From: an uncultured bacterium
GTDB lineage: Bacteria; Bacillota_I; Bacilli_A; RFN20; CAG-826
Assembly: GCA_949299395.1 (NCBI GenBank)
Contig: CASGAB010000011.1
Span: forward strand, 1-36,369
Length of the DNA: 36,369 nt
Direction: 5' to 3'
In this document: piece after piece, positions 1 to 36,369 of the stretch
How positions within the stretch are numbered: the stretch's first letter is position 1
Layout of the letters: each line of letters begins with the position of its first letter
Translations under genes and position numbers: made by a program
The notes under the pieces: generated by a model
Seen by the model: the letters and a program-made list of their open reading frames with translations, nothing else
Databases searched by the model: none
What the model was told of the DNA's origin: nothing

Positions 1-84
1 AACTTAAAACTTCGCCAACTAAATTTAGAAAGAACTATAGGTATTTACCAATGGTGTTGGTTTGAAATAATTATGTGCAACTAA
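1..84 (+). CDS. C-terminal end of an unidentified ORF, possibly a transposase
   Basis: Frame 1 is open from the first base to a TAA at 82-84, giving 27 residues ending WFEIIMCN. A terminator follows 26 nt downstream, and an inverted-repeat arm (74-93) overlaps its last codons. This layout resembles the 3' end of an insertion sequence whose right end is near 181. Twenty-seven residues are too few to recognise a family, and frame 3 is also open up to 65, so even the reading frame is uncertain. Confidence 0.3.
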   Translation, partial: NLKLRQLNLERTIGIYQWCWFEIIMCN

Positions 85-181
85 TTGGGGTAAATTCAAT
101 TTATAAATTAACCGAAAATCCGATGATATTCGGTTTTTTTATTACTTTTCTTATGTTTTTATTACCCCAAAAAGCTGCACA
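74..181. repeat. 20-bp imperfect inverted repeat (74-93 / 162-181) around a terminator
   Basis: Bases 74-93 read TGTGCAACTAATTGGGGTAA. The reverse complement of 162-181 matches at 17 of 20 positions, with mismatches only in the middle. The arms enclose the terminator at 111-141. The tips (TGTGCA) look like insertion-sequence ends. No flanking target-site duplication is visible. It could be a subterminal plus terminal repeat of an IS whose transposase ends at 84, a roughly 108-bp miniature element, or a large RNA stem. Confidence 0.5.
111..141 (+). terminator. Intrinsic terminator
   Basis: ACCGAA (111-116) pairs with TTCGGT (129-134) across a 12-nt loop and runs into a T-tract (134-140). It lies just downstream of the partial ORF ending at 84. 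Confidence 0.65.
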
Positions 182-196
182 CTTTTTCTTTTAAAA

Positions 197-225
197 TTGT
201 GAATAATATATTTTTAAACTAAAAT
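197..225 (+). promoter_or_regulatory. Sigma-70-type promoter of the 232 operon, leaderless spacing
   Basis: TTGTGA (197-202), a 17-nt spacer and TAAAAT (220-225). Only 6 nt separate the -10 box from the ATG at 232, so transcription would start at or next to the start codon. No Shine-Dalgarno is present. Confidence 0.5.
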
Positions 226-231
226 ATAAAT

Positions 232-1101
232 ATGAAAAAGATTCATAGAGTTTTACCTATCCTCATTTTTCCATTTTTAATTTCTAGTGCACCACTTCAA
301 AGTAGAGATGTCTATGAAAGTGTTTATCGTGGTTTTAAGATTAATAATTTAACAAAAATTGAAAATAAAGCTACTTATTATTCTTTAGATATTACAAATA
401 CTGGAAACTATGTAATTGGAAATAATGTTTATCTTTATACAATGGTTGATGATGTAGTTATAAAAGATGATAAGGAGGTAGAAGAAACTTTCGATATCAC
501 TTTAAGACCAATTAATGATAAAAACTCAATTCTTGTTCCTGGTGAAACAAAAGAAATAATCTTTAAAATTGAAAAAATCCCATATAATGGCTTTGAATTT
601 TCTTTAGAAGATATTAATGATCCGCATATGAGAATCTTTGATTTCGATGTTTATTCAAAAGAAAATTATAGCTATTCAATTAATAGAACTTATGATAGCT
701 ATTTAGAAAAAACTAATTTTACATTCCACTATTATCTTGATCATCAGGTAATAATGGAAGCTTATTCAATTTCATTTACTCTTGACAACACTTATAAAAT
801 TGTTTCTTCCTATCTTCCTAGTATTGTTTATGATGAAAATACTAGAGAAAAAAACACTTTAACAGTAAATTTTGAACTTGATGGATGTGTTTTAACTAGT
901 GAACTTAAAAATATTGAAACAACCCTATTTTATCTTTATATAAATGAGAACGAGGAATCTAGTTTAAATGAAAATGATAAAATTGCACTTATTATTTCAG
1001 GCTTATCTTTAGGAATAGCTTTTATCTTTGCTCTTACAATAATTGGTTTAGCAATTGCTTCTCTTGTTAGAAAAAATAGAAAAAAGAGGGAGGAAAAATA
1101 G
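232..1101 (+). CDS. Exported single-pass membrane protein of unknown function (paralogue 1)
   Basis: 289 residues. The N-terminus is a signal peptide (KK start, hydrophobic core 8-19, small residues SSA at 18-20). A mostly beta-predicted extracellular part follows, with a segment around 49-68 (ITNTGNY-type) that resembles an Ig-like or CARDB-like beta sandwich. A transmembrane helix lies at about 250-279, ending in a basic stop-transfer tail (RKNRKKREEK). The predicted topology is outside-N, inside-C. The next gene starts 3 nt later and encodes a protein with the same layout and a matching NYGSYV segment, so the two are probably diverged duplicates in one operon. The start has no Shine-Dalgarno and sits 6 nt after a -10 box. 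I do not recognise the family. Confidence 0.85.
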   Translation: MKKIHRVLPILIFPFLISSAPLQSRDVYESVYRGFKINNLTKIENKATYYSLDITNTGNYVIGNNVYLYTMVDDVVIKDDKEVEETFDITLRPINDKNSILVPGETKEIIFKIEKIPYNGFEFSLEDINDPHMRIFDFDVYSKENYSYSINRTYDSYLEKTNFTFHYYLDHQVIMEAYSISFTLDNTYKIVSSYLPSIVYDENTREKNTLTVNFELDGCVLTSELKNIETTLFYLYINENEESSLNENDKIALIISGLSLGIAFIFALTIIGLAIASLVRKNRKKREEK

Positions 1102-1104
1102 TTT

Positions 1105-2157
1105 ATGAAAAGATCTAAGTTTTTGTTTTTAGCACTACTTTTTCCAGTATTAATCTCAAATAGTCCAGCACCGATTCCTTATTTTGATAGAAATGAACAT
1201 TACACTAATTATCAAATTAAAAGTGTGGAAAGGGTAGAAAAAATAAATGATCCAGAAAGTGGTGAAGAATTTGATTTAAATACTCCACTTTATACTTTTA
1301 CTATTTATAACTATGGAAGTTACGTAATGGATAATTCAATTATTTTTGTTATTGATGATAAATATGAAATTGATATTCCATTATATGAAACAGGTGTTGA
1401 ATATATTTTATGTGAAGAAACAAAAGAATTAACTTTTGATTTTTATCGATATTTTGAAAGATATGGAGAATTTGAAATCACTTTAGATAATATTAGCGCC
1501 ACGGAAGCAGTCGCTCATCGTTATAACGAAATTAGATTAACTGAATATAGGATTAATAATTATTATCAAACTGGAATAGAAGGAGAAAAAGTAACTAGTT
1601 TTGATCTTACTTTTAGTGGATTAACAAAATATATTAGTGTTTGGTATTTAGGTATTGAGTATAGTCTTTTAGATGAAAATAATGAGTTAGTTAATCATGT
1701 TTTATCTATTCCTATTCATACTTATAACAAAGATAATACTATTCGAGTTAAATTTGCTCTTAAAGGCGAAATTAATATATCTGATTTAAAAAATCTTACT
1801 TTAGCAATCTATGAAGACGAACATATTTTTAACTATAATCCGGGTGGAATGCCTTTTCCTTTAAAATTATTATTAATCTTTATTGCAACTATTTTAACTA
1901 TCTCTATTATTGGAGCATTAATAGTTTTAATCGTTAATTTCCTTTCTACTAGAAGAGCTAAAGAGTTAAAAAAAGAAACAAAAGAAAAAGAAAGAGAAAA
2001 AGTTAGATTAAAAAAAGAAGAAAAAAGAAAAAATAAAGAAGCTAAAAAAGAAAAGAAGAGATTAGAAAAAGAAATTAGAAAGAATAGTAATATAGATAAT
2101 AATAATAATTCTAATGATGTAATTATTACTTCTATAGATGAAGAAGATAATAATTAA
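1105..2157 (+). CDS. Exported single-pass membrane protein with charged cytoplasmic helix (paralogue 2)
   Basis: 350 residues. Signal peptide (hydrophobic 6-18), extracellular beta-rich region about 25-245, and a transmembrane helix at about 253-280. Residues 282-327 then form a very Lys/Glu/Arg-rich segment with an alternating charge pattern, typical of a coiled coil or single alpha helix. The end is an Asn/Asp-rich tail. It follows its paralogue by 3 nt with a good Shine-Dalgarno (GGGAGGA), so translation is probably coupled. The cytoplasmic helix is absent from paralogue 1 and could bind a partner or nucleic acid; that is speculation. Function unknown. Confidence 0.85.
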   Translation: MKRSKFLFLALLFPVLISNSPAPIPYFDRNEHYTNYQIKSVERVEKINDPESGEEFDLNTPLYTFTIYNYGSYVMDNSIIFVIDDKYEIDIPLYETGVEYILCEETKELTFDFYRYFERYGEFEITLDNISATEAVAHRYNEIRLTEYRINNYYQTGIEGEKVTSFDLTFSGLTKYISVWYLGIEYSLLDENNELVNHVLSIPIHTYNKDNTIRVKFALKGEINISDLKNLTLAIYEDEHIFNYNPGGMPFPLKLLLIFIATILTISIIGALIVLIVNFLSTRRAKELKKETKEKEREKVRLKKEEKRKNKEAKKEKKRLEKEIRKNSNIDNNNNSNDVIITSIDEEDNN

Positions 2158-2170
2158 TTATTAAATATTT

Positions 2171-2202
2171 AAAAAGACATAAATTAAACTTTATGTCTTT
2201 TT
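2171..2202. terminator. Bidirectional terminator overlapping a coding 3' end
   Basis: AAAAAGACATAAA (2171-2183) pairs with TTTATGTCTTTTT (2190-2202). It gives a T-tract on both strands and serves the plus operon ending at 2157 and the minus gene ending at 2184. The stop and last four codons of the minus gene form one arm and the loop. Confidence 0.8.
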
Positions 2203-2675
2203 AAATTGATTAATATAATTATTATTATTTCTACTATAAATATTGCTATATAGATTAATAATATATAGATATCTTTAATATAGTTATAAATAAAAGAATT
2301 AAAGATAGTACCTAGTATATAAGAGATAAAATTAGTGATAAAAGCAATAAATAATATATAGATTGAATTAATTAGCCATCCTTTATCGTTTATCCCAATT
2401 AAAGAAGATTTATAATCTAAATTTAAGATATAAATCGATAAAAAGATACCTTCAATAAGAAAGACTACTACTTCCGCAATATAAATATATAATTCATAAG
2501 GAAAAATAAATATATAAATTAAATTCATTGTTACATTAGTAAAAATATTTAAAAAAGTTAATACTAAAAGTCCCCTATTATATCTAAATCTTAATAAAAA
2601 ATAATATAAGGGTGTTTCGATTAAAGAAGTAAAAAATAATGGAGTTAATATTATAGGTAAATAGAAAAAATCCAT
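2184..2675 (-). CDS. Small polytopic membrane protein of unknown function
   Basis: 163 residues, extremely rich in Ile, Leu, Phe and Tyr. About five transmembrane helices are predicted (roughly 5-25, 35-57, 60-84, 101-122, 138-157), with a short basic C-terminus (KRHKV). No recognisable motif or family. It is convergent with the two exported proteins to its left, shares their terminator, and is divergent from the Nfu-like gene to its right (51-nt gap). There is no clear Shine-Dalgarno. The composition suits a real membrane protein, but function cannot be assigned. Confidence 0.7.
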   Translation of the reverse strand: MDFFYLPIILTPLFFTSLIETPLYYFLLRFRYNRGLLVLTFLNIFTNVTMNLIYIFIFPYELYIYIAEVVVFLIEGIFLSIYILNLDYKSSLIGINDKGWLINSIYILFIAFITNFISYILGTIFNSFIYNYIKDIYILLIYIAIFIVEIIIIILINLKRHKV

Positions 2676-2732
2676 ATATTCATTTTAATTGATTTTATTA
2701 AAAAGTATCTATAAAATTATTGAGGTATGGAA

Positions 2733-3014
2733 ATGGAAGAAACTATTCAAAAAATTAAAGATACGTTAGAAAAGATCCGTCCTTTTATTCAAAGAGATGG
2801 CGGAGACTGTGAATTCGATTCTTTTGAAGATGGAATTGTTTATATTAATATGATTGGAGCTTGTGAAGGCTGTTCATTAATTAATGATACTTTAGAAAGC
2901 GGCATTGAAGTTATCTTAATGGAAGAGGTTCCAGGAGTTGTCGCGGTTCGACTTGCTTCTCAAAAAGAAGAAATTAAAAAAGCTTTAAAAGAAAACGGAT
3001 ATAACATTGATTAA
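2733..3014 (+). CDS. NifU/Nfu-domain iron-sulfur cluster protein
   Basis: About 93 residues, a stand-alone C-terminal NifU-like (Nfu) domain. The RDGGD segment and the CxxC motif (CEGC) in the GACEGCSLIND context match the domain that binds a [4Fe-4S] cluster and passes it to apoproteins. An ATG also exists at 2727, but GAGG at 2722-2725 is only 1 nt from it and 7 nt from the ATG at 2733, so 2733 is the better start. The gene is monocistronic, with divergent and convergent neighbours, and is followed by a strong terminator. A possible promoter (TTGATT 2689, TAAAAT 2712) would put the start of transcription almost on the Shine-Dalgarno and is uncertain. Acting as a carrier for SUF-made clusters is an inference from the family. 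Confidence 0.93.
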   Translation: MEETIQKIKDTLEKIRPFIQRDGGDCEFDSFEDGIVYINMIGACEGCSLINDTLESGIEVILMEEVPGVVAVRLASQKEEIKKALKENGYNID

Positions 3015-3038
3015 AATAAGTTAAAAACTAATTTAAAA

Positions 3039-3071
3039 GGGCTAGAATCATTCGATTTTAGCCCATTTTTT
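3039..3071. terminator. Bidirectional intrinsic terminator
   Basis: GGGCTAGAATC (3039-3049) pairs with GATTTTAGCCC (3054-3064) over a 4-nt loop (11 bp, one G-T). It is followed by a T-run on the plus strand and an A-run on the other side. It ends the Nfu gene and the minus-strand cysQ-like gene. Confidence 0.88.
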
Positions 3072-3850
3072 TATAATAACCAGTTTTTAAGATTATTTAC
3101 GATTAAATAATAATCGTTTTGAACTACTTTTCTATTGTATTCAATTGGAGTTTTATCTAAAGAAAGGACATAACCTCCTGCTTCATAAACAAGTAAATCA
3201 AATGCAGCAGTATCCCATTCTTTAGTTCCAGTAGATAATCGATATGAGAGTTCAGCTTTTCCTTCAGCAATTAAACAAGCTTTATAAGCACTTCCAGCTG
3301 TTTTAACTTCTTTAATTTTGTCGGAATGTTTCTTAAATACTTTTTCTTCCTCTTCAACACTATGATAACGAGATTTTAATACTGTTAAGTTATCAAGTTT
3401 ATCATTAACGAGGATTCTTTTTGTTTCGTTTGTATTTAAATCAAGTTTATATGCTCCATAATTTTTTAATGCATAATATAAATAACCATAAACCGGAACA
3501 TAAACGACTGATGCGACAATTTTATGTTTATATGCTAAAGCAATATTAATAGTAAATTCATCATCGTATTCAACAAAGTCTTTTGTTCCATCAAGTGGAT
3601 CGACAATAAATACGAAATCATTTTCTAAACGAGATAAATTATCTGCGTGTTCTTCTGTTAAAAAAGCATGATCTGGAAAATATTTTCCTAAATAATTTCT
3701 AATTAATTCATCAGCTTTTTTATCGGCTTCAGTAACTGGAGAGTCATCATCTTTTGTCTCAACATGGAAGCCGTTATGATAAATATCGAGAATGATTTTA
3801 CTAGCATCGATTGCTGCTTCAATCATTCTTGATAATTCATTAGTAAACAT
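3071..3850 (-). CDS. cysQ: 3'(2'),5'-bisphosphate nucleotidase, CysQ-like inositol-phosphatase family
   Basis: About 259 residues. Metal-site motifs of the Li-sensitive inositol monophosphatase fold are present: TEE (residues 65-67), DPLDGT (84-89) and the C-terminal WDTAA. The GSAYKACLIAEGKAEL stretch before WDTAA is typical of CysQ (nucleotidase acting on pAp) rather than true inositol phosphatases, though other bisphosphatase substrates are possible. The open frame extends to 3913, but that would overlap fba by 56 nt. The ATG at 3850 lies 7 nt after the fba stop and begins the conserved region, so I place the start there; its Shine-Dalgarno is weak. It is the last gene of the rpoE-fba-cysQ run. 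Confidence 0.88.
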   Translation of the reverse strand: MFTNELSRMIEAAIDASKIILDIYHNGFHVETKDDDSPVTEADKKADELIRNYLGKYFPDHAFLTEEHADNLSRLENDFVFIVDPLDGTKDFVEYDDEFTINIALAYKHKIVASVVYVPVYGYLYYALKNYGAYKLDLNTNETKRILVNDKLDNLTVLKSRYHSVEEEEKVFKKHSDKIKEVKTAGSAYKACLIAEGKAELSYRLSTGTKEWDTAAFDLLVYEAGGYVLSLDKTPIEYNRKVVQNDYYLIVNNLKNWLL

Positions 3851-3857
3851 TTTGATA

Positions 3858-4730
3858 CTACAAAGCCTTTCCGTCGCTTCCGAATTCTCTAATTTTTGCT
3901 TTAGTAATTTCAACCATAGCTTCGAAGCCAGGTTTTAATAATTTACGTGGATCAAATCCTTTTTTGCTGATATCTAAATCTTTGCCTTCTTCAACATATT
4001 TTCTTGTTGCAGCAGCAAATTGAAGTTGTAATTCAGTGTTAACGTTAATTTTTGAAACACCTAATGAGATAGCTTTTTGGATTTGTTCTGTTGGAATGCC
4101 TGTTCCACCATGTAAAACGAGTGGTTTACCATTTGTTGCAGTTTGAATTTCACTTAATCTATCGAAATTTAATCCTGCCCAGTTATCTGGATAAACACCA
4201 TGGATATTACCAATACCAGCTGCTAAGAAATCAACTCCTAAACCAGCGATTGTAGCACATTCTTTTGGATCAGCTAATTCACCATTTGAAGCAACACCGT
4301 CTTCAACACCGCCAATTCCACCAACTTCACATTCAATTGATCTACCTTGGCCATGAGCTAAAGCGATTAATTCTTTACTCTTTTCTAAGTTTTCTTCAAA
4401 TGGGAAGTGTGAACCATCAAACATAATTGAAGTAAATCCAGCTGCTAAACAAGCTTTTGCACCTTCATATGTACCATGGTCTAAGTGTAATGCGACAGGA
4501 ACCGTAATTCCTAAGAAGTCGTGGATGTGTTTAACCATTCCAACAACGTTATCAAAACCACACATATATTTTCCAGCGCCTTCAGAGACACCTAAAATAA
4601 CTGGTGATTTCATTTCTTCTGCTGCTGTTAAAATAGCTTTGATCCATTCCATATTATTAATATTGAATTGACCAATTGCATAATGACCAGCATGAGCTTT
4701 ATTAATCATTTCAGTTGCAGATACTAACAT
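3858..4730 (-). CDS. fba: Class II fructose-1,6-bisphosphate aldolase
   Basis: 290 residues, close to Bacillus FbaA in length. It cleaves fructose 1,6-bisphosphate to DHAP and glyceraldehyde 3-phosphate in glycolysis. Visible class II features are the zinc-site and catalytic HLDHG (His82, Asp84, His85), GNIHGVY with His177, LHGGTG with His207, and the phosphate-binding INVNTE segment. A good Shine-Dalgarno (AGGAGG) lies 12 nt upstream. It follows rpoE by 34 nt and precedes the cysQ-like gene by 7 nt. Placement next to rpoE occurs in Bacillus as well. Complete, no anomalies. Confidence 0.97.
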   Translation of the reverse strand: MLVSATEMINKAHAGHYAIGQFNINNMEWIKAILTAAEEMKSPVILGVSEGAGKYMCGFDNVVGMVKHIHDFLGITVPVALHLDHGTYEGAKACLAAGFTSIMFDGSHFPFEENLEKSKELIALAHGQGRSIECEVGGIGGVEDGVASNGELADPKECATIAGLGVDFLAAGIGNIHGVYPDNWAGLNFDRLSEIQTATNGKPLVLHGGTGIPTEQIQKAISLGVSKINVNTELQLQFAAATRKYVEEGKDLDISKKGFDPRKLLKPGFEAMVEITKAKIREFGSDGKAL

Positions 4731-4764
4731 AAATAATTTCTTCCTCCTAAATTAAATTATTTAA

Positions 4765-5178
4765 TTAATAATTTTCAGATGATTCGCCATCATCATAATA
4801 ACCGTTATCACTACCGCTATTTTCATCATCGTCATCGCCAAGATGGAGATTCTTTTCATCTTCATCCATCATGTCATCATCAGCAATTGATGAATCTTCT
4901 TCGATGTCTTCATAAATAGCATTTAAATCAACATGGACTTTATCGAAAGTATGTCTTTCTCTTAAGTCCCATTCATTATTTTTTAATGTAACAAATCTTC
5001 CATCTAAACAAAGATTAGTGAAAAAACCTGAAATTGCAGCATCTTTTCTATCCATAGTCATTTCTGTTTTTTCAGCGACTAAATTAAATAAATCACGGAA
5101 AGCAATTTCACCTGGATGGTCTTTTAAAATACTATAAGCTACATCAACTAATGATTCGTTTTTGTAATTTTCTGCCAT
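4765..5178 (-). CDS. rpoE: DNA-directed RNA polymerase delta subunit
   Basis: 137 residues. The N-terminal half (about 1-90) is the HARE-HTH winged domain of RpoE (SLVDVAYSIL... IAFRDLF... WDLRERHTFD), with the canonical WDLR motif at its end. The C-terminal third is a strongly acidic Asp/Glu tail, the disordered part that displaces nucleic acid from RNA polymerase and affects promoter selectivity and recycling. Restricted to Firmicutes and relatives, which supports the taxonomic reading. Shine-Dalgarno GAGGT precedes the ATG. A possible promoter sits between gltX and this gene, so it may be transcribed both independently and by read-through. Confidence 0.95.
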   Translation of the reverse strand: MAENYKNESLVDVAYSILKDHPGEIAFRDLFNLVAEKTEMTMDRKDAAISGFFTNLCLDGRFVTLKNNEWDLRERHTFDKVHVDLNAIYEDIEEDSSIADDDMMDEDEKNLHLGDDDDENSGSDNGYYDDGESSENY

Positions 5179-5205
5179 ATTTTTACCTCGTTTTATACCC
5201 TAAAT

Positions 5206-5211
5206 ATTATA
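5206..5211 (-). promoter_or_regulatory. Candidate -10 box upstream of rpoE
   Basis: A perfect TATAAT on the minus strand lies 27 nt before the rpoE ATG, in the gltX-rpoE gap. No good -35 box is seen 17 nt upstream, so this is only a candidate. Confidence 0.35.
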
Positions 5212-5231
5212 CTTAAAATTAAAGTCCTATT

Positions 5232-6671
5232 CTATAATCTTTTAAGAGTTTCTTCCTTTCCTAAAATATCAATGATGTTATACATTTCAATACCGTGCAT
5301 AACGCCGGTTAATTTGATTCTAATAGGCATATAAATGTCTTTACCTTTTAAGCCGGTTTCATTTTTGATTTCGTAAAAAATATTACTGATATTTTCTTTA
5401 TTTGTTTCATTTAATAAAGCTAATTTTTCCTTAAATAATGCGCACACTTTTGGAGCACTTTCTTTTGCTAAAATTTCTTTTTCAGCATCATCAAGTTCAT
5501 CTTTTTTTACAATAATATCGTTTAATAAATCAACGATTTGAGCACCATAATTAATTTCATTTTTAAACATTAATGAAATTTCATTTTTTCTATCTAAAGG
5601 AAGGTTCTTTAAGAAATCTACCTTTCCAATGAATGGATCGATGAAATTAAAATAAGTTTCATTATCCATCTTTTTAATATAAGTTGAGTTAACCCATAAT
5701 AATTTCTTTTGATCAAACATTGCTGGAGATGTAGAAAGTCTAGCTGGGTCAAAAGATTTACAAGCTTCTTCTTTTGTAAAAATTTCTTGTCCGTTTTGAT
5801 CGGTATAACCTAAAAGGAATAAGAAATTAAAGATAGCTTCTGGCACATATCCTAAATCTCTATATTGAGACATGAATTGTAAGATGTTTAAGTCTCTTTT
5901 TGATAATTTTTTACCATTTGGATTAACAATAATTGTCATATGACCAAATTTAGGAGGTTCCCAACCAAAATATTCATAAATTTGAAGTTGTTTTGGAGTA
6001 TTTGATAAATGTTCTTCACCTCTTAAAACATGAGTGATTTCCATTAAATGATCATCAATAACAACTGCAAAGTTATAAGTAGGAATTCCATTAGACTTCA
6101 TAATAACGAAATCACCAATATCATCACTATTAAATGAAACATCGCCTCTAACTAAATCATGAAATTTTAATGTATGATTAGCAGGCATTTTTAATCTAAT
6201 TGAAGGAACTCTACCTTCTGCTTTATATTTTTCAATTTCTTCAGGTGTTAAAGTTAAACATCTTCTATCGTATTTAAAAGATTTAACGCCGTTACGAAGT
6301 TGTTCTTCTTTCATTTCAGCGAGTTCTTCGGTAGTACAATAACAATAATATGCATAACCCATTTCAACTAATTTTTCTGCATATTCACGATAAATATCGA
6401 GTTTTTCCATTTGGCGATATTTACCATATTTTGGATTTGGATGTTCTGTTGATTCATCAGGAATAATTCCAAGCCAAATTAAATCATGAAGTTGAGATTC
6501 TTCAGCACCTTCAATATTTCTTTCGACGTCAGTATCTTCAATTCTAAAAACGAAGTCACCACCGAACTTTTTAGCATATAAATAATTAAATAAAGCACTT
6601 CTTGCTCCACCAATATGTAAATAACCTGTTGGTGAAGGAGCATATCTAACTCTTACTTTTTCATTTGCCAT
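5232..6671 (-). CDS. gltX: Glutamyl-tRNA synthetase (class I), probably non-discriminating
   Basis: 479 residues. It charges tRNA(Glu) with glutamate. Class I signatures are the HIGH-type motif HIGG (residues 19-22, preceded by PSPTGYL) and KLSKR (255-259). The FRIEDTD motif near residue 43 is also present. No GlnRS is seen in the window and GatCAB is encoded at 16-18 kb, so this enzyme probably also mischarges tRNA(Gln), which GatCAB then corrects; that specificity is inferred, not read. It begins 2 nt after the ispF stop, inside the ychF-ispF-gltX operon. Confidence 0.97.
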   Translation of the reverse strand: MANEKVRVRYAPSPTGYLHIGGARSALFNYLYAKKFGGDFVFRIEDTDVERNIEGAEESQLHDLIWLGIIPDESTEHPNPKYGKYRQMEKLDIYREYAEKLVEMGYAYYCYCTTEELAEMKEEQLRNGVKSFKYDRRCLTLTPEEIEKYKAEGRVPSIRLKMPANHTLKFHDLVRGDVSFNSDDIGDFVIMKSNGIPTYNFAVVIDDHLMEITHVLRGEEHLSNTPKQLQIYEYFGWEPPKFGHMTIIVNPNGKKLSKRDLNILQFMSQYRDLGYVPEAIFNFLFLLGYTDQNGQEIFTKEEACKSFDPARLSTSPAMFDQKKLLWVNSTYIKKMDNETYFNFIDPFIGKVDFLKNLPLDRKNEISLMFKNEINYGAQIVDLLNDIIVKKDELDDAEKEILAKESAPKVCALFKEKLALLNETNKENISNIFYEIKNETGLKGKDIYMPIRIKLTGVMHGIEMYNIIDILGKEETLKRL

Positions 6672-6673
6672 AC

Positions 6674-7147
6674 TTATTTATCCTCCAATAAAACAACACT
6701 TATACATTCAATTCCTTTTTTCTTACCAATATAGCCAAGTCCTTCATTTGTTCCGGCTTTAATTGATATATCAGAAAGATTAATTTCTAAAATAGAAGCA
6801 ATATTTTCACGCATTTTATCGATAAATGGCGATAATTTTGGTTCCTCACAAGAAATAAAAACATCGATATTTGAAATTTTATAGTTACTATCATTTAAGA
6901 TGTTTTTTGTTTCTTTAAGTAACTCAGTTGAAGCAATATTTTTATATTTTGGATCGTTATTTGGAAAAGTTCTTCCAATATCTTCATGAGCTAAAGCACC
7001 AAAAATTGCATCAATAAGAGAATGGATTAAACAATCTCCATCGCTATAAGATTCTAATCCTTTTTTATAAGGAATTTCTATTCCGCCTAAAGTAAGAGAA
7101 TATCCTTTTTTTAATTTATGTATGTCTTTCCCTAATCCGATTCTCAT
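6674..7147 (-). CDS. ispF: 2-C-methyl-D-erythritol 2,4-cyclodiphosphate synthase
   Basis: 157 residues, normal length for IspF, which forms MEcPP in the MEP route to isoprenoids. Zinc ligands are visible as Asp8, His10 (DIH in place of the commoner DVH) and His42 (SDGDCLIHSLIDAI). The C-terminal TNEGLGYIGKKKGI motif is present. It sits between ychF (8-nt gap) and gltX (2-nt gap). An MEP enzyme implies that this organism makes isoprenoids by the non-mevalonate route, unlike many Mollicutes and streptococci. The other MEP genes are outside the window. Confidence 0.96.
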   Translation of the reverse strand: MRIGLGKDIHKLKKGYSLTLGGIEIPYKKGLESYSDGDCLIHSLIDAIFGALAHEDIGRTFPNNDPKYKNIASTELLKETKNILNDSNYKISNIDVFISCEEPKLSPFIDKMRENIASILEINLSDISIKAGTNEGLGYIGKKKGIECISVVLLEDK

Positions 7148-7155
7148 TTTTTTAA

Positions 7156-8259
7156 TTAAACATTGAATTTGAAAAAGAAAATATCACCATCTTTTGCAAC
7201 ATATTCTTTACCTTCAATTCTTAATTTTCCGTTTTCTTTTAAAGCTTGTTCACTACCAAATTCCATAATATCTTTATAGGTATAGGTTTCAGCTTTAATA
7301 AATCCTTTTTTAAAATCTGTATGAATAACTCCAGCACAATCAGGAGCAAGCATTCCGTTTTTAAAAGTCCATGCTCTAACTTCATCCTCTCCAACTGTAA
7401 AGAAAGTTGAAAGATCTAATAATTTATAAGTAGCTTGAATTAATTTTTCTAAACCCGATTCAGTTGCGCCAATTGTAGCTAAAAATTCTTCTTTTTCTTC
7501 TTTTGAATAGGTAGAAAGTTCAGCTTCAATTTCACAAGAAATAGCTAAAACTTGAGCATTTTCTTTTGCGGCATATTCTTTAACAGCTTTATAATATTCA
7601 TCATTTTCAACATCACTTAAAACTTCATCACTAACGTTAGCAACATAAATAATAGGTTTTGCAGTTAAAAAACCGAAGTTTTTAAGAATTTTCTTTTCAT
7701 CTTCATTAAAAGATAAACTTCTAATTGGTTTTTCGTTTTGTAAAACTTCTTTAATTTTTGTTAAAACATTTACTTCAAGTAATGCTTCTTTATCTTTAGA
7801 AATTCTTGCTTTATTCTCGATCTTTCCTAGTCTATTAGCACAAGTTTCTAAATCAGCCATTATTAATTCAAGATTAATAATTTCAATATCTCTAACCGGA
7901 TCAACAGTATTTTCGACGTGAATAATTTCATTATTTTCAAAGCATCTAACAACTTCAATAATAGCATCGCATTCTCTAATATTAGCTAAAAATTGGTTAC
8001 CTAAACCTTCACCTTTTGAAGCACCTTTAACAAGACCTGCAATATCAAAAAATTCAAATGTTGTATAAATTGTTTTTCTTGGATTAAAAATCTTTACAAG
8101 ATCATCAACTCTTTTATCTGGAACAGAAACAATTCCAACATTTGGTTTAATAGTAGCAAAAGGATAATTTGCGGCTTCAACTTTAGAATTGGTAATAGCG
8201 TTAAAAAGCGTAGATTTTCCTACGTTTGGTAAACCGACAATTCCTGCTTTTAATCCCAT
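7156..8259 (-). CDS. ychF: Ribosome-binding ATPase YchF (OLA1 family)
   Basis: 367 residues. Obg-related P-loop protein. The G1 motif GLPNVGKST (residues 9-17), the [10 protein letters not shown] switch segment, DIAGLVKGA (G3) and a C-terminal TGS domain are all readable. YchF prefers ATP to GTP and binds ribosomes; its role is in translation and stress control. Shine-Dalgarno GAAGGGA precedes the ATG. It is the first gene of the ychF-ispF-gltX operon and has an extended -10 promoter about 30 nt upstream. Confidence 0.97.
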
Positions 8260-8287
8260 AAATAATACTTCCCTTCAAATCTTGATT

Positions 8288-8296
8288 ATTATAGCA
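8288..8296 (-). promoter_or_regulatory. Extended -10 promoter of the ychF operon
   Basis: Minus strand TGCTATAAT (TG at 8296-8295, TATAAT at 8293-8288). The predicted start of transcription is near 8281, about 20 nt before the ychF ATG. The -35 region is weak, as expected for an extended -10 promoter. Confidence 0.55.
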
Positions 8297-8315
8297 TTTT
8301 TCATAGAAAAAGCAT

Positions 8316-8346
8316 TAAAAAAAGGCACTTTTGTGCCTTATTTTTT
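8316..8346. terminator. Intrinsic terminator between csp and ychF
   Basis: AAGGCAC (8322-8328) pairs with GTGCCTT (8333-8339) across a TTTT loop, with A- and T-runs on both sides. In the minus direction it ends the cold-shock transcript before the ychF promoter. Confidence 0.85.
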
Positions 8347-8360
8347 AAAAGTTCAATATC

Positions 8361-8570
8361 TTATTTTATAACGTCAATATTTACTGCTCTTTTGCCTGTT
8401 TCAGTAGTAACAGGTTCAAAAGAAAGCTGGTCATTTATATCAACAGTTTTAAAGCCTTTCATATTAAGCGATGAGAAATGGAAAAAATATTCATTATTAT
8501 CTTCTCCAATGACAAAACCGTATCCTTTAACTTTATTAAAACTTTTAACTTTTCCGGTAATTTTAGCCAT
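8361..8570 (-). CDS. csp: Cold-shock domain protein
   Basis: 69 residues, a single cold-shock domain. RNP1 is KGYGFV (15-20) and RNP2 is YFFHF (28-32), the aromatic patches that bind single-stranded RNA and DNA. It is shorter on charge and more divergent after residue 35 than CspA/CspB, but the length and motifs fit. It acts as an RNA chaperone. The Shine-Dalgarno (GAAAGG) is 16 nt from the ATG, unusually far. It has its own promoter and a leader hairpin (8593-8607). An opposite-strand frame over the gene is not credible as coding. Confidence 0.93.
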   Translation of the reverse strand: MAKITGKVKSFNKVKGYGFVIGEDNNEYFFHFSSLNMKGFKTVDINDQLSFEPVTTETGKRAVNIDVIK

Positions 8571-8592
8571 ATAGAACCAGATTTAACCTTTC

Positions 8593-8607
8593 TATGGTAG
8601 CACCATA
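8593..8607 (-). promoter_or_regulatory. Hairpin at the 5' end of the csp leader
   Basis: TATGGT and ACCATA pair perfectly around a 3-nt loop. With the predicted promoter, this stem lies within the first roughly 20 nt of the mRNA. It could protect the transcript or change with temperature; that role is inferred. Confidence 0.45.
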
Positions 8608-8615
8608 ATGCCTCC

Positions 8616-8644
8616 ATTTTATTACGAGTATCGACATTTGTAAA
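8616..8644 (-). promoter_or_regulatory. Promoter of csp
   Basis: Minus strand TTTACA (8644-8639), a 17-nt spacer and TAAAAT (8621-8616). The predicted start is near 8609, giving a leader of about 39 nt. It lies 12 nt after the stop of the upstream ABC gene, with no terminator between, so read-through may also feed csp. Confidence 0.55.
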
Positions 8645-8655
8645 ACAATTTGTTG

Positions 8656-11451
8656 CTAATGTAATTCTTTCTTTAGGTCTACTTTTTGTAATGGTCTTAA
8701 TAAAACAATTAAAGAAAGTGCTGATATAATCGCTAAAAATAGGAACATTACTACTATCGAAATAGGAGAAAAGTAAAAAGATGATGCAACGCCAAATATC
8801 TTGTTAGAGAGTAATTGCGTTGATATTGACACTATAAATAATGAAGCTGTTGCACTTAATAAAGCTATAAGTCCGCTAAATAAATTAGATAATAAAAAAT
8901 ATTTTAAAATTTCATTATTTGAAAAACCGATTGTCATTAATATTGCTACATCCTTTTTCATTTCTAAAAATGAAATGTAATTTAAAAGTGAAAAAAGAAT
9001 CAATGATGAAACTAACGATAATGAACTAAATATAATTAGAAATAAGAAAACATAATTCATTGTTTCATTTAATGAATCATTAATTTCTTTTAAAGGCATT
9101 ATGATTTCATAGTCTTCTAATTTTGAATTTAAAGCCTCTATTTCACTATCGAGCAAAGCTTCATTAAGAATAAAGGTAACACTATTTATGTTTAATTCAA
9201 ATCCAGAAATAGAAAAAAGATCTCTAAAAAGGGATAAAGTAAAATCTCCTTCCTGATATATTTCACAATTATTATCATCAACTATTCCACTAACTTTTAA
9301 AGATATGGTTTTAAATTCAGGTCTTAAATTTCCTTCTTCATCAGTTTTTATTTCTGAAATCGTAGTTACATATAAATTTTTATTGATTGCATCCTCTGTT
9401 TCTAAGATTTTCGCCATTCCCTTAGATATAGCAATTTCATTATATAAGGTAGGATAATTACCATTTATTTCATTACTCATTTTCGGATTAAAACGAACTG
9501 TATTGGTTTCTTGTTTTAAATAATTCCCTTCTGCTACACCTTTAGGCACAGCTAATGAATAATAGTCTTCATATTTTAGTGAATCATTTAAATCAATAAT
9601 TTCATTAATCTTTTCTAAAGAAAAAGAAAAGAAGGTCGGCCTATAAAATCCATTTAAGATTGATCCAAAGTTTACATAACCCCCATCAGTTGAATAATAA
9701 TAATCGTGAAAATTATAAGTTTTAGCAAAATTCTCTACAAAAGAAAGGTCGATACTTCTTTTTAAAGATTGATAACAATAGACTCTATTAGAATATTCGC
9801 CATCTTTTAAAGATGAATGATAGATTTTTTTATCGCCATCAAAAATAAAATTTCGATAGGCACTTTCTTTAATAAGTTTATTTATTAAGTGAGAAGGAAA
9901 ATCAATCGTATGAAAATAATATACTTTCTTTAAAACCCACGGATATTCTTCGTTTTTATCTAAATTATTTGATGAAGGAAACATTAATTGATTTTCAAAA
10001 ACATATTCATTAAATAAATAATCATTTGAATAAATCACATTTTCTTGAAGAGGCACTACTCCTCTTAAATTAAAAAGGATTTCATCTTGATAAGTCCAAA
10101 AATCATTACGAACTTTTAATAAAACTCCAGGCTCATATTGTTCAATATAATCACCTAAAGCTTTATACGTTTGTTCAATTCCTAAAGCGTCACATATCTT
10201 TTTTAATTTATCATTATTTAAAGAAATAACTATATCATTTTGAGAGATCTTATTATTTATTCGAGGATAAATTGAAGGAATAGAATTAAAGGTTGGAATA
10301 TATCTAAATTCATTAAAGTGTGTTGCACTATAATCATCGATAATTATCGGTTTATCAAACTTATCTAAAAGACAAACAGAATTATCTTCAATGAAAAACT
10401 CTTCTAAATTATTAAGATAACTACATCCAACATAATCTACTTCTGTTGGATTATTAATCATGATATTTACTACGTCATCAATCGAAGCTGAATAAGAAGA
10501 TAAAATAGCACTATCATCTTCTTTTCTTTTTAATAAAAGAGAGTTTTCTCCACTTAAACTTTCAAAAGATGAAAGAATCATGTTTGTTAAGCCATCTTTT
10601 AAATAAAAAGTTAGTCCACTTATTAATAAGGAAAAAGATAAAAAGGTTAAAGTTGCCGCCATTCTACCTTTTTTAAACTTAAATAAGTTTTTTAAATGAT
10701 TAAAAATAAAACCTAAATTTAATTTAGGTGATTTTTGTTTTTGTTTTTCTTTTTTAAGTAATAATCTTCTTTTTCGATCTTTATTTCTCTTTAAAACAGT
10801 TTCTTCAACATTATCATTATGAAGTTTTAAGATATAATCACTATATTTATAAGCTAAATCTTTGTTATGAGTTACAACTATTACTAAATGATCGATTGAT
10901 AAATCAGCTAAATAATTAAAAATTGCTTTTCCATTTTGTTCATCTAAAGAACCGCTTGGTTCATCAGCTAAAATAATTGAAGGATTATTTATTAAAGCCC
11001 TAGCGATAGCAACTCTTTGCTTTTCACCTCCACTTATATTTTGAACTAAAGAGTCTTTAAGTTCTCCAATGCCTAAACGGAATAAAAGCTCATCAATCCT
11101 TTGTTCTTTTTTAGATTTTGATATTTTTATAGATGAATTAAATGCTAAAAAGACATTGTTATAAACAGTATCATTATTAAAAAGATTAAAAGATTGAAAA
11201 ATAAATCCAATATTATTGATGCGAAAATCTCTTCTTTGTTTTTCTTTAAATTCATTAATCTTGCGATTATTAAAAATAATCGAACCACTGCTTTCTTTTT
11301 CTATTAAAGAAATAAGGTTTAAAAAAGTAGATTTTCCTGATCCTGATTCTCCTAAAATCGTATAAAAGCCTTTATCTTTAAATTCATAATTTATACCTTC
11401 AAAAACAACATTATCATTATAACTTTTACCTAAATTTGTAACTTTTAACAT
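8656..11451 (-). CDS. ABC transporter, ATPase fused to FtsX/MacB-type permease (large subunit)
   Basis: 931 residues. Residues 1-210 are a LolD/MacB-class ATPase: Walker A GESGSGKS (34-41), signature SGGEKQR (140-146), Walker B IILADE (159-164) and H-loop His195. A basic linker leads to a transmembrane helix at about 266-286. A very large extracellular region of about 510 residues follows, then three transmembrane helices (about 800-827, 848-877, 897-920). This is the FtsX/MacB topology. Its Shine-Dalgarno (AAGGAGG) overlaps the end of the preceding ABC gene, which stops 1 nt before, so the two are made together and probably pair. Such systems act in mechanotransmission, lipoprotein or peptide export, or antimicrobial-peptide resistance; the substrate here is unknown. 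No two-component system is adjacent. Confidence 0.92.
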   Translation of the reverse strand: MLKVTNLGKSYNDNVVFEGINYEFKDKGFYTILGESGSGKSTFLNLISLIEKESSGSIIFNNRKINEFKEKQRRDFRINNIGFIFQSFNLFNNDTVYNNVFLAFNSSIKISKSKKEQRIDELLFRLGIGELKDSLVQNISGGEKQRVAIARALINNPSIILADEPSGSLDEQNGKAIFNYLADLSIDHLVIVVTHNKDLAYKYSDYILKLHNDNVEETVLKRNKDRKRRLLLKKEKQKQKSPKLNLGFIFNHLKNLFKFKKGRMAATLTFLSFSLLISGLTFYLKDGLTNMILSSFESLSGENSLLLKRKEDDSAILSSYSASIDDVVNIMINNPTEVDYVGCSYLNNLEEFFIEDNSVCLLDKFDKPIIIDDYSATHFNEFRYIPTFNSIPSIYPRINNKISQNDIVISLNNDKLKKICDALGIEQTYKALGDYIEQYEPGVLLKVRNDFWTYQDEILFNLRGVVPLQENVIYSNDYLFNEYVFENQLMFPSSNNLDKNEEYPWVLKKVYYFHTIDFPSHLINKLIKESAYRNFIFDGDKKIYHSSLKDGEYSNRVYCYQSLKRSIDLSFVENFAKTYNFHDYYYSTDGGYVNFGSILNGFYRPTFFSFSLEKINEIIDLNDSLKYEDYYSLAVPKGVAEGNYLKQETNTVRFNPKMSNEINGNYPTLYNEIAISKGMAKILETEDAINKNLYVTTISEIKTDEEGNLRPEFKTISLKVSGIVDDNNCEIYQEGDFTLSLFRDLFSISGFELNINSVTFILNEALLDSEIEALNSKLEDYEIIMPLKEINDSLNETMNYVFLFLIIFSSLSLVSSLILFSLLNYISFLEMKKDVAILMTIGFSNNEILKYFLLSNLFSGLIALLSATASLFIVSISTQLLSNKIFGVASSFYFSPISIVVMFLFLAIISALSLIVLLRPLQKVDLKKELH

Positions 11452-11452
11452 A

Positions 11453-13465
11453 TCATTCCTCCTTTAATTCTTCAGCAATATCAATATCTTTAGAAACCTT
11501 TAAAGGAATAATTGAAGAAGCTAAAACCACGATAAAATAGAATAAAAACACAACAAAAATTATTAAATATGATGTATTAATAACTAGATTAAATGATAAA
11601 GATGAATTTATAATTCCTAAAATCGGATTTTTAATCCAGTTAAAAACCAGAATAGAAAATATAAAAGAAATTAAATAAATAACAATTTCTTCTAAAACGT
11701 AAATCAGATTAATGCTACTTTTATTTGACCCAAGAATAGTTAAAATCGCTCTTTCTTTTTTAGTTGAAATATATGAATGATAAGTTAAAGAAAATACGAT
11801 AAATATCGATGTTAGAGTGATTATTACGATAAAAAATATTAGTGCTATAAATAAGGTATTAATAATCTCATTAAATGAATCAATAATCATTTTTGATTCA
11901 TTATTAAACTTAATATCACCAAAATCATATCCTTCATTAATAAGATTATTAAACTTAATAAATTCTTCTTCGTTAGAAATATTAATTAATGAAGAATAAG
12001 AACAAAGTTGATCATTAAAAGGTGCATTCATAAGTAAATAATAGTAAGAAACATCTGTTCCTAAAGCATTAGAAATATTTGTAGCAATACTTAAATTTAA
12101 AACTTGTTCTAAATATGAATATGAATAATAAACTTTGGGGGTTTCTAAAAATGAAAATTCATTGCTAATATCGACAATTTTAAAGTTTAAATCTAGTTTA
12201 AAAGTTTCATCAATTTCATCTTCAATAATTTCATCATAATATTTGTAATCATTGGTTGATGAAAACTTAAAAGTCATATCTTTTTCATAGTTTTTAATAT
12301 ATGTATTCACAAAAGATTCATTAACTAAAACTTCATTTTCATATATATCCATTGAAGGTTCAAAAATGATGTTTTCATATTTTTCTCCCTCAACTTCAAT
12401 AACATTATTTTTAAAAAAGAAATCTAAATTTTCATAAATAGAAAAATTTTTTACTTCTACTTCATTTAAAAGATCAAAAATATCACCTCCTGGAACTTTT
12501 TCTTTCTTTTCAATTGCCATAGATGAACCATTAATTGATGAAGAATGCGATTTATAAACTTCAAAAACACTATAACTTGGGAAAGTATAAATTAAAGATG
12601 AAGTAAAATCTTTAATTCCGAAATAAAAGGTAAACGAAAAGATCGAAACAACTAAAGAAAAGATTAATGCTAACGTAGTTAAAGTGTTTTTGGTTATATT
12701 TTTTAACAAATTTCTTTTTAAAAACGGCAAGAAAAACCTAGTTCGAGATTTTTTTAGCTTTTCCTTACTTAAGATATTATTTCTTACTTCTTTTAATTCT
12801 TTTTCAATATTATTTAAATCATATTTATTATTAATAAATTCAAGATAACCATCGGCATATTTATTAACTAACTCTCTGTTATGAGTAACAACCACGACTA
12901 AAGATTCTTCACTAATTCTTTTTAATTCATCCATTAAAATATGAGAAGAAACATCATCTAAAGCGCCAGTTGGTTCATCTGCAAAAATTATTTTAGGTTT
13001 ATTTAATAAACATCTTATTAAAGCTAATCTTTGTTTTTCTCCACCACTTAAAGTATATACTTTTTGAGTTACTTTATCTTTTAAACCAAATCTAGCTAAA
13101 TATTTTTCAATATTTTCTTCTTCATAATTATCTTTAATTAAAGTTGCTAAATTTAAGTTATCATTAACACTTAAATCACTAAAAAGATTAAAAGATTGGA
13201 ATAAAATACCAATTTCTTTTTTATAAAATAATTCTTTTTCTTCTTCACTTAAATTATCAATTCTTTTACCATTAAACTTCACACTTCCTTTATCAGGTTT
13301 AATTAATCCTTCCATTAAATTTAATAGAGTTGATTTTCCACTTCCGGATTTCCCTAAAATAAAATACATCCCTTTAGAAGGTAAAACAAAGGATAAATTC
13401 GAGATAATTTGATTAACTTTGCCATTTATTTTAAATGACTTATATAAATTTTTAATTTCCACCAT
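11453..13465 (-). CDS. ABC transporter, ATPase fused to FtsX/MacB-type permease (small subunit)
   Basis: 670 residues with the same architecture as its downstream partner but a shorter extracellular part. The ATPase is at 1-210, with Walker A GKSGSGKS (38-45), signature SGGEKQR (140-146), Walker B IIFADE (159-164) and H-loop His195. Transmembrane helices lie at about 261-283, 536-562, 587-612 and 630-653. The extracellular segment is about 250 residues. It ends with TGA, one of the clear UGA stops here. No Shine-Dalgarno is visible before the ATG, and AT-rich TATATA abuts the start. It is separated from the 46-aa gene upstream by a strong terminator. Probably the first half of a heterodimeric transporter. 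Confidence 0.92.
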   Translation of the reverse strand: MVEIKNLYKSFKINGKVNQIISNLSFVLPSKGMYFILGKSGSGKSTLLNLMEGLIKPDKGSVKFNGKRIDNLSEEEKELFYKKEIGILFQSFNLFSDLSVNDNLNLATLIKDNYEEENIEKYLARFGLKDKVTQKVYTLSGGEKQRLALIRCLLNKPKIIFADEPTGALDDVSSHILMDELKRISEESLVVVVTHNRELVNKYADGYLEFINNKYDLNNIEKELKEVRNNILSKEKLKKSRTRFFLPFLKRNLLKNITKNTLTTLALIFSLVVSIFSFTFYFGIKDFTSSLIYTFPSYSVFEVYKSHSSSINGSSMAIEKKEKVPGGDIFDLLNEVEVKNFSIYENLDFFFKNNVIEVEGEKYENIIFEPSMDIYENEVLVNESFVNTYIKNYEKDMTFKFSSTNDYKYYDEIIEDEIDETFKLDLNFKIVDISNEFSFLETPKVYYSYSYLEQVLNLSIATNISNALGTDVSYYYLLMNAPFNDQLCSYSSLINISNEEEFIKFNNLINEGYDFGDIKFNNESKMIIDSFNEIINTLFIALIFFIVIITLTSIFIVFSLTYHSYISTKKERAILTILGSNKSSINLIYVLEEIVIYLISFIFSILVFNWIKNPILGIINSSLSFNLVINTSYLIIFVVFLFYFIVVLASSIIPLKVSKDIDIAEELKEE

Positions 13466-13521
13466 ATATATACAAGAATGCTGGAATTAAGAAAATTTTT
13501 CACTTTTTCTATAATTTCTAT

Positions 13522-13553
13522 AAAAAAAGACTACTTTCTTGAGTAGTCTTTTT
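13522..13553. terminator. Intrinsic terminator after the 46-aa gene
   Basis: AAAAAGACTACT (13524-13535) pairs with AGTAGTCTTTTT (13542-13553) over a 6-nt loop. On the minus strand this is followed by a T-tract. It separates the small gene from the ABC pair. Confidence 0.9.
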
Positions 13554-13559
13554 ACTTTC

Positions 13560-13700
13560 TTAAAGATCCATGTCTTTTAAGTCAGAATAAGCGACATAGT
13601 CATTTATAAAGTTTTCCAACCCATTTTCATTTCTGTATGAATTCGTGTCTTTATAAGAATGACGTTTGCCGCTCATTAAATTAATGAGTTTCTTAATCAT
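13560..13700 (-). CDS. 46-residue small protein of unknown function
   Basis: Forty-six codons beginning MIKKLINLMSGKRH and ending DLKDMDL, stop TAA at 13562-13560. It is well supported as a gene. A strong Shine-Dalgarno (AAGGAGA) lies 7 nt before the ATG, a near-consensus promoter about 85 nt upstream, and a strong terminator begins 7 nt after the stop. The N-terminal 12 residues could form a short amphipathic helix. The middle is polar and Tyr/Asn-rich, and the C-terminus is acidic. There is no signal peptide, Gly-Gly leader site or cysteine. It lies directly upstream of the ABC/FtsX pair but is separated by a terminator. Family unknown. Confidence 0.75.
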   Translation of the reverse strand: MIKKLINLMSGKRHSYKDTNSYRNENGLENFINDYVAYSDLKDMDL

Positions 13701-13759
13701 TCTTATCGTCTCCTTTTCGTTTACTTAAGCACAATCGGCATGTATTTGGGTTATTAAAC

Positions 13760-13783
13760 ATTACCTGATTTGCTCAAGGTAAT
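13760..13783 (-). promoter_or_regulatory. Leader hairpin of the 46-aa gene
   Basis: ATTACCT (13760-13766) and AGGTAAT (13777-13783) form a 7-bp stem with a 10-nt loop at the very 5' end of the predicted transcript. The remaining roughly 55 nt of leader has no evident terminator, so any regulation would be at stability or translation. Confidence 0.4.
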
Positions 13784-13785
13784 AA

Positions 13786-13814
13786 ATAATAGACCTAAAA
13801 TGAAAATGTGTCAA
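13786..13814 (-). promoter_or_regulatory. Near-consensus sigma-A promoter of the 46-aa gene
   Basis: Minus strand TTGACA (13814-13809), exactly 17 nt, TATTAT (13791-13786). The best promoter in the window; predicted start near 13779. It lies 18 nt downstream of the pepC stop. Confidence 0.8.
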
Positions 13815-13834
13815 GCGATAAAATTCGATTTTTA

Positions 13835-15199
13835 TTAATCTGCTAAAGTTCCCATTGGATCCCATGGAGCAAGGATTTTTGGTTCTTCCTTATAGGCTTT
13901 AAGTTCTTCTTCTGTTAAATATTTTTTTAAAATAACTGCCTGATAAACAAAAGAATCAAACCGAGATGAAGACATAATAAAGTAGCCTTTATTTCCAACA
14001 TCTTCTCCCCATGAATTTTCAACCTTATATCGATTAGTTACACCATCTTTTTTGTTATAACCAGTTAAACACATTGCATGATTCATAACTGAAGCATGAA
14101 AATCTAACATATCTTCTTTATTGAATTTAAAATCTAAATCAAAAGCACTTTCATAGTCATAACTTAAATCATCCCATAAACCTGCTTTTCTATCGCGATA
14201 AAAACCAACATCACTACCAAACCAAACGATATTTCCATCGTTAATTTGAGCTTCAACAAGTTCTTTAATTCTTTCCATTGGTAAATTTAAATGGGTGATT
14301 GGTTTACCTTCAACAACGTTATTTAAATATGCAACGGTATAAGATTTGAAAAATGGTTTATCTTTTGTTGGAGAATTAATAATTGAAACATATTCTTCAA
14401 TTTCATTTCCGATATATTTATCAAAGAATGCTTTTGGAGTTAAACATTTTTCAATATGATAATTATCATCTTTATCATAATATTCAAAATCAAATTCAGT
14501 AGGTGGAACACCAAAAGAATTTGTTAAAAGATTATAGAATTTTCTTAAATATTCATTTTTTAAAGCAAAAATCTCATCTTTTTTACCTTCATTAGCTAAT
14601 TTTTTAGCTTCAGCAGCAAATTTTCTAATGTTTGTATTTAATAATTTTGTTGATTCCATTGTATTTGAAGATTGGAATGTTTCGTTAAAACAAGATTTTG
14701 GACAAATACCGTATTTAACAACAAGATTTCTAAACATATCCCATTGCCCGCCATCTCCAACTCCATTAGTTAAAACATGCATTAAAACTCTTTCATCATG
14801 TTCATTATCAATTAAATCGATAATTGAAGTTAAAGCATAATTTGCTTTTTCTAACTTATCGTAAAAAGCAACGAAATTTTGTGATAATTCAAAACTTTTT
14901 AAGTTTAATTTTTTAGCAATAATTTCTCTTAAAACATTGAGTCCAGCAAAAATCCAACATCTACCGCTAGATCTTTGATTTGTTGCAGATAAAGTTTTAA
15001 TTTCATTTGAGAAAATAAATCTTGCATCTGGTTCATTTTTATTATCATAAACTACTTCTGAAATTGGATTTTTAATTAGAGAATGTCTAACAATGTCATT
15101 CTTGTTATCTTTTTGATAATTTGTTTTAAAAGAAGAGAAAAGACTTTCAGAAATATCATTTCCTTCTTTATTTGATAAATTTTTATTAAAATCGCTCAT
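13835..15199 (-). CDS. pepC: Aminopeptidase C (bleomycin hydrolase family, C1B)
   Basis: 454 residues. Papain-like cysteine aminopeptidase of the cytosolic self-compartmentalising hexamer type. Catalytic residues are readable: Cys81 in GRCWIFAG, His374 in MNHAMCLTGY and Asn395 in VENSWG. The C-terminus, which in this family reaches the active site and sets exopeptidase trimming, ends in DPMGTLAD and is intact. The open frame begins with TTG at 15217, but ATG at 15199 has a Shine-Dalgarno (AAAGG) 7 nt away and is the better start. It is the last gene of the pcrA-ligA-gatCAB-pepC operon. No terminator is seen before the next promoter. Confidence 0.95.
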   Translation of the reverse strand: MSDFNKNLSNKEGNDISESLFSSFKTNYQKDNKNDIVRHSLIKNPISEVVYDNKNEPDARFIFSNEIKTLSATNQRSSGRCWIFAGLNVLREIIAKKLNLKSFELSQNFVAFYDKLEKANYALTSIIDLIDNEHDERVLMHVLTNGVGDGGQWDMFRNLVVKYGICPKSCFNETFQSSNTMESTKLLNTNIRKFAAEAKKLANEGKKDEIFALKNEYLRKFYNLLTNSFGVPPTEFDFEYYDKDDNYHIEKCLTPKAFFDKYIGNEIEEYVSIINSPTKDKPFFKSYTVAYLNNVVEGKPITHLNLPMERIKELVEAQINDGNIVWFGSDVGFYRDRKAGLWDDLSYDYESAFDLDFKFNKEDMLDFHASVMNHAMCLTGYNKKDGVTNRYKVENSWGEDVGNKGYFIMSSSRFDSFVYQAVILKKYLTEEELKAYKEEPKILAPWDPMGTLAD

Positions 15200-15217
15200 A
15201 TTTATGCCTTTCAACAA

Positions 15218-16642
15218 CTATTTATTTAACTCTTCAACGATTAATTTATTTGCAAGAATTGGATCAACTTTTCCTTTATTTTTCTTCATTAATAAGCCCA
15301 TAACAAATCCTTGAGCTCTTGTTTTACCATTTTTAAAATCATCAGGAAGAGTTGGATTTTGAGAGATAATTTCTTGAATATCTGCTCTAATTTGACCTTC
15401 ATCACTAATAATTGTTGCACCCATTTCTTCTTTTAAAACAAGAGGTGATTTATTAGTTTCAATCATTTTTGCAAAAATATCTTTACCTTGTTTTGAGTTA
15501 ATTTTCTTTTCATTTAAAATAATAACTAAATCAGCAACATCTTTTGGCTTTACACTAAATTCTGTAATCGAAAGGTCATTTTTATTTAGATAACCTAAAA
15601 CTTCAGAAATAATATAGTTTGCTAAAGGTTGATAAAGATCAGTATTTTTAGCGGCTTCATCATAATAAAGTGATAATTCCTTACTAGAAAGTAAGATTTT
15701 TGCATCGACTGTATTAAGTTTATAATCATTTTCAAATCTTACTAATTTTTCATCATATAATTCATTTGAAGTTTTAATAGCATTTTCAACGAATTCATCA
15801 CTTAAATGAACAGGAGGAATATTGCCTTCACTAAAATATTTATAATCGACTGCGTCTGTTTTAACTCTCATCAAGACAGTTTCTTTTTTAGTTTCATCAA
15901 ATCTTCTTGTTTCTTGTTGGATTGTTTCACCTTTAATTAACATAGAAGCTTGTCTCATCATTTCATAGTCGATTGCAGTTTCAATATTTGCTGTTGAGTT
16001 AAGGTTTTTAACTTCAACCTTTGTACCAAATTTTTCACTACCAAATGGTCTAATAGAAATATTAACGTCACATCTAAGTGAACCGTTTTCCATTTTTCCA
16101 TCACTAACATCAAGATAAGTAACAATTTCTTTAATTTTTTCAACATATTTTCTTGCTTCTTCACCATTTCTAATTTCTGGGTAAGAAACGATTTCAACAA
16201 GCGGAATACCTGCACGGTTATAATCAAGTAAAGTGTAATCGCTAAAATGGTGTTGCATTGCAGTATCTTCTTCCATATGAAGTCTTTCGATACCGATTTT
16301 TTTCTTTTTACCATCAACTTCAATTTCTAAATAACCTTTTTTACCGATTGGCCTATCTTGTTGAGTAATTTGATAACCCTTTGGAAGGTCACTATAGAAA
16401 TAGTTTTTACGATCAAAATATAAATCGTGATCAATTTCCATATGTAAAGCATTACAAACTCTAATAGCATTGATAACGCCTTGTTTATTTAATCTTGGTA
16501 ATGAACCAGGATAAGCTAAATCTAAATATGTAATATTTGTATTTGGTTCACTTTTAAATTGAATAGGACCATTTGAAAACATCTTTGTTTTTGTTTTCAT
16601 CTCAACATGGATTTCTAATCCGATAATAGCTTCAAAATTCAT
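15218..16642 (-). CDS. gatB: Asp/Glu-tRNA(Asn/Gln) amidotransferase subunit B
   Basis: About 474 residues. Subunit B binds the mischarged tRNA and carries the kinase site that activates the Glu (or Asp) side chain. Conserved features include the N-terminal FEAIIGLEIHVEMKT, DLAYPGSLPRLN, the YFSEGNIPP segment and the C-terminal helical YqeY-like tail. The frame opens at 16663, but the ATG at 16642 starts the conserved sequence, lies 1 nt after the gatA stop and has AAGGAGGG 8 nt upstream, so it is chosen. Part of gatC-gatA-gatB. The minus frame inside it is a shadow. Confidence 0.97.
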   Translation of the reverse strand: MNFEAIIGLEIHVEMKTKTKMFSNGPIQFKSEPNTNITYLDLAYPGSLPRLNKQGVINAIRVCNALHMEIDHDLYFDRKNYFYSDLPKGYQITQQDRPIGKKGYLEIEVDGKKKKIGIERLHMEEDTAMQHHFSDYTLLDYNRAGIPLVEIVSYPEIRNGEEARKYVEKIKEIVTYLDVSDGKMENGSLRCDVNISIRPFGSEKFGTKVEVKNLNSTANIETAIDYEMMRQASMLIKGETIQQETRRFDETKKETVLMRVKTDAVDYKYFSEGNIPPVHLSDEFVENAIKTSNELYDEKLVRFENDYKLNTVDAKILLSSKELSLYYDEAAKNTDLYQPLANYIISEVLGYLNKNDLSITEFSVKPKDVADLVIILNEKKINSKQGKDIFAKMIETNKSPLVLKEEMGATIISDEGQIRADIQEIISQNPTLPDDFKNGKTRAQGFVMGLLMKKNKGKVDPILANKLIVEELNK

Positions 16643-16643
16643 A

Positions 16644-18119
16644 TTATCTACCCTCCTTTTCATTAATAGTGACGGTTGATAAGTTCTTTAAACCAGTAAT
16701 ATCTTCACATTCTTTAGCAATTTCTAAAACTTTAGCATCATCAAAGATTTTTCCAGTAATTGAAAGTCCAAATGGAAGATGTTCTTTATTGATATCTAAA
16801 GGAATTGTGATTGAAGGATATCCACCAAAATTACCTATACCTAAATAGTTATCAGCAATTAAATATGTATCATCAAGATTATCACTAACTTCATTTAAAG
16901 AATGAGCAGCAGTTGGAGAAGATGGAGCAATAAAAGCATCATATTCTTCAAATAATTTATTAATTGTATCGACAACTACTCTTCTAACTTTTTTAGCTTT
17001 TAAATAGACTTCTTCTTGGTTTTCACTCATTAGAGCATATGAACCAAGAACGAATCTTCTTTTAATAAGTTCGCTAAATCCTTCATTACGTGTATTAAAC
17101 ATAACTTCTTGATAAGAATTTCCTTCTTTTCTATTTCCGAATTTAATTCCATCTAAGTTTGCATTATTTGAAGTAGCTTCAGCACTAGAAATGATAATAT
17201 AAGAAGGATAAATTGCTTTTAAAATTGAACTATCAACTGAAACGAAATCAACTTGATTACCCTCGCTTTCTAACTTAGTAAGTAATTTTTTAAAAGCAGA
17301 TAAGATTTCTTCATCTTTAATAGAATCAATAATTTCTTTAATAACAGCAATTTTATGAGTTTTCTTTTCATTTAAAGGATAAACTTTAGTCCTTTCTTTT
17401 AAACTTGATGTGTAATCATTAACATCATATTTATTTAAATAATCAAATAAAATAGCAGCATCTTCGACACTTCTAGTGAAATAACCAACGTGATCTAAAG
17501 AAACTGAGAAAGGGAATAAGCCAAATCTAGAAATTAATCCATAGGTTGGTTTATAACCAACTAAACCAGCATAAGATGCAGGTTTTCTAATTGAATCGCC
17601 AGTATCACTACCTAAAGCAAAAGGAACATATGAAGCAGCAGTAACTACTGCACTACCACTTGAAGAACCGCCAATTAAATGGTTTTTAGTTTCATCATAT
17701 GGATTATATTGGATTCCTTTATGACCAGATTTTCCGCTTCCACCCATTGCAAGTTCATCTAAAGTTGATTTTGCAATCATGATAGCTTTATTTTCTTTTA
17801 AAATTTTAACGACTGTTGCATCAAAAGAAGGGACATATCCATTTAAAATATTACTTCCAGCAGTTGTTTCAATTCCTCTTGTTGAAAGATTATCTTTACA
17901 AATATAAGGAATACCAAAAAGGAAGTTGTCTGAAGGAACTTCTTCTTTATCTAATTCATAAGCTTCTTTTAAAGCTTCTTCATAATTTGTAGCTTCTAAA
18001 GCGTTAAAATTATCATTTTTACATCTTTCAATAGCTTCTTTTACTAAATCAGAAACTTTTACTTCTTTTTTAAGTAAAGCTTCGTGAATTTCTTTTATTG
18101 TTAAATCTAAATAATTCAT
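16644..18119 (-). CDS. gatA: Asp/Glu-tRNA(Asn/Gln) amidotransferase subunit A
   Basis: 491 residues. Amidase-signature glutaminase that supplies ammonia to GatB. The catalytic triad is Lys75 (CKDN), Ser152 (GGSSSGSA) and Ser176 in SDTGDSIRKPA. The Asp175 in place of the usual Gly (TGGS) is as I recall in mycoplasma GatA and is a lineage marker, not a defect. Spacing to gatC is 2 nt and to gatB 1 nt. With AsnRS encoded in the same window, the main product is probably Gln-tRNA(Gln). Confidence 0.97.
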   Translation of the reverse strand: MNYLDLTIKEIHEALLKKEVKVSDLVKEAIERCKNDNFNALEATNYEEALKEAYELDKEEVPSDNFLFGIPYICKDNLSTRGIETTAGSNILNGYVPSFDATVVKILKENKAIMIAKSTLDELAMGGSGKSGHKGIQYNPYDETKNHLIGGSSSGSAVVTAASYVPFALGSDTGDSIRKPASYAGLVGYKPTYGLISRFGLFPFSVSLDHVGYFTRSVEDAAILFDYLNKYDVNDYTSSLKERTKVYPLNEKKTHKIAVIKEIIDSIKDEEILSAFKKLLTKLESEGNQVDFVSVDSSILKAIYPSYIIISSAEATSNNANLDGIKFGNRKEGNSYQEVMFNTRNEGFSELIKRRFVLGSYALMSENQEEVYLKAKKVRRVVVDTINKLFEEYDAFIAPSSPTAAHSLNEVSDNLDDTYLIADNYLGIGNFGGYPSITIPLDINKEHLPFGLSITGKIFDDAKVLEIAKECEDITGLKNLSTVTINEKEGR

Positions 18120-18121
18120 AA

Positions 18122-18427
18122 CTAATTAACCACCTTTGGAAGCTTAACTTGTCCATCTTTATAAACTTTTGCGTTATTTAACATTTCTTCTTTATTTACT
18201 AAATCTTCTTCAAGAGTTTCATCATCTCTTAAAAGTGAAAAAGATTCGTCAATATAAGGAAAAGACATAGGTGTAACATCATTTAAACCTTTAATTTCAT
18301 CCATTAATTTAAGTTGCTTTGTGATTATATCGAATTCATTTAAAAGAGTTTCATACTCTTCATCTTTCATATCGAATAATAATCTAGAAGCAGCATCTTT
18401 TAAGACATCTTTATTAACTTCTTTCAT
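18122..18427 (-). CDS. gatC: Asp/Glu-tRNA(Asn/Gln) amidotransferase subunit C
   Basis: 101 residues, typical for GatC, the small belt subunit that stabilises the GatA-GatB complex. The N-terminal helices (LKDAASRLLFDM... ) and the MDEIKGLNDVTPMSFP segment match the family. A Shine-Dalgarno (AAGGAG) overlaps the end of ligA, which stops 3 nt before the ATG. First gene of the gatCAB set. Confidence 0.92.
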   Translation of the reverse strand: MKEVNKDVLKDAASRLLFDMKDEEYETLLNEFDIITKQLKLMDEIKGLNDVTPMSFPYIDESFSLLRDDETLEEDLVNKEEMLNNAKVYKDGQVKLPKVVN

Positions 18428-18430
18428 TAG

Positions 18431-20446
<2,016 letters not shown>

Positions 20447-22660
20447 TTATTCCTTCTTTTTCATCTTTTTATGTGTTCCAAGCATCTTTTTTATGCCGAA
20501 ATTTTTAAAATCGACTGTTAAAATATCACCTTCAATAGCAATAACTTTTCCTTCGCCAAATGCTTCATGGATTGCTGTATCTCCAACTTTCCAAGAAATG
20601 TTGTTTTTAATTTCTAAATCGATAATATTCGCATTTCTATTATCTCGAACATTTCTATCTTTATTAACACCACTTCCTGGAATATGGATCTTATAAATAT
20701 TTTCTTTTCTAGTGTTAGACGATTCAAATAATACTCTTCTAGCGCTTAATTCTGCTTCTTTTAAGAAACGTGAGCCAGCACCATTTCCTTGAGCAACATA
20801 AGAAAAACCTGTGTTGTATGTAATAAAAAGTTCTTTTTTTGCTCTAGTAATAGCAACGTAAGCTAATCTTCTTTCTTCTTCTAAAGCAGCTAATCCTTTT
20901 TCTGAAATACTTCTATTATTTGGGAAAATTCCATCGCTAAAATTAACGATAAATACGTAATCAAATTCTAATCCTTTAGCTGTATGAACGGTCATTAAAG
21001 AAACACAATCATCTTCGTCATTAATTGAATCTTGTTGTGTTAATAAAGTGATATTTTGTAAATATTCATCAAAAGTTGATTCAGGATTTTCCTTTAAGAA
21101 ATTACGAATATCTTCGATTAATGAGTGAACGTTTTCGATTCTTTCATCATCATCGTCGTATACTTCTTCTAAATATGCATAATAATCTAAATTAGAAACA
21201 AGTTCGTTTAAAACTTCAGAATAAGAAAGGTTTTTATCGATAACTTTCGCTTTTGTATCTTCTAAAAGGGTAATCATTTCTTTAATTGCTTTAATTGAAC
21301 GAGGTCCGATTGGACAATTATTTTCTTCAATATGTAAACAATATTCATATAAAGGAAGATCCATTTCCATCGCACCTTTTTTAATTAAAGCAAAAGTTTG
21401 GTCACCAATTCCTCTTTTAGGAACATTAATAATTCTAGAAAAAGAGATATCATCACGAGTATTAATTAAAAGCTTAAAGTAAGCTAAACAATCTTTAACT
21501 TCTTTTCTTTCATAGAATTTAACCCCACTATAAATCTTATAAGGGATTTTTGAATACATAAGTTGACGTTCAAATTCTCTTGAAGAGAAAGCTGAGCGAT
21601 ACAAAATTGCGATATTTTTGTAATCAACTTTTTTAATTAATTTAAGTTCAGTAATCTTTTTAATAACGAATTTTGCTTCTTCTTTTTCATCTTGTGATTC
21701 ATTAACAACAATTTTTTCGCCACCTTTTTTAGATGTAAAAAGATCTTTTTTAACTCTTTCAACGTTTTTTGAAATCAAACTATTTGCGTGAGATAAAATT
21801 TCTTCAGTTGAACGATAATTTTCGTTAAGAATAATTGTATTAAGTGGCTTAAAATGTTCTCCAACATCTAAAATGACTCTTTGATTAGCACCTCTCCAGG
21901 TATAAATTGTTTGATCTGGATCACCAACTACATAAATTCCCGTATGATTTCCAGCTAAAAGAGTCAAAAGTTCATATTGAATATCGTTAGTATCTTGGAA
22001 TTCATCAACTAAAATTTCTTTAAATCGACGATTATATTTTTCTCTAATTTCTGGATAAGTTCTTAAAATAATACGAGTATAGATAAGTAAATCATCAAAA
22101 TCTAAAGAAAATTGTTGGTTTTTTCTTTTTTCATATTCAATAAAAATCTCATAAGGAGTTTTATATTTTGCAGCTAATTTAGCTATTTCGATATCTCCAG
22201 GAAGGTTACCTTCCATTTTATTAAAGTCGATAAAATCAATACTTCTTTCAACTACATCATCGCTTTTTCTAAATCCTTTATCGAGGGCAATATCTTTAAT
22301 TAAATTCTTTTTATCTTCTTCATCTAAAATTGTAAATGAAGCAGGCATCTCTAAAATTTTGATTTCTCTTCTTAAAAAGTAATTACAAAAAGAGTGAAAA
22401 GTAGAGATTTTTAGTTCATTTAAATCATAATCTGGTAATAAAGCTTTTGTTCTTTGTTTCATTTCTTTAGCAACTTTATTAGTAAAAGTAATTGCTAAAA
22501 GATTATATGGATCAATATTTTCTTCTTCGATTAAATAAGCTAAGCGATATGTTAAAACTCTAGTTTTACCACTTCCAGCGCCAGCAATAATTCGATTATA
22601 TTTTTCTTTTGAAGTTACTGCTTCATATTGTTTATTGTTTAAATCTAAATCAAAATTCAT
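20447..22660 (-). CDS. pcrA: ATP-dependent DNA helicase PcrA (UvrD/Rep family)
   Basis: 737 residues. SF1A helicase motifs in order: I AGAGSGKT (26-33), Ia ITFTNKVAKEM, Ib STFHSF, II LVDEFQDT, III GDPDQTIYTWRGA, IV NYRST, V MTVHTAKGLEFD, VI EERRLAYVAITRAK. The C-terminal Tudor-like domain (WKVGDTAIHEAFGEGKV, to the end) is the PcrA RNA-polymerase-binding module. It removes RecA and RNA polymerase from DNA, and helps in repair and plasmid replication. First gene of a six-gene operon; the ATG has no Shine-Dalgarno. A minus TAAAAT lies 10 nt before it, which would make a very short leader. Confidence 0.96.
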   Translation of the reverse strand: MNFDLDLNNKQYEAVTSKEKYNRIIAGAGSGKTRVLTYRLAYLIEEENIDPYNLLAITFTNKVAKEMKQRTKALLPDYDLNELKISTFHSFCNYFLRREIKILEMPASFTILDEEDKKNLIKDIALDKGFRKSDDVVERSIDFIDFNKMEGNLPGDIEIAKLAAKYKTPYEIFIEYEKRKNQQFSLDFDDLLIYTRIILRTYPEIREKYNRRFKEILVDEFQDTNDIQYELLTLLAGNHTGIYVVGDPDQTIYTWRGANQRVILDVGEHFKPLNTIILNENYRSTEEILSHANSLISKNVERVKKDLFTSKKGGEKIVVNESQDEKEEAKFVIKKITELKLIKKVDYKNIAILYRSAFSSREFERQLMYSKIPYKIYSGVKFYERKEVKDCLAYFKLLINTRDDISFSRIINVPKRGIGDQTFALIKKGAMEMDLPLYEYCLHIEENNCPIGPRSIKAIKEMITLLEDTKAKVIDKNLSYSEVLNELVSNLDYYAYLEEVYDDDDERIENVHSLIEDIRNFLKENPESTFDEYLQNITLLTQQDSINDEDDCVSLMTVHTAKGLEFDYVFIVNFSDGIFPNNRSISEKGLAALEEERRLAYVAITRAKKELFITYNTGFSYVAQGNGAGSRFLKEAELSARRVLFESSNTRKENIYKIHIPGSGVNKDRNVRDNRNANIIDLEIKNNISWKVGDTAIHEAFGEGKVIAIEGDILTVDFKNFGIKKMLGTHKKMKKKE

Positions 22661-22719
22661 AACGAAAATAATTTTATCAAATTTTAATATATTAATATAT
22701 TAAAATAAGTGACTATTTG

Positions 22720-22777
22720 TTGACTTAATAAAAATTTAACAATGATAATATGATTTTTAATAGTGTTAAGATAAAAT
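22720..22777 (+). promoter_or_regulatory. Candidate promoter(s) of the 22784 operon
   Basis: Two options. (a) TTGACT (22720-22725), an 18-nt spacer and GATAAT (22744-22749), giving a leader of about 28 nt. (b) TAAAAT at 22772-22777, exactly 6 nt before the ATG as at gene 232, with a weak -35. TAAGAT/ATCTTA next to the start can also form a 6-bp hairpin. No Shine-Dalgarno. Confidence 0.45.
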
Positions 22778-22783
22778 AATCTT

Positions 22784-23449
22784 ATGAAAAAGAGATTTTT
22801 ATCATTAATTTTATTACCGGTTTTAACTTTAACTTCTTGTTCAAGTGAAGTGGTTGATAAACTTGATATTAATAGTTTTGATATTAATGAAATAAATGAA
22901 AAAGAGGAGACATTAATTTCTACTACTTTTAAAAGTAATGATAAAAATTATTTTGATTTAAGAATAAGAAATTATCAAAGTAAAAATGAAGAAAATAACG
23001 ATATTTATCGTATAAATATAATGCTAATAGTTAATAAAAATTTTAGTTTTGAAAAGACTGATTTATTTATTGTTAACTTAAATCAAGAATCATATTTAAT
23101 TAAAGATGATTTGATTAAATCAACAGTTTATTATGTTCATTTTGATAGTAATAGCGGGGTAGTGCCAGATTCTTTATATACTAAATCTATTGAAAAGATG
23201 GTCGAACCAACCTCAAATATTATTCTTCCAATTAGACCAACAAATAAAATTGGAAATATCTTTAATTATCTTAAAGTTGCACCGGTTTTAATCACAAATA
23301 TTTATGTTAAAAACCTCGAAAACTTAACAATAAATTTAAGTTATATCCATAATCGTTCACTTTTTGAAAATAATTTATATCGTAATAATGAGGTTAATAC
23401 CTCACTTTTACACGCAGACATTTATAATTTTGGTAGTATCGAATTTTAA
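22784..23449 (+). CDS. Lipoprotein of unknown function
   Basis: 221 residues. A lipobox LTSC (16-19) follows a KKR start and a hydrophobic stretch, so Cys19 would be lipid-modified and the protein anchored outside. The mature part is beta-predicted and Asn/Lys-rich, with no motif I recognise. It resembles in layout the exported proteins at 232 and 1105 but has no C-terminal membrane helix. First gene of a four-gene membrane operon (22784-25603); the next ATG is 2 nt after the stop. Divergent from pcrA. No Shine-Dalgarno. Confidence 0.85.
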   Translation: MKKRFLSLILLPVLTLTSCSSEVVDKLDINSFDINEINEKEETLISTTFKSNDKNYFDLRIRNYQSKNEENNDIYRINIMLIVNKNFSFEKTDLFIVNLNQESYLIKDDLIKSTVYYVHFDSNSGVVPDSLYTKSIEKMVEPTSNIILPIRPTNKIGNIFNYLKVAPVLITNIYVKNLENLTINLSYIHNRSLFENNLYRNNEVNTSLLHADIYNFGSIEF

Positions 23450-23451
23450 AA

Positions 23452-24381
23452 ATGAAAATCTTAACTTATAAAAAAGATCTAAAATCATCACTTCCTTTAA
23501 TTTCATTAATTATAGGAATTGATTTAATATTCATAATTTTAGGGACTTATCTTCCTTTTAGTGTTGTTTTTGTTAGTTTAATCATTACTTTTCCTTCAAC
23601 CGTTTTAGCAACATTTATTAAAAAGAGATATTATCTTTTATATGTATTTACTTCGACTATTCTCGCTTTTTTAGTAGGAATTGGGGATATATCTTTTGTA
23701 ATTTATTACTTTTTACCATCTTTATTAATCTCATTTTTATTTTCTTTAGGATTAATAAATAAAGATAAAGAAGAAAAGATAAAAATCGATCAATATTTAA
23801 TTCTTTTTGTTACTTCTTTTATCAATCTTTTTATTGAAATTACTTTAATTTATATTGGAATTTATCTATTTAATTTCAATATTGTCGAAGCTTTTTTAAG
23901 ACTTTTTAGTTTAGAAAATAATGAAGTAGCAAAAAACTTTATATTGATGGTCATTTTCCTTTATTCATTTATGAATATTTTAGTTTCATTTATTTTCTTA
24001 AAATTCGAACTTAAAAGATTTAATAATGAAGTTTCTTTTTATGAATCAAAAAATAATGGATTATATCTAGTTTTAATAATTGTAATTTCTTCGATATTTA
24101 TCGCTTTTTCTAACTTCTTATTTTTTAAGTGGGCTTATCTATTTTTATTTATTTCTTTTTTAGGAATTATCACTTTAGTATTTGAAGAAGCTAGAAAAGG
24201 AAGATTTATTATTTTAGTTTCTTCGATTATTTTACTTATTATCTCTTTAGTAATTATTGCTTATTTAAAAGATGTAGATCCACTTAACACTTTCTTATTG
24301 ATTAATATTTCGCCTTTAGCTTCCGGAATTATTTATTTAATTAAAAGATTATTAGTTTATAAGTTTAAAAAAATAAAATAA
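23452..24381 (+). CDS. Polytopic membrane protein of unknown function (DUF2232-like)
   Basis: 309 residues, nearly all hydrophobic. About nine to ten transmembrane helices are predicted (for example 15-31, 34-55, 60-82, 84-103, 115-141, 161-184, 203-220, 225-245, 252-271, 279-298), with a basic C-terminus. The size, helix count and EEARKGRF loop before the last helices are reminiscent of YybS/DUF2232 membrane proteins, but I cannot confirm it. It follows the lipoprotein by 2 nt without a Shine-Dalgarno and precedes the next gene by 12 nt, so it is probably coupled. Confidence 0.85.
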   Translation: MKILTYKKDLKSSLPLISLIIGIDLIFIILGTYLPFSVVFVSLIITFPSTVLATFIKKRYYLLYVFTSTILAFLVGIGDISFVIYYFLPSLLISFLFSLGLINKDKEEKIKIDQYLILFVTSFINLFIEITLIYIGIYLFNFNIVEAFLRLFSLENNEVAKNFILMVIFLYSFMNILVSFIFLKFELKRFNNEVSFYESKNNGLYLVLIIVISSIFIAFSNFLFFKWAYLFLFISFLGIITLVFEEARKGRFIILVSSIILLIISLVIIAYLKDVDPLNTFLLINISPLASGIIYLIKRLLVYKFKKIK

Positions 24382-24393
24382 AATATTAGAGTT

Positions 24394-24933
24394 ATGAAAG
24401 ATTTTTTTAAGACATTTGGATTAGGTTTACTTTACGTTATTCTTTTACCTTTTTTAGTGGTCTATTTAGCACTTTTGGGAATATATTTATTCTTTAAAAA
24501 TTTCGTATGGATTTTCTTATTTAAAAATAAGAAATATAAAGCTCAAATCTATGAAAATGAAGAACAAGCTCAAAAAATCTTAGAAAAAAATCGTTATAAA
24601 GAAGAAGCTCCCGCTACTAACACTGAAACTGTTATAGAAAAAAGCGAAGATAAAAATGTTACTTATAACACTACAAATAACATCATTATTACTGGAATGG
24701 ATTATAAAACTGCTCAAAAAAAGTTAGCGGAAGATCCTTCATATTTTGAAAAATTATCACATAATCAAAATAAAGGATATATCGAATCTCACGATGTTAG
24801 TGATGATTTTTATTTGGAACATAAAAATGAAACTACTTTAGAAGATGATGATCCTGATGAATTAAATGAAGCAATAAAAGAAAGTATTAAAGAAGAAAGA
24901 GTCGATATGTCTCTTCTTAAAAGAGAGGATTAA
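24394..24933 (+). CDS. Membrane-anchored protein with long acidic cytoplasmic tail, unknown
   Basis: 179 residues. One long or two short hydrophobic helices at about 9-45, then a hydrophilic and mostly charged segment (50-179) rich in Glu, Asp and Lys, with a YKTAQKKLAEDPSYFEKL stretch likely to be helical. Function unknown. Between the polytopic protein (12-nt gap) and the 24941 gene (7-nt gap). The Shine-Dalgarno is weak (AGAG). Confidence 0.8.
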   Translation: MKDFFKTFGLGLLYVILLPFLVVYLALLGIYLFFKNFVWIFLFKNKKYKAQIYENEEQAQKILEKNRYKEEAPATNTETVIEKSEDKNVTYNTTNNIIITGMDYKTAQKKLAEDPSYFEKLSHNQNKGYIESHDVSDDFYLEHKNETTLEDDDPDELNEAIKESIKEERVDMSLLKRED

Positions 24934-24940
24934 TTAATTT

Positions 24941-25603
24941 ATGATTTTACCTATTATTTTAGATAATTTCTTTACTAGAAACTGGTGGAAAATCCTCCTT
25001 GTTATCTTTTTTATTATCATTTTTATCTTGGTTTTAATTGGTTTAATCGGTGCATTAATCCGTTTTATTATGAGGAAACAAGCTAAAGCCGTTGACAAGG
25101 ATGTAGGAAAACTTGTTGTATCTCGTCTTATTGATAATCCAAAAGATTTTAAAAGAATTGCCAATATTAAAAGTATGGATCGATTCTTTAAAGCTAGTGT
25201 TCTTCCTATTTGTTTACTTGTTGTAGCCTTAATAATTTATCTAATTTATGGCTTAACATTTAACCATTGGAGTGATGGCTTATTTAGTAGAGAAACCGGC
25301 ATTTTATCGCTTTTTTATCTACTTGATTTCTCCTCTATTGAATATCTTCCTCCTTTAGGAGTTAACTGGGATGAAATTGTTTGGATTACTCCTGAACCAT
25401 TTACTGATGAAAGAATATTTAACTATTTTATTTTCTTATTTACTTTCTCTGGATTAATCATCTATTTAATTGATGTTCAAGCTTATGCCGCAAGAAAATG
25501 GAGAATTAATAAACTTTCTAAAGAAATTTATAGTGCGGATTTAGATAAAATTGATTTAAATGAATTCTATAATAATTCAATGAAAAACGTTGATAATGAA
25601 TAA
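24941..25603 (+). CDS. Three-helix membrane protein, unknown
   Basis: 220 residues with transmembrane helices at about 16-44, 86-106 and 161-178 and basic loops. An aromatic-rich extracellular loop (about 107-158) is predicted. The Shine-Dalgarno AGGA overlaps the 3' end of the upstream gene, so it is translationally coupled. Last gene of the four-gene operon, followed directly by a terminator. No known family seen. The open frame on the opposite strand is a shadow. Confidence 0.82.
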   Translation: MILPIILDNFFTRNWWKILLVIFFIIIFILVLIGLIGALIRFIMRKQAKAVDKDVGKLVVSRLIDNPKDFKRIANIKSMDRFFKASVLPICLLVVALIIYLIYGLTFNHWSDGLFSRETGILSLFYLLDFSSIEYLPPLGVNWDEIVWITPEPFTDERIFNYFIFLFTFSGLIIYLIDVQAYAARKWRINKLSKEIYSADLDKIDLNEFYNNSMKNVDNE

Positions 25604-25605
25604 AT

Positions 25606-25640
25606 TAAAAAGGCTACTCAATTTGAATAGCCTTTATTTT
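25606..25640. terminator. Bidirectional terminator
   Basis: AAAGGCTA (25609-25616) pairs with TAGCCTTT (25628-25635) over an 11-nt loop. It serves the plus operon ending at 25603 and the minus gene ending at 25643. Confidence 0.8.
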
Positions 25641-25642
25641 TT

Positions 25643-25873
25643 CTACATTTGTCCAATAAATGTAACAACAACTAAATAAATAATATAAGCAAATAAAAGG
25701 AAAGAAAGAATAGAAAAAATGATTAATATCGTTCTATTTCTTTTATAATTGATAGCTTTTTTCTCCTTAATTGTTTCGATTTCAACCGTTTTAGAAGTTG
25801 TACGAGTTTTAGGTTTTAAGCTTTCTTCGTTTTCATCAATATAATATTCGTTTCTTTCTTTTTTATCTTTCAT
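25643..25873 (-). CDS. Small single-pass membrane protein, unknown
   Basis: 76 residues. The N-terminal 45 residues are charged (Lys/Glu-rich, RTTSKTVEIETIKEKK) and cytoplasmic; the C-terminal 28 residues form one transmembrane helix. Three nt after the asnS stop and probably cotranscribed with it. The family is not recognised. Confidence 0.7.
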   Translation of the reverse strand: MKDKKERNEYYIDENEESLKPKTRTTSKTVEIETIKEKKAINYKRNRTILIIFSILSFLLFAYIIYLVVVTFIGQM

Positions 25874-25876
25874 AAA

Positions 25877-27256
25877 TTAATACTTTAAGCTCCCTGGAGT
25901 TCTTGGATATGGTTGTACATCTCTAATATTACTTAATCCTGTTAAATACATCAATAAGCGATCGAAACCTAAACCAAATCCAGAGTGGATACATCCTCCA
26001 TATTTTCTTAAATTTAAATACCATTCTAAGATTTCAGTATTACCTTGCTCATCCATTCTTGTCTTTAATAAATCATAGTTATCTTCTCTTTGTGATCCAC
26101 CACAAATTTCTCCAACTCCTGGAACAAGTAAATCACATGCTGCGACTGTTTTATTATCGCTATTAAGTTTCATATAGAATGATTTAATTTCTTTTGGATA
26201 GTTAATTAAGAAAACTGGACCTTTAACTACTTCTTCTGTGATATATCTTTCATGTTCACTTTGAAGATCCATTCCCCAGAAAATATTGTTATATTCAAAC
26301 TTTTTACCATTCTTTGCTGCTTTATCTAAGATTTCAATTGCTTCAGTATAAGTCATTCTTTTAAATGAAGAATTTAAAATTGCATTCATTTTATCAATAA
26401 CACCTTTTTCAATCATTGTGTTAAAGAAATTCATTTCATCTGGGCAATTTGTTAAAACATAATTAATAATAAATTTTAGGAATTCTTCCATTAAATTCAT
26501 ATCATCTTCTAAATCAGCAAAAGCAATTTCTGGTTCAATCATCCAGAATTCAGATGCGTGACGTGAAGTATTTGAATGTTCTGCTCTAAATGTTGGACCA
26601 AATGTATATGTATCTCTAAAAGCTAAAGCAAATGGTTCAACATGAAGTTGACCAGAAACTGTTAAACAAGAGTTAGCATTAAAAAATTCTGTTGGATTTT
26701 TTAAATCTTCAACAACTTTAAAACATTGGCCTGCTCCTTCAGCATCATTTCCAGTAATAATAGGAGTATGAACATACATAAATCCTCTTTCTTGGAAGAA
26801 AAGATGGATTGCAAAAGCAAGTTTATTTCTAACTCTATATAAGGCATTAAATGTATTTGCCCTTGGTCTTAAATATGCAATATCACGTAAAAATTCGAAA
26901 GAATGTCTTTTCTTTTGAAGTGGATAATCATCACTTACATCACCTAAAACTGCTGCTTCTTCAACTAGAATCTCAAATGGTTGTTTATTTTCAGGAGTTA
27001 ATTTAATACTTCCTTTAACTGAGATTGAAGCGGCATATTTAAAATGAGAAATAGCCTCATAGCCAGTAGTTTCATTAGTATAAACAAGTTGAACATTTTT
27101 AAAACATGTTCCGTCATTAAATTCTATAAAACCGACTGAGCCATTATCTCTATTTCCTCTGACCCAACCTTCTAAAAATACTTTATCACCATCGTGAAGT
27201 TCGTTTTTACGTAATTTAACGAATAATTCGCGACATAAGTCCATTGTTCTTTCCAT
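25877..27256 (-). CDS. asnS: Asparaginyl-tRNA synthetase (class IIb)
   Basis: 459 residues. N-terminal OB-fold anticodon domain (about 20-115), then the class II core. Motif 2 with FRAEHSNTSRHASEFWMIEPE (about 223-243) has the HASEFWM pattern of AsnRS rather than AspRS. Motif 3 is GFGLGFDR (426-433), and the end is QPYPRTPGSLKY. A Shine-Dalgarno AGGAG lies close upstream of the chosen ATG (27256). Its presence makes the GatCAB asparagine route unnecessary. Downstream of the t6A genes by 41 nt. Confidence 0.96.
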   Translation of the reverse strand: MERTMDLCRELFVKLRKNELHDGDKVFLEGWVRGNRDNGSVGFIEFNDGTCFKNVQLVYTNETTGYEAISHFKYAASISVKGSIKLTPENKQPFEILVEEAAVLGDVSDDYPLQKKRHSFEFLRDIAYLRPRANTFNALYRVRNKLAFAIHLFFQERGFMYVHTPIITGNDAEGAGQCFKVVEDLKNPTEFFNANSCLTVSGQLHVEPFALAFRDTYTFGPTFRAEHSNTSRHASEFWMIEPEIAFADLEDDMNLMEEFLKFIINYVLTNCPDEMNFFNTMIEKGVIDKMNAILNSSFKRMTYTEAIEILDKAAKNGKKFEYNNIFWGMDLQSEHERYITEEVVKGPVFLINYPKEIKSFYMKLNSDNKTVAACDLLVPGVGEICGGSQREDNYDLLKTRMDEQGNTEILEWYLNLRKYGGCIHSGFGLGFDRLLMYLTGLSNIRDVQPYPRTPGSLKY

Positions 27257-27297
27257 AATACACTCCTAAATCTTTTAAATTATATCACACTAAATAT

Positions 27298-28311
27298 TTA
27301 AAACTTATTGAAATCTTCGATTTTCCAAGAAGGATCAACGCCGATTGATAACGGGGCAAAAATTCCTCGATCAAATAGATAACTTCCAACCTTTGCAATC
27401 ATTGCTGCATTATCTGTTGTACACCATAATGGTGGGATAATTACCTTAATATCAGTGTTTTCATAAGCTTTTGTAATTTCACTTCTTAAATAAGAATTTG
27501 CACTAACTCCACCAGCTAGAACAATTTCTTTAATATCATATCTTTCGGTTGCTCTTTTTACTCTTTCAATAACTTCTTTAACAGCAATATCTTGGAAAGA
27601 TTTTGCCATATCAGCAACTCGAATTTCATTTCCGTTTTGTTCTTCTTTATGAATTAAATTAATAACTGCAGTTTTAAGTCCTGAATAAGAAAAATCTAGC
27701 GAATCATCACGTAATGGAGTAGGAAGTTTATAAGTATGTATTCCTTCTTTTGCTAATTTATCAATAGCAACTCCTCCAGGATAAGGAAGACCTAAAACAC
27801 GAGCAACTTTATCATAACTTTCGCCGATTGCATCGTCTTTTGTTTCACCAATAATTTCAAAATCAAGGTGATCTTTCATATAAACAAGCTCGGTATTTCC
27901 ACCACTTACAACAACAGCTAAAAGTGGGAAAGTTAATTTTTCGATATATTCATTTGCATAAATATGACCAGTTAAATGGTGAACAGGAATTAAAGGCTTA
28001 TTATAAATTAAAGCTAAAGTTTTAGCGGCTTGAAGACCAACATGTAAAGCTCCGATTAATCCAGGACCACGAGTAAAAGCAATGGCACTAATATCTTCAA
28101 GTTTTACATCAGCCTTTTTCAAAGCTTCATCTAAAACAGCACCAATATTTTCTAAATGTAATCTTGAAGCAATTTCTGGCATAACTCCGCCATATTTTTG
28201 ATGTACTTCAATTTGAGAAGAGATTACATTTGCTTTAAGTTCATCATTTTTTAAGATCGCAATCGCAGTTTCATCACAACTTGATTCGATTGCTAAAATA
28301 ATTTTATCCAT
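27298..28311 (-). CDS. tsaD: tRNA N6-adenosine threonylcarbamoyltransferase TsaD
   Basis: 337 residues, normal length. ASKHA-fold enzyme that transfers the threonylcarbamoyl group to A37 of ANN-decoding tRNAs. Fe-binding motif HHLTGH (His112 and His116), the ESSCDETA start and the GGVSANSYLR nucleotide-binding segment are all present. Works with TsaB and TsaE, encoded just upstream. Gap to rimI 2 nt. TsaC is outside the window. Confidence 0.97.
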   Translation of the reverse strand: MDKIILAIESSCDETAIAILKNDELKANVISSQIEVHQKYGGVMPEIASRLHLENIGAVLDEALKKADVKLEDISAIAFTRGPGLIGALHVGLQAAKTLALIYNKPLIPVHHLTGHIYANEYIEKLTFPLLAVVVSGGNTELVYMKDHLDFEIIGETKDDAIGESYDKVARVLGLPYPGGVAIDKLAKEGIHTYKLPTPLRDDSLDFSYSGLKTAVINLIHKEEQNGNEIRVADMAKSFQDIAVKEVIERVKRATERYDIKEIVLAGGVSANSYLRSEITKAYENTDIKVIIPPLWCTTDNAAMIAKVGSYLFDRGIFAPLSIGVDPSWKIEDFNKF

Positions 28312-28313
28312 AA

Positions 28314-28754
28314 TTAATAAATCCCTTTCACCATATAAATAGCGTCTTCACCGTCTTTATAATATTTTTCTTTAGTAACAATTCTTTCAAAACCGACGGA
28401 TTCATATAACTTTAATGCGAATATATTCGACTCTCTTACTTCTAAAGTTAAATATAAGACTTCTTGAGTTTTTAAATATTCAATTACGTGATTTAAAAGT
28501 AATTTTCCATAACCCTTATTTCGATAATCTTCATGAGTAACAATTTTAAAAATTGTCGATGAATCGAAGGTTATCCAAAAATCAATGTAAGCAACTAACT
28601 TATTTTCTTCATTTTTTAAAGCAAAGAATTTTGAAACTGGATTTTCACTTAATTCATATAAAAGTTCTTCTTCACTCATTGGTTCATGAGCGGAAGTTTT
28701 TTCAATTTCATATAAATCTTTAAAATCTTCTTTAGTTGCTACAATAATTTCCAT
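28314..28754 (-). CDS. rimI: GNAT N-acetyltransferase RimI-like
   Basis: 146 residues, GNAT fold. The acetyl-CoA pyrophosphate loop is HEDYRNKGYGKLLL, with the LEVRESNIFALKLYESVGFE segment typical of RimI. In E. coli RimI acetylates ribosomal protein S18; in Bacilli the gene is routinely placed between tsaB and tsaD. Two nt gap on each side. Substrate not provable from the sequence. Confidence 0.9.
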   Translation of the reverse strand: MEIIVATKEDFKDLYEIEKTSAHEPMSEEELLYELSENPVSKFFALKNEENKLVAYIDFWITFDSSTIFKIVTHEDYRNKGYGKLLLNHVIEYLKTQEVLYLTLEVRESNIFALKLYESVGFERIVTKEKYYKDGEDAIYMVKGIY

Positions 28755-28756
28755 TT

Positions 28757-29341
28757 TTAATCCTTTAAATAAACTGCTTTTAAGGTAAGAATATTTTCGA
28801 CTTTTGTTTTATCGTCTCTTAATAAAAGCATGTTTTCTAAAATATCACTTTCTTCTTCTTTTAATCCTAAATATTCGACTTCTCCCATAACTTTATAGCT
28901 AGGATGTTCTTTGATATATTTTTTTACTTCTTCATTAGTTAAGACTTTATCTTCTTCGATAACTTCATCGTTTTTATAAACTCCAAAATAAGATCTTTGT
29001 CTTCTAGCATTCATTAAGCAAATTGAAGTTTCATCTTTTTTTAGCAACATTTGTAAAGAAGAAACGGCATAGACCGGAATATTTAAGGCGTAACCATAAA
29101 TTTTTGTAATAGTTAAGGCAATTCTTACTCCAGTATATGAGCCAGGTCCCTTACTAACGATGATTTCTTCAATAGTTTTAGGATCAATATCGTTATTTTT
29201 TAAGATTTTTTCAATCTCTAAAATCATAAATTCACTTTGTTTTTGCCAAGCTTTATAGATGGTTTTATCAATAATCTTATTATCTTTAGCAAGACCAACA
29301 ACTAAAAGTGTATTTGAGGAATCTAAAAGTAAACTAATCAT
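28757..29341 (-). CDS. tsaB: t6A biosynthesis protein TsaB
   Basis: 194 residues. ASKHA-fold partner of TsaD. Typical LLLDSSNTLLVVGL start and KGPGSYTGVRIA segment are intact. The C-terminal half is divergent, as is usual. Lies between tsaE (5-nt gap) and rimI (2-nt gap). Confidence 0.93.
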   Translation of the reverse strand: MISLLLDSSNTLLVVGLAKDNKIIDKTIYKAWQKQSEFMILEIEKILKNNDIDPKTIEEIIVSKGPGSYTGVRIALTITKIYGYALNIPVYAVSSLQMLLKKDETSICLMNARRQRSYFGVYKNDEVIEEDKVLTNEEVKKYIKEHPSYKVMGEVEYLGLKEEESDILENMLLLRDDKTKVENILTLKAVYLKD

Positions 29342-29346
29342 ATTTA

Positions 29347-29820
29347 TTAATATTCCTCCTTTAATTTATTAAAAAGTTCATTAAACTTAGTATTTTTTGA
29401 AGAAATTTTAAATTCTCTTTCGTTATTTTCGTTAATGGTAATAACAATATTTAAAACTTCATCAAAATTAATAAATTCTTCGATGAATTTAGGCCATTCA
29501 ATAATTGCTACACCATCTCCTTCAATTACTTCTTCTAAACCAATATTTTTATTTTCGCTTGGAATATCTTCAAGACGATAAGCATCAATATGATATAAAG
29601 GAAGAGAAGAAGAAAAATAACATTTTAAAATATTAAAGGTTGGAGAATTAATTTCTTCTTTAACCCCTAATCTTTTACCAATTCCTTTAGTTAAAGTAGT
29701 TTTTCCAGCTCCTAAATCACCACTTAAAGTAATGATTTCACCTATAAAGCTATAAGAAGCTATAAGTTCACCTAAAGAAAGTGTTTCTTCTTTACTATTT
29801 GTTTTTATCGTTATTTCCAT
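29347..29820 (-). CDS. tsaE: tRNA t6A modification ATPase TsaE
   Basis: 157 residues. P-loop GDLGAGKTT, INSPTF and HIDAYRL are the TsaE signatures; the protein is the ATPase that resets the TsaB-TsaD complex. Its ATG overlaps the last 26 nt of the DUF402 gene, with a Shine-Dalgarno (GAAGGTG) inside that gene's end, so the two are translated together. Confidence 0.94.
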   Translation of the reverse strand: MEITIKTNSKEETLSLGELIASYSFIGEIITLSGDLGAGKTTLTKGIGKRLGVKEEINSPTFNILKCYFSSSLPLYHIDAYRLEDIPSENKNIGLEEVIEGDGVAIIEWPKFIEEFINFDEVLNIVITINENNEREFKISSKNTKFNELFNKLKEEY

Positions 29821-30355
29821 TATTTAATTCACCTTCTTCTTTTTTATAAAGTTCATAAAATTCTTTTATTTTTTCATCAATAAAAGGAAACTCTCTATTT
29901 TTCATCATTTCTTTTACTTTATTAATGTTATATTTAAGAATCGTATCAATATCTTCGCCATATTGATATTTTTCTCTATGATATGCATATTCTTTAACAT
30001 CGATTATCCTAATATTTTCATTAGGATATAATTTCATATCTAAATCATAATCAATATATTTAATATATCCTTTATCTTTAATATATGGTGATGCTAAATT
30101 AACATAATATGTTATTCCACCTTTTTTAAACATTGCAATAACATTCATCCATTTATCTTTAAAAAAAATCATAACAGCTGGTTCTTTGGTATACCAGACT
30201 CTAAAATTATGTTCGACAACTTTCGTTTTTGTCGAACATACTACTATATAATTATCTTTTTCTTCTACTACATATACTCTATCCCATATACGGTGCATTC
30301 TACCATCATGTTTATAACCCTGCACTTCGATATAGTTCTTTTTAAAACTATCCAT
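29795..30355 (-). CDS. DUF402 nucleoside di/triphosphatase
   Basis: 186 residues. The DUF402 fold is recognised by WYTKEPAVMIFFKDKWMNVIAMF and the metal-site YIDYDLDMKLYP stretch. Related Gram-positive proteins (Ntdp/YgaC) hydrolyse nucleoside di- and triphosphates. The C-terminal 40 residues are an acidic helix. A good Shine-Dalgarno (AGGGGG) precedes the ATG. First gene of the t6A run (26-nt overlap with tsaE). Specificity is inferred from the family. Confidence 0.88.
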   Translation of the reverse strand: MDSFKKNYIEVQGYKHDGRMHRIWDRVYVVEEKDNYIVVCSTKTKVVEHNFRVWYTKEPAVMIFFKDKWMNVIAMFKKGGITYYVNLASPYIKDKGYIKYIDYDLDMKLYPNENIRIIDVKEYAYHREKYQYGEDIDTILKYNINKVKEMMKNREFPFIDEKIKEFYELYKKEEGELNNGNNDKNK

Positions 30356-30411
30356 ATTTTTATTGCCCCCTTTCTTTTAAAAAAAATAAAAAGTTAAATA
30401 AAAATATGAAT

Positions 30412-31467
30412 TTATTTGGTAATAGAAATATTGTTAATAATATCAATAACTTTATTTAAATCAGCTTTTGCTTTAGCAACATGTTTTAAATTAATGGAAT
30501 CTTTAGTAGGAACATTAATAAAATCATCACTATAATCAAAACCAATAAAAAGTTTAGAGTTATTAACTGAAACAATAACATCAATAATGGTTTTATCAAT
30601 TTTAATTTTTTTAATAATCCCTAAAACTTTATTATTTAAAACTTCTTTAACCTTTTCGTTGTTGCCATAGAAACTAAATTTATTGTTCCCTTCATATAAA
30701 GTTAATCCATCGGTGTCATCAACTGGATAAGAATATTCTCCACCTTTAAGTTGGAAAATACCTCTAATTGAAGGTTCTAAAGAAGGAAGATTAAAAACAA
30801 ACATTCTTCCTAAAAAACGAGGAGATGGTCTATTTTTAACCATAACTGATGCTGCACAATCAAAAACTTTAAAGTGAACATTATCAAGTTCTCCTTCACT
30901 AATATTAATTGCTTTAAAGCCCTTAATATTTAAGAAAATTCGAGATTCATCGAATTCACTCTTTAAATCATCACTTAATTTAAAAGTTTTATTACTAAAT
31001 CTTGGATCATCATAAATTTCTTTATTAAGTTCCGTTAAAACAAATTCAACATATTTATTACCTTCAGCATCCATTTTCTTTCTTTGGAATTTTGAAAAAA
31101 CAAATGAAGCAACAAGTAAAGCAATTGCAACAACTAAAACAACAATTGTTACCCAAGAATTATCTTCTTTATTACCAACTGTTAAAGCAATTACTAAAGC
31201 AGCAACTAAAACTGCTAATAAAATACCGGTAAGAATGTAATTATAAGTTTTCATTTTTTTAGCAAACTTATTAAATTCTTCCCTTTTTTCATCGATTCTT
31301 TTAGCTAAATCTTTAGAGCTATCTTCAACCGTTAAAATTTCTTCTTCAACTACTTCTTCATTTTCATCTAGATTAGTTTCTTCTTCTCCTTCTTTTAGCG
31401 GTTCTTTTTCTAAGTCTTGAGGAGGAGTAACGACCTCAACTTTTTTTTCTTCTTTTTTGAATCCCAT
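30412..31467 (-). CDS. DUF3137-like membrane protein
   Basis: 351 residues. The N-terminal 60 residues are very acidic. A short coiled coil and two transmembrane helices follow (about 75-96 and 104-126), then a soluble C-terminal domain of about 220 residues. FDESRIFLNIKGF..., FLGRMFVFNLP and LFIGFDYSDDFI match the pattern I recall for DUF3137 proteins of Mollicutes and other bacteria. Function unknown. SD AGGAGA precedes the ATG, and a promoter overlaps a 26-bp palindrome immediately upstream, so it may be repressed. 56 nt before the DUF402 gene, so it may lead that operon. Confidence 0.78.
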   Translation of the reverse strand: MGFKKEEKKVEVVTPPQDLEKEPLKEGEEETNLDENEEVVEEEILTVEDSSKDLAKRIDEKREEFNKFAKKMKTYNYILTGILLAVLVAALVIALTVGNKEDNSWVTIVVLVVAIALLVASFVFSKFQRKKMDAEGNKYVEFVLTELNKEIYDDPRFSNKTFKLSDDLKSEFDESRIFLNIKGFKAINISEGELDNVHFKVFDCAASVMVKNRPSPRFLGRMFVFNLPSLEPSIRGIFQLKGGEYSYPVDDTDGLTLYEGNNKFSFYGNNEKVKEVLNNKVLGIIKKIKIDKTIIDVIVSVNNSKLFIGFDYSDDFINVPTKDSINLKHVAKAKADLNKVIDIINNISITK

Positions 31468-31486
31468 AATTAATAATCTCCTAGCA

Positions 31487-31512
31487 AATTCATTTATAAT
31501 TATAAATGAATT
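31487..31512. promoter_or_regulatory. 26-bp perfect palindrome over a promoter (candidate operator)
   Basis: AATTCATTTATAA (31487-31499) is followed without a spacer by its exact reverse complement (31500-31512). On the minus strand a TATAAT (31504-31499) lies inside it, with TTTAAC 16 nt upstream as a weak -35. The SD of the DUF3137-like gene is just downstream. A dimeric regulator binding here would block transcription; an RNA hairpin is possible only if transcription starts upstream. Confidence 0.6.
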
Positions 31513-31624
31513 GCTTAATAGTTAAAAATTAAAAAGACTTTTCTTAAAAATATAGAATAATAAGACATTTATATTATATTAAAGAAGTTTTCACGTAATA
31601 AATAAAAATAGTGAATTTAATCGC

Positions 31625-33118
31625 CTATTTGTAATATTTTGCTTGTACGTTAAATAGTTCTTGATAAACACCATTTTTTATCTTCATCAATTCATCATGA
31701 GTACCGCTTTCGATGATTTTTCCTTTATCAATAACAATGTTATGATTACAAAATTTAGTTGAAGACATACGATGAGAAATATAAATTGCCTTTCTATTTT
31801 TTGCTAAATTATCAAATAAACTATAAATTTCAGCTTCACTTATTGGATCTAATGCCAAGGTTGGTTCATCTAAAAATACATAATCACTATTTTTATAAAT
31901 CGCTCTTGCTATAGCAATTTTTTGAGCTTCACCACCGCTTGCTTCAATTCCCTCTTCTAAATCTTTATATAAATAAGCAACAATACCATTATCGAATTTT
32001 TTCGAATCAAAATTAACAGCCGTTAAATCATTTTTTATTTTTTCTTCATCAAGTGGTAAATCAGCAACAACATTTTCCTTAATTGTTAAAGGGAATAAAG
32101 TGAAATCTTAAAAAACAATCGCGAATAATTTTTGATAATCAGCAAATTTGAAACGATTAATATTGATTCCGTTTATTAAAATCTCGCCTTTTTCAGGTTT
32201 CTAAAACCTAGCAATTAATTTAATTATCGTTGACTTTCCAGCACCGTTTTTACCAACAATAGCTGTTTTATCAAAATCTCCAAGTGTAAAAGAAACATTA
32301 TCAAGAGCATATTCATTACTATTTAGATATTTGAAAGAAACATTTTTAAATTCAAAAACATATGGTCTTTTAATTTCTTCGTTGGAAATTAATTCAGATT
32401 CATCATTATTTTTTAAATTAACATAATCATAAAAATGAACTAAATAATTAGATTGTAAGGATAGATTTGAAATAACTCCAACTAAGAAAATTAAGGCGTT
32501 TAAAATATTAGAAACTGACCCAACAACCGAAATAATGCTTCCGATTTCAATTACTCCATAATAAGCTTTTAAAGAAACGATCAAATAAGCTGAAAGAGTA
32601 ACAAATACATATAAAGCCGTGGAAAGAGCTCCATATTTACCTGTTTTCTTCGATAAATTCGAAAAACGTAAATCTAATTCATTCCCAATTTCAGTCATTT
32701 TATTTGAAACAACATCTTTAAATGAATAAATTCGAGCATCTTTTGCAAATGAATCATCTTCGATTAACCTATAAAAATATAAAAATTTACGATTAAGATC
32801 AACAGCAGCGACAAACATTTCTTTAGTTAACCTTAAAGTAACTTTTGTAATAAGAACATTTGAAATAAACACAATAATTATTATCGCTATAATTATTAAT
32901 CCGCCATACCAATTGTTAGCTATTTCCATGAAAAATCCTTTATTGGTTAAAATAGGGTTTATAGTAAAAATTTTACCAATTTAAATTGAACCAATAAGTG
33001 TAGTGACAATATCGAATAAACTCGATATTATTCCAATAAAGGAGCCCATTCCCCCGCTACTATTTTGTCCATCTCTAGCCAATTGAATTCTTTTTTTGTT
33101 TTCCTCTTTTTCACCCAT
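31625..33118 (-). pseudogene. ABC exporter (fused membrane and ATPase domains), broken by three in-frame stops
   Basis: One minus-strand reading frame runs from the ATG at 33118 to a stop at 31625 without any frameshift, but is interrupted by TAA (32983-32981), TAG (32203-32201) and TAA (32110-32108). The pieces form a single-chain ABC exporter of peptide/bacteriocin type. There is a membrane part, a KNGAGKS Walker A (about 32250), an SGGEAQKIAIARA signature and Walker B FLDEP (in the open stretch 32107-31859), and SHR (H-loop) near 31769. ARF|KPEKGEILINGI and AIVF|DFTLFP show where the stops fall, normally Tyr/Gln and Gln. About 100 N-terminal residues (first two helices) are missing. The pieces are called separately in simple ORF lists. 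Confidence 0.82.
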
Positions 33119-33201
33119 GAGTTAATCATAAACTATGAATAAAAATAAACAATGTAAAACTTACTAATGTAAACAAAATTTATTTAAAGTAAATATTATT
33201 T

Positions 33202-33228
33202 AAAAAAGCACGATTCTAATCGTGCTTT
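33202..33228 (-). terminator. Terminator of the thiT-like gene
   Basis: GCACGAT and ATCGTGC pair over a 4-nt loop (33208-33225) with flanking A/T pairs; on the minus strand it is followed by a T-run (33207-33202). Ten nt after the stop at 33239. Confidence 0.88.
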
Positions 33229-33238
33229 ATATTATTAT

Positions 33239-34324
33239 TTAGAATGTTTGATAATCTCTTTTAAGAGGGAAAATCTTATTAACTTTATCAACTGCTGGGG
33301 CAAGACAAATCGATAAAATAAGGCAAGTAATAGAAGAAACTCCAATATAAATATAGTTAAAAGCAATAATTTCAACAATGTCTGTAAGTCCATAGATTAA
33401 CCATGAAGATAATCCACTTCCAAACATTCTAATAACGAATGCAAAAATACTTCCTAAAACAAAAGATAAAATTAAATTACCAATTTCTTTAGATGAATCT
33501 TTAAAACATGTCTTTTTAAAGATGTAATAGAATAAACCTGGAAGAGCATATCCTAAAAAACCAATCATATAATCAAATGGAAGAGTTTGGACTCCCCATC
33601 CATCTAAAATATTTGTAATTAATCCAAAAAGAATTGAAGAAGCAAAAACACCTTTAATAAATCCGACTCTTATCGATAAAATCATTAAAGGAAGAGCACT
33701 AGCATTAATACTTCCTCCACTTGTTCCAACTTGAATTTTAATTTTATCTAAAACAACTGCTAAAGCAACCATCATAGAAATTTCGGCAATTTCTTTTGTA
33801 GTAAATAATCTTCTTTCTCTTTCAATATAAGAAGAAATAAGAATATTTACGATAAAACAAATAATAGTAAAGAAAATATATGTTGCAGTTGTTGCGCTAA
33901 CTCCATCAAATCCAGGAATTGTTTCAAGTTCTTGATTAAAACTTAAAACTAAATAAGACATCATAGAGAAGAAAATAAATGCTAAAAATGATGAAACAAT
34001 TGAAATATAGCATAAAGCATTTTTAGCTTTTTTATTTACAAATTGTGCAATTATAAAAATAAATAAACTTATAAAAGGAAGAATAAATGAACAAATTGCT
34101 ATTGGATCTGGATGTAAAAGAATACTGTTTCCTTCTTCAATAGCTACACTTCCTCCAAAAATAATTGAAGCATAATTAATTAATAATGGATCTCCACCAT
34201 CAATATTAATGTTTAAAACTGGTGTGAGTAAGAAAATTAAAATACATAAAGATAGGAAAATAGTGATTAAAAATTTGTAATCAATATTAAAACCTTCTTT
34301 ATTTTTAGTTTCAGCGTTTTCCAT
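33239..34324 (-). CDS. thiT: Thiamine ECF transporter S component ThiT fused to an N-terminal membrane domain
   Basis: 361 residues, about 170 more than ThiT. Residues 175-355 form the ThiT core: TTKEIAEISMMVALAVVLD, GSINASALPLMILSIRVGF and a LTNILDGW..LPFDYMIGF segment, all typical of the family, with about six helices. The conserved HxxSG of ThiT is RMFGSG here (about 299-304), and the YAP loop is shortened. Residues 1-172 add about four helices (17-37, 75-95, 103-127, 147-166) of unknown role. SD AGGGAGG precedes the ATG. A TPP riboswitch upstream supports thiamine uptake through an ECF module encoded elsewhere. Confidence 0.88.
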   Translation of the reverse strand: MENAETKNKEGFNIDYKFLITIFLSLCILIFLLTPVLNINIDGGDPLLINYASIIFGGSVAIEEGNSILLHPDPIAICSFILPFISLFIFIIAQFVNKKAKNALCYISIVSSFLAFIFFSMMSYLVLSFNQELETIPGFDGVSATTATYIFFTIICFIVNILISSYIERERRLFTTKEIAEISMMVALAVVLDKIKIQVGTSGGSINASALPLMILSIRVGFIKGVFASSILFGLITNILDGWGVQTLPFDYMIGFLGYALPGLFYYIFKKTCFKDSSKEIGNLILSFVLGSIFAFVIRMFGSGLSSWLIYGLTDIVEIIAFNYIYIGVSSITCLILSICLAPAVDKVNKIFPLKRDYQTF

Positions 34325-34344
34325 TTTTCTTTTTCCTCCCTTAA

Positions 34345-34373
34345 AAATAAAAACTACCTATTATCTAGGTAGC
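34345..34373 (-). terminator. Riboswitch-controlled intrinsic terminator
   Basis: Minus strand CTACCTA (34372-34366) pairs with TAGGTAG (34360-34354) over a 5-nt loop and runs into TTTTTATTTTT. Its 5' arm TACCTAGAT (34371-34363) is complementary over 9 nt to ATCTAGGTA in the aptamer (34423-34415), giving an antiterminator. Confidence 0.85.
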
Positions 34374-34397
34374 AAATTCTACTTAATAAAAATATGA

Positions 34398-34482
34398 ATT
34401 TCCTACGCTAGAATTACCTAGATCAGGTTTAACGGTCAAAAGTAACTACTTTTATCTCAGCCGGTATCACCAGCACCCAGAA
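34398..34482 (-). promoter_or_regulatory. TPP riboswitch aptamer (THI element)
   Basis: Minus-strand landmarks in order: GGGTGCTGG (from 34478), GGCTGAGAT (about 34463-34455), AACCTGATCTAGGTAAT and CTAGCGTAGGAAATT. These match the THI box consensus (GGGTGC, CTGAGA, CCTGATCTGGATAAT, GCGTAGGGAA) including the pyrimidine- and pyrophosphate-sensing helices. With TPP bound the terminator at 34345-34373 forms and switches the thiT gene off. Confidence 0.95.
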
Positions 34483-34485
34483 AAT

Positions 34486-34514
34486 ATAATATTCCTCTTT
34501 TTTTATTAAAACAA
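34486..34514 (-). promoter_or_regulatory. Promoter of the TPP riboswitch
   Basis: Minus strand TTGTTT (34514-34509), exactly 17 nt, TATTAT (34491-34486). The predicted start is a few nt before the aptamer. The -35 lies 1 nt after the ung stop. Confidence 0.65.
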
Positions 34515-34515
34515 T

Positions 34516-35181
34516 CTAAAATATTAAATTTGACCAATTAATTTCGTCTAAACCATTTTCTTTTAAATAATCATTGGTCTTTTTAAACATATCAGTATTA
34601 AAAAATCCTCCTTTATTTGCTCCTAAAGGAGATGGATGAGTTGTTTTAATAACTAATCTATTTTTATTTAAGATATATTTTTCATAACTTTTTGCTTTAT
34701 TTCCCCATAAAATAAAAACAATTGGTTTATCAATTTCATCGATAAATATCATTAAATCTTTGAAAAATTCTTTATATTCAGGAATATCATGAGATAAAGG
34801 TTTTCCTTCTTTAACTGTTAAAATCGGGTTAATTAAAAAGACGCCTTGATTAGCAAGATAAGTTAAATCTCCACTTTGATAATTCATTAAAGCATTAAAC
34901 TCAATTTCAATTTCTTTATAAATATTTTCTAAACTTGGTGGGAGTTTAACTCCTTCTTTAACACTAAAAGCTAAACCCATTGCTTGATCTTTATTAAAAT
35001 ATGGGTCTTGCCCGATAATTACAACTTTTAAATCATCAAGTTTACATAAATTAAACGCATTAAAAATCTCGTTTCTTGGTGGATAAACGACATTTTCTTT
35101 ATATTCTTTATCTAAAAACGATTCGATTTTTTTATAGTATTCTTTATTTTTTATAGAGTTAAAAAATTCGTTCCGTTCCAT
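34516..35181 (-). CDS. ung: Uracil-DNA glycosylase (family 1)
   Basis: 221 residues, normal length. Catalytic motif A GQDPY (57-61, Asp59) and motif B HPSPLGANKGGF (from His182; the usual HPSPLSAHRGFF with conservative changes). The aromatic and Asn contacts around NWSNLIF at the end are in place. Removes uracil from DNA. A weak Shine-Dalgarno. Fifteen nt after the SDR stop, so probably cotranscribed with it. Confidence 0.96.
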   Translation of the reverse strand: MERNEFFNSIKNKEYYKKIESFLDKEYKENVVYPPRNEIFNAFNLCKLDDLKVVIIGQDPYFNKDQAMGLAFSVKEGVKLPPSLENIYKEIEIEFNALMNYQSGDLTYLANQGVFLINPILTVKEGKPLSHDIPEYKEFFKDLMIFIDEIDKPIVFILWGNKAKSYEKYILNKNRLVIKTTHPSPLGANKGGFFNTDMFKKTNDYLKENGLDEINWSNLIF

Positions 35182-35196
35182 AAAAATATTCGTTTG

Positions 35197-35976
35197 TTAT
35201 GCATCTTCTTTCATTGTTGAAGCACTAACTTTGGTAACAAATGAACGAGGGAAGAAACGAGTGATAAAAACAGTAACTTTGTTTTTAAAACCAGTAATTA
35301 ATAACTTTTTATTCTTTTTAGATGCTTTATAAGCTAATTCAGCAACTTTTTTTGCTTCAAATGGTTTAATTTTCTTAAAAGTATAGTCGTTATGAGCTTT
35401 TTTAACAAAATCAGAATTAAATGGACCTGGACAAAGAGTTAAAACATGAACATTATGTTTTTTAAGTTCATAACCAATTGATTCACTTAAAAGTAAAACA
35501 TAAGCTTTTGTTGCATGATATGTACACATATAAGGTCCACTCATAAAACCAGCAATAGAAGAAACATTTATAATATGACCTTCTTTATTTTTAGCCATTT
35601 CTTCACCCATTACTCGGCATAAATAAAGCAAGGCATTACAATTAACTTCACTCATCTTGATTTGTTTATCAATATCCATCTTTAAAAAGTCTTCACGGTC
35701 TCCAAAACCTGCAGAATTAATTAAATTATCAACAAAATATTTTCTATCTTTACAATATTCATTTAATCTTTTTAATTCATCCATATTGCTACAATCACAA
35801 ACATAAATATCGATTAAAAGATTGTTATCATTTTGTTTATCTAAACTAGTTTTTAAATTTTCTAAGTCTTCCTTATTTATATCTACTAAAAGCAAATTAT
35901 TATTATCTTTAAAGTATAAATGAGCAAATTCTTTACCTAATCCACTTGCTGCACCACTAATTAAGGTTATATTCAT
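35197..35976 (-). CDS. Short-chain dehydrogenase/reductase
   Basis: 259 residues, classical SDR. NAD(P)-binding SGAASGLGKE (7-16), LVDI acidic residue after beta2 (Asp32) suggesting NAD(H), NSAG (87-90), Ser139/Ser140 and YHATK (Tyr153, Lys157) as catalytic residues. The C-terminus is basic and hydrophobic (ITRFFPRSFVTKV), like the microsomal SDRs that act on lipids or long-chain acyl compounds; that is only a resemblance. SD AAAGG. A long structured noncoding region lies upstream. Confidence 0.88.
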   Translation of the reverse strand: MNITLISGAASGLGKEFAHLYFKDNNNLLLVDINKEDLENLKTSLDKQNDNNLLIDIYVCDCSNMDELKRLNEYCKDRKYFVDNLINSAGFGDREDFLKMDIDKQIKMSEVNCNALLYLCRVMGEEMAKNKEGHIINVSSIAGFMSGPYMCTYHATKAYVLLLSESIGYELKKHNVHVLTLCPGPFNSDFVKKAHNDYTFKKIKPFEAKKVAELAYKASKKNKKLLITGFKNKVTVFITRFFPRSFVTKVSASTMKEDA

Positions 35977-36060
35977 ATCTATTTTTCCTTTTATTTTTAA
36001 TATTTCTACTATCTATTTTAATGAGATTATAAAAATAAAAAAAGAAAAATATATGAATAT

Positions 36061-36177
36061 AACCTTACTTTTTTAAATCTAGTTTCATTAGATAGATTTT
36101 AAAATAAATTAATATAAAATAAATATATTCTAATAAAGTTTAGCGTCTTTATTAGAAAGTAAGATTTATTTTCTTAC
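36061..36177 (-). ncRNA. Candidate structured leader/attenuator upstream of the SDR gene
   Basis: The 330-nt gap 35977-36306 has no gene. It holds an 11-bp perfect hairpin (TTCTAATAAAG 36128-36138 / CTTTATTAGAA 36147-36157), a 7-bp hairpin (36075-36081 / 36093-36099) and a 6-bp hairpin (36159-36164 / 36172-36177). AAAGTAAG (36156-36163) can pair either with the adjacent arm (36172-36177) or with CTTACTTT (36064-36071), which are exclusive choices, as in attenuators. Minus-strand orientation is assumed. Confidence 0.35.
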
Positions 36178-36205
36178 ATAAAATATAAAATACCCTCTTA
36201 AAACG

Positions 36206-36233
36206 AAAAAGACCCGTTCTATCGGGCCTTTTT
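36206..36233. terminator. Intrinsic terminator at the right end
   Basis: AAAAAG-CCCG and CGGG-CTTTTT arms around TTCTAT with one mismatch. T-tract in both orientations. Probably ends the minus-strand ORF whose stop is at 36307. Confidence 0.75.
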
Positions 36234-36306
36234 CTATATATAAAAAAATATTAATTAAGTTATAATTAATTAACCTGACTTTAGGAGAATCGCCTAATTT
36301 CTTGTG

Positions 36307-36369
36307 CTAAATTTTAAAATTTAAAAATTTTTCAATATCATTAGCCTTTAAATACTTGCTTTTAATAGG
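36307..36369 (-). CDS. C-terminal end of an unidentified ORF entering from the right
   Basis: The minus-strand frame from the window end is open for 20 codons (PIKSKYLKANDIEKFLNFKI) and stops with TAG at 36309-36307. The other two minus frames contain early stops. A terminator follows about 75 nt downstream. Too short to identify. Confidence 0.4.
   Translation of the reverse strand, partial: PIKSKYLKANDIEKFLNFKI

What the first reader, a model, noticed from the sequence alone, without database searches (positions are those of the whole stretch)
13560..13814. 46-aa gene with the best promoter in the window, a structured leader and its own terminator
The combination TTGACA-17-TATTAT, leader hairpin, SD AAGGAGA, short ORF and terminator is a complete, apparently strongly expressed unit that size-filtered gene calling would miss. 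It sits beside an ABC/FtsX pair.
Basis: partly seen in the sequence, partly recalled or inferred. Interest (0 to 1): 0.65.

Follow-up and report, generated by a model that had tools for sequence, protein, structure and literature searches.

The report
Small-protein gene with self-switching mRNA
A tiny 46-amino-acid protein gene, absent from the family databases searched, is conserved across a genus of uncultured gut and rumen Bacilli, and its messenger RNA appears able to fold two mutually exclusive ways, with a loop ahead of the gene matched to a spot inside it, probably to control when the protein is made.

Summary
The unit is real. ORF 13700-13560(-) has the only promoter in the window matching the sigma-70 consensus at 11 of 12 positions, plus a structured leader, a Shine-Dalgarno (SD) sequence and its own terminator. 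Homologues of 44-47 aa occur in 18 of 26 genomes of the genus and nowhere recognisable outside it. The frame is under protein-level selection (pooled z 8.4 against permuted substitutions), so it is a coding gene, not merely an sRNA. Pfam, NCBIfam, PDB, phage and plasmid searches found no relative.

The mRNA is the more interesting part. (1) The leader-hairpin loop is complementary to the same ORF codons (alignment columns 26-28) in all 18 homologues; this is its best site in 17, and it is kept through several different sequence pairs. (2) One ORF stretch (about codons 10-18) can pair either with the SD/start codon or with codons about 31-39. Both hairpins beat synonymous-codon controls (mean z -2.8 and -3.5).

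Best reading: a translational bistable switch with a leader-to-ORF kissing interaction, comparable to timP, AapA3 or hok mRNAs but with no antisense RNA or hydrophobic toxin found. The trigger and the peptide's function are unknown. Neighbouring genes differ between clades, so the ABC/FtsX link is incidental.

The parts
13809..13814 (-). -35 element TTGACA
   Evidence: 6 of 6 match; best promoter in the window; TTGAC-type -35 in most homologues
13786..13791 (-). -10 element TATTAT, spacer 17
13724..13778 (-). leader hairpin
   Evidence: dG -16.4, z -3.6; a leader hairpin in all 18 homologues
13747..13753 (-). leader-loop kissing segment UAACCCA
   Evidence: best complementarity in the whole ORF is to 13623-13617; changes together with the ORF in homologues
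13709..13715 (-). Shine-Dalgarno AAGGAGA
   Evidence: sequence; AGGAG 6-12 nt before ATG in all 18
13560..13700 (-). 46-aa ORF, start to stop codon
   Evidence: conserved in 18 of 26 congeners; protein-level selection, pooled z 8.4
13696..13706 (-). 5' arm of hairpin A (AUAAGAAUGAU, contains the start codon)
   Evidence: 11 bp with 13653-13663; A beats synonymous controls
13653..13663 (-). anti-start strand GUCAUUCUUAU: 3' arm of A and part of the 5' arm of B
   Evidence: shared by two mutually exclusive hairpins
13672..13688 (-). inner stem of hairpin A (CUCAUUA / UAAUGAG)
13649..13676 (-). 5' arm of the long ORF hairpin B
   Evidence: B mean z -3.5 against synonymous redraws
13587..13611 (-). 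3' arm of the long ORF hairpin B (competes for the anti-start strand)
13617..13623 (-). segment K (UGGGUUG, codons N-G-L), target of the leader loop; alternative local partner 13634-13645
13524..13553 (-). intrinsic terminator
   Evidence: a terminator by rule in 16 of 18 homologues

Best explanation
A stand-alone gene for a real 44-47 aa, non-hydrophobic protein whose mRNA is a translational bistable switch. As the RNA is made, the first third of the ORF folds back on the ribosome-binding site (conformation A) and hides the start codon and/or SD. When codons about 31-39 emerge they can capture the same ORF strand (conformation B) and tend to release the start site. The leader-hairpin loop kisses segment K in the tip region of B and biases the choice; I lean towards it favouring the open state, as in timP. 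Shown by sequence comparison: coding conservation, conserved leader-loop to ORF complementarity, and a capacity for both folds above synonymous controls. Inferred: that the folds form in cells, that they control translation, and the direction of the kiss. Unknown: the trigger (co-transcriptional timing, temperature, a protein or an sRNA). The peptide, modelled as two helices joined by a flexible linker, is most likely a small regulator or adaptor; that is a guess.
For: Frame and protein conserved in 18 genomes with selection on the protein. Leader loop complementary to the same codons in 18 of 18, best site in 17 of 18, with co-changing pairs AACCCA/UGGGUU, GAUCCAU/AUGGAUU, GCACCAC/GUGGUGU, ACCACU/AGUGGU, ACCAAU/AUUGGU; 2 of 720 permutations reach the observed sum. 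Hairpins A and B both exceed synonymous controls, mean z -2.8 and -3.5, share a strand, and computed start-site accessibility falls at +45 and partly recovers at +105 to +120 in most homologues. Downstream genes differ or are convergent, and a terminator follows in 16 of 18, so the structure serves this ORF.
Against: No probing or expression data. K is the G-richest part of the ORF, so a C-rich loop pairs there readily (chance 0.1-0.6 for position alone); G013, G025, G017 and G003 keep only 4 bp. In G016, G018, G021 and G005 the start stays closed in full-length folds. G002 and G005 show little or no excess stability for B. Eight of 26 congeners lack a recognisable copy. The programs used do not model the kiss.
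Confidence: 0.65

Rival explanations
1. Type I toxin mRNA: the peptide is toxic and the folded mRNA is kept silent until triggered, with an antisense RNA as antitoxin.
For: mRNA anatomy resembles timP, AapA3 and hok: start-site-hiding hairpin, alternative folds, 5' stem-loop contact (PMC11228461, PMC6733600). Patchy presence.
Against: The peptide is hydrophilic with a charged C-terminal half, no conserved antisense promoter, one copy per genome, no mobile-element link.
Confidence: 0.12
2. Dual-function RNA: the transcript acts mainly as a trans-acting sRNA through its C-rich leader loop, and the ORF is secondary.
For: C-rich exposed loops are typical sRNA seeds (general knowledge); strong promoter and terminator; compact structure.
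Against: The loop sequence changes between lineages together with its own ORF, which fits a target in cis; the protein is under selection. Trans targets were not searched.
Confidence: 0.1
3. Leader-peptide attenuator of the downstream ABC/FtsX genes.
For: In one clade ABC/FtsX genes follow the terminator in the same direction; short ORFs with alternative folds are typical of attenuators.
Against: In G013, G025, G008 and G019 large genes flanking the 3' side are convergent, and the neighbours differ in other lineages; the protein sequence is conserved beyond what a leader peptide needs.
Confidence: 0.05
4. An ordinary small-protein gene; the folds are chance by-products of AT-rich repetitive codons.
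For: The coding signal is clear and AT-rich sequence gives chance stems easily.
Against: Both hairpins beat controls with the same protein and codon usage, and the noncoding leader loop tracks changes in the ORF.
Confidence: 0.08

Closest known systems
timP mRNA of the TimP/TimR type I toxin-antitoxin system (PMC11228461)
   Same: Start region held in a stable hairpin; mutually exclusive folds; a 7-bp covarying contact made by a 5' stem-loop.
   Different: The timP contact lies within the 5' UTR, here it reaches into the ORF; TimP is a membrane toxin with an antisense-type sRNA, neither found here.
AapA3 mRNA of Helicobacter pylori (PMC6733600)
   Same: Short ORF whose own sequence contains anti-SD stretches forming start-hiding hairpins during transcription, supported by covariation.
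   Different: AapA3 full-length RNA is inert through a 5'-3' interaction and is activated by 3' trimming; it has an antisense RNA and a toxic peptide.
hok mRNA (from own knowledge)
   Same: Metastable and final folds control access to the start site.
   Different: Needs 3' processing, has Sok antisense RNA and a hydrophobic toxin; no sequence relation found here.
phage lambda cIII mRNA (from own knowledge)
   Same: A small regulatory protein (about 54 aa) whose translation depends on alternative folds involving the start region and early codons.
   Different: Phage gene with RNase III control; no leader-loop to ORF kiss that I recall; no phage relative of this ORF was found.

Membership tests
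Conserved small-protein gene | Frame kept and protein under selection in relatives | tested here: met
   18 of 26 congeners; pooled z 8.4
Conserved small-protein gene | Transcribed and translated | not testable with these tools
   promoter, SD and terminator only
Type I toxin-antitoxin system | Antisense RNA antitoxin encoded at the locus | tested here: not met
   no antisense promoter shared by homologues; a trans-encoded one cannot be excluded
Type I toxin-antitoxin system | Hydrophobic membrane peptide | tested here: not met
   charged, polar sequences; two helices modelled, none a long hydrophobic segment
Type I toxin-antitoxin system | Toxic on expression | not testable with these tools
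   no experiment
Translational RNA switch | Two mutually exclusive conserved folds, one hiding the start site | tested here: met
   (prediction and comparison only)
Translational RNA switch | Fold change alters translation | not testable with these tools
   needs reporter or in-vitro translation
Leader-to-ORF kissing or pseudoknot | Compensatory changes on both sides | tested here: met
   weak (4 bp) in the G013/G025/G017/G003 group
Attenuator leader peptide | Fixed downstream gene in the same direction | tested here: not met
Known Rfam family | Score at or above the gathering cut-off | tested here: not met

The most novel reading that the evidence does not exclude
A self-timed mRNA: translation of the small protein is licensed only after RNA polymerase has made about codon 39, because the 3' part of the gene frees the start site and a leader loop checks a matching sequence inside the gene. 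The coding sequence would serve as protein message and as its own riboregulator, co-evolving with the leader.
Probability: 0.3. Interest if true: 0.78.

Novelty: new variant of a known kind. Interest (0 to 1): 0.62.

Why it matters
If true, this is a chromosomal small-protein gene, with no sign of a toxin-antitoxin partner, that uses the kind of mutually exclusive mRNA folding described mainly for type I toxins, and whose leader-to-ORF contact can be read from covariation. It would show that about 140 nt of coding sequence can carry an elaborate regulatory RNA without losing its protein, and it offers a compact test case for how coding and RNA constraints coexist. It also adds a small-protein family, absent from Pfam, NCBIfam and Rfam, in poorly studied gut and rumen Bacilli.

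Tried and rejected
Homologues outside the genus: profile hits in family and order were chance or short partial matches inside other frames. Mobile element: no phage, plasmid or viral-contig relative. Known RNA: none (a Bacteroides sRNA model matched at E 0.065, far below its cut-off). tRNA/tmRNA: none in the window. Functional tie to ABC/FtsX, PepC or GatCAB: rejected because neighbours change. Antisense toxin-antitoxin: no shared antisense promoter; the 10-of-12 antisense-direction site at 13487-13515(+) is followed at once by the terminator hairpin. A diverged copy at the P-type ATPase locus in genomes that lack the gene: none in the five loci that could be read. A query with the most diverged member (G005) found no further members.

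Full report
What is in the window. On the minus strand, between pepC (Peptidase_C1_2, 15217-13835) and an ABC/FtsX gene (13465-11453), lies a 46-codon ORF at 13700-13560. It has TTGACA-17-TATTAT upstream, the only promoter match of 11 of 12 or better in the whole 36 kb, a 55-nt leader hairpin, the SD AAGGAGA 8 nt before the ATG, and a terminator 6 nt after the stop. The predicted 261-nt transcript folds far better than its shuffles (-64.1 against -41.0 kcal/mol, z -5.2).

It is a gene. A search with the single protein found homologues in 13 of 26 genomes of the genus, and a profile gave 18 full-length members. Named records are uncultured Bacilli/Mollicutes MAGs, one from a roe deer omasum. 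All homologues are 44-47 aa, with conserved residues around xNRNE(N/S)GxxxF(I/V)xDYVxYxD. In six non-overlapping pairs the amino-acid score is above that obtained when the same substitutions are placed at random (z 3.1-4.2 each, pooled 8.4), changes favour the third codon position (58/43/79), and random placement would often create stops. From the window's gene to its four nearest relatives dN/dS is 0.09-0.17, but in deeper pairs it rises to about 0.4-1, which suggests that silent sites are also constrained. Outside the genus, matches in up to 279 genomes of the order are chance-level. Pfam, NCBIfam, PHROGs, PDB, phage, plasmid and viral collections gave nothing beyond chance. An AlphaFold model from 11 sequences gives two helices, 2-11 and 27-45, mean pLDDT 71.

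It stands alone. In eight genomes of the window's clade the order is gatCAB-pepC-ORF-ABC/FtsX, in some with one gene inserted; a ninth, G020, shares the upstream part but its contig ends after the ORF. Elsewhere the gene sits beside genes that I read by eye as a P-type ATPase, a UmuC-like polymerase, malic enzyme and others, sometimes with the next large gene convergent. A terminator by rule follows it in 16 of 18. A tree of the genus (rows are mostly GatA because of how my script chose ORFs; G009 is misplaced) groups the window's clade, and shows genomes without the gene among genomes with it, for example G023 and G012 next to G008, and G022 next to G007. This suggests loss, or drift beyond recognition. 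Five P-type ATPase loci of lacking genomes showed no diverged copy.

The leader loop matches the ORF. In every homologue the leader forms a hairpin. Scoring the apical loop against the entire ORF, the best complementarity falls on the same codons (N/S-G-F/I/V/L, columns 26-28) in 17 of 18 genomes, and second best in the 18th, G024. The two sides change together: AACCCA or GACCCA with UGGGUU; GAUCCAU with AUGGAUU in G007; GCACCAC with GUGGUGU in G008; ACCACU with AGUGGU in G019; ACCAAU with AUUGGU in G005, where the protein reads N-W-L instead. Over six classes, only 2 of 720 permutations reach the summed score of the true loop-ORF pairings, and over four classes 1 of 24, the true one. Shuffling each loop, the chance of an equal or better score at that place is 0.034, 0.005, 0.039, 0.027, 0.056 and 0.063 for G000, G007, G013, G008, G019 and G005. 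Caveats: K is the G-richest part of the ORF, the classes are not fully independent, and the group of G013, G025, G017 and G003 keeps only 4 bp.

The ORF can fold two ways. Folding only -20 to +66 gives a hairpin A over the start region in all 18: in the window's group AUAAGAAUGAU, holding the AUG, pairs with GUCAUUCUUAU in codons 13-16; in most others the SD GGAG pairs with CUCC in the ORF and the AUG region with early codons. Folding +25 to +129 gives hairpin B, in which the same stretch pairs with codons about 30-39. Columns paired in B include changes on both sides, for example 9.1-38.3 A-U or G-C, and 10.3-37.1 U-A, C-G or G-C. Compared with synonymous redraws from the window's codon usage, A has mean z -2.8 and B -3.5; permuting each gene's own synonymous codons points the same way (whole-ORF z -2.1 to -4.8 in 13 of 14 finished). 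G005 is weak for both and G002 for B. Since A and B share a strand, they cannot coexist. Segment K, the leader-loop target, lies in the tip of B, where it also has a local alternative partner around codons 19-21.

How it probably works. Computed along a growing transcript, the AUG or SD is mostly closed once codons 13-16 are out (+45 to +90) and partly opens when the 3' arm of B appears (+105 to +120) in most homologues; G016, G018, G021 and G005 stay closed. The programs leave out the kiss, which could tip the balance either way. By analogy with timP, where a 7-bp covarying pseudoknot from an upstream stem-loop is needed for translation while the SD sits in a -11 kcal/mol hairpin (PMC11228461), I favour the kiss as part of the open state, but this is inference. 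AapA3 mRNA gives the precedent for ORF-embedded start-hiding hairpins formed during transcription (PMC6733600). Both are type I toxins. Here the peptide is not hydrophobic and no antisense promoter recurs, so I do not file it as a toxin-antitoxin system; it may work like one at the mRNA level.

Verdict. The finding grows into a genus-restricted small-protein family with a predicted bistable mRNA and a leader-ORF kissing interaction. All structural claims rest on comparison and prediction; none has been probed. The peptide's function and the trigger remain open.

Noticed in passing
34385-34490 (-): TPP riboswitch (RF00059, 62.1 bits) upstream of the ORFs at 34324-33239.
   Followed up: no
L030 / G005:C55:9161-9292: The most diverged member replaces NENG with NKNW yet keeps the leader-loop match to the ORF (ACCAAU/AUUGGU), so the RNA pairing can outlast the peptide motif.
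   Followed up: partly
13761-13693 (-): A 22-codon ORF starts in the leader hairpin and overlaps the start of the 46-aa ORF; it has no SD and its frame is not kept in G010, so it is probably not translated.
   Followed up: partly
13487-13515 (+): A 10-of-12 promoter-like site on the opposite strand points straight into the terminator hairpin, so any antisense RNA from it would probably end at once.
   Followed up: partly
genomes G001, G004, G006, G009, G012, G014, G022, G023: Eight congeners lack a recognisable copy although they are scattered among carriers on the tree; loss and extreme divergence were not separated.
   Followed up: partly
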